A stretch of 41,445 nt of DNA, taken from Draconibacterium sp. Lineage in GTDB: Bacteria; Bacteroidota; Bacteroidia; Bacteroidales; Prolixibacteraceae. The notes under the pieces are model-generated. The model did no database searches. It saw only the letters and a program-made list of their open reading frames with translations, and had not been told where the DNA came from. The stretch covers positions 1 to 41,445 of the forward strand of contig WOYV01000012.1 in the NCBI GenBank assembly GCA_011620585.1, in the 5' to 3' direction. Shown here in pieces: positions 1 to 41,445 of this stretch (position 1 is its first letter; every line of letters starts with the position of its first letter). A program made the position numbers and the translations under genes.

Positions 1-51
1 TAAACCACAGGGAACACAAAGAAGACACAGAGTGGCACAGAGCAAAATAAT
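1..51. repeat. Iterated CACAGAG-like leader sequence
   Basis: Before the first start codon the sequence is built of about four degenerate units of roughly 11 nt around ACACAGAG (ACCACAGGGA, ACACAAAGAAG, ACACAGAGTGG, CACAGAGC). Similar iterated intergenic sequence is familiar from environmental Bacteroidota genomes, but that is recollection and not a search result. No promoter is visible in the 51 bases available. Confidence 0.45.
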
Positions 52-3000
52 ATGAAACGATTGATGTACATAGTAATCTTCCTGGTTATGGCGGCAAACC
101 TGTTCGCCCAGGAGAGCTATGTCGTCGATTCGGCCTGCGTGGGCGCCGAGCGGCTCTACCGCCGCGACGGCGAAAAAGCCTATGCCTACGACTGGTTTAT
201 CCGCGACACCTCGGGGCTGGTAGTGGCCAATCCGGCAGGGGTCGATTTTGTAGAAGTAATTTCGCCCGGAGACACAGTGTGGGGCAACGAAATTCAATAT
301 TTATGGGATGTCGTGGGCGAGTTCGACATCGAAGTACAGGTGTTTACCGAACACGGTTGCGACACCATCAGCAGCGGACGGATGAAAGTGTTCGACCTGC
401 CCGGAGCAGTGGCAGGCCCCGGCCTGGTATTTTGTAGCCTTGGCGATATTGCAGTGCAGGGCGACTCGGCCTGGCACCACAGTATATTCTACTGGGCCAC
501 CACCGGCGACGGTTTCTTCGACGATGAGTACGCGAAGCATCCCACTTACCATTTGGGGCCGAACGACAGTCTGAACATGCAGGTTACCCTGTTTATCACT
601 GCCGAAGGACTGGCCGACAACGGCACCTGCGAACCCGCGGTCGATTCCGTCACCTATCAGTTTAGCGAACCCGATATCGAATTCACGGTGTTTGACCTCT
701 TGTGTTACAACGATAGCAACGCGGTGATCGAAACCAATATTGTTGGCGGAATGCCGCCGTACGCCTACCAATGGAAAGGCCCGGCGGGATTTAATCCGGT
801 CGATGCCGGCAAGATCAAGTACCTCGGGGCCGGCTGGTATGTCCTGAAAGTGATCGATGCCAACAACTGTTACGATATCGACTCGGTGGAAATTGTGAAT
901 CCACCTCGAATCCTGATCAGTATCGACGATATTCAGCACGTAAGCTGTTTTGGTTACAACGATGGTTTAATTACCGCATCAGCTAGTGGAGGTACAGGGG
1001 GGCTATGGTTTACCTGGGTCAATTCGAAAGGGTTCCCGTTTTTTGGAAACACCATTAATAATTTGCCCGCCGATACCTATGTAGTCACCGTTATCGACGA
1101 AAACAACTGTAAAGTGAGCGACACCGTAGTCGTAAGCGAGCCCGATTCGATGCTGGCCCTGATTGTGGGAACCGATACCCTTTGCGAAGGCGATATTACA
1201 ACACTGCTTGGAACCACTGTTGGTGGCACAGGTACCCTCCTGCATTCGTGGTCGGGCAGCGGCCCTGCTTATCTGAACCCAATCAACGATACCACCTATA
1301 CTTTTGGTGCGGCGCCGCAGGGAACCTACCCGGTTATTTATCAGATTGAAGACCAGTTGGGTTGCCAGGCTTCCGACACCCTCGATATTGTTGTTTATCC
1401 GCCGACATTCAGCACCGAATCGATGGAAATTTGCGCCGGCGAAACTCCTTTTACGTGGAACCATCGCCTGGTAGTAAGCGACCGCGACAGCATTTACCAG
1501 GATACTTTGGTGGGCGCCAACCAGTTTGGTTGCGACTCGATCCTCACAATGGATGTAAAAGTGTTGTTCCCATCGTATCAGTACGATACTTTATTTGTTT
1601 GCGCCAACGAAGAACCCTTTGTTCAGCACACCCAACTAATACAACCCGGAATCGACAGCGCCTATCTCGATACCGTAAAATATACCAGCTCGGGTTGCGA
1701 CTCGCTGTACATTGCCCTCCAGGTTTACACCCTGCCGGTTACTTATACCCTGCTCGATTCGACTTTGTGTGCCGGGGCGCCTGAGTTTATGTGGAACAAC
1801 CGTTTTATTGAAACCACCCGCGACAGCATTTACCTCGATACTTTGAAGAACACTTTTGGCTGCGACTCGCTGCTTACCTACGACATTAAAATTCTTCCGC
1901 CCGATACCACCATAGTCGATACCTTCATTTGTCAGGATGCCCCTGTTTTTGTCTGGAACAGCGTAAGCATAGAAACGTATAAAGACAGCATTTACGAAGC
2001 CCGGCTCGATAATATGTACGGTTGCGATTCGCTGGTACTGCTCAATGTTCAGTTGTGGCCAACCACCGACACGCTGTTGGAGACCATGATTTGCGAAGGG
2101 GCGCCTTCGTTTATGTGGAATAACCGGCTGATTGTTTCTACCCGCGACAGTATTTACCTCGATACTTTGGTGAACACTTACGGTTGCGACTCGCTGCTTA
2201 CCTACGATGTGCAGGTCATCCCTCCGGATACCAGCTATGTTTTTGACACGCTCTGCCAGAACGATCCGGGTTATGTTTGGAATGGAATTACGATACAAAC
2301 CGAGGCCGACAGCGTGTACGAAGCCCACTTGCAAAACATGCTCACCTGCGACTCCACGGTATTCCTGGCGGTTTCTATCCTGCGGGGAATTGTGATTGAT
2401 ACCTTTGTGGAAGCCTGCGAAACCTACACCTGGCCCGAAGGAACGGGAGCTACTTACACTGCTTCGGGTATTTACGACCACATTATTGGCGCAGCCGCCT
2501 GTGCCGATACGCTGCGCTTGCATCTGCTCATCAGCCCAACTATTGTGCTGAATGCCGATGTTAGTGATGTTCGTTGTTATGGCGATGCTAACGGAGCCAT
2601 CGATCTGACGGTGAGTGGAGGTATTCCACCGTATAAATACGAATGGAACACCGGGGTAACGACGGAAGACCTTAGCAGCATTCCGGCCGGAACCTATTCG
2701 GTAACCGTTTACGATTCGCTTGATTGCTCGAATTTTATCGAAGTGGAAGTAGTTGAACCTGCCGAAATTGTCGCGGCCATCGATTCGGTAACCCCGGCAG
2801 CTTTCCCGGGCGATCCTTCGGGAAGCATCTGGGTAAGTGTAAGCGACGGAACACCGGGCTACACGTTTGAATGGACAGACAACGTTGGAAATTTCATCGG
2901 CAATCAGGAGGATTTGCTGAACCAGCCCAAAGGCGCCTATTCCTTGCTGATTATCGATAACAAGCTATGCCAGGCAACGCTGGTTGCAAACATCCCGGTG

Positions 3001-6000
3001 AAAGATACTTCAGGCCCAGGACCTTATCAGATGGATTGCCCGGCTTCTCCGTTACTGACCTGTTTCGAAGAGCTGGCTGCCAACCCGATGGCCAATACCC
3101 TGGCCGAATACCTGGCGCTTGAACCCGGGTTGGATGTTTATTCCGATTGCGGATTGCTGGTTTCAAGCTTTAACTCGCGCGATTCGGTAGTAGATGCAAG
3201 CGCTTATTGTTACGAAGAATACCGTTTTTATTCGATCCTCGATTCGTGCGGAAACGAACTAAGCTGTATTCAGCAGGTAATTGTAAACGATACCGAGGCT
3301 CCACAAATTTCCTGTCCTCCGGTATTGCCTTTAACCAATACATCCGCCCCGGCGCCTTATACTTTTGCGCAGTTTATCGCAGCAGGTGGCGCCGCTTCCG
3401 ACAATTGTAGTATTGTACGTTTCAAAAAGGTAAATGAAATTTCGTCGGGCACGGCTTTTAACCAAATCATCACCCGGACCTACGAAGTGGAAGATTACTG
3501 TGGAAACATAAATAGTTGCGAACACATTATTACGATCACAAATACAGCGCAGTTGGCCATTACCTGTCCTCCTCCAATTCCGTTGTGTCCAAACGATCCG
3601 GTTCCGGCAGCCTACAATAGTTTAAGCGATTTTATTGCAGCAGGCGGAGACACAGCCAGCACGATGTTCCCGGTTGTACCGTCATCATGGCAATGGCTCG
3701 ACGATGTAAGCGATAACAATTCGTGTCCCGAAATTATTGCCCGAACCTACACCATCAGCAATACAAATGGCGAAACGGCCACCTGTGAGCAACTAATCAT
3801 CCGGGAAGACACCCAGGCACCGACGCTCAATATACCTTCCAGGTCCTTTAATAGTTGTTTCTCTAATACAAATCGTTATACCGATCTGAATGATCTGAAG
3901 CAACGAAATCCAGGTGCATCTTGGAGTGATAACTGTCAGATAGTGCGTCTGGTACTGGTGAGAGAAAATACCTCTGGAACCTGTCCCGAAGTGATTACGC
4001 GCACCTACCGGGCATACGATGCCTGTGATAATCCTTCGCTTGATGAAACACATACGATTACTATTTATGACGAAGAACCTCCAACTGTTAGTGATTTGCC
4101 GCCGCTAATTACCAACGATTGTACCTTGCCCGATCCGGTGAACGATATCAATGTGTTCAAGACCCAGGGCGTTACCTTCTTCGAATTGTGTAACAATCCA
4201 ATTAGAATGGACTATGTTGGATCGATTCCGGGTGGTCCCAGCGAACCGAATGTATTGTATTACCAATACCGTTTTGCCGATGCCTGCGACAACGGCGTGG
4301 TTAAACTTCAGAAAGTATTCCTGAACGGGTTTACCGCGCCAACTTTCGACCCGATCGGGCCGCTCTGCCAGTTTAGCACAGCGCCTGCGTTGCCATTGGT
4401 TTCACACGAAGGAATTACAGGGAAATGGGGCCCGGCAACCATCAATACCGATAGCCCGGGTACCACTACTTATCTTTTCACTCCCGATCCGGGCCAGTGC
4501 GCCAGCCCAACGTCGATGGTTGTAGTGGTTACTCCCGAAATCCAACTCTCTGAAACACACGTGGATATTGGCCTGAACCCGAACCCAATTGGAGCGATTA
4601 ACCTGACTGTTAGTGATGGAACCGCGCCTTATAATTTCTTATGGAGCAACGGCGCCACCACTCCAAATCTAAGCGGTCTTGAAGCCGGATCGTATTCGGT
4701 ACATGTTACCGACGCTATTGGTTGCGAAGCCGATCGTACGGTTCTCATTAAATCGGATGGCCCGGTAATGAGTTGCGCACCGGATTCACTGGTTGAATGT
4801 CCCGATTTATCGGAAATTCCGCCATACGCCACTTATGCCGAATACCAGGCAGCGGGTGGAAGCGCTACCGCCACGGCCCGACTCGATACTGCTTCGTTCG
4901 CGTTTGTTAGAGAGGACACTTTGACAACAACCTACTGTCTCACCGTGGAACGTACATACACGATTAAAGATTTGTTAGGAAACAAGGCATTCTGTACCCA
5001 GATTATCAACGTGGAAGACCTGGTTCCGCCAACTATTATTTGTCCGGAAGATGGAAGCGCCGTTTGTTTAACTGCTTCAGTGGCTGATATTAACACCTTG
5101 GAAGATTTTGAGAGAAACGGCGGAATCGTGGATGACAACTGCGAAGTGGACCGTTCGTCGTTTACTTATACCAGAACTCCTACTAAACAGATTGATAAGA
5201 CAGAGATCGTTACTGAATATTTTATTTCCGACTTGTGTGGTAATATATCGAGTTGTACACAAACGTTCATCCTAACCGATACCATTCCGCCAGAAGCGGT
5301 TTGTAACGATATTACGGTATATCTTGATGAAAATGGAAATTACCTGATGACCGAAATTGACATGGACAACATTTCAGCAGGATCATCCGACAATTGTACT
5401 GCATTTGAAGACCTCATTATAGATGTAATTCCATCTGAATTTACTTGTGAAGATGTAGAATTTGGCAAACAAGTTATGGTTGTTGTTACCGATGAGGCCG
5501 GCAATTCGGACGATTGCGAGGCTCATGTTACCGTGGTTGATAACATGCCACCTGACGCGCTTTGTAAACCACTAACCATCTACCTGGACGAATACGGACA
5601 AGCCAGAATTACGAACGATATGATCGATAACGGTTCGTACGACAATTGTTCAGATGTTACTCTGGAACTGGATAAATATGACTTTGACTGTCAGAACCTT
5701 GGTGACAACACAGTAAATCTAACGGTTAAGGATCAGTACGGCTTAGAGTCTAGCTGTGCAACTACCGTCAGTGTACTCGATACCATTTCTCCACAAGTGA
5801 GTTGTATTGTACGCGATACCATACAACTTAGCGAAGAAGATGGCTCGTATATTTTAGCCTGGGATATGGTTACCACCTCGGAATGGGATAACTGTGAAAT
5901 AGTAATGAGAGAGCTCAGTAAAGACACACTGTTCTGCACTGACATAGGACTTACTGAAATTACTGCCACGGTAATTGATCAAAGTGGAAATAGTAACTAT

Positions 6001-7623
6001 TGCACTGCCGAATTCGTGGTGATTGGTAACACACCGCCAAATGTCGCAAACGATTCGGCCATAACAGCGGTAAATATTCCGGTTGAGATTAATGTGGTGC
6101 TGAACGACTACGACCTGAAAACCAATATCAACCTGGCAACACTAAGCATAATTAACGGGCCAGGTAATGGTTCGGTGGTGGTTGATAATAAAACCGGTAT
6201 TGTTACCTACACCCCAGATGCCGGCTTTGTGGGCAACGATATTTTCCGTTACTCAATCTGCGACGATGGTGTTCCTTGTATTCCCGAATGTGGCGAAGCC
6301 ATTGTATTTGTTAAGGTTCGTCCGGCCAATAATCCGCCGAATGCCGAAAACGATTACTTCGACCTGCCTTGTGGCGAATTGACCGGAAATGTGAGAGCAG
6401 ATAATGGAAATGGAGCTGACAGCGATCCGGATGGGAATGGAACCCTGGTTGAGTTACTGGTACAGGCTACCAATGGTATTGCCATGCTCTATGAAAGCGG
6501 AGACTTCGAATACACGCCAAACGTCGATTTTACAGAAGGTATCGACAGCTTCCGGTATATTTTGTACGACGATGGTATGCCAGCGCTCTCGGATACAGCT
6601 TGGGTTTACATTACCCGCGTAGCCGACAACGACTGCGATGGAGTTGCAGATGTTGATGATATCGACGACGACAACGACGGTATCCGGGATGTGAATGAAG
6701 GGTTTAATGAAACCTATCCGGCTTTATCTTTTGATTCTGACCAGGATGGAATTCCAGATTATTTTGATATCGACTCGGATAACGACGGAATTCTCGATAA
6801 TATTGAAGGCCAGGCCGAAGATAATTACATTGAGCCTGTCAGTTGGCGCGACGATAACCACAACGGCTGGGACAAACGCTACGATAATGATGAAGGCGGC
6901 TATCCGTTCGACCTTGGGTTAACCGATACCGATGGCGATGGAACACCCGACTTCCTCGATACCGACTCGGACAACGACGGCGTTTACGACTTTATAGAAG
7001 GAAGCGACGACAATGCCGATGGTTTACCGGATATAATCAGGTACTACTCCGACCTTGACCGGGATGGATTGGATGATGCTTACGACTGGATTGACGGATG
7101 GGGGAATTTCATAGACAACGAAACCGGCAGTTTGGCCCCCTTACAGGATTTCGATGGCGATGGCGCCCGCGACTGGCGCGATGTGAACGACGAAGACGAC
7201 AAGTACCTGACCTACAACGAAGATATTAACGGCGATGGCAATTACAGTAACGACGACCTCGATCTCGACGGTCACCCGGAATACCTCGATACCGAAATGG
7301 ATTGCGAGCTGTTTATCCCGGAAGGGTTCTCTCCGAACGACGACGGGGTACACGATTTCTTCCAGGTATTGTGTATATACCCGCGTTACCCCGATGCGAA
7401 GCTGATGATCTTCAACCGGAACGGACAGTTGCTCTTCCAGAAAGAACATTACGGAAACTACGATTACTGGGGCTGGAACGAGGCCTGGTGGTGGGGTAAT
7501 TCCGAAAACCGCTTTACCATTGGTCGTGCAGGTGGTTTGCCCGCCGGAAACTACATTTATGTACTTGAGTTGAACGACGGCGCCGGCGATGTTCGCAATG
7601 GTACCGTTATGGTGGCATACTAA
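52..7623 (+). CDS. Giant T9SS-secreted surface adhesin-like protein (SprB/HYR repeats, type B sorting domain)
   Basis: A 2523-residue protein with a Sec signal peptide (residues 1-19, ending ANLFAQ). Domains in order: a PKD-like region (about 20-200); SprB-type repeats with the C(F/Y)G..DG...GG..PY.(F/Y).W pattern (about 215-365, 830-985 and 1500-1570); six tandem units of 54-56 residues, each with a Cys and a downstream GCDS (about 460-790); HYR-like units with DNC and CGN..SC motifs (about 1000-2000); cadherin-like folds starting near PPNVANDS (about 2000-2190); Asp-rich thrombospondin-3-like calcium sites such as DSDNDGI (about 2190-2415); and a gliding-motility-type C-terminal domain starting FIPEGFSPNDDG (about 2418-2523). 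This end is the T9SS type B sorting signal, so the protein should be exported and held at the cell surface. The role (adhesion, gliding or matrix) is inferred from the repeat content. It is transcribed alone. Confidence 0.9.
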   Translation: MKRLMYIVIFLVMAANLFAQESYVVDSACVGAERLYRRDGEKAYAYDWFIRDTSGLVVANPAGVDFVEVISPGDTVWGNEIQYLWDVVGEFDIEVQVFTEHGCDTISSGRMKVFDLPGAVAGPGLVFCSLGDIAVQGDSAWHHSIFYWATTGDGFFDDEYAKHPTYHLGPNDSLNMQVTLFITAEGLADNGTCEPAVDSVTYQFSEPDIEFTVFDLLCYNDSNAVIETNIVGGMPPYAYQWKGPAGFNPVDAGKIKYLGAGWYVLKVIDANNCYDIDSVEIVNPPRILISIDDIQHVSCFGYNDGLITASASGGTGGLWFTWVNSKGFPFFGNTINNLPADTYVVTVIDENNCKVSDTVVVSEPDSMLALIVGTDTLCEGDITTLLGTTVGGTGTLLHSWSGSGPAYLNPINDTTYTFGAAPQGTYPVIYQIEDQLGCQASDTLDIVVYPPTFSTESMEICAGETPFTWNHRLVVSDRDSIYQDTLVGANQFGCDSILTMDVKVLFPSYQYDTLFVCANEEPFVQHTQLIQPGIDSAYLDTVKYTSSGCDSLYIALQVYTLPVTYTLLDSTLCAGAPEFMWNNRFIETTRDSIYLDTLKNTFGCDSLLTYDIKILPPDTTIVDTFICQDAPVFVWNSVSIETYKDSIYEARLDNMYGCDSLVLLNVQLWPTTDTLLETMICEGAPSFMWNNRLIVSTRDSIYLDTLVNTYGCDSLLTYDVQVIPPDTSYVFDTLCQNDPGYVWNGITIQTEADSVYEAHLQNMLTCDSTVFLAVSILRGIVIDTFVEACETYTWPEGTGATYTASGIYDHIIGAAACADTLRLHLLISPTIVLNADVSDVRCYGDANGAIDLTVSGGIPPYKYEWNTGVTTEDLSSIPAGTYSVTVYDSLDCSNFIEVEVVEPAEIVAAIDSVTPAAFPGDPSGSIWVSVSDGTPGYTFEWTDNVGNFIGNQEDLLNQPKGAYSLLIIDNKLCQATLVANIPVKDTSGPGPYQMDCPASPLLTCFEELAANPMANTLAEYLALEPGLDVYSDCGLLVSSFNSRDSVVDASAYCYEEYRFYSILDSCGNELSCIQQVIVNDTEAPQISCPPVLPLTNTSAPAPYTFAQFIAAGGAASDNCSIVRFKKVNEISSGTAFNQIITRTYEVEDYCGNINSCEHIITITNTAQLAITCPPPIPLCPNDPVPAAYNSLSDFIAAGGDTASTMFPVVPSSWQWLDDVSDNNSCPEIIARTYTISNTNGETATCEQLIIREDTQAPTLNIPSRSFNSCFSNTNRYTDLNDLKQRNPGASWSDNCQIVRLVLVRENTSGTCPEVITRTYRAYDACDNPSLDETHTITIYDEEPPTVSDLPPLITNDCTLPDPVNDINVFKTQGVTFFELCNNPIRMDYVGSIPGGPSEPNVLYYQYRFADACDNGVVKLQKVFLNGFTAPTFDPIGPLCQFSTAPALPLVSHEGITGKWGPATINTDSPGTTTYLFTPDPGQCASPTSMVVVVTPEIQLSETHVDIGLNPNPIGAINLTVSDGTAPYNFLWSNGATTPNLSGLEAGSYSVHVTDAIGCEADRTVLIKSDGPVMSCAPDSLVECPDLSEIPPYATYAEYQAAGGSATATARLDTASFAFVREDTLTTTYCLTVERTYTIKDLLGNKAFCTQIINVEDLVPPTIICPEDGSAVCLTASVADINTLEDFERNGGIVDDNCEVDRSSFTYTRTPTKQIDKTEIVTEYFISDLCGNISSCTQTFILTDTIPPEAVCNDITVYLDENGNYLMTEIDMDNISAGSSDNCTAFEDLIIDVIPSEFTCEDVEFGKQVMVVVTDEAGNSDDCEAHVTVVDNMPPDALCKPLTIYLDEYGQARITNDMIDNGSYDNCSDVTLELDKYDFDCQNLGDNTVNLTVKDQYGLESSCATTVSVLDTISPQVSCIVRDTIQLSEEDGSYILAWDMVTTSEWDNCEIVMRELSKDTLFCTDIGLTEITATVIDQSGNSNYCTAEFVVIGNTPPNVANDSAITAVNIPVEINVVLNDYDLKTNINLATLSIINGPGNGSVVVDNKTGIVTYTPDAGFVGNDIFRYSICDDGVPCIPECGEAIVFVKVRPANNPPNAENDYFDLPCGELTGNVRADNGNGADSDPDGNGTLVELLVQATNGIAMLYESGDFEYTPNVDFTEGIDSFRYILYDDGMPALSDTAWVYITRVADNDCDGVADVDDIDDDNDGIRDVNEGFNETYPALSFDSDQDGIPDYFDIDSDNDGILDNIEGQAEDNYIEPVSWRDDNHNGWDKRYDNDEGGYPFDLGLTDTDGDGTPDFLDTDSDNDGVYDFIEGSDDNADGLPDIIRYYSDLDRDGLDDAYDWIDGWGNFIDNETGSLAPLQDFDGDGARDWRDVNDEDDKYLTYNEDINGDGNYSNDDLDLDGHPEYLDTEMDCELFIPEGFSPNDDGVHDFFQVLCIYPRYPDAKLMIFNRNGQLLFQKEHYGNYDYWGWNEAWWWGNSENRFTIGRAGGLPAGNYIYVLELNDGAGDVRNGTVMVAY
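1432..2415 (+). repeat. Six tandem 162/168-bp coding repeats with A-B-A-B order
   Basis: The first Cys codon of each unit falls at 1432, 1600, 1768, 1930, 2092 and 2254, spacings of 168, 168, 162, 162 and 162 bp. Units at 1768 and 2092 are close copies (both contain FMWNNR, TRDSIYLDTL and CDSLLTYD). Units at 1930 and 2254 resemble each other (CQ..P..VWN, DS(I/V)YEA.L.NM). The last four units therefore look like duplication of a 324-bp two-unit block. All unit lengths are multiples of three, so the frame is kept. Confidence 0.85.
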
Positions 7624-7641
7624 GAAAAAATGCCTATGATC

Positions 7642-7657
7642 AATGGCTTCAGCCATT
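7642..7657. terminator. Short perfect hairpin between convergent genes
   Basis: AATGGCT-TC-AGCCATT is a perfect inverted repeat in the 64 bp between the stop of the surface-protein gene and the stop of the convergent PLP-enzyme gene. There is no T-run beside it, so a role as bidirectional terminator is only suggested by position. Confidence 0.35.
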
Positions 7658-7687
7658 AATTCTAATTTCTACCAGACGCTAGCTATT

Positions 7688-8920
7688 TTAGCGCAGCGCT
7701 TGCTCAATATCCGCAATCAAATCCTCAACGTTTTCGATACCCACCGATAAACGCATCATGGTATCGCGAATGTTGGCTTCGGCTCGTTCGGTTTCTGTAA
7801 ATTCTGAATAAATGGTAGAGGCCGGGTGAATGATGAGCGTTTTATTGTCGTTCAGGTTGGTAGCTCTCCGGATGATCATTAATTTGTTCATAAATGCAAA
7901 ACAGGCGGCTTTCGATTCCAGGTCGAAACTCATGATGGTGCCCGGCACGCCACCGAAATATTTTTGGGCGAGTTTGTACCGTGGGTCGTTCTCCAGGCCC
8001 GGATAATCCACGCGTTTTACTTTTGGATGGGCTTCGAACCAGGCTCCCAATGCCAGACAGTTTTGATAGCATTTCTCAACGCGAAGTTCGAGAATATCAA
8101 GTCCCTGAACCTGGAATTTGGCAGTTTGCGGAGCCATGCTGCCGCCGGTGTTCCGGAAGATGTTTTTTTTGATTTTGGCAAGGAAGGCGTCCTCTTTAAA
8201 TTTTTCGGTATAGGAGTTCAGGTTGGGGTTCATTTTCCAATCAAAGTTACCATGGTCGATAATTGCCCCGCCAAACGAAGTCGCCCCGCCCGAAATATAT
8301 TTGGTGGTGGAAATCACTTCCAGGTTGACCCCAAACCCACCGGCGCTAAAAACGTTGGGAGGAGTAAGTGTGCTGTCGGCGATGAGTACGAGTTGGTTTT
8401 TCTTTGCCACGCGGGCCAGCATTTCAATATCTGCAATATCGAGTTGAGGGTTCGTTACCGTTTCGAAATAAATGGCGCGTGTATTTTCATCAACCAGTTT
8501 TTCGATTTCACGTTTTACAGTCAGTTCCGAGAAGCGCGTTTCAATTCCAAATTCAGCCAGCGTTTGTTTAAACAGCGCGTAACTGTGCCCGAACAAGCGA
8601 TTTCCGGCAATAATGTTATCGCCGCTTTTTGTTAGCGCCATCACCGCATTCGAAATGGCTGCCATGCCCGAACTAACCGCAATGGCGGCACGGCTGTTGG
8701 TAAGCTCGCGTAATTTTACTTCGAAATATTCAACAGTTGGATTTGAAGTCCGCGAATAAACGTGCGCGATGTATTCGCCTTTAAAATTGGCTTCAAGCTG
8801 TTCGGCTGAACCGAATTCAAAAGCCACCGCATCGTAAAGTGGCATCTGCAAAGCTTTGTGCGGGTCGTCTTTTGGGTAAGGCACATTTAAAGAACGGGTA
8901 GTAAATCCGGTTTTTTTCAT
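7688..8920 (-). CDS. Cys/Met-metabolism PLP-dependent enzyme (O-acetylhomoserine sulfhydrylase / cystathionine gamma-lyase type)
   Basis: A 410-residue member of the trans-sulfuration PLP family (fold type I). It shows the YSRTSNPT substrate/PLP loop near the N-terminus, the SSGMAAI phosphate-binding turn, D in IADSTLTPP, and the Schiff-base lysine K207 in STTKYISGGA. Such enzymes make or break C-S bonds of homocysteine, cystathionine or methionine in the cytoplasm. The sequence alone does not separate MetY/MetZ-type sulfhydrylase from gamma-lyase. I chose the ATG at 8920 (MKKTGFTTRSLN), because the longer frame to 8968 adds a Lys/Gln-rich stretch unlike the family. It is transcribed alone and converges with the surface-protein gene. 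Confidence 0.85.
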   Translation of the reverse strand: MKKTGFTTRSLNVPYPKDDPHKALQMPLYDAVAFEFGSAEQLEANFKGEYIAHVYSRTSNPTVEYFEVKLRELTNSRAAIAVSSGMAAISNAVMALTKSGDNIIAGNRLFGHSYALFKQTLAEFGIETRFSELTVKREIEKLVDENTRAIYFETVTNPQLDIADIEMLARVAKKNQLVLIADSTLTPPNVFSAGGFGVNLEVISTTKYISGGATSFGGAIIDHGNFDWKMNPNLNSYTEKFKEDAFLAKIKKNIFRNTGGSMAPQTAKFQVQGLDILELRVEKCYQNCLALGAWFEAHPKVKRVDYPGLENDPRYKLAQKYFGGVPGTIMSFDLESKAACFAFMNKLMIIRRATNLNDNKTLIIHPASTIYSEFTETERAEANIRDTMMRLSVGIENVEDLIADIEQALR

Positions 8921-9008
8921 CGTTGGTTTTTGTTTTTTGTTTGTTGTATATCCGAAATAATGCAACAAAATGATTTTTTTAAATTAATCTCAAATCACTT
9001 TCAGCGCT

Positions 9009-10430
9009 TTAATAAACATGCTTCAGGAATTCTCTGGGATTTGTTCCTGCAATTACATCGAAATCATCCGCAAATATTTCCATAAACTGCCGTACATTTT
9101 CGTTGAAATCGTTCTCGAAAATCAGCAATAAAATGAAATCGGAGCCATACAGGACCCGGCTTTTAATTTGCTGAAATACCGGGCTGGCCACAAATTTTTT
9201 CAAAATATTGAATTCAGAAAAACAGGAAACATCGGTGTAAACCTTGTATCTCGGGTCTGTAAGTAGTTCAATAATCCGATTCGACCAAAGTTCGGGGATA
9301 TCCGGGTGGTCAATCGCGCCTTCGAGCTGCTGGCCTCCGCCGAAATGTGCAAGATTCAGTATGAGGTTCGGGTATTTCTCTACCACTTTTCTCCATATCA
9401 GCGGGTGATTGAGGGTAACAGCCCGTTCGTAAACCGCATCTTTCCCGAGTATCGATGTTTTAAAAGTTACCCGTTCTTTATTCATCTGTTTGAGTTCGCC
9501 ATTAAAATAAATCAGCCCATCGATTAGGACACTTTTTGCCAGGGTTGCAAAACCTCCGTCCGAATTGTGTGCAGTTACCGGAATACCGTTGTCTTCGCAA
9601 AAAGCATAAATCCCGCCGCGTTCGCCTTCGGGCCCAAATAAAAGCGGGTCGGTTGGCGAATACCCGTTTGGGCAATACAATTTAACCCCAATAAATAGGT
9701 TTCCCTTACCCACATTTTCCATGGCGTATTCCGCAATGCCTTCACGTCGTGGATCAACAGCCAGGAAAGGGAAAACCTTGTCCTTGTATTTTGGATCTTC
9801 TTTCATTTCCTTTAGTTGGCGGATCTGTTCCTCGAAACCGTCGTATTGGTTTGGAAAAATAGAAATACCCCTGGTACCCGATCGTTTCCTCACATCTTCG
9901 TCGTACTGTTGTTGCAACTTGGCGGCAGAAAGCAAAAACTGCTCTTTTTCATTCTGGTATTCCTTCCAAAGCTGGTCTTCTTCCGCACTCGATTCGTGGT
10001 TGAAGTCGCGCGACAAGGACCGGGCGCTTTTTTCAATTTCTCCAAACAGGTTCTCCATCTCGCTATCAAAAACCTTTTTCACCTGGGAGCCATTTGCCTC
10101 TCCATCGCGGTCGGCCGATTCGGCAAAACAATAAGTGAGGTCGAAAGTCAAAGGGGTCAGGATAAATTCGTCTTTATACGTTTTGTTCATCTCATCGAAA
10201 ATGGCTTTTGAATTCTTTTGGGTGAACACTTTAATGGTATACCGAATGCGTTGTAGTGTTTTTATGGTTTCCTTCAGTTTCTTAACCTTGTCTTTAACCC
10301 CTCTATCGCTTTGGCCTTCGCGATCATGAATAATAAGTTTTTTCATTTCCTTCACCAGGCGGTAAAGTAACTCCTTTGCCAAAAAATTCTTGTTAAACAA
10401 GTGATTGTGGATGTCGAAATATTTTTCCAT
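9009..10430 (-). CDS. Metal-dependent amidohydrolase-family protein, CHAT partner
   Basis: A 473-residue cytoplasmic protein. The HxH metal motif of the amidohydrolase superfamily lies at the N-terminus (FDIHNHLF). Further family-like elements are GVKLYCPNGYSP, PVTAHNSDGG, LNLAHFGGG and a late Asp in VLYGSDF, which fits an amidohydrolase-2 type TIM barrel. Between the first strand and the rest there is a charged, mostly helical insertion of about 200 residues (roughly 20-220), larger than is usual for the family and possibly for protein contact. It starts 23 bp after the stop of the CHAT gene on the same strand, so the two are probably co-transcribed. The substrate cannot be predicted. It could be a hydrolase or decarboxylase effector, or a regulator of its neighbour. 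Confidence 0.75.
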   Translation of the reverse strand: MEKYFDIHNHLFNKNFLAKELLYRLVKEMKKLIIHDREGQSDRGVKDKVKKLKETIKTLQRIRYTIKVFTQKNSKAIFDEMNKTYKDEFILTPLTFDLTYCFAESADRDGEANGSQVKKVFDSEMENLFGEIEKSARSLSRDFNHESSAEEDQLWKEYQNEKEQFLLSAAKLQQQYDEDVRKRSGTRGISIFPNQYDGFEEQIRQLKEMKEDPKYKDKVFPFLAVDPRREGIAEYAMENVGKGNLFIGVKLYCPNGYSPTDPLLFGPEGERGGIYAFCEDNGIPVTAHNSDGGFATLAKSVLIDGLIYFNGELKQMNKERVTFKTSILGKDAVYERAVTLNHPLIWRKVVEKYPNLILNLAHFGGGQQLEGAIDHPDIPELWSNRIIELLTDPRYKVYTDVSCFSEFNILKKFVASPVFQQIKSRVLYGSDFILLLIFENDFNENVRQFMEIFADDFDVIAGTNPREFLKHVY

Positions 10431-10453
10431 AATTTTAAAGTTTAATGGGTTAT

Positions 10454-13400
10454 CTATCTGTTGTTAATTAATTGTTCCAGTTTGTTCATCATGTCTTTTA
10501 TGTTCGGGCCCAGGGCATCGGTCATTGCGTTTTTTTGAATGGTTAGTGCATCAACCATAAATTCGAGGTGTTCGATTTCAGCAAAGCGTTTGCCTTTAGA
10601 GCCGGCTTTTTTCCAAAGTTCACTGATATCAGTAATGATCGTATCGAGGTACTTTTGTGTATGAAATTTTGAGAAGTTCAGAATGTACCGGCACAGTTTA
10701 ATATTGATAGCTTTTATCATATCCCAGTAATCCATTACCTCGATGTCGGCTGGCAATTCCAATTCAACCTTTCGCAGATCTTTTAATGCTTCATTTACCA
10801 AAGGAAGCTGGTATTCGCCTTTTGTGGTTTTAATACGATCTTCCCAATTTCGTTTTCCGGCCAAAACCAGAATACTTTCGAACACTAACCAGTTGGTAAG
10901 CGAATACCAATTGTTGAACCGCGAATAAGCATCGTGATAATAAAATGCAGCAATTTCGTACGTCTCTTGTTTTTGCGTTTTATCTTTTATCAAATAAGCT
11001 TTTCGTTTGTAGGTACTTCCCAAAATATTCATCCGCTCGGGGCTTGGGTTTAGTTTCATCAAATCATCCAGCTCTAAAATAATTTTATCAATTTCTGCTA
11101 AGTAAGCTTTGGTTCCGGTTTTATTTTCGCGGTACTTTTCAATAATCCTCTTTGCTTTTACATTATAATATTTCTCGAAACTCGAGAACGAAAAAGAGGC
11201 GCTTTTATCGGTTAGCAGGCTTTTAAACTTCTCACATGCCAGGTCGTAATCCTTTAGTTCCATGTAAATTAAAGCTTCCAACCCGGTAATTTTCGAATTA
11301 CGAACATTCGCAGTATCTACAGATGATGAAATAATATTTAGCTGTTCGAGGTATTTTTCCGTTGTATTGGTTCCAATTTCGAGCGAGCTTTGCAGGTTTT
11401 CGAGATCGATTTCTGCTTCCTGTGGAATAAGATAAGATTTTCTCTGGTCCTTACTTTCCGGTTTTCTGAACCGGTAATACGGGTCGCCATAGGCCTGGTA
11501 AGCGCCCCAGGTATTGGTGTAGCTAAACTTTTGAAAAACCGATATTCGCGCTTCTTTTACTGCCTCACCAAACGTTTGCCCATCGGTCATTCGCTGATAA
11601 AACACTTCGGCAAACTCCAAAGCAGCCTGGTCATCAACCGCCCAGCCAGCTGCAATTACGCAGCGTGTTCCGTTGTTTATCAGTTGCGTGCCGATATTGG
11701 CGGCCAGTTTAAATCTCTCCTGGTACAATTCTTCGGCAACGCCATCGCTTTTGCCGAGATGGCAACAGTTTACAAAAACAAACTCGGGAACGGCGCTCAT
11801 TTGCCGGATTTCGCGCGTGGACAGATACATGTTTTTCCCGATAACCATTCCCGACCCTTTCGAAGCATCTTCGTGGAATACCCCGTGCCCGGAAAGGTGG
11901 ATGATTTTGTATTCGTCGCCAAATAGTTTTTCAATTATTTCCGAATGGCCCTCGTTAAAACTGTGGCAAACTTCGAGCCCGGTGGCATTGAGTATTTGTG
12001 TAACTTTTTTGCCCTCGGCCAATGCCCCTTTCAATTGCCCGATAAATCCATTCAGGTTTGGGTCGGCAATTACAAGCGCATTCTCTTTTAGTACAGTTTT
12101 TATGGTTTTCCGGTAATTTGGCGTTTTTAACTGTCGGACCATCCCCGACGAAACGCAAATGGGTTTTGTGTCTTTTAAGCCATCCTGCAATAGTTCCCAC
12201 GGATAGGTTGCTGAATACGGATCGAGCACCCAAACAATATTGCCATATCGTTTCAGTTCGTCTTTGAAATCGTTGGGAATCAGCATCTCAAACATTGTTT
12301 TGGCCCGTTTTGGCGTCCACGATGAATTGGTTGAAATTTCTTCGATGGTTTCTTCCATCAGGTCGGGCGAAGTAAAAAGCGATTGTTGTTCTTCGCGTGC
12401 GCTTTTGGTCGATGTACTGAACCTCAATTCACGAATTCCTTCTGTTCTTTCTTCAACCGTTATGCGGTTCCACCACTCTGAGGTAGCGTCGAGCGGAATT
12501 CTTTTTTTCGATCCCAGTAAAGAAATGATTCCCTTTCCCTCTCTTTCAATTTTGAAGGAATTCGATTCGTCCTGCTGAATCCGGTGAATGGAAAATAAAC
12601 TATTGGCAGCTTTATCTTCAAATACTTCCACAAACTGAAGATGTCCGACAATGGGTGTGCCTTCAGAATTGAGTTCACTAATCCGCACATTTGCGTTATA
12701 CACTCCCTGGATAATTGCCCGAATAGAATTTTCGATAACCAAACCTCCATAACCGCATCCGATTATCAACGACGAAAGCCCTACAACTTTTGATTCGTTT
12801 TCTTCATTTTCGGCAGAAACAGTATTCTTCTGAAAATCGAAGAGATAATTGATTACTCCCGTTTCCACTGTTTTGGTCAACTCGCCCGGAGTTAACTTTT
12901 CGAGCCGCCCCAGTCCGAGAATAATCGCTCCTTTAAACCCTTTTTCATGGGTAAGAAAGATCCTGCTTTCTTTAATCTTTCCCGGGTAATTTCCCAGTTG
13001 CAGAAACTGGCCCAGCATTCCGTCTAAATTATTATCGATCTGTTTTTCTGCATACAAAATACTGTCGTCTTCGAAATGGCCGGCCAATATCGGATAAGTG
13101 GCATACGCCAGGTCGCCCTGGCAAATAGATACTTTAATTGGAGGCACACTGGTTGTTTTTTTTGCTTGCTTCCGTGTTAGATTGAGTAAGGGATTATCGA
13201 CTTCAACCCTGGTCATATCGAAATCGCGCCCCTCGATTGTCCTTACTGGTCCCGTTGTAAAGCCGGGCAATTTTTCACCCCAGTTAATTGTGAGCGCCTC
13301 TAAAATGGCTTTGTTTGTGGCGCTGTTCTCGAAATATTTGAAATGATTAATTCCTTTCCCATCATAAAAGAATTCCTGTATTTTCCCGGTCCTGCGTGTG

Positions 13401-14713
13401 CCCAATGCCATCGAAACCGAATCTACCACAAGATCATTCTCTCGCCTGAAAAACAACTTGCCGGCAATGATTACCAAAGCCTGAAGATTAAATTCGAAAT
13501 TCGAATTCCCTGAAATAACCACCAGCGAGTTATCAATTTCCAAGGCCCCGGGAATGTTCCATCCGTTAAGCGCTTTAATAAATGGAGAATCAGGTCGTTG
13601 AACTTCGAGCCCTGGTAGCGCTTTTTCGTTATTTTTTGTATCGATCACTGCCGCAACCAGGTTTTTTAAAGCAATATAAACCGGGTTGGCCGACATTCCG
13701 GTCCCCCAGCCAATCAGGTTCGACAAAATATTGAAAAAGTTATCAAGACGTTTCGATGCCAGGGTTGTTCCACCGGCCGGACATGCAATCCGCACAAATT
13801 TTTCGACAACTACATTTCTTGTCGATAATTCCTTTTTTATGTCATTGATATCAGAAAGCAATGAATTAAAGTAATTGTCGGAATATTCTTTTTTCAGGAA
13901 TTCCAGTTCGGCGTTTGTAAACCCTTTCTCTTCTCCCCTGCTATTGCAAAACCGCGATAATACCTCGCCAACCAAACCTCCACGCGAAGCGCTTACCAGA
14001 TGAAGCTTGCATTTTGGAGGTAGCTGCCGAACAAGAAGTTTTACGTTTTGAACAGGGTTTTCGGTGAGGGTTCGGTGTTGAAATGCCAAAATCCGGTTGT
14101 CGTAACGACTTTTCAAAAAGTTCATCAGGTCAGTTCCCTGGATTTTTTCAAAAGAACCCGAAGTTGACGAGGCAGTGCCATGAATAAAAAGGCAGAATGG
14201 CTTTTCCTCGCTTTCTTTTTTGTAATCGAGCAACTGAAAATCGGGGGCCAATCTGAAAAGACCGATTTTTTCTTCCAGTTGTTTGTCTTCGAGTTCGCCG
14301 GCCAGCTTTTCTACTCCAATTTGAACCGCCTTTTTTGTAAGAATATTTACAATTTTCAGAAGTACTTTTTTAACAAGGCCCCTTTCACCGGTTTCGGCGC
14401 TTATTTCTGTTGGAATAACAACCTGTGTTTTCCCTTCGCGGGTCGGTTTGATTGCCTCCGGAAAAATTTCCTGCATTGTATTTGTATTCGACAACCAGGT
14501 AGTCCCGTCTTCAAAAACAAATTCAACCACGTCTTCATCGTTCAAGGGAATGCTGTGGCTTTTTGATTTTCCGCGATCGCTCCTTCCGATTTTGAAAGAG
14601 CGTGAAACAGTTAACAAACTTCCGGCTTGCTGGCTGGTGGCATCAACGGGTTGTTCTGTTCCGCTAAGTTTAATTTCATTTACTTTCATATACTGAATTA
14701 CTGATCGCTCCAT
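10454..14713 (-). CDS. CHAT-domain caspase-like protease with N-terminal alpha/beta-hydrolase and C-terminal helical repeats
   Basis: A 1419-residue protein from the ATG at 14713 (MERSVIQ). Residues 1-160: a beta-rich region I do not recognise. Residues about 165-480: an alpha/beta-hydrolase-like domain with the oxyanion HGT (H178) and a nucleophile-elbow-like SASRGG (S243), where the first Gly of GxSxG is Ser. Residues about 530-690: resembles the N-terminal domain of M17 leucyl aminopeptidases (GAIILGLGRLEKLTPGEL). Residues about 815-1115: CHAT domain with the His-Cys dyad H943 (HLSGHG) and C984 (NCCHLG). Residues about 1130-1419: TPR-like helices. CHAT proteins are caspase-related cysteine proteases; several act in bacterial immunity or programmed death. 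It is first in a two-gene unit with the amidohydrolase. The layout suggests an activated effector, but no sensor domain is recognised. No signal peptide is visible. Confidence 0.85.
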   Translation of the reverse strand: MERSVIQYMKVNEIKLSGTEQPVDATSQQAGSLLTVSRSFKIGRSDRGKSKSHSIPLNDEDVVEFVFEDGTTWLSNTNTMQEIFPEAIKPTREGKTQVVIPTEISAETGERGLVKKVLLKIVNILTKKAVQIGVEKLAGELEDKQLEEKIGLFRLAPDFQLLDYKKESEEKPFCLFIHGTASSTSGSFEKIQGTDLMNFLKSRYDNRILAFQHRTLTENPVQNVKLLVRQLPPKCKLHLVSASRGGLVGEVLSRFCNSRGEEKGFTNAELEFLKKEYSDNYFNSLLSDINDIKKELSTRNVVVEKFVRIACPAGGTTLASKRLDNFFNILSNLIGWGTGMSANPVYIALKNLVAAVIDTKNNEKALPGLEVQRPDSPFIKALNGWNIPGALEIDNSLVVISGNSNFEFNLQALVIIAGKLFFRRENDLVVDSVSMALGTRRTGKIQEFFYDGKGINHFKYFENSATNKAILEALTINWGEKLPGFTTGPVRTIEGRDFDMTRVEVDNPLLNLTRKQAKKTTSVPPIKVSICQGDLAYATYPILAGHFEDDSILYAEKQIDNNLDGMLGQFLQLGNYPGKIKESRIFLTHEKGFKGAIILGLGRLEKLTPGELTKTVETGVINYLFDFQKNTVSAENEENESKVVGLSSLIIGCGYGGLVIENSIRAIIQGVYNANVRISELNSEGTPIVGHLQFVEVFEDKAANSLFSIHRIQQDESNSFKIEREGKGIISLLGSKKRIPLDATSEWWNRITVEERTEGIRELRFSTSTKSAREEQQSLFTSPDLMEETIEEISTNSSWTPKRAKTMFEMLIPNDFKDELKRYGNIVWVLDPYSATYPWELLQDGLKDTKPICVSSGMVRQLKTPNYRKTIKTVLKENALVIADPNLNGFIGQLKGALAEGKKVTQILNATGLEVCHSFNEGHSEIIEKLFGDEYKIIHLSGHGVFHEDASKGSGMVIGKNMYLSTREIRQMSAVPEFVFVNCCHLGKSDGVAEELYQERFKLAANIGTQLINNGTRCVIAAGWAVDDQAALEFAEVFYQRMTDGQTFGEAVKEARISVFQKFSYTNTWGAYQAYGDPYYRFRKPESKDQRKSYLIPQEAEIDLENLQSSLEIGTNTTEKYLEQLNIISSSVDTANVRNSKITGLEALIYMELKDYDLACEKFKSLLTDKSASFSFSSFEKYYNVKAKRIIEKYRENKTGTKAYLAEIDKIILELDDLMKLNPSPERMNILGSTYKRKAYLIKDKTQKQETYEIAAFYYHDAYSRFNNWYSLTNWLVFESILVLAGKRNWEDRIKTTKGEYQLPLVNEALKDLRKVELELPADIEVMDYWDMIKAINIKLCRYILNFSKFHTQKYLDTIITDISELWKKAGSKGKRFAEIEHLEFMVDALTIQKNAMTDALGPNIKDMMNKLEQLINNR

Positions 14714-15192
14714 ATTCAACTCCTGGCAGGCTTCTCACTATTGGGTAATTTCTGTGTTGTCCGGCGTTTCACTATCTCTTTTCGACTGTTAACTTTGCGA
14801 AGCAAGTTTTCGAAACGACAATACAAATCGATAAAGTTGCTTCCATCTCCTGCTTTTGAGAAAGGACTAAATAAGCAGGCAAAATTGTTTAAACATCCAT
14901 AACAACAGGGCTACATCGATTTAATCTTCGCAGCAAATAAAACTTCTTTGACATTTTGATTTAATGGTCATGTCTGAAACAAGTTACAGAAAATTAAATT
15001 AAGAGTCAATGCTCCACTAATATTTAGCAACGATTTGCAAGATCACTGAATTACCCCATTTTGAAGGTAACGGTTACGGAGAAAAGGAAAAAGCAGCTAC
15101 CAGGCATTTAGTAACAGGCTTAACCGGTTGACCGGGGCTGTTAACAGGTTGGTTGAAATATTAGTGACTGAGTAAATGAACTTAACGGGCAT
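14714..15192. other. Gene-poor AT-rich interval upstream of the CHAT gene
   Basis: About 480 bp with no convincing ORF on either strand. It must hold the CHAT-operon promoter on the minus strand, but no clear TAnnTTTG box in the right orientation was found. A plus-strand TAACTTTG occurs at 14790-14797. A small inverted repeat GTAAC-G-GTTAC lies at 15067-15077. The stretch may be scar sequence of earlier insertions. Confidence 0.5.
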
Positions 15193-15381
15193 ATGTTAAA
15201 ACATCAAAATTCGGAAACACTGGCCCCGGTTAAGGCCGTTAAGGGAATGGCTGATGTAATTAAACAAAGAATCAATGCCGCCGATGATTTATTCTCAACA
15301 GCTATATCAAGGATAAGGCAACCCGCAGAATCGATGTTCAACTGGTTGATTGAAAAAGCCGACAATAAAGAAAATTCTTAA
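15193..15381 (+). pseudogene. Transposase C-terminal remnant
   Basis: A 62-codon frame beginning MLKHQNSETLAPVKAVKG and containing ISRIRQPAESMFNWLIEKAD. From memory, this matches the C-terminal part of a group of Bacteroidota DDE transposases whose ends read like TPVKG...RQPIESLFNWLIEKTDIQ. The upstream catalytic part and the usual final 20-30 residues are missing. After EKAD the frame runs into unrelated sequence and a stop. I therefore call it a decayed fragment. The IS family is not assigned. A chance small ORF is less likely given the match. Confidence 0.5.
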
Positions 15382-15520
15382 AGTTGACTATCCCCGTGGC
15401 AGGGACAGGCGGTATTACGCCAACTTCATCTCTGCTAAACCGCTGAAACCCGAATTTTCTTTATTTCACCCACCTGTCGGCCATAAAAGCAGGCATCTCC
15501 CCTCGCCAGAAAAAGCGGGA

Positions 15521-15541
15521 CCCCGCGACAAAGCCGCGGGG
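15521..15541. repeat. GC-rich perfect hairpin
   Basis: CCCCGCG-ACAAAGC-CGCGGGG forms a 7-bp GC stem with a 7-nt loop in otherwise AT-rich DNA downstream of the transposase remnant. There is no T-run. It could be a REP-like intergenic repeat or the arm of a decayed element. Only one copy is seen in this window. Confidence 0.5.
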
Positions 15542-15584
15542 AATTCTTCAGATTTGCACCACATTCACGAAATATACAGATGAA

Positions 15585-15615
15585 GGTTTCAGCTATAAAC
15601 TTTTTTATAACTTTG
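15585..15615 (+). promoter_or_regulatory. Probable clpP-clpX promoter
   Basis: TAACTTTG at 15608-15615 matches the Bacteroidota -7 consensus TAnnTTTG. A GGTTTC at 15585-15590 sits where the -33 TTTG box is expected. The predicted transcript start lies about 35-45 nt before the clpP ATG codons at 15658/15670, which argues against the longer frame starting at 15580. Confidence 0.55.
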
Positions 15616-15657
15616 TGCATCGTTTATAAAGCATTCACAAAGTTATTTTTTTTACTA

Positions 15658-16347
15658 ATGTCGAAGAAAATGGAAAATCACAACGAATTTAAAAAATATG
15701 CAACCAAGCATGCAGGCATCAGCAGCATGACCATGCATCGCTACTCTTCAATGTACGGATCTTATATTTCTCCTACCATTATTGAAGAACGTCAACTGAA
15801 CGTGGCATCAATGGATGTATTCTCGCGTTTAATGATGGACCGAATCATTTTTTTGGGTGTCCCGATCGACGACACTGTGGCCAACATCATTCAGGCACAG
15901 TTGTTATTTCTCGAATCGACCGATCCAAGCAAGGATATCCAGATATATTTTAACTCACCGGGAGGTTCGGTGTATGCAGGTTTGGGAATTTACGACACCA
16001 TGCAATACATCGCAGCCGATGTAGCCACTATTTGTACCGGAATGGCAGCGTCGATGGCAGCCGTGTTAATGACTGCCGGAAAAAAAGGAAAACGTTCGGC
16101 GCTGAAACACTCGCGTATTATGATCCACCAGCCAATGGGCGGCGCATCGGGGCAGGCTTCAGATATTGAGATCACTGCACGGGAGATAATGAAGATCAAA
16201 AAAGAATTATATACGATTATTGCAGAACATTCAGGACAAACACTTGAGCAGATTGAAAAAGACTCGGATCGTGATCACTGGATGACTTCACAGGAAGCTC
16301 TTGATTATGGAATGATCGACGAAATTTTGGTACGTAATAAAAAATAA
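15658..16347 (+). CDS. clpP: ATP-dependent Clp protease proteolytic subunit
   Basis: A serine peptidase that forms the tetradecameric proteolytic chamber and degrades proteins unfolded by ClpX. It is 229 residues from the ATG at 15658 ([11 protein letters not shown]). The catalytic triad is visible as S132 (GMAASMAA), H157 (MIHQPMGG) and D206 (SDRDHW), with spacings of 25 and 49 residues as in E. coli ClpP. An alternative start is the ATG at 15670, four codons later. The longer frame from 15580 overlaps the likely promoter and is rejected. The stop overlaps the clpX start by one base, so the two are translationally coupled. Confidence 0.97.
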
Positions 16348-17579
16348 TGGCAAATTCAAAAAACTCGGATAAGTGCTCGTTTTGCGGACGGGAAAAAAAT
16401 GAGGTGAACCTGCTGATCGCAGGTATCGACGGGCACATCTGCGACCGCTGCGCAGAACAGGCGCATTCCATTATCCAGGAAGAGGTTAAAACAACCAACA
16501 AATTCGATCTGGATGGGATTCAGTTATTGAAACCCAAACAGATTAAGGAATTTCTCGATCAATATGTGATCGGGCAGGACCGTGCCAAAAAAACCTTGTC
16601 GGTTTCGGTGTATAACCATTATAAACGCCTTACCCAGCCGGTAAGTAGCGATGACACCGAAATCGAAAAATCGAATATCATTCTTGTGGGTGAAACCGGA
16701 ACGGGTAAAACCCTGCTGGCCCGCACCATTGCAAAAATGTTGCACGTGCCGTTTACCATTGTTGATGCCACCGTACTTACCGAAGCCGGTTATGTGGGTG
16801 AAGATATTGAAAGTTTGCTGACACGTTTATTGCAGGCAGCCGATTACAATGTGGAAGCTGCCGAACGCGGTATCGTATTTATCGACGAGATTGATAAAAT
16901 TGCACGTAAATCAGACAATCCATCGATAACACGCGACGTTTCGGGCGAGGGAGTTCAGCAAGGTTTACTTAAGTTGCTCGAAGGTTCGATTGTGAATGTT
17001 CCTCCACAAGGGGGAAGAAAACACCCCGAGCAGAAACTGATCCCGGTGGATACCAAGAATATTTTGTTTGTTTGTGGTGGTGCGTTTGACGGAATAGAAC
17101 GCAAAATTGCCAATCGGTTGAATACAAAAGTTATCGGGTATAGCGCTGCCAGGGAAGCCGATCGTATCGAACGCGAGAATCTGCTTCAGTATGTTTCGCC
17201 ACTCGATTTAAAATCGTTCGGATTGATTCCCGAAATTATCGGGCGTTTGCCGGTACTGGCTTATCTCGATCCGTTGAGTCGTGAGGTTTTACGCAATATT
17301 CTTACCGAGCCTAAAAATTCGATTATCAAACAATACAAAAAACTATTCGACCTCGATGGAATTGAATTGCAATTTGAAGAGGGAGCATTGGAATACATTG
17401 TTGACAAAGCCATCGAATTTAAATTGGGCGCCCGCGGTTTGCGATCGATTTGTGAAAATATTATGAACGACGCCATGTTCGATATGCCGTCGGAAGAGGT
17501 GCAACACTTGTTGATCACGAAAGACTATGCAGCAGAGAAGCTCGATAAATCAAGTTTACAACGCTTAAAAGCAGGTTAA
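16347..17579 (+). CDS. clpX: ATP-dependent Clp protease ATP-binding subunit ClpX
   Basis: The AAA+ unfoldase that recognises substrates and feeds them to ClpP. It is 410 residues, usual family length. It has an N-terminal zinc-binding domain with four Cys (CSFC near residue 10 and CDRC near residue 34), Walker A GETGTGKT, Walker [11 protein letters not shown] and a sensor region [13 protein letters not shown]. The ClpP-docking loop, IGF in E. coli, reads IGY here; an aromatic Tyr at this site is my recollection of other Bacteroidota ClpX. The gene overlaps clpP by one base and ends just before a strong intrinsic terminator. Confidence 0.97.
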
Positions 17580-17582
17580 TAT

Positions 17583-17610
17583 AACCCTGACGGTAACGTC
17601 AGGGTTTTTT
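17583..17610 (+). terminator. Intrinsic terminator of clpP-clpX
   Basis: A perfect 10-bp stem AACCCTGACG-GTAA-CGTCAGGGTT followed by a T-run, starting 4 bp after the clpX stop. It separates clpX from mobA, which begins 11 bp later. Confidence 0.92.
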
Positions 17611-17620
17611 ATTCTACAAA

Positions 17621-18178
17621 GTGAAAATTACAGCCATCGTATTAACGGGGGGCAAAAGCCGGCGAATGGGGCGCGATAAAGCGCTCATCGAAATCGAAGG
17701 GAAACCCTTGCTGACTCGTGCAGTGGAATTCTGTAATTTGTTTTGTGATGAGGTGTTGGTCAGTTCAGATTCGGAACTTCACCGGATTGAAGGGTTCCAG
17801 ACCATTGCCGATCAATTTAAAGATTGCGGGCCGATGGGTGGTATTTATTCCTGTATCTCAGCGTCGGCAAACGATTGGAATTTTGTGTTGAGTGTTGACG
17901 CTCCGTTTGTCAGACAGGAATTTGTACTCGAAATGTTGGCGAACTGCAACAATTATGATGCTGTAATCCCAATTCATGATCGAAAAAAAGAACCGCTGAT
18001 TGCTTTCTATAATAAAAGCGTTTTACCCGAGTTGGAAACACTCCTCAAAGAGGGCAACTACAAAATGCATTCTTTGATCGAAAGAGTTCGTACAAATTTC
18101 GCCGATGCCGAAACTTATTTAAAGCAGTCCCCGAACATGTTTCACAATTTAAATTTCCCCGAAGATATTCAGGAATAA
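17621..18178 (+). CDS. mobA: Molybdenum cofactor guanylyltransferase
   Basis: Transfers GMP to molybdopterin to make the (bis-)MGD cofactor used by DMSO-reductase-family enzymes; cytoplasmic. It is 185 residues, typical length. The nucleotidyltransferase signature LTGGKSRRMGRDKALIEI is at residues 8-25 and the metal-binding Asp is in SVDAPF. The start is GTG at 17621, directly before MKITAIVLTGG. It lies about 3.6 kb from the molybdopterin oxidoreductase at 21793, the likely user of its product. No other cofactor genes (moaA, moeA) are in the window. Confidence 0.9.
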   Translation: MKITAIVLTGGKSRRMGRDKALIEIEGKPLLTRAVEFCNLFCDEVLVSSDSELHRIEGFQTIADQFKDCGPMGGIYSCISASANDWNFVLSVDAPFVRQEFVLEMLANCNNYDAVIPIHDRKKEPLIAFYNKSVLPELETLLKEGNYKMHSLIERVRTNFADAETYLKQSPNMFHNLNFPEDIQE

Positions 18179-18185
18179 GTTTTGT

Positions 18186-20885
18186 TTATTTCCACTCAGG
18201 AAGAATACACTTGGCGCTTCTTTTTTTTAGTAAATCATCAAAATGATTGAGGTTTTTTTGCATTACATCCGATTTTTCATCGTGGCAAGTGAGGCAGGCG
18301 CCTACCGTGAGGGTTCGTTGTTGCTGATCGACATTTAACGGAAATACATCTGAACGCGTGGAAACCTTTCCTTCGCGGGTTTGCAAAAAATCGATCCAGG
18401 CATCTGCAGGCAAGCCGTCGTTTTTATCTGCTGCATATAAAGCCTGGAATTCCCATTTCCCTTTTCCGTTTTCGATAAGGTATTCCAGTTTCCCTTCGCC
18501 ATAGCCCAGCGCCAGCGGGTTGTTGTGGCAGCTCACACAGCTTCTTCCTTTCGAAGAAGTGGTATGTGGGGCAGCCGGTGCATACAAGCGATGAAAGATT
18601 GTGCCATCCTGATTATCATTCGTAAACGATTTCAGATCGGTCGTCATAATCATTCCCGGGAGTACCGGAATAATTTCGGTTTTCCCTTCATTTTTTCGGT
18701 TCCCCAAAGTAGGGAGTTTTGCTTTGTATTCCCCAATATATTCAACCCACGATCCAGTCTGTTCGTGATTTTTGATCATGTTGTACCCGCGTTCGTTCGC
18801 ATCGTACTCGTTATGACAGCCAATACAGGTGGGCGCCCAGGCCGTGTGACAGCTCGAACAGGCCAACCCTGAATGTGCTTCATTTCGGGAACAAACCGCT
18901 GCAGGCGCTTTCATCGCCATTTTCTTTCCGGTATTTTTTGTCAAAAACCAAATCGAGTCGTTTTCAAAGTATGTGTTTATTAGTGCCCGTTTATGTTTCT
19001 CGGTTACCAGGAATTCTTTTCCCGAGATATTTCCAAAACGTAAAGCTGCAATAATCGCTGATTCGTTATCCAGATTTTCTGCAGCAATCGTGCGGGGTTC
19101 ACCCTCGATGTGGCAGTCGGAACATTGCACATCCTGCTGGTTCTCCTGGTGTGAGTAATGTGTTCCGTCTCCCATCAGTTCGTACGAGTGGTGACAGTCG
19201 ATACATTCCATTCCCAACTCATGATGCACATCAGCCGGTTGTTTTACAAAAACACGTTCATTCTCGATCAACCGATAATTGCTGCTATCGGGCATTTCGC
19301 CGGCAAGGAGCGTAGTTTCGTGCCAGCCTTCGTAATTGGTAGATATCCTGCCCGAGCGGCTGTGGCATCCAAAACAATGATTGTTGCTTACTTTCAGGCT
19401 AATTTGAGGATGTGTGTTAATCATTTCACCAGTATTGCCAGCCAGCGCTTTTTCAGCTTCCGGACTGTAATTCAAATGACAAGCCAAACATCCTCCGCCT
19501 CTGCTAAATTCATTAATCGGCCCAAGCTCTGTTTTCGGATTTCCTAAGTGGCATCGCACGCACAAGTTCCGAAGGTGTTCGTCGGCTGGAGAATCTCCAA
19601 GCTGGTGGACATTGGTAAGACTATCGGGATTGTCCTGTTCGTTAAATACAAAGCGGTCGACACTGATCATCCCGCTTAAAGTCGACATTAAACCTGTAGG
19701 GACCCGTTCCACAATTTCGGGGTGACACTGTGTTGTGCCACATGTTTGAGGCGCGGTGGACAGGTTCCCCGGTATCAAAATCATGTTTTGGTGCGACTGC
19801 TTTTTATCGGTGGCAAATGGATTTCCAAGGTGACACGAAATACAGCCGATGGCTTGTGCTGCGTGCGAATCGGTAAAGCCATGCGTTTCGTTATGGCACG
19901 CGAGGCAACTTTCTTTTCTTCCCCGAACGACCGGCGCTGCTATCCCGACCTCAAGTGTGAAGTCGGGTGTGAAATCGATCCCCGGAGTTCTGAAATTGTG
20001 TAACACGCTGTATTTGTATTCTTCGTTCCAGGGCATGGCCCACTTCCAGTTTTCGCCTCTGAAAAACAGCCCTGTGAGCGTTAAAACGGAATATGCAATA
20101 GTGAAGATAAGCAAGGTTCGTTTGCTCCGGAACATGGTTTTATCTTTCGTCGTATTTACAAGATACACCAAAATCAAAATGCCCAGAAACAGTAATAACG
20201 ACCATGCCGGGTGCTGAAGCCAATGCAGTATTTCCTGGAACCCCACAAAATACCAGGGCCCTTTTACAGCAGGGTTTAAGTTATCGTGCAAAGGCGCACT
20301 CAGAAAATAGCTGATCAGCAGGGTCCCAAAAGTTGAAAGCACAAAATCGGTAGCTGGTGGCCAGTATTTTCGACTGTGTTCGACCATGGCAATGGCAATA
20401 AAAACCGTGAAAGTGGCAATGTGGTGAACGTAAATAAGCTGGTAACTATCGGCATCGCCAAGTATCGAGTATGCAAGTGATTTTCCAATTAATGGAATTC
20501 TTTCGGCCAGCGTTTGAAGAATCTGACGGGCTTGCAAACTATCAGCATCGCCTTTCAAAAGGAAACCGGTGATCATGGCCAGAAAAATAATCAGCAACGA
20601 AAAACTGAGGCGGAAAGCCAACCCAGGCTTTAACGCAATCTTGCCTCGACGGTGGAAATGATCGTACAAATGAATAAGGCTCAGTAAAAGAAAGAATTGT
20701 GAGCTCCAGTAATGAAAATTTCGTATAATCGATGCCCAGGGATTCAGTACCATTATGCTGCTGATACTCAAATACGGATCTTTTATATCGAAAGGAATGG
20801 CCAGAACAACACCCGACAAAACCACGAGCCAAAACATGGCAAGCGCCAGTGTCCCAAAAGTCGTCTTATTTTTTTTCTGTTTCAT
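18186..20885 (-). CDS. Cytochrome b6-type membrane domain fused to a dodecaheme-type cytochrome c
   Basis: An 899-residue fusion. Residues 1-285: cytochrome b-like membrane part with two b-heme His pairs, H-x13-H (FHYWSS...LIHLY) and H-x14-H (HIATF...MVEH), the latter spacing as in cytochrome b6, followed by more hydrophobic helices. The rest is a multiheme c domain with eleven CxxCH sites (CLACH, CISCH, CVRCH, CLACH, CFGCH, CIDCH, CSDCH, CSSCH, CIGCH, CVSCH, CLTCH) and one CxxxxCH (CGTTQCH). It follows the Rieske gene directly, so the two probably form a quinol-oxidising Rieske/cytochrome b complex that sends electrons to periplasmic hemes. I chose the ATG at 20885; the frame to 20897 would need a TTG and overlap the Rieske stop. 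The electron partner is unknown. Confidence 0.88.
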   Translation of the reverse strand: MKQKKNKTTFGTLALAMFWLVVLSGVVLAIPFDIKDPYLSISSIMVLNPWASIIRNFHYWSSQFFLLLSLIHLYDHFHRRGKIALKPGLAFRLSFSLLIIFLAMITGFLLKGDADSLQARQILQTLAERIPLIGKSLAYSILGDADSYQLIYVHHIATFTVFIAIAMVEHSRKYWPPATDFVLSTFGTLLISYFLSAPLHDNLNPAVKGPWYFVGFQEILHWLQHPAWSLLLFLGILILVYLVNTTKDKTMFRSKRTLLIFTIAYSVLTLTGLFFRGENWKWAMPWNEEYKYSVLHNFRTPGIDFTPDFTLEVGIAAPVVRGRKESCLACHNETHGFTDSHAAQAIGCISCHLGNPFATDKKQSHQNMILIPGNLSTAPQTCGTTQCHPEIVERVPTGLMSTLSGMISVDRFVFNEQDNPDSLTNVHQLGDSPADEHLRNLCVRCHLGNPKTELGPINEFSRGGGCLACHLNYSPEAEKALAGNTGEMINTHPQISLKVSNNHCFGCHSRSGRISTNYEGWHETTLLAGEMPDSSNYRLIENERVFVKQPADVHHELGMECIDCHHSYELMGDGTHYSHQENQQDVQCSDCHIEGEPRTIAAENLDNESAIIAALRFGNISGKEFLVTEKHKRALINTYFENDSIWFLTKNTGKKMAMKAPAAVCSRNEAHSGLACSSCHTAWAPTCIGCHNEYDANERGYNMIKNHEQTGSWVEYIGEYKAKLPTLGNRKNEGKTEIIPVLPGMIMTTDLKSFTNDNQDGTIFHRLYAPAAPHTTSSKGRSCVSCHNNPLALGYGEGKLEYLIENGKGKWEFQALYAADKNDGLPADAWIDFLQTREGKVSTRSDVFPLNVDQQQRTLTVGACLTCHDEKSDVMQKNLNHFDDLLKKRSAKCILPEWK

Positions 20886-20886
20886 T

Positions 20887-21270
20887 TCAGCCCTCAATGG
20901 TTAATGTAGTGGCATCTTCCGAAATGCTGGCTTTCATTTCGGTTAAGTCGCGGTAGGCAGGTCCTTTCAAAACTTTTCCTTCCAAATCGTATTCCGAACC
21001 GTGGCATGGACACACCAGGCGATCGCCCTGCATTTTATCGATTTTACAGCCAAGGTGCGTACAATGTGCCGAGAAGACACGGATTTCAGGTTTCGTTACC
21101 ACAATAAAACCGCCGTTAAAAGCCACTGTTTTATTTTTATTGAAAGGGAATGTGTGTTGTTTCCCGGAGCTCGTTCGAAGGTGCTGAAGCGTGAGTTTGT
21201 TCCAAACAAAAACAAAAAAGGCAACAGCTCCTGTAATAGCAATTTTTAAAAATGTCCTTCTGCCCTTCAT
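20887..21270 (-). CDS. Rieske [2Fe-2S] protein of a cytochrome b complex
   Basis: 127 residues. The N-terminus has a twin-arginine-like motif (GRRTFLKIA) followed by a hydrophobic segment (about residues 10-25), so it is probably a Tat-exported and membrane-anchored periplasmic protein. The two cluster-binding boxes are CTHLGC and CPCHGSEYD, giving two Cys and two His ligands plus the disulfide Cys pair of bc/b6f-type Rieske proteins. It is first in the operon; the cytochrome b ATG lies 1 bp after its stop. Together they resemble the core of a quinol:cytochrome oxidoreductase. It is divergent from the molybdopterin oxidoreductase operon, so the two units may be co-regulated from the shared 522-bp spacer. 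Confidence 0.93.
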
Positions 21271-21792
21271 TTTGCTTTTGTTTCGTATGGCAAAGATGAG
21301 ATAAAATGAGAATATTCAAAATGACGATTTACTGATTTTTAAATTCAAAATCGTATACATTCCTGAATGATTGGTTATTAGGCCCTGGCTTTTAATGAAC
21401 GAATGTTTGGTGTAATTTAAATTAAGTCTTGATATTGAAAAAAGCATTTGCTCTAATAAAATACCTTGATATCTTCAGTAATTGTAACCTGATCTTCAAG
21501 CCTGTAATGCTGTAAAACACATGATGTGAGTATTTTATGTGCTATATAAGGCTTTTTGCATATGTCTTGTCTAGCTGCTTTTAAACATATTAAATATGCT
21601 TATTTTTAATGTTTTCAAATTGATGCCTGGCAGTGTTCTTCAATAAAATCCTTTTTATCTTTGCTGTCAATATCTATGAATGTAAATAGTTAGATATACT
21701 TATAAAAATGAGTTACAAAACATTCCGGAACATCATCTTCAAGCTGGTTTTTCGGGAGTGTTTGGATCCTCGATAATATTAACATTTCACGA
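21271..21792. promoter_or_regulatory. 522-bp divergent control region between Rieske and psr-like operons
   Basis: AT-rich, without an ORF. It must hold the promoters of two divergent electron-transfer operons. A small inverted repeat CACAT-G-ATGTG at 21518-21528 is a possible operator, though short enough to occur by chance. No clear FNR palindrome (TTGATnnnnATCAA) was found. Confidence 0.5.
21656..21663 (+). promoter_or_regulatory. Candidate -7 box of the psr-like operon
   Basis: TATCTTTG matches the Bacteroidota -7 consensus TAnnTTTG exactly. No good -33 TTTG is placed upstream. The start codon at 21793 would have a leader of about 120 nt. Confidence 0.4.
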
Positions 21793-24048
21793 ATGAAAAC
21801 AAGACGGGATTTTATTAAAATTTCAACAGCGGGTGCCGGTGCGGCAGCTTTGAGTTTTAAAGCTTTTGGTTCGGAAGGTTTCAGCCTTTTTGGATCAAAA
21901 TCGGATGGCCCGGTAAGCGATGAAGACCTGACACCTTATGCAACTTATTGCGAAGTATGTTTCTGGAAGTGTGCGGGCTGGGCTTATGTCGACAAAAGTG
22001 GCCGTATCCGGAAAGTAATTGGCAACCAGGACGATCCACACTGTAATGGTCGTTTGTGCCCGCGCGGAACCGGAGGTGTGGGAATGGTTTACGACGAAGA
22101 TCGTTTAAAAACCCCGCTCATCCGCGAAACTCGTTCCGACGGGTCACAATACTTCAGGGAAGCAAGCTGGGAAGAAGCGTTGGATAAAGTAGCCAACAAA
22201 ATGAAAGAGGTGAAGGAAAAACATGGTCCGGAGGCATTTGGCCTATTTAACCATGGTACTCCGGGTGCAATGCTCGAGCATTTACTTCGTGCCTATGGGT
22301 CAGAAAGTAATGCAGAGCCTGCATTTGCCAACTGCCGCGGCCCACGGTCTTCAGCGTTTTATTCGACTTACGGCGCCTACGTGGGTTCTCCTGAAAATAC
22401 CGACATTCGCGATACAAAATGTCTTGTTCTTATCGGATCGCACATTGGAGAAAACATGCATAACTCGCAGGTGCAGGAAATGTCGGAAGCCATTGATAAT
22501 GGAGCTACTATAATTACAGTCGACCCAAGATTATCTACCGCTGCCGCGCACTCTCAATACTGGCTGCCCATTAAACCGGCCACCGATATTGCTCTGATTA
22601 TGGCGTGGATAAACGTATTAGTAAACGAAGGATTGTACAATAAAGAATATGTCGAGAAATATACTTTCGGCCTTGATTATCTAAAAGATCATGTAAAAAC
22701 AATGACCCCGGAATGGGCTTATGGAATTACCACCATCGAGCCTGAAATGATTCGCAGAACGGCTCGCGCCATGGCAAGTGCAGCTCCGGCAGTGGTTGTT
22801 CATCCCGGACGTCATGTGGTTTGGTATGGCGACGATACACAGCGCTCGCGTGCATTGGCTATACTGGCTGCTTTATTGGGTTCATGGGGCAAGCGTGGCG
22901 GGTTTTATTTCCCCGAAGGAGTTTCGGTCCCAAAATTTCCACATCCGCATTATCCCGAACCGGAATGGACCTGGAAAGACTGGAACGATGGTAAATTTCC
23001 TTTGGCAACAATGGGTATTACCACCGAACTATTAAAAGCATCTATACCAGGATACAACTATAAACACCAGGTTAAAGCCTGGTTGGTGGCAGGTACCAAC
23101 CTTCCGCTATCGATGCCGGATAAACCACTGTTTAAAGAAGCTGCTGCTTCGGTTGAATTTATTGCTGTAATGGATACCATGCCAATGGATATCACAGGAT
23201 ATGCCGACGTAGTTTTGCCTGAAGCAACTTATCTTGAGCGCTACGATGCCATTCGTTCAGCTCCAAACCGCGAGCCGAATATCGCTTTGCGTATGCCGGC
23301 CATCAAACCAATGTACGATTCGAAACCGGGATGGTGGATCGCCAAACAAATTGGTGAACGATTGGGGCTACACGATTACTTTAATTACAACGATTATTCA
23401 GAAGTAATCGACTGGCAGTTGAAGCAACTGGGTACTTCGCTGGAAGAAATGAAAAAAGTTGGGGTGAAGAAATACCCAAGAAAATCGGGCCCACTCTATC
23501 TTGGAGATGGAGAAGATTTCACTTTCAATACCAATACCGGTAAAATCGAGTTGTATTCAACTGACTTTGCCGACCATGGTTTCGATCCGATGCCAAAATT
23601 TACCAAGCATCCCGAACCACCACAAAATTTCTACCGCCTGATTTACGGACGCGCACCGATGCATACATTCAGCCGTACTTCAAACAACCATAATTTGTGG
23701 GATTTGATGAGCGAGAACAGTGTTTGGGTAAATCCAAAAGTAGCCGATCTGTGGCAGTTAAAAAAGGGCCAGGAAGTTTGGTTAAAAAATCAGGATGGAC
23801 ACGTTACCTCGTTCCCGGTAAAAGTTCGCGTAACTGAAAGAATCCGCTGGGATTCGGTATACATGGTCCACGGATTTGGGCACAATAACAAGAAGCTTTC
23901 GAGAACGTTTGGCCGCGGCGCCAGCGATACCGAAATGATCACGAATGTGGTAGTTGATCCAATAATGGGCGGAACCGGAATGAGGGGAAACTTTATAACA
24001 TTTCTAACAGAAGAACCTGCATTGGAGGGAAAGGAGGATAAAGCATGA
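21793..24048 (+). CDS. Molybdopterin oxidoreductase catalytic subunit, polysulfide/thiosulfate reductase (PsrA/PhsA) type
   Basis: 751 residues. A Tat signal (KTRRDFIKIS) is followed by an Ala-rich hydrophobic stretch, so the folded cofactor-loaded protein is exported. An N-terminal [4Fe-4S] motif C-x2-C-x3-C-x28-C runs from CEVCFWKC to GRLCPRG. A Cys near residue 181 (ANCRGPRS) is a plausible Mo ligand, close to the position in PsrA. The C-terminal part ends in the dinucleotide-binding domain (IYGRAPMHTFSRTS). With the FeS and NrfD-type subunits downstream it forms a CISM-type membrane complex linked to the quinone pool. Sulfur genes behind it favour polysulfide, thiosulfate or tetrathionate as substrate; direction and exact substrate are not settled. 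It overlaps the next gene by 4 bp (ATGA). Confidence 0.88.
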   Translation: MKTRRDFIKISTAGAGAAALSFKAFGSEGFSLFGSKSDGPVSDEDLTPYATYCEVCFWKCAGWAYVDKSGRIRKVIGNQDDPHCNGRLCPRGTGGVGMVYDEDRLKTPLIRETRSDGSQYFREASWEEALDKVANKMKEVKEKHGPEAFGLFNHGTPGAMLEHLLRAYGSESNAEPAFANCRGPRSSAFYSTYGAYVGSPENTDIRDTKCLVLIGSHIGENMHNSQVQEMSEAIDNGATIITVDPRLSTAAAHSQYWLPIKPATDIALIMAWINVLVNEGLYNKEYVEKYTFGLDYLKDHVKTMTPEWAYGITTIEPEMIRRTARAMASAAPAVVVHPGRHVVWYGDDTQRSRALAILAALLGSWGKRGGFYFPEGVSVPKFPHPHYPEPEWTWKDWNDGKFPLATMGITTELLKASIPGYNYKHQVKAWLVAGTNLPLSMPDKPLFKEAAASVEFIAVMDTMPMDITGYADVVLPEATYLERYDAIRSAPNREPNIALRMPAIKPMYDSKPGWWIAKQIGERLGLHDYFNYNDYSEVIDWQLKQLGTSLEEMKKVGVKKYPRKSGPLYLGDGEDFTFNTNTGKIELYSTDFADHGFDPMPKFTKHPEPPQNFYRLIYGRAPMHTFSRTSNNHNLWDLMSENSVWVNPKVADLWQLKKGQEVWLKNQDGHVTSFPVKVRVTERIRWDSVYMVHGFGHNNKKLSRTFGRGASDTEMITNVVVDPIMGGTGMRGNFITFLTEEPALEGKEDKA

Positions 24049-24578
24049 GATATGCCATGGCAATTGACACAAACAAGTGTGTCGGGTGTGGCGACTGTGT
24101 AGTCGCCTGTCAAACAGAAAATAATGTCCCGCATGGCTATTGCCGTGACTGGATTGTGGAAAGTGTAGATGGGACCTATCCGAGCCTTAGCCTTGAATTC
24201 CGTTCGGAACGTTGTAACCATTGCGATAATTCGCCATGTGTACGTTGCTGCCCAACCGGTGCAAGTCATATCGAAGAGGGTGGGATTGTAACAGTAACCC
24301 ACAACAAATGTATTGGTTGCGGAGCCTGTATCGAATCGTGCCCTTACGATGCACGTTATTCGCATCCTGACGGATACGTAGATAAGTGTACTTTCTGTCT
24401 TCACCGCGTTCAGAAAGGTCAAAAACCTGCCTGTGTGGAAGTTTGTCCAACCAAATGTCTTCATTTTGGAGATTTGGATGATCCGAACAGCGATGTTTCA
24501 TTGGCTATTAAAGACCGTAAATGGAAAGTGTTGGCTCCCGAAGCCGGTACCGATCCACAATTATATTTTCTTACCTAA
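24045..24578 (+). CDS. Four-cluster ferredoxin subunit (PsrB/NrfC type)
   Basis: 177 residues carrying 16 Cys in four [4Fe-4S] motifs: CVGCGDCVVAC, CNHCDNSPCVRCC, CIGCGACIESC, and CTFC with CVEVC after an insert. It conducts electrons between the molybdopterin subunit and the quinone-linked NrfD-type subunit. No signal peptide is present; such subunits are carried across by the Tat signal of the catalytic partner. The start overlaps the stop of the catalytic gene by 4 bp, indicating translational coupling. Confidence 0.93.
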   Translation: MRYAMAIDTNKCVGCGDCVVACQTENNVPHGYCRDWIVESVDGTYPSLSLEFRSERCNHCDNSPCVRCCPTGASHIEEGGIVTVTHNKCIGCGACIESCPYDARYSHPDGYVDKCTFCLHRVQKGQKPACVEVCPTKCLHFGDLDDPNSDVSLAIKDRKWKVLAPEAGTDPQLYFLT

Positions 24579-24598
24579 CGCTTAAAACCTAACGTAAG

Positions 24599-25540
24599 AT
24601 GAAAGAAGAATTATTTGTAAGTGGAAGAAATATTCCGAATATTGATCCTTACCTCAATATCTGGCACTGGCAGATCCCTTTGTATCTGTTCCTTGGAGGT
24701 TTGGCTGCAGGTATCCTTTTCTTCGCCGGATTTTATACCGTCCGCGGAAAAGCAAATCAAATGCCGGCAACGGTTAAATTAGCTCCAATCCTGGCGCCCA
24801 TTGCTTTAGTACTGGGTTTGTTCGCCTTGTTCCTCGATTTGAAACATAAACTCTTTTTCTGGCAGTTGTACACCACCATTCGTTTGGAATCGCCAATGGG
24901 TTGGGGCTCCTGGACTCTGATGATTATTACTCCCTTGTCGTTTATATGGGTTGCCAGTTATATGAAAGAACTTATACCCGGCTGGAACTGGAAATTTAAT
25001 ATTCTCGAAAGGTTTGAAGCTTTGGTCATCAAATACAGAGTGGCGCTTGCCTGGGTTATGATGATCTATGCAATAATACTTGGGGTTTATACGGGAATTC
25101 TGCTGTCGGCCTTCAATGCCCGACCACTTTGGAACACATCCATCCTTGGGCCGTTGTTCCTTGTTTCGGGTTTTTCAACCGGGCTTGCAACTATCATCTG
25201 GATAAGTAAAGATGCGAAGGAACGAAAGAAGCTGAGTCGTATCGATTTGGTATTCATTTTTGTTGAATTATTTCTGATCGTCCACCTCTTTATGGGATTC
25301 AAAGCCGGATCGCAAACCGCAATTGAAGCAGCAAATCTCTTTCTTGGAGGACCTTTTACGGTAAGTTTCTGGGTGTTTGTTGTAATTCTGGGCCTGGTTT
25401 TTCCGGCAGTGCTCGAAACGCTTGAGTTGTGGGGCTACCACGTTCCGAAATGGTTGCCGCCTGTAATGATTTTGATTGGTGGACTGATGTTCCGTTTTAT
25501 TATCGTTGAAGCCGGTCAGATAACACGATATTTGTATTAA
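24599..25540 (+). CDS. NrfD/PsrC-type integral membrane subunit
   Basis: 313 residues with about eight hydrophobic helices, beginning with a helix after NIWHWQIPLYLFLGGLAAG, which is typical of NrfD/PsrC. It anchors the FeS and molybdopterin subunits and exchanges electrons with menaquinone. Charged and polar residues within helices (for example FLDLKHKLFFWQLY) are the kind used for quinone contact. It lies 20 bp after the FeS gene and 17 bp before the first YeeE/YedE gene, so it is in the same operon. Confidence 0.92.
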   Translation: MKEELFVSGRNIPNIDPYLNIWHWQIPLYLFLGGLAAGILFFAGFYTVRGKANQMPATVKLAPILAPIALVLGLFALFLDLKHKLFFWQLYTTIRLESPMGWGSWTLMIITPLSFIWVASYMKELIPGWNWKFNILERFEALVIKYRVALAWVMMIYAIILGVYTGILLSAFNARPLWNTSILGPLFLVSGFSTGLATIIWISKDAKERKKLSRIDLVFIFVELFLIVHLFMGFKAGSQTAIEAANLFLGGPFTVSFWVFVVILGLVFPAVLETLELWGYHVPKWLPPVMILIGGLMFRFIIVEAGQITRYLY

Positions 25541-25557
25541 TCCGAAAAATTATAATC

Positions 25558-26094
25558 ATGAGTAAAGATAAAATTATTGATAATCAGTCGAAATACATCA
25601 ACCCATACCTGGGCGGGGTGTTACTGGGGCTGTTAATTTTACTGACCATATACATTACCGGTCGTGGATTGGGGGCTAGTGGGGCGATCAAAAGTGCGGT
25701 AGTAAGCACCTCGAATACAATTGCACCTTCGGCAACACAAGCCAATGCCTACATGGGGCAGTTTGTTAGTGACGATCATTCGCCAATGTATACCTGGCTG
25801 GTATTCGAATCGCTGGGTGTTTTGCTGGGTGGACTGCTTTCGGGATTGATCTTTGGCAGAGTAGGTAGGTTCAGAACTGACCATGGGCCAAAAATTACTG
25901 CAAAGAAACGTTGGTTATTAGCCTTACTGGGTGGTGCGCTATTCGGAATCGGAAGTCAGTTTGGACGTGGATGTACCAGCGGGGCTGCATTAAGTGGTAG
26001 CGCAACGTTTGCATTTGGAGGCGTGATTGTGTTGTTTGGCATATTTGGTACCGGATACGTGATCGCTTACTTTTTCAGAAAACTTTGGATATAA
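25558..26094 (+). CDS. YeeE/YedE-family sulfur transporter, half-size protein 1
   Basis: 178 residues, about four membrane segments. The conserved YeeE/YedE element GSQFGRGCTSGAALSG contains the Cys used in the thiosulfate pathway of the full-length transporter (TsuA). The protein is about half the usual length. The following gene encodes the complementary half, so the two probably assemble as a heterodimeric channel. The N-terminal part has a loop of about 45 residues between the first two helices. The position right after the Psr-like subunits suggests transport of thiosulfate or reduced sulfur to or from the complex. Confidence 0.85.
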   Translation: MSKDKIIDNQSKYINPYLGGVLLGLLILLTIYITGRGLGASGAIKSAVVSTSNTIAPSATQANAYMGQFVSDDHSPMYTWLVFESLGVLLGGLLSGLIFGRVGRFRTDHGPKITAKKRWLLALLGGALFGIGSQFGRGCTSGAALSGSATFAFGGVIVLFGIFGTGYVIAYFFRKLWI

Positions 26095-26114
26095 AAATCA
26101 ATAAAACATAAAAA

Positions 26115-26717
26115 ATGGGACCATTAATTCCTAACGGTGTAATTGGAGCAGGATGGGATTTTGTAATCGCAATCTTAATCGGGATAGCATTCGGTTTTAT
26201 CCTGGAGGCTTCCGGTTTCTCCTCGTCGAGAAATTTAGCCGGAGTATTTTACGGATATAATTTTGTAGTACTTCGGGTATTTTTCACTGCATTAATTGTG
26301 GCCATGGTTGGCCTAATGTATTTCGATTTTGTGGGTTGGCTCGACCTTTCCAAAATATTTATACTTCCTACTTACCTGGCGCCAATGGTTGTTGGCGGTA
26401 TTATTATGGGTTTTGGTTTTGTAATCGGCGGCTTCTGCCCGGGAACCAGTTTTACAGGTATTGCCATAGGTAAGCTCGATGCGTTGTTTTTTACCATCGG
26501 ACTTTATTTAGGTATCTTTGGTTTTTCTCTGGCTTTCCCACTTTTCGAAGGCTTTTACAACAGTGGCTCGATGGGGAATATAACCCTGACTGATGTAACA
26601 GGTATTCCTGCCCCATATTTTGCATTGGCATTTACAGTAATTGCCCTGGCTGCTTTCTGGGGCACCATGTTTATCGAGAAAAAAGTTAGAAAGAATATGA
26701 AACAATATAAATTCTAA
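26115..26717 (+). CDS. YeeE/YedE-family sulfur transporter, half-size protein 2
   Basis: 200 residues, about five or six membrane segments. The element GFVIGGFCPGTSFTG carries the conserved Cys of the family, and FGFILEASGFSSSRN is the usual motif of the first helix. It is 20 bp after the first half-transporter. The two halves differ clearly in sequence, so this is not a recent duplication. The second rhodanese-like gene pair follows after 4 bp, so transport and sulfur handling appear to be made together. Confidence 0.87.
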   Translation: MGPLIPNGVIGAGWDFVIAILIGIAFGFILEASGFSSSRNLAGVFYGYNFVVLRVFFTALIVAMVGLMYFDFVGWLDLSKIFILPTYLAPMVVGGIIMGFGFVIGGFCPGTSFTGIAIGKLDALFFTIGLYLGIFGFSLAFPLFEGFYNSGSMGNITLTDVTGIPAPYFALAFTVIALAAFWGTMFIEKKVRKNMKQYKF

Positions 26718-26721
26718 GCTG

Positions 26722-27333
26722 ATGAACAAGAATTATATAATTCTTACAATATTAATGCTCGTTCTTGCAGTCGGGACCTTATTTCTCAGGATGAGCAATG
26801 AACCTAAGCAAATCGACCCCGAAGAATTGCTCCAGGAGATTATCCAACCTACTCGATATGTTACCACCGACCAGGTGGCGAAAATGATCATTCAGGGAGA
26901 TCCATCGCTGATGTTGATAGACGTTCGATCAACCGATGAGTACATAGAATATACCTTGCCTGGTGCAGTCAATATTCCGCTTGAAGATTTGCTCGTGGAA
27001 GACAATTTATTGTACCTGGGAATTCCCGGCAAGAAAGTTGTTTTTGTTTCAAACGACGATATAAAAGCCGATCAGGCCTGGGTACTCACCAAACGTTTAG
27101 GATACGGAAGTACTTATGTACTTAAAGGCGGGATCAACTGCTGGATGCAAACCATCATCGATCCGCAACAACCTGAAGAAACCGCAGCTGCTACCGATTT
27201 CGAGACTTATTCTTTTCGTAAGGGGGCACAAATGTACTTTACCGGAGCCGGATCAGATGACGGTGGCAGTAACCAGGTGAATGTCCAGGTACAACGTCGT
27301 CAGAAATCAAATGTCGCGGCAGGTGGCTGTTAA
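26722..27333 (+). CDS. Membrane-anchored rhodanese-fold protein A with C-terminal GGC tail
   Basis: 203 residues. One N-terminal membrane helix (about 5-22) precedes a rhodanese fold, placing the domain in the periplasm. Family motifs are visible: LIDVRSTDEYIEYTLPGAVNIP (CH2A-like, residues about 73-94) and VLKGGINCW. The active-site loop, which normally holds the catalytic Cys, reads VVFVSNDDIKAD, with no Cys. The other Cys residues are in INCW and at the very last position. The last 16 residues, VQVQRRQKSNVAAGGC, are identical to the end of the next gene. I infer that the terminal Cys, not the rhodanese loop, carries sulfur. It lies 4 bp after the YeeE/YedE gene and 22 bp before its paralogue. 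Confidence 0.85.
   Translation: MNKNYIILTILMLVLAVGTLFLRMSNEPKQIDPEELLQEIIQPTRYVTTDQVAKMIIQGDPSLMLIDVRSTDEYIEYTLPGAVNIPLEDLLVEDNLLYLGIPGKKVVFVSNDDIKADQAWVLTKRLGYGSTYVLKGGINCWMQTIIDPQQPEETAAATDFETYSFRKGAQMYFTGAGSDDGGSNQVNVQVQRRQKSNVAAGGC
27283..27330 (+). other. C-terminal Cys tail, copy 1
   Basis: Encodes VQVQRRQKSNVAAGGC directly before the stop. Copy 2 at 27938-27985 encodes the same 16 residues, with 11 of 16 codons different and every difference synonymous. Confidence 0.9.
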
Positions 27334-27355
27334 TAAACACTAAAATTAGACTATT

Positions 27356-27988
27356 ATGCATATACACGAATTAAATCCCTGGAGAACTTTAATTGCGCTT
27401 TCTGCTTTTATTGTAATTCTGATTATTGGGTTGATAACCATGCCTAAGCCATTGCTGAAGTATGAAAAAACTGTAGACGAAAGTGTTAACGCGCTTGTTG
27501 AATCGGATGCCTATTTTTACCCGTGGGAACTGGAGCAGGTAATTGCTAAAGAAACCGATACGATCGTTCTTTTCGATCTCAGGAATAACTTTGTCTTCGG
27601 ACAAGGACATATCCCGGGAGCAGAAAATCTATCGGCAAGTGTTTTAAGCCGAAAAGAAAATATCGAGCGCATGAAAAAGCTTCGGGACCTGGGCGTAACA
27701 GTGGTTCTGTATGGTGATAGCGAGCTCGATGCTAATGGCCCCTGGATGTTATACCGTCAGGTAGGTTTCAACAATGTAAAGCTTTTACTCGGGGGATATC
27801 GTTATTATTTCGAACATAAGGACGACTTGTCTGCAACAATCAACGACGATGGTTACAAGAGAGGTATTGCACGATACGATTACGCCGAAATGGCTGCTCC
27901 CAAAGATGGCGCTGTACTTTCCGATATTGAAAAACCAGTTCAGGTCCAACGCCGACAAAAATCGAATGTAGCAGCCGGTGGTTGCTAA
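27356..27988 (+). CDS. Membrane-anchored rhodanese-fold protein B with C-terminal GGC tail
   Basis: 210 residues with one N-terminal membrane helix (about 10-30) and a periplasmic rhodanese fold: VLFDLRNNFVFGQGHIPGAENL (about 64-85), loop VVLYGDSELDANG where the catalytic Cys would be, and KLLLGGYRYYF. The rhodanese Cys is absent, and the C-terminal Cys is the only cysteine of the whole protein. A flexible linker of about 40 residues leads to VQVQRRQKSNVAAGGC, shared exactly with protein A, while the two rhodanese domains are strongly diverged. It is the last gene of the operon, ending 53 bp before a terminator. A sulfur-carrier role is inferred from context and tail; no family with an established function was recognised. 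Confidence 0.85.
   Translation: MHIHELNPWRTLIALSAFIVILIIGLITMPKPLLKYEKTVDESVNALVESDAYFYPWELEQVIAKETDTIVLFDLRNNFVFGQGHIPGAENLSASVLSRKENIERMKKLRDLGVTVVLYGDSELDANGPWMLYRQVGFNNVKLLLGGYRYYFEHKDDLSATINDDGYKRGIARYDYAEMAAPKDGAVLSDIEKPVQVQRRQKSNVAAGGC
27938..27985 (+). other. C-terminal Cys tail, copy 2
   Basis: Encodes the same 16 residues as copy 1 at 27283-27330 and supplies the only Cys of the protein. Confidence 0.9.
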
Positions 27989-28041
27989 AAAACCAAAACC
28001 TACATATTTCAAAAATCAAGATTGACCTTGTTTTTAGAAAG

Positions 28042-28069
28042 TCCCGGTGAATTTTCATCGGGATTTTTT
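28042..28069 (+). terminator. Intrinsic terminator of the psr-like operon
   Basis: Stem TCCCGGTGA / TCATCGGGA (nine pairs, one G-U), 4-nt loop ATTT, then six Ts. It closes the seven-gene operon starting at 21793. Confidence 0.9.
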
Positions 28070-28082
28070 CTTTGGAATCATT

Positions 28083-28114
28083 TTTGTTTGAAGACAGCGT
28101 AAAGCTTACTTTTA
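28083..28114 (+). promoter_or_regulatory. Candidate promoter of the response-regulator gene
   Basis: TTTG at 28083-28086, 20 nt, then TACTTTTA at 28107-28114, which matches the -7 consensus TAnnTTTG at all but the last base. The ATG is at 28137. Confidence 0.4.
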
Positions 28115-28136
28115 CAAAAATAATAAATCACAATAC

Positions 28137-29300
28137 ATGTCACGGATCCTGGTAATTGACGATGAGAGAAGTATACGGAATACCTTAAAAGATATTCTCG
28201 GGTACGAGAAGTATGAAGTGGACCTGGCAGAAGATGGCCAGAAGGGAATAGAAATGATCCATTCGGCGGAATACGATATTGTTTTATGCGATATCAAAAT
28301 GCCCGGACTCGACGGAATAGAAGTGCTGGAGCGTATTGTTGTTTTGGCACCTGATACCCCGGTAGTCATGATATCGGGCCACGGGAATATTGATACCGCA
28401 GTGGAATCGATTAAAAAGGGAGCGTTCGATTATATTGAGAAACCACTGGACCTGAACCGCCTCCTCATTACCATCCGCAATGCGATGGATAAATCAAACC
28501 TGGTTACCGAAACCAAAATTCTGAAAAAGAAAGTCAACAAGAAATACGAGATCGTTGGTGAATCGAAAGCTATTTCCGATGTTATTACAATGGCTGATCG
28601 CGTAGCTCCTACCGATGCAAGGGTGTTGATTACAGGTTCTAACGGAACAGGTAAAGAATTGGTTGCAAGAAGGATCCACGATCAAAGCAACCGGTCTTCA
28701 GGCCCATTTATCGAAGTTAACTGTGCTGCAATTCCATCAGAATTAATCGAAAGCGAATTGTTTGGACACGAAAAGGGAGCTTTTACTTCGGCTGTAAAAC
28801 AACGACTTGGTAAATTTGAGCAAGCAAACGGTGGAACCTTGTTTTTAGATGAGATTGGAGATATGAGCTTGTCGGCGCAGGCAAAAGTATTGCGCGCCTT
28901 GCAGGAAAGTATAATCAGCCGGGTAGGAGGCGATAAACAGATTAAAGTTGACGTTCGTGTTGTAGCTGCTACCAATAAAAATCTGTCGGAAGAAATTGCT
29001 GGAAATAAATTTCGTGAGGACCTTTATCACCGTTTGAGCGTGATCCTGATCAAAGTGCCTACATTGAACGAGCGCATTGAGGATATTCCACTTTTAGCTA
29101 CGCACTTTATTAAACAAATTTGCGGAGAATACGGCATGTCGGAGAAAACCATTACAGTGGACGCTTTAAAAGAACTTCAGAAATTTAACTGGACAGGAAA
29201 CATTCGGGAGTTTAGAAATGTGATCGAGCGTTTGATTATTCTTTGCGATAACGAAATCGATGAAAAGGACGTGCTTAAATATGCTGCTCCTTTAAAATAA
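28137..29300 (+). CDS. NtrC-like sigma54-type response regulator without a DNA-binding domain
   Basis: 387 residues. Receiver domain (1-120) with acidic pocket D8-D9, phospho-acceptor D52 (CDIKMPG) and a late Lys in IEKPLD. The AAA+ domain (about 140-375) has Walker A GSNGTGKE, Walker B GGTLFLDEIGD and the sigma54-contact loop as GAFTSA instead of GAFTGA. The protein ends after the AAA+ lid (NEIDEKDVLKYAAPLK), so the Fis-type helix-turn-helix of NtrC is missing. Such forms may act from solution on sigma54 holoenzyme. No histidine kinase is adjacent. It has its own promoter and terminator, and a link to the upstream sulfur operon rests on position only. Confidence 0.9.
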   Translation: MSRILVIDDERSIRNTLKDILGYEKYEVDLAEDGQKGIEMIHSAEYDIVLCDIKMPGLDGIEVLERIVVLAPDTPVVMISGHGNIDTAVESIKKGAFDYIEKPLDLNRLLITIRNAMDKSNLVTETKILKKKVNKKYEIVGESKAISDVITMADRVAPTDARVLITGSNGTGKELVARRIHDQSNRSSGPFIEVNCAAIPSELIESELFGHEKGAFTSAVKQRLGKFEQANGGTLFLDEIGDMSLSAQAKVLRALQESIISRVGGDKQIKVDVRVVAATNKNLSEEIAGNKFREDLYHRLSVILIKVPTLNERIEDIPLLATHFIKQICGEYGMSEKTITVDALKELQKFNWTGNIREFRNVIERLIILCDNEIDEKDVLKYAAPLK

Positions 29301-29364
29301 TAAATGAAAATTTTATTCCCGGTTTTTTAAAACAACTTCGCGCCTTTGTTGTTTACTACTATAC

Positions 29365-29387
29365 AAATGCCCGAATTGGGGCATTTT
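29365..29387 (+). terminator. Likely terminator after the response regulator
   Basis: Perfect 8-bp stem AAATGCCC-GAATTG-GGGCATTT followed by only one further T (TTTT in total), 64 bp after the stop codon. Confidence 0.55.
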
Positions 29388-29560
29388 ACTAAAGCTTAAA
29401 GAAAATATTAGCCTCTGGTTTCGGAAGTCAATTTGTCATGGCGTATTATTAATCTTTCCCTCGGGAAAATACTTCTTCCGTTTTCAGGGGCTTTTCTTTT
29501 GCTAAATTCCATGCTTTTCACAATGGAACTTTGTAGCCTGTCACCAGCCGGAAAGCTTTC

Positions 29561-30307
29561 CTAAAATTTTACTTGCAGAAGGTAGAAAACGATATTCAGA
29601 ATAATGTAAAGAAGAATGGTTAAAGCCAGGCCATATACATTTAACCCGACTAAAAGAAGAAGTGCCAGGAACACAAAGATATAGCGGTACCAGTTATCTC
29701 CCCAACTTATATTTTTCATCTTCAGAGAGAACATGGGCATGTTAATTACCATCATTCCCGACATAAAGATGCCCAGAAACAATAGATTTTTTGTGGAGAA
29801 AATGACCGGGAAGAAAGCCTTGAATTTTGGAAATTCGAGCATCAATCCCAAAGAAGCCCAGAACAAACCATTAGCCGGAATCGGCAGACCGCGGAAAAAT
29901 GGTTCGTTACTTGAAAATACATTAAAACGTGCCAGCCGAATGGCTCCGAAAACCGGAATCAGAAAGGCTGAGAACAAAATAAGCCACTGATACCACGAGG
30001 CATCGATGTCGTATATACGCTGGTTGGTTTCGAAAAGCGAGAATTCGAGCAAAGTGAAAAGGATTGCACCCGGGGCTAAACCAAACGAAACTACATCGGC
30101 AAGCGAGTCGAGTTCTTTCCCAACTTCGGAATAAGCCTTTAAAAGCCGGGCAACAAGACCATCAAAAAAGTCGAAAACTGCGGCGGCACAAATAAAAATG
30201 GCGGCCCAGACCAAGTGTCCGTCGATAGCAAAAATGGTAGCCAACACGCCGGAAACCAGGTTTAGCGAGGTGATGAAGTTGGGTATTTGCCGAATGATTG
30301 ACTTCAT
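29561..30307 (-). CDS. pssA: CDP-diacylglycerol--serine O-phosphatidyltransferase
   Basis: A membrane enzyme that joins CDP-diacylglycerol and serine to give phosphatidylserine, the precursor of phosphatidylethanolamine. 248 residues, about eight hydrophobic segments. The CDP-alcohol phosphotransferase signature DGxxAR-x8-G-x3-D-x3-D is complete (DGLVARLLKAYSEVGKELD then SLAD), near residues 46-70. The start ATG lies 1 bp after the cdsA stop, so it is co-transcribed with the enzyme that makes its substrate. The C-terminal half is longer than the catalytic core, as in the larger bacterial PssA type. Confidence 0.93.
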   Translation of the reverse strand: MKSIIRQIPNFITSLNLVSGVLATIFAIDGHLVWAAIFICAAAVFDFFDGLVARLLKAYSEVGKELDSLADVVSFGLAPGAILFTLLEFSLFETNQRIYDIDASWYQWLILFSAFLIPVFGAIRLARFNVFSSNEPFFRGLPIPANGLFWASLGLMLEFPKFKAFFPVIFSTKNLLFLGIFMSGMMVINMPMFSLKMKNISWGDNWYRYIFVFLALLLLVGLNVYGLALTILLYIILNIVFYLLQVKF

Positions 30308-30308
30308 G

Positions 30309-31139
30309 TTACAAGTTTAAGTAAAGGATTAACCAGGAAAAGACCATCGGAACCACAAAAAGTAAACTGTCGAGCCGATCGAGAAATCCGCCGTGTCCGG
30401 GCAAAATATTCCCCGAATCCTTTGCCCCAATCTCGCGCTTCAGCTTCGATTCGAACAAATCGCCCAGTGTTCCAAACGAAACAGTCAGGACCGCGATAAC
30501 GATCCATGCGGTCATGCTCACGGCCTGAAACATCACCGCATTTATAATGCCCATAATAATTCCAAAAACGGCTCCTCCAACCAGTCCTTCCCACGATTTT
30601 TTGGGAGATATACTGGGGCACATTTTATGTTTTCCAAACTGGGTTCCCACCAGGTAGGCAAACGAATCGTTTACCCAAATAATAAAGAAAACACCAGCTA
30701 AAATCCAGGGATAAAAAGCATGAGCTTGTCCTCCGGCCGAAGTATATACAACAAAATTCATCAAACTAAACGGACCGGCAATATATATGAATCCCAAGAT
30801 AGTGAGACCGCTGCGTTCAAGCGTGTTCCGGTTGCTGCGAAACAGTTCGATTATGAACATAATCAGGACAATGGGAATAAAAGCCAGGCTAAAAACCTGC
30901 GGGATATAATTATTGGCAACCGCGAAGCATAACAGGAAATAAATCACCCCCATAAAACTTCCGGGGAAGCGTGTGATTTTGTGGCCGGCACCTTCAACCA
31001 TGGCGTAAAACTCGTACTGTGTAAAAAAAAGCAGTGTCCCGAAAACCAAGGCAAAAAGCAGTGGATGGACTAAAATCCCGCCCATAATAACAACAACGTA
31101 AATGATGCCCCAAAGCGAACGTTTTACAAGATCACTCAC
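30309..31139 (-). CDS. cdsA: Phosphatidate cytidylyltransferase
   Basis: A membrane enzyme that makes CDP-diacylglycerol from phosphatidate and CTP. 276 residues, about eight hydrophobic segments. The family signature is visible near the C-terminus: SPKKSWEG, then GDLFESKLKRE and KDSGNILPGHGGFLDRLDS. The start is GTG at 31139 (MSDLVKRS); no better ATG lies upstream in frame. It is first in a two-gene unit with pssA, forming a phospholipid-synthesis operon. Confidence 0.95.
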   Translation of the reverse strand: MSDLVKRSLWGIIYVVVIMGGILVHPLLFALVFGTLLFFTQYEFYAMVEGAGHKITRFPGSFMGVIYFLLCFAVANNYIPQVFSLAFIPIVLIMFIIELFRSNRNTLERSGLTILGFIYIAGPFSLMNFVVYTSAGGQAHAFYPWILAGVFFIIWVNDSFAYLVGTQFGKHKMCPSISPKKSWEGLVGGAVFGIIMGIINAVMFQAVSMTAWIVIAVLTVSFGTLGDLFESKLKREIGAKDSGNILPGHGGFLDRLDSLLFVVPMVFSWLILYLNL

Positions 31140-31320
31140 CCTTTATCTTTTTGTGAACTCAGCTGCACTACAGTCCATATATGATAAGGATGGATGCATT
31201 GAGTTATATTGGTTATTAAATAAAGTTCGGAGTCTGGCGCATCGATGAAGGCTTTCAGATATTTTGCGTATGTTTTCAGCAAGCATAATTTTTATTTCAG
31301 TCGGGCTTTTCTCCATGCCG

Positions 31321-31328
31321 CAAAGTTA
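31321..31328 (-). promoter_or_regulatory. Candidate -7 box of cdsA-pssA
   Basis: On the minus strand the sequence reads TAACTTTG, an exact TAnnTTTG match, about 180 nt before the cdsA start. No clear -33 TTTG is seen. The lutC-like gene ends 36 bp upstream. Confidence 0.4.
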
Positions 31329-31363
31329 GTAAAATCTGTTAATGCTGTTTCGGCTCGTTTCGA

Positions 31364-31978
31364 CTATGAAATGAAGACATGTAATTCACGCGGCCCGTGT
31401 GCTCCCATTACCAGGGTTTTTTCAATATCGGCAGTGCGGCTCGGGCCTGTAATAAGGGTGATTTGCGATGGAAGATTTTGGCCGTATTTGTGCTGGATAT
31501 TGGTGTAAGCCGCGCCTAAATAATCTACAATCTGAGTTTTATCGGCTATCACCACATGCACGGGTGGATAAACCGAAAGTTGTCGGCCTCCACCTAACGC
31601 CGAACTTACCATCACCGATCCTGTATGTGCGATCAGAGATTCACACGAAGTAATTCCAACTTCTATTGTTTTTGGCAGAACAACTGAAGAGGAATACGGA
31701 ATATCGTTTTCTTTAAGTTGTTCCTGCAAAGTTTTTTCGTTGCAGATAATATTCTCACCTGTATATGTCGAAAGAAAATTGTGCAGCGCAGAAAACATTG
31801 CTTCCTTTGTCTCACATAAATGAACGCTCCCGTTCACTTTCTCCAGGTTTTCTTTGAAGGCAAGCTCCAAAGGTTGATCAATCGAAAAGTAAACGGGAGC
31901 ATCAAAATCAGGTTTATCCGGATCCGGATAAACAGCATTTTTCAGCCGATTCAGTATTTCTTCCCGGGCCGAACTCAT
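31364..31978 (-). CDS. LUD-domain protein (LutC/YkgG family)
   Basis: 204 residues of the LUD fold. Recognisable elements are GITSCESLIAHTGSVMVSS, SVYPPVHVVIA and LITGPSRTADIE, the last being the hallmark of LutC/YkgG. LutC acts with LutA and LutB in lactate oxidation, but neither is in this window, so the role of this copy is open. It starts 4 bp after the ftsH stop, on the same strand, and is probably co-transcribed with ftsH and rsfS. Confidence 0.85.
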   Translation of the reverse strand: MSSAREEILNRLKNAVYPDPDKPDFDAPVYFSIDQPLELAFKENLEKVNGSVHLCETKEAMFSALHNFLSTYTGENIICNEKTLQEQLKENDIPYSSSVVLPKTIEVGITSCESLIAHTGSVMVSSALGGGRQLSVYPPVHVVIADKTQIVDYLGAAYTNIQHKYGQNLPSQITLITGPSRTADIEKTLVMGAHGPRELHVFIS

Positions 31979-31982
31979 CCTG

Positions 31983-34076
31983 TTATGCTAAAGTATCTTT
32001 TTCAGAATCCTCTTTTTTGGACTTTTTGGCAACCGGAGGCTTTTCTTCTGTGTTCTTTTCTGAAACAGTAACTTCATTATTGCCATTTTCACCGATCAAG
32101 TGTTTTTTATCCCACGGACGTTTCCCAAAAATCTCTTCAAGGTCTTCACTAAATATTACCTCGCGTTCAAGCAACATTTGAGCAAGTTTTGTATGTCCTT
32201 CCGAGTTTTCACGAAGTATTTGTTTGGCCCTAACATACTGACTGTCTATCAGCAGTTTTACTTCCGAGTCAATCAGTTCGGCTGTTTTTTCGCTATAAGG
32301 CTTCGTAAAATTATAATCCGATTGTCCGGTCGAGTCGTAATAACTTACGTTTCCAACTTTCTCGCTCATTCCAAAAATACTTACCATTGCAAAGGCCTGC
32401 TTGGTCACTTTTTCCAGGTCATTTTGCGCCCCCGATGATATTTTCCCGAATATCAGTTCTTCGGCTGCGCGACCACCAAGCGCCGACGCCATTTCGTCGA
32501 GTAACTGATCTTTTGTGGTAATCGAACGTTCTTCGGGCAAATACCAGGCAGCTCCAAGCGCTTTTCCGCGTGGTACAATCGTTACTTTTACCAGCGGGTG
32601 GGCATATTCGAGCAACCAACTGATTGTAGCATGACCGGCTTCGTGGAAGGCGATGGTTTTCTTTTCTTCCTGCGAAATAATTTTATTCTTCTTCTCCAAA
32701 CCACCTATAATACGGTCAACCGCATCAAGGAAATCCTGTTTGGTAACAGCTTCACGATTTCTGCGGGCAGCAATCAGAGCTGCTTCGTTACACACGTTGG
32801 CAATATCGGCACCTGAAAATCCGGGTGTTTGTTTGGCCAGAAAATCAACTTTAACATCCTCTCCCAGTTTTAACGGACGAAGGTGAACATTGAAAATCTC
32901 ACTGCGTTCATTTAGGTCGGGCAATTCAACATGGATCTGACGGTCAAAACGGCCGGCACGCATTAATGCGCGGTCGAGAATATCGGCACGGTTGGTTGCA
33001 GCCAGAATGATTACTCCGCTGTTGGTATCAAAACCATCCATTTCGGTTAGCAACTGGTTGAGTGTATTTTCACGTTCATCGTTCGATCCCATGTTGGGGT
33101 TCCGTCCACGGGCCCGTCCTATGGCATCAATCTCGTCGATGAAAACAATACATGGCGCTTTTTCCTTGGCTTGTTTAAAAAGATCGCGAACTCGCGATGC
33201 CCCAACTCCGACAAACATCTCCACAAAATCGGACCCCGACATCGAGAAGAAAGGTACGTTGGCTTCGCCTGCAACTGCTTTGGCAAGCAGCGTTTTACCT
33301 GTTCCCGGAGGACCAACCAGTAAAGCTCCTTTCGGAATTTTACCTCCCAGTTTGGTGAATTTTAAGGGTTGTTTCAGAAATTCTACAATTTCTTCGACTT
33401 CCTGTTTAGCTTCGGCCAGTCCTGCCACATCTTTAAACGAGGTAGAAACCCGCTGATCTTTATCAAATATTTTAGCCTGTGATTTTCCAACGTTAAAAAT
33501 ACCCCCGGCACCACCACCCCCGCTGCCACGGCTCATACGACGGAAAATCCACCACCACACTAAAATTATGATGATGAATGGCCCAATCGAGAAAAGAACG
33601 TCGCGTAACCAGTTGGTTTCCTTTTTGTATTCGGGTAGAATTTCAGTTGGTGAACCTTCCTGGGCTTCACGCAAATTGCGCTCGAATGTTTCAACCGAAC
33701 CAATGTTAAACGAGAAGTGTGGCCCGATATCGCTCGGTTTCACAAAGCTGTTCTCGAACTCGGTTTTGTAGTTATCAACCTTATCCTTTTTGATGTAGAT
33801 ATTCGCTTTTTCATCGTTCACCACTACTATACGTTCCACATCGTGGTTAGCCAGCATAGTCGATTTTACCTTGCTCCAGGTGGTATCAATTGGTCCACGA
33901 CTGTTGCTCAGGTAAAACTGAATGATAAGGAAAACAATGGCAATGATACCGTAAATCCAATAAGCATTAAATTTCGGTGGTTTTCCGTCTCCTTTTTTAT
34001 TGGGTGTAAATCGCCCAAAAGGATTGTTGTCGTTGTTATTATCTTTCGTTGAATTATTTTGTTTGTTGTCTGTCAT
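31983..34076 (-). CDS. ftsH: ATP-dependent zinc metalloprotease FtsH
   Basis: A membrane-bound AAA+ protease that degrades unassembled membrane proteins and regulators. 697 residues. A polar Asn-rich N-terminus is followed by a first membrane helix (about 40-60), a periplasmic domain, a second helix (about 160-180) and a Gly-rich linker. Then come Walker A GPPGTGKT, Walker [12 protein letters not shown], the second region of homology ([20 protein letters not shown]) and the zinc motif HEAGH. The C-terminal tail is Lys/Glu-rich and probably disordered. I chose the ATG at 34076 (MTDNKQNN) over the TTG at 34082. It follows rsfS by 9 bp. Confidence 0.97.
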
Positions 34077-34085
34077 GATCAAATT

Positions 34086-34457
34086 TTATACTGCTTCTTC
34101 TATCTTTTTTCTTTTTGCATCGGCCCAAAGTCCTTCGAGGTTGTAAAACTCCCGAGCCTCTTTTTGGAAAACATGAACCATAACATCGCCGTAATCCAGT
34201 AAAATCCAAATTGCATTCCGGTAGCCGTCTCTGTGCCAAACATCTTCCCCTGTCGTTTTTTTAACGGTTTCTTCCACCGAATGCGCAATTGAATCGGCGT
34301 GTGTTGATGATGTTCCGTGACAAATTATAAATGCGCCGCACTCGGTATGGTGTATGCTTTCTAAGTCAATGAGCGTAATGTCTTTACCTTTTAAATTTTG
34401 AATTCCTTCAAGGATTGCTTCTGTTAGTTTTTCTGTTTCTCCCTTATTCTTCTTCAT
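34086..34457 (-). CDS. rsfS: Ribosomal silencing factor RsfS
   Basis: 123 residues, the usual length. It binds ribosomal protein uL14 and blocks subunit joining when nutrients are short. Family motifs are IDLESI near residue 30, FIICHGTSSTHADSI, DVWHRDGYRNAIWILLDYGDVMVHVF and the C-terminal REFYNLEGLWADA. It is first of the rsfS-ftsH-lutC-like unit and divergent from birA. Confidence 0.95.
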   Translation of the reverse strand: MKKNKGETEKLTEAILEGIQNLKGKDITLIDLESIHHTECGAFIICHGTSSTHADSIAHSVEETVKKTTGEDVWHRDGYRNAIWILLDYGDVMVHVFQKEAREFYNLEGLWADAKRKKIEEAV

Positions 34458-34476
34458 AAAAATTTATTGTTCCACA

Positions 34477-34484
34477 CAAAGATA
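34477..34484 (-). promoter_or_regulatory. Candidate -7 box of rsfS-ftsH
   Basis: TATCTTTG on the minus strand, an exact TAnnTTTG match, 20 nt before the rsfS ATG. The -33 element is not obvious. Confidence 0.5.
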
Positions 34485-34536
34485 ATCTTTTTGTGCATTA
34501 ACCATTTTTTGCCAGAATGGTTTACTTTTAAAGCAC

Positions 34537-35277
34537 ATGAAATTAACGAATAAAAATATCATCTTATTGGGCGAAGTTGAAAGTACCAACAACTATGCCA
34601 TGCAATTGGTTTCGGACAAGGCGAAGGAAGGTACTGTCGTTTTGGCACAATATCAGAGCAGGGGGCGCGGACAGGCAGGCAGATACTGGGAAAGCGGGGC
34701 GGAGAAAAATTTACTGATGAGTGTAATCTTAGAGCCCACTTTCCTCGAAGCGGGCGATCAATTTTACCTTTCGATGATTGTTAGTCTGGCGCTTGTCCGA
34801 TTTCTTCGAAAGCATATTTCAGAAGTCAGCATAAAATGGCCGAACGATATTTATGTGGATGAGCGAAAGATAGCAGGAATCCTGATTGAAAACAGTGTAA
34901 AAGGATCGACGCTCGAAAAATCGGTAGTTGGGATCGGATTAAACATCAACCAGGAACTCTTTACTTCAGACGCACCAAACCCGGTTTCGTTGAAACAATT
35001 GACAGGTAAAGAGTATTTGCTGGCAGAAATTCTGGACGAGTTTCTGGAGGATTTGGAATACTGGTATCAGACTCTTTATCTGAAAGATTTTGCAACCATC
35101 AGGCAAGCTTATTCTTCGGCGCTTTTCCGCAAAAGTGGTTGGTACTTGTATCGGGCTGCGGGGGAGGAATTTTTGGCACAAATTGTTGGAGTTGCTGAAT
35201 TTGGACAGTTGCTTTTGGAAGACCGTTCCGGGAAAATCAGAACTTATAGGTTCAAGGAAGTGGAATTTGTTTTATAA
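34537..35277 (+). CDS. birA: Biotin--[acetyl-CoA-carboxylase] ligase
   Basis: Activates biotin with ATP and attaches it to the carrier protein of biotin-dependent carboxylases; cytoplasmic. 246 residues with the catalytic elements EVESTNNYA, the biotinyl-AMP loop SRGRGQAGRYW and SIKWPNDIYVDERKIAGILIE. There is no N-terminal helix-turn-helix, so this is the monofunctional ligase type and not a repressor. It is divergent from rsfS with a 79-bp spacer and is transcribed alone. Confidence 0.95.
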   Translation: MKLTNKNIILLGEVESTNNYAMQLVSDKAKEGTVVLAQYQSRGRGQAGRYWESGAEKNLLMSVILEPTFLEAGDQFYLSMIVSLALVRFLRKHISEVSIKWPNDIYVDERKIAGILIENSVKGSTLEKSVVGIGLNINQELFTSDAPNPVSLKQLTGKEYLLAEILDEFLEDLEYWYQTLYLKDFATIRQAYSSALFRKSGWYLYRAAGEEFLAQIVGVAEFGQLLLEDRSGKIRTYRFKEVEFVL

Positions 35278-35278
35278 A

Positions 35279-35402
35279 GCTTCAAGCTACAAGCCGCAAG
35301 CTAAAGATTCACAAGAATTAACCGTAAGAAATTGCTGAAAAATTGCATTATCGCATTTCCGCATTTTCTTCTCCGTCCTTCAGTCCCTCGATCCTTCAGT
35401 GA
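35279..35402. repeat. Cluster of short iterated intergenic repeats
   Basis: Three different short repeat families lie side by side downstream of birA. First, 7-mers ending CAAGC (TTCAAGC, TACAAGC, CGCAAGC) from 35281. Second, 8-mers starting GCATT (GCATTATC, GCATTTCC, GCATTTTC) around 35343. Third, CCTTCAGT twice near 35380-35400. None is coding. The pattern resembles the iterated leader at 1-51 in style but not in sequence. Confidence 0.6.
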
Positions 35403-35410
35403 TTCAATAA

Positions 35411-35860
35411 TTATTGATATGGGAGTTTTGAAAGCGTGTCGGCCAATTGGTTGATTCCTTCTTCGAGTTTATTACCGGCTACCATTTTAATCATCATACT
35501 CATTTCGGCATGTAGCGTGAGCCGCATTTTGGTTTGGTAGGCATCCACGGGTAAAAGTTGGATCCAGAAAGTAAAACTCAAGGGCAACCCGCCCGAACTT
35601 TCCACTTTGATAGATTTAAAGGGTTCGCGGTTAACGATCTTAATTTCTGCCAAACCCAGCCCGGTAATGTTGAATTTACAAGAATCCTGGTTCGACTCAA
35701 AATCGGTAATACGCACTTGTGGCACTTTTTCGGTGATCTTTTCGAGAAGGCCCGAGTTTAGATAGGTTCCAAGGTTCTCGAAATTGGAAAGGTAGTTGAA
35801 CACCACCTGTTGGTTGTGATCAATAATTTTTACTTCGCTAACGTATTTACTTTCTGACAT
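35411..35860 (-). CDS. SRPBCC-superfamily protein
   Basis: 149 residues with the helix-grip layout of START/polyketide-cyclase-like proteins: an N-terminal strand (YVSEVKIIDHNQQVVFNYLSNFENL), central strands, and a long C-terminal helix (NKLEEGINQLADTLSKL). Such proteins bind hydrophobic ligands. The ligand is not predictable. No signal peptide is seen. It lies 67 bp downstream of pyrE on the same strand, so it may be co-transcribed with it. Confidence 0.8.
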   Translation of the reverse strand: MSESKYVSEVKIIDHNQQVVFNYLSNFENLGTYLNSGLLEKITEKVPQVRITDFESNQDSCKFNITGLGLAEIKIVNREPFKSIKVESSGGLPLSFTFWIQLLPVDAYQTKMRLTLHAEMSMMIKMVAGNKLEEGINQLADTLSKLPYQ

Positions 35861-35927
35861 GAGATTTTAGTTGAAAAAAATCCCGCCCAAAAGCAGGATT
35901 CTGTTCTATTCAAGTTAAAATATAAAT

Positions 35928-36560
35928 TTATTTTCCCCAGTTGGCAGGATCTTCGCGCCATTCCATCAGCGATTTGATCTGGTCTTTGCTGATTTCGCCT
36001 TTCTCCAGCAACAGGTCGATCAGAATCTGGTAACGGCTTAACGAAGTAAGTTCGATGCCTGCTTTTTTGAAGTTTTCTTTGGAGTGAGGGAAATTGTAAG
36101 TAAAAATTGATATCATTCCAATCACATCGCCTCCAAAATTATTTACAGCTTCGGCAGCTTTCAAACTACTGATACCGGTAGAAATAAGGTCTTCGATAAC
36201 CACTACTTTTTGCGAAGGTTTCATATCGCCTTCGATCAGGTTCTCCAACCCGTGTCCTTTTGGTTTCGAACGTACATAAATAAAAGGCAGGCCCAGTTGT
36301 TCGGCTACCAAAACGCCAATGGCGATGGCCCCGGTGGCAACCCCGGCAATTACTTCGGCTTGCGGGTATTTTTCACGGATCACAGTAACAAACTGATCGC
36401 GGATAAATGTACGCGTTTCGGGATACGACAATATTTTACGGTTGTCGCAATAAATGGGCGATTTCCAACCAGAAGCCCACGTAAAAGGGTTATTGGGTTG
36501 TATCTTTATTGTGTTAATTTCGAGTAACTTTTCGGTTACTTTAATTTGATTTAATTCCAT
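35928..36560 (-). CDS. pyrE: Orotate phosphoribosyltransferase
   Basis: Joins orotate and PRPP to form OMP in pyrimidine synthesis; cytoplasmic. 210 residues, the usual length. The PRPP-binding signature VVVIEDLISTG is near residue 120, and the flexible-loop/dimer segment YVRSKPKGHG precedes it. An N-terminal FTWASGWKSPIYCDNR element is typical for PyrE. I chose the ATG at 36560 (MELNQIKV). The longer TTG frame to 36581 would start upstream of the probable transcription start. Confidence 0.96.
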   Translation of the reverse strand: MELNQIKVTEKLLEINTIKIQPNNPFTWASGWKSPIYCDNRKILSYPETRTFIRDQFVTVIREKYPQAEVIAGVATGAIAIGVLVAEQLGLPFIYVRSKPKGHGLENLIEGDMKPSQKVVVIEDLISTGISSLKAAEAVNNFGGDVIGMISIFTYNFPHSKENFKKAGIELTSLSRYQILIDLLLEKGEISKDQIKSLMEWREDPANWGK

Positions 36561-36580
36561 AGCAGAGCAATTTTTATTCA

Positions 36581-37207
36581 ATGCAAAAGTATAAAGTTTT
36601 TTTAAATGGGAAGAGTATTATTTTTGATGCCCGTGGTAAGGTAACATTTACTAAACTAAAGCATAAATATCCCAATTTTGCTGATGTTCAGGATGTAATC
36701 TCTTGGCTCGGCTCGGTGGAAAACAGTGGGGAAACGGAATTCCCGATTAAGTCGGAAAATCCTGAACAAGACTTTCACCGTTTTCAAAATGCAATGATTG
36801 TTATTCAGGCGGCAGGCGGGATAATCATGAGGAAAGAATCTCTGCTTTTTATATTCAGGAACAACAAATGGGATTTGCCCAAAGGTAAAATTGATGAGGG
36901 CGAGACGCCCGAGGCCGCCGCCCTGCGCGAAGTGGAGGAAGAATGTGGAATTCATGGCCATCGCATCATCCGGTCACTTCAGCCGGGTTACCATATTTAT
37001 CGTTCGCCGTATAAAAAATCATTAGGGAAGTGGATTTTCAAAAAAACGCATTGGTTTGAAATGGCGTATGAAGGTACAGGAGACGGGATTCCGCAAACAG
37101 AAGAAGGAATTACAGAAATTCGTTGGTTCAACAGGAACGATCTGAATGAGGTGATGAACAATACTTACGAAAACTTGAAAGAATTACTTTGTTATTATTT
37201 CGATTGA
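36581..37207 (+). CDS. Nudix hydrolase
   Basis: 208 residues. The Nudix box GX5EX7REUXEEXGU is complete, from GKIDEGE to REVEEECGI at about residues 104-126, so it should cleave a nucleoside-diphosphate-linked compound using Mg2+. It is preceded by an N-terminal domain of about 75 residues (start MQKYKVFLNGKSIIF) that is not part of the Nudix fold. The substrate is unknown. It starts 20 bp from the divergent pyrE, and its 3' end overlaps the convergent thioredoxin-fold gene by 13 bp. Confidence 0.9.
   Translation: MQKYKVFLNGKSIIFDARGKVTFTKLKHKYPNFADVQDVISWLGSVENSGETEFPIKSENPEQDFHRFQNAMIVIQAAGGIIMRKESLLFIFRNNKWDLPKGKIDEGETPEAAALREVEEECGIHGHRIIRSLQPGYHIYRSPYKKSLGKWIFKKTHWFEMAYEGTGDGIPQTEEGITEIRWFNRNDLNEVMNNTYENLKELLCYYFD
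36584..36591 (-). promoter_or_regulatory. Candidate -7 box of pyrE, inside the Nudix coding start
   Basis: TACTTTTG on the minus strand matches TAnnTTTG exactly and lies about 24 nt before the pyrE ATG at 36560. Confidence 0.45.
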
Positions 37208-38604
37208 TTACGTTGGCGCATAAAAAGCTCGTTACGGAGCCAGGCGCCAAACTGTTGTTCGAAACCGTCGAGAGGCGCTTTGGCATTGTCGAAAACTACC
37301 AGGTGTTGTTCATTCAACAAAAAACACTGCGGGAACGAACGTACCTTGTACGCTTTTATAAACGGGTCACCCTTGTCAACCAATAAGACTGCCGGAACTT
37401 TATTAGCATCAAAAAAGGCAAGCATTTCTTTTGGATCAGTATCCCGGAGGATCACAAATATCTCAAGATTCTTGTGAAACAGTTCATCAATACGGCTGAT
37501 ATATTTCAGGTGTTCGCGGCAAACCATGGTTTCCGAATCGGCAAAAACAAGGTATTTAAACTTGTCGTTTGTTGAATTGGTACAAACTTTTTGCCCCGCA
37601 AGATTTTGCAAACAAATAACAGGAGCGGGGCTTCCAACCTGCATAAAAGTAATCTTCCGGCTGATATTAAGCGCTGTAGTCCGTATTAGTTCGTTTGAAT
37701 TTTTGGTGAACCTACCGGCTTTGACAAGGTTCAGTATAGCTTTCTTTGAAAACTCGTTCGAATAGAATGCGTCGTGCAACATTTTCAGTAAAGCCAGATC
37801 GGTCGTTTTTCCAGTGAGGTGGTATTTTTTTTCGGCGAATGCGGCCAGCGCCTGAATATCATGCGTTTCAACGGCTCTTTTTACCTCTTCGCCTTTAATT
37901 GCCTGGGCTGAGAAACTGAGTTGTTTATCAAAAGTTTTATTAAAGAATTCGAGAAAGGCCGGATGCAACCAGTACTCGGGTTGAATGTTGTTGAAAACGG
38001 CAGCGTACGATTCGGGCCGTTTTCTGAAAATATCTGCTTCCAGACTTTCGATCTTCAGTTGAGCGTGATTTTTTAAAGTAGCTTCGGCTGTGGCAGGAAC
38101 CAGTTGTGCGAGTTGAATTTTTACCGAATCGTAAACCGTTTTCGACTGGAACATGTACAACTGGTTGAAATTTTTGTCGGCCAGGTAATTTAGCTGCTGC
38201 TCAAAAGCCGAGATTTTATCGTTCACATCCGTCCCTTTTTCAGTAATAACCCAAAACGAAACCGGTGCGAAATATGGATTTTTTTGATCGGCAAACGACT
38301 TTTCCCGAAACGGAGGAAGTTTCAATTCGATGGTTTTGCCGGGTTCCAGGAAAAGCATGCCGCGATAAACACCAAATTCAGAAAAAACATAGGTGCTTGT
38401 TTTTATATCGGCTGAATACGCGGCTTTTCCACTGGCGTCGAATTTTAGTGTAAAATACAGTTCGGTTTCCCCGCTTACCGGGTCGGACGGGCGATAAAAG
38501 CCGAGTTGCTTCCCGGCATATTCAGTATTCTGGCAACGAATATTCGTTGCCCCTGAATGCAACGAAATCAGCAGAACAAAAATTAATACTAAAAACTTAG
38601 GCAC
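37195..38604 (-). CDS. Exported protein with C-terminal thioredoxin-like domain
   Basis: 469 residues. A signal peptide (about 1-19, FLVLIFVLLISLHSGA) is followed by a beta-rich N-terminal region (about 25-120), a helical middle part, and a thioredoxin-like (TlpA/AhpC-type) domain from about 320 (VGSPAPVICLQNL). The expected CxxC reads SETMVCREHL, so only one Cys is present; the cis-Pro region KVRSFPQCFLL is normal. Bacteroidota have many similar TlpA-like periplasmic proteins, usually with CxxC, so its redox role is uncertain. The start is GTG at 38604, 5 bp after the coaD stop, so it is probably co-transcribed with coaD. Confidence 0.78.
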   Translation of the reverse strand: MPKFLVLIFVLLISLHSGATNIRCQNTEYAGKQLGFYRPSDPVSGETELYFTLKFDASGKAAYSADIKTSTYVFSEFGVYRGMLFLEPGKTIELKLPPFREKSFADQKNPYFAPVSFWVITEKGTDVNDKISAFEQQLNYLADKNFNQLYMFQSKTVYDSVKIQLAQLVPATAEATLKNHAQLKIESLEADIFRKRPESYAAVFNNIQPEYWLHPAFLEFFNKTFDKQLSFSAQAIKGEEVKRAVETHDIQALAAFAEKKYHLTGKTTDLALLKMLHDAFYSNEFSKKAILNLVKAGRFTKNSNELIRTTALNISRKITFMQVGSPAPVICLQNLAGQKVCTNSTNDKFKYLVFADSETMVCREHLKYISRIDELFHKNLEIFVILRDTDPKEMLAFFDANKVPAVLLVDKGDPFIKAYKVRSFPQCFLLNEQHLVVFDNAKAPLDGFEQQFGAWLRNELFMRQRNQSK

Positions 38605-38609
38605 TGAAA

Positions 38610-39098
38610 TTATTTTTCGGTGTTAAAAACTTTGAACTCACTCATGTCAAGCCCTTTGGGGAGAAACATACCTGCGTCGCCGCCATGCGAAACAATGTCG
38701 CGAATAATGGTTGCATTGATTGGCGTATGTTCGGGGAGGGTGAGAATAAAAACCGACTCGATTTCGGGATGCATTTTTTTATTGACCTGGGCAATGGCGC
38801 GTTCGTATTCGAAATCCGACGAGGTGCGGATGCCCCTTAAAATATACCGGGCATTTACTTCTTTACAAAAGTCCACGGTCAATCCTTCGTGCAGGCAAAC
38901 TTCAACTTTATCTTCATTCTGAAAAACCTGGTTAATCCATTTTATTCTTTTTTCGACCGAAAAAAAAGATTTTTTGTTGGCGTTGTAGCCGATCATGATA
39001 TAAATTTTATCGAACAGAGGAACAGCTCTCCTGACCACCGACTCGTGACCGATATGAAAGGGATCGAAGGATCCGGGAAATATGGCAATTCTTTCCAT
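38610..39098 (-). CDS. coaD: Phosphopantetheine adenylyltransferase
   Basis: Transfers AMP to 4'-phosphopantetheine in CoA synthesis; cytoplasmic. 162 residues, usual length. The nucleotidyltransferase motif GSFDPFHIGHE is at residues 8-18, and the C-terminal INATIIRDIVSHGGD corresponds to the ISSTxIR motif. I chose the ATG at 39098 (MERIAIFPGSF). The longer TTG frame to 39122 overlaps the predicted promoter box. Confidence 0.96.
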   Translation of the reverse strand: MERIAIFPGSFDPFHIGHESVVRRAVPLFDKIYIMIGYNANKKSFFSVEKRIKWINQVFQNEDKVEVCLHEGLTVDFCKEVNARYILRGIRTSSDFEYERAIAQVNKKMHPEIESVFILTLPEHTPINATIIRDIVSHGGDAGMFLPKGLDMSEFKVFNTEK

Positions 39099-39119
39099 TT
39101 CTTCAGTTTTTCTGTTTCT

Positions 39120-39127
39120 CAAAAGTA
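39120..39127 (-). promoter_or_regulatory. Candidate -7 box of coaD
   Basis: TACTTTTG on the minus strand matches TAnnTTTG exactly and is 21 nt before the coaD ATG at 39098. Confidence 0.5.
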
Positions 39128-39275
39128 ATTAAAAAAGCCAAGTCAGGAACGTTCGTTTTTTTTAGTTTATTGCATTTTAAAGTTCCAACTTATTCTGGAA
39201 ATATAAATCTGTTCTCGTAAATTTCGTTTTTACAGGAATTGAATTGAACGGTCCGCCCTGGCGCCGGCGAAATAT

Positions 39276-41445
39276 TTAATGTTGTGTAAACGGAAAGTTA
39301 TTGAATAGTTTGAACTCATCCGAAACCTTTATTTCAATATTTGAATTCAGCGGTTTTAGCAATAAATCGTCGACCGAAACATAATCTCCTTTTACCTTTA
39401 ACTGAACCCGGTCGCCTGGTTTTAGTTCGATGTTTTTTGCTACCCTTATCCAAAGATCGTACACATTGTGAACCTCGCGGGTATTCAAACGTTCGTCGGT
39501 TTTTTGTCCGTCTTCCCTGGTAACTATTAAGGTTGCTTTGGGCATATCGTAATGCCGGTTGTCGACATACAACCAAAACGAAAGCTCGTAGGTTTCCGCC
39601 GAAAATGACGGGTCAAGTTGAATATTCAATAATTCGTTTTCGCCTTTTCTTGAATAAAAAGCGCCTTTCCCGCTAAATACGGATTCGCCTTTGTTTTCTT
39701 CAAAATTCTGATAAACAAAAGCAGGTTTTGTTGAGTCGGTAAGAATATTTCCATTACCGGCCATGTTGTTTTCCTCCGATTGCACTTGCTTTATCCATTC
39801 TTCATGACTGTTGCGAAAAACACTAAGCGGGAGTCGCGATAAAGTGATGTATTTGTCTTCCCAAAAAACCTGGGCTTTCGATTGCAGCCAGGCTTCTTCG
39901 GGGTGCATTTTTTCTTTGGTGCAAACCAGTAAGAGCGGTTTTTCGTTCATGTCTTTTAACCTGACTTTTTCGATAGCGGGGTCGGCCAGCATTTGGATAC
40001 TGCTTAAAGAATTTGAGAACGATAACCGGGGGGAGAAACTTTGAACCAGGGGTAAGCCGGTGTGGTACGAACATTTCATTGCATCGGAAAAAGCGCTAAT
40101 TCCACGCTCAAACAGCAGTTTATCGCCATTGGTACTTGCAAAAGGCAGAAAGAAAATGGCCTGAAATTCTTCGGGTTTTACTCCAGCCTCCTTAAAACGG
40201 GCAAGGTATTCTGCATCCGACGATTCGAGTTTATCGTTCGGATTAAAAAGTCCGCGTGTACTGCGTTGGATATTTGTTCCGGCATCAATACTCCAGTATC
40301 CCAATACGAAAACAAGGATTAACCCCGCCAAAACCGGCATTTTCCGGAACTTTAAAAAGCGGTATAAACGGTAGAAAAACCATGCAGCATAAATCGTGAA
40401 CACGTAATAGAAAATCCACGAAAAGCGACCCAATGCACGGAATTGTTTTACAGGTGGCAAAATATCGAGCAGAAAACCAAAGCCATACTTGAAAGGAATA
40501 CACATCGAAAACAGAAGAACCAGGACAGCAGCAAATAAATAAACCTTAAATTCATTGTTCGGGACGAAAAATCTCCAGTTTTCTTTCTTCTTCGAGAATA
40601 GTTGAATAACAGCAGTTATGAAAATGGAAACTGCCAGCAAACTGGCAGGTAAGCCAACATAAGCGCGTCCTTCCCATTCGAAGTTCATATTCACATGAGT
40701 TCCAATCAGCGTTTTTAATGGCGAAGTGAAAGGCAGGAAAATACTCAGAAAAGTAGCGTGGTAAACATCAAAGCCATATGGGTTATTGGGGCGGTCGCTT
40801 ACCCAATCGGTGAGCGAAACCAGGCCTTTTACAACCATCAATGGAAGTGCAGCCAAAACCAATAAAGTAAGCCCTGTTTTCCAATACGTACCAAGATTTC
40901 TCCTGTTGTTCCAAAGTTCAACAAACAAAACTCCAACAATAAGGATGGCATAAAACGAAGCATAGTAAGCGCTGGTAAATCCTCCTGCCAATCCGGCAGC
41001 TACCAATAAGCTTCCCCATAACCAGGGGTTTTTGCCACTTCTGAACCGGATCAGTAAATACCAGAACATTGGAAGAAAAAATGCATACACCATTTCGAAA
41101 TGCCCGTGGATGCGGTCGAATTGTGGTGTTAGCAAAAGTAAGATTACCGATAGAATGGCTGCGTACCAGCGGGGCAGCGAGTAGTGCCGAAGTATCAAAA
41201 ATAAAAACGGAACAGCGAGGATTAGTGAGAAAATCATCGTCAGGTTCAGGATTCCTACCCCATAATCGGCCACCGGCGTAATGTGCTGATCCACAAATTT
41301 TACCAGTTGTAGGTAAAGCGGATGCGAATTAATGTATTGTAAATGATCGCCGTACGGATAATTAATCCCATCGTGTTTTATTCCGTTGTCGTATTTCAGG
41401 TAGTACGAAAAATTGAAATAGCTTTTTAGCGCATCGCCCGATTTG
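39276..41445 (-). CDS. Large polytopic membrane protein, GT-C glycosyltransferase-like (5' end outside window)
   Basis: The minus-strand frame is open to the right edge with no start, so the 5' end is missing; the visible part is about 722 residues. Beyond the GTG-like codon at 41294 it continues upstream and includes YPYGDHLQYINSHPL, a motif often seen in the first extracytoplasmic loop of GT-C-like proteins. About ten hydrophobic segments follow (to about residue 360 of the visible part). The C-terminal soluble part of about 360 residues is probably periplasmic and ends in a beta-rich region. It may transfer sugars from lipid carriers, but no catalytic residue is proven here. It stops 177 bp before the upstream-facing coaD gene region. 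Confidence 0.7.
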   Translation of the reverse strand, partial: KSGDALKSYFNFSYYLKYDNGIKHDGINYPYGDHLQYINSHPLYLQLVKFVDQHITPVADYGVGILNLTMIFSLILAVPFLFLILRHYSLPRWYAAILSVILLLLTPQFDRIHGHFEMVYAFFLPMFWYLLIRFRSGKNPWLWGSLLVAAGLAGGFTSAYYASFYAILIVGVLFVELWNNRRNLGTYWKTGLTLLVLAALPLMVVKGLVSLTDWVSDRPNNPYGFDVYHATFLSIFLPFTSPLKTLIGTHVNMNFEWEGRAYVGLPASLLAVSIFITAVIQLFSKKKENWRFFVPNNEFKVYLFAAVLVLLFSMCIPFKYGFGFLLDILPPVKQFRALGRFSWIFYYVFTIYAAWFFYRLYRFLKFRKMPVLAGLILVFVLGYWSIDAGTNIQRSTRGLFNPNDKLESSDAEYLARFKEAGVKPEEFQAIFFLPFASTNGDKLLFERGISAFSDAMKCSYHTGLPLVQSFSPRLSFSNSLSSIQMLADPAIEKVRLKDMNEKPLLLVCTKEKMHPEEAWLQSKAQVFWEDKYITLSRLPLSVFRNSHEEWIKQVQSEENNMAGNGNILTDSTKPAFVYQNFEENKGESVFSGKGAFYSRKGENELLNIQLDPSFSAETYELSFWLYVDNRHYDMPKATLIVTREDGQKTDERLNTREVHNVYDLWIRVAKNIELKPGDRVQLKVKGDYVSVDDLLLKPLNSNIEIKVSDEFKLFNNFPFTQH

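Follow-up and report, generated by a model that had tools for sequence, protein, structure and literature searches.

A shared Cys-ended tail on paired rhodanese-fold proteins of split-YeeE/Psr operons: a putative sulfur-carrier arm

DsrC/TusE are cytosolic proteins, with a fold unlike that of rhodanese, in which a conserved Cys is located on a flexible C-terminal arm; DsrC itself is defined by a DsrC domain with two C-terminal Cys. The arm of SoxY, which has the letters GGCGG, is likewise located C-terminally, and Sud uses a rhodanese active-site Cys. SoxYZ is described as a carrier in which one Cys on a swinging arm holds the pathway sulfur (PMC5336275) and as a periplasmic complex (PMC11582611). 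The membrane protein YeeE is reported to contain three conserved cysteines, with cytosolic YeeD contributing a fourth (PMC11073785), and PmpA/PmpB are presented as the split halves of YeeE/YedE (PMC11582611). The latter source also holds a relay from the SoxY Cys to the cysteines of SoxT to be conceivable, doubts direct Cys-to-Cys transfer within the pore (~7 A spacing), and regards the handover of sulfane sulfur to YeeE/SoxT-type channels from the outside as poorly understood.

The locus considered here lies in a stretch of DNA of 41,445 nt (the window), which is one entire contig of a 3.94 Mb genome that is 99.7% complete. Seven genes occur in the order psrA, psrB, psrC, yeeE1, yeeE2, rhdA, rhdB (Table 1). 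The PsrA-like protein scores below the curated NCBIfam PhsA cut-off and is assigned as Psr/Phs-like only. The two halves of the split channel each contain one invariant Cys (Cys132 of YeeE1 in 153/153 homologues and Cys108 of YeeE2 in 171/171), and these residues should equal Cys293 and Cys91, respectively, of the S. thermophila channel according to the PmpA/PmpB mapping in PMC11582611. A TusA family protein (PF01206) was not detected in this genome at E 0.01 and is present in 11/14 control genomes; the cytosolic step known for YeeD is therefore missing. Divergent from psrA, positions 18186-21270 of the minus strand encode a Rieske protein and a cytochrome b / multihaem protein by Pfam, and such genes adjoin psrA in many relatives too (L036, L048, L069, L072, L144), which suggests a quinol-linked electron chain tied to the psr-yeeE-rhd operon. 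On the 3' side of rhdB, a gene resembling response regulators/sigma-54 activators is located at 28137-29300 (plus strand), with a relative downstream in L072, L053, and L061. Elsewhere in the window, a 1421-aa ORF (10454-14719, minus strand) resembles, on visual inspection, a CHAT-type protease to which an N-terminal hydrolase-like part has been added.

Table 1. Features of the psr-yeeE-rhd gene cluster, with positions counted along the window
Feature	Position	Strand	Basis
PsrA-like molybdopterin oxidoreductase with probable Tat signal	21793..24048	+	PF00384; TAT_signal 19.2 bits (cut-off 22.7); PhsA model 429 bits (cut-off 694)
PsrB-like 4Fe-4S electron-transfer subunit	24045..24578	+	PF13247
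PsrC/NrfD-like membrane subunit	24599..25540	+	PF03916 E 1.1e-46
YeeE1, C-terminal half of split YeeE/YedE channel (PmpA-like); Cys132 at 25951-25953	25558..26094	+	PF04143 positions 175-309
YeeE2, N-terminal half of split YeeE/YedE channel (PmpB-like); Cys108 at 26436-26438	26115..26717	+	PF04143 positions 4-158; sub-threshold DUF6691
RhdA, 203 aa: N-terminal membrane anchor, rhodanese domain without catalytic Cys, flexible GGC-ending tail	26722..27333	+	ORF; PF00581 E 1e-14; AF2 model
RhdA membrane anchor, residues 6-24	26737..26793	+	hydropathy; AF2 model helix 3-20
RhdA rhodanese domain, residues 48-143	26863..27150	+	PF00581; rhodanese structures matched in Foldseek PDB search
RhdA Ser110, at the rhodanese catalytic Cys position	27049..27051	+	alignment column of 128 RhdA
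RhdA tail VQVQRRQKSNVAAGGC, residues 188-203	27283..27330	+	G202 and C203 among 5 invariant columns (87 aligned RhdA)
RhdB, 210 aa: membrane anchor, rhodanese domain without catalytic Cys, tail as in RhdA	27356..27988	+	ORF; PF00581 E 1.4e-12
RhdB membrane anchor, residues 11-29	27386..27442	+	hydropathy
RhdB Gly120, at the catalytic Cys position	27713..27715	+	alignment column of 82 RhdB
RhdB tail VQVQRRQKSNVAAGGC, residues 195-210, with the sole Cys of RhdB	27938..27985	+	ORF translation

In the ORF translations of the window, the last 16 residues of RhdA and RhdB are identical, although the two proteins are otherwise strongly diverged (49/207 identities by BLASTP, 24%, with the tail counted in). 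These ORFs and their coordinates agree with the initial annotation, which had reported a shared tail on two diverged rhodanese-fold proteins; its count of tail codons, 11 of 16 different with every difference synonymous, is reproduced from the window DNA. Both tails end at Cys, and the cysteine count confirms that this final residue is the only Cys of RhdB, as had been noted, while it is one of two in RhdA. The combination Gly-Gly-Cys-stop occurs 24 times on both strands of the 3.94 Mb genome, and the sole ORFs of at least 60 aa among these occurrences are RhdA and RhdB; the pattern comprises exact GGC endings, so that endings like EGC or GGCx fall outside it. The tail is absent from the six other rhodanese proteins of this genome. 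The sharing of the tail is not due to chance.

The distribution of the tail was assessed in loci fetched with a YeeE2 profile, in which the tail was not part of the query. Of at least 533 relatives in titled genome records, the best 80 were used; they include Bacteroidales, Maribellus, Draconibacterium, Chlorobiota, Ignavibacteria, Neomarinimicrobiota, KSB1, and one Holophagaceae MAG. The initial annotation would have been contradicted if homologues commonly lacked the tail or its Cys, which is not the case: in these 80 loci, the Cys tail is present in 49/49 complete RhdA, 46/47 RhdB, 16/17 YeeE2-RhdA fusions, and 8/11 double-rhodaneses (distinct proteins of sufficient score, none repeated from earlier loci). 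Over all sorted loci, the non-redundant, complete proteins with the tail amount to 126/132 RhdA, 81/85 RhdB, 35/38 fusions, and 12/27 double-rhodaneses. This count took L004-L072 and L103-L222, left out L001-L003 (the window itself) and the short loci L073-L102, and counted proteins identical over their last 100 residues once (288 of 326 kept); the RhdA/RhdB sorting models were built from tailed proteins, which introduces a small bias. Of the six untailed RhdA in the all-loci count, five are short proteins of a second operon type and the sixth is a generic rhodanese; of the four untailed RhdB, L176 alone is a genuine RhdB, the other three being generic rhodaneses of low score. The three untailed fusions are L063; L068, which has the variant GGLCG; and L202, which has an undetermined base near its end and is also the one fusion lacking the tail among the best 80 loci. 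Most tails end in GGC, some in EGC or DGC, and in a few 1-4 residues extend past the Cys (GGCE, GGCG, GGCS, GGCAID). In genome-level searches, the RhdB query had a match in 60 of 101 genomes, and the RhdA profile, run against 395 genomes of the phylum, matched 156 at E 1e-8, in many cases over the rhodanese domain alone.

Several variations on this operon were observed. YeeE2 and RhdA are fused into one polypeptide in an Ignavibacteria genome and in several other lineages (L222, L188, L163, L179 and others; L051, L057). A second operon type without Psr (L055, L065, L070, L071, L241) contains yeeE, with one or both halves in the stretch, and an RhdA ending in GGC/GGCE followed by a short untailed rhodanese, and it adjoins a convergent double-rhodanese lipoprotein. 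A third tailed protein, a double-rhodanese with the same kind of ending, occurs in L064, L031, L177, and L051. Two further candidates were rejected: selenocysteine does not replace the tail Cys in G006, whose internal TGA is upstream of the start and whose tail is GGCE, and the long L111 ORF that resembled a natural YeeE1-YeeE2-rhodanese triple fusion is an out-of-frame extension only. A search of openly licensed PMC literature, with passages of PMC13047784 and PMC12998232, found no description of the tail. The tail is a real, widespread, and unusual feature of split-YeeE/Psr operons.

Pfam assigns one rhodanese domain (PF00581) each to RhdA (55.2 bits) and RhdB (48.4 bits; cut-off 22.2), and hydropathy indicates one N-terminal hydrophobic segment in each. 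A profile of RhdA matches 1qxn_A (deposited as sulfide dehydrogenase; E 1e-5), which we take to be the Sud polysulfide-sulfur transferase of Wolinella, acting beside polysulfide reductase. The loop Cys expected of an active sulfurtransferase is replaced by Ser110 and Gly120 in the proteins of the window, and it is gone in 124/128 RhdA, 81/82 RhdB, and 38/38 fusions. The catalytic column of RhdA (n=128) contains S 112, A 6, G 6, and C 4, and that of RhdB (n=82) contains G 57, A 14, S 5, H 3, Y 1, C 1, and D 1; since four RhdA and one RhdB still have Cys there, the loss is not a strict rule. Four RhdA (L131, L132, L219, L221) have both the catalytic-position Cys and the C-terminal Cys tail. RhdA and RhdB are rhodaneses by fold and, by the residue at this position, are predicted to be catalytically dead. 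Only five columns are invariant among 87 aligned RhdA (D67, R69, G137, G202, C203; the window's RhdA and 86 of the 115 listed), and G395, G396, and C397 are invariant among 34 aligned fusions (34 of 37 listed; L063, L068, and L129, which ends EGC, were left out). The tail Cys is the only Cys in 68/126 RhdA and 50/81 RhdB. Apparently, the chain end has taken over the reactive Cys from the active site, perhaps in one evolutionary event.

The AF2 model of RhdA has a mean pLDDT of 87.6, with values below 50 at residues 178-190 and 201-203 of the tail. In that of a fusion, whose mean pLDDT is 72 and whose membrane part is weakly modelled, five YeeE2 helices are followed by an anchor helix (residues 202-220), then by the rhodanese domain, and finally by a long helix with a disordered end behind it. 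In single-chain models, the tail is found at a pLDDT of ~40-60 and no docking is visible; seating of the tail in the protein's own rhodanese pocket was considered and rejected, as the tail has low confidence in the single-chain RhdA model. Sequence and model together place a thiol at the C-terminus of a mostly basic linker predicted to be disordered, and almost every complete homologue from the operons has such an [X]GC tail with a single Cys beside Gly. Each of the 10 tailed double-rhodaneses with a complete start begins with a lipobox-like sequence (two further ones are cut at the start), so these proteins should be outside the cytoplasm; combined with the fusion and RhdA models and the probable Tat signal of PsrA, this points to the periplasmic side. 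Judged from this anatomy, the tails are probably extracytoplasmic.

The tails of RhdA and RhdB change together within an operon. This was examined in 61 of 79 RhdA-RhdB pairs (<80% identity), with the tail taken as the 13 residues preceding [X]GC. In these 61 non-redundant operons, RhdA and RhdB tails are alike at 7.62 of 13 residues within an operon versus 3.14 between operons; the observed within-operon sum of 465 compares with a largest permuted value of 256, and 0 of 100,000 permutations reach it. When tail B is shuffled, 2.18 residues are matched to tail A, so composition is no explanation. A nearest-relative test on 28 disjoint pairs gave a within-operon match greater than the cross match in 20, less in 5, and equal in 3 (sign p 0.002) for the tail, versus 11, 8, and 9 (p 0.32) for the 13 residues preceding it and 7, 8, and 13 for the 13 residues further upstream. 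There is no significant within-operon excess upstream of the last ~16 residues, and the co-variation is confined to the tail. Over the domains, RhdA is 24.1% identical to its own RhdB versus 58.9% to the nearest RhdA; over the tail, it shares 6.25 residues with the RhdA of its nearest relative, below the 7.62 shared with its own RhdB. The own RhdB provides a better tail match than that of the nearest relative in 39 of the 61 operons, an equal one in 9, and a worse one in 13, and it is the best or tied tail partner among all in only 33.

At identical tail residues, 294 codons are the same and 354 different, with 289.8 same expected from the usage in both genes. As codon sharing is at chance while residues match, the residues are kept and the codons drift, and the 16-residue tag thus represents concerted evolution at the protein level without overall codon sharing. 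Recent duplication or conversion was accordingly rejected as a general cause and retained for single operons such as L064. In L064, 14 tail codons are the same and 1 is different (7.9 same expected), and in L107 these numbers are 12 and 4 (9.2 expected); by their codons, the tails of these two operons look as if they were copied more recently than in most. The initial statement that neither recent duplication nor gene conversion explains the tail therefore stands for recent events in most operons and probably not for a few (L064, L107). Older copying with later synonymous drift may also lie behind the matched tails.

Taken as putative extracytoplasmic sulfur-carrier arms, a reading whose probability is put slightly above even, the tails would operate with a cargo, a direction, and a reader that we infer as follows. 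The rhodanese domain, its own catalytic Cys lost, would serve as an anchored scaffold. The tail Cys would take up sulfane sulfur, as persulfide or S-thiosulfonate, and would pass it to, or receive it from, a client common to the carriers of the operon, most often the two-subunit YeeE1/YeeE2 channel and/or periplasmic PsrA; the conserved cysteines of YeeE1/YeeE2 would then continue the relay. It is proposed that one docking site reads every carrier of the operon, so that the last ~16 residues change together. Because the tail is near-identical though the domains have diverged and lost their sulfur-handling Cys, it is probably an interchangeable sulfur arm.

The initial annotation had similarly proposed a docking and carrier arm read by a common partner, perhaps the Psr-like enzyme or the YeeE/YedE channel. 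The arm itself fits the co-variation of the tails, the lost catalytic Cys, the predicted disorder, and the invariant YeeE cysteines, but neither partner is universal. In the 108 loci whose upstream flank spans at least 5.5 kb, YeeE and Psr occur together in 80, YeeE only in 27, and Psr only in 1. Psr as the sole reader is disfavoured, since no Psr genes are found in the fetched stretch of 27/108 loci, and YeeE as the sole reader is weakened by G396 (locus L107, 99% complete), which contains PsrABC-RhdA-RhdB with the tails present. Two profile searches detected no YeeE in G396, whose contig stops directly after rhdB, so that a YeeE gene may have been missed there. YeeE is preferred as the common client with modest confidence, and PsrA is placed second.

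Of the explanations weighed, the carrier arm is the best supported, and a disulfide tether and a docking or gating peptide rank behind it. In the former, the terminal cysteines would cross-link the operon's proteins either with one another or with the channel, the matched tails aligning for this purpose. Two or three proteins per operon do have matched tails, and the carrier-arm cysteines of SoxYZ are reported to cross-link in vitro (PMC5336275). However, the tail is still kept in the 66/116 distinct loci (flanks of 2.5 kb or more on both sides) that have a single tailed protein, so tail-to-tail cross-linking is not the whole story, and 35/38 fusions are tailed even though rhodanese is already joined to YeeE2 in them; such a tether is considered unlikely. 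The same low probability is given to a docking or gating role, in which the basic tail would bind at the mouth of YeeE or PsrA to hold or regulate that protein, with the Cys being structural or sensing. This would suit tails that are more basic where PsrABC is present (81 loci, mean net charge 5.0) than where it is not (27 loci, 3.1; Mann-Whitney p 0.0009, uncorrected for phylogeny) and a co-variation that spans the 13 residues ahead of [X]GC, yet it is the terminal [X]GC that is most invariant, whereas the charge varies, down to -2.

The occurrence of one short tail on otherwise unlike proteins also recalls a C-terminal sorting, lipidation, or other processing signal, which is rated as very improbable. 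Only RhdA and RhdB end exactly in GGC among the genome's ORFs of at least 60 aa and the fusions are polytopic, making a general sorting tag unlikely; moreover, membrane anchors are already present in the unfused proteins, and 1-4 residues can trail the Cys. Rated just as improbable is a metal-binding or redox-sensor Cys in place of a sulfur carrier: the Cys is frequently alone and sits on a predicted-disordered tail, but the aligned tail has no second invariant metal-ligand residue, and YeeE and/or Psr genes are linked to it in 108/108 loci. The least credible explanation is neutral copying, in which occasional gene conversion or slippage would keep the tails alike without any special role. 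L064 and L107 do exceed the expected codon sharing, and slippage is possible in the Gly runs of L031/L177/L178, but codon sharing overall is at chance with the residues kept, and neutral tails would diverge after synonymous drift; in addition, G202 and C203 are invariant in the RhdA alignment and the ending is kept across many families.

An extension of the carrier-arm reading, held tentatively and as rather less than an even prospect, is that the tail may be a portable carrier tag. By carrying a short Cys-ended linear sequence, an operon protein outside the cytoplasm would become able to donate sulfur to a single docking site; the sequence would act as a lineage-specific key kept in step on 2-3 proteins, whether anchored, channel-fused, or lipid-bound, with rhodanese as the scaffold. 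If true, the tag would stand to YeeE channels on the outside as YeeD does on the cytosolic side. The conserved, co-varying Cys tail on proteins encoded beside, or fused to, these channels in Bacteroidota and related phyla is a candidate for the outside donor.

Compared with the described systems, the RhdA/RhdB tail resembles the SoxYZ arm in having one Cys on a flexible arm as a putative sulfur carrier. Unlike that arm, it extends from a rhodanese fold, is mostly basic, and in most homologues stops at the Cys itself; in addition, the same tail recurs on several paralogues of an operon. Apart from rhodanese, a Pfam scan of RhdA/RhdB at E 0.01 gave nothing but a sub-threshold holin match in RhdB, with neither a SoxY domain nor a DsrC match in either protein; unlike DsrC, the two proteins have a single C-terminal Cys. 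RhdA shares the rhodanese fold with Sud, whereas the catalytic residue in the RhdA/RhdB family is mostly Ser, Gly, or Ala and the Cys is located at the C-terminus. In TsuB/YeeD, a Cys protein partners the YeeE channel (TsuA/YeeE), as is proposed for RhdA/RhdB; however, YeeD is cytosolic and TusA-like, whereas RhdA/RhdB look extracytoplasmic and occur in a genome in which no TusA was found. Finally, YeeE1/YeeE2, a predicted channel, are split in the same way as PmpA/PmpB, with PF04143 halves and one invariant Cys each, but are accompanied by tailed, putatively dead rhodaneses and often by PsrABC, and in some cases the PmpB half is fused to rhodanese.
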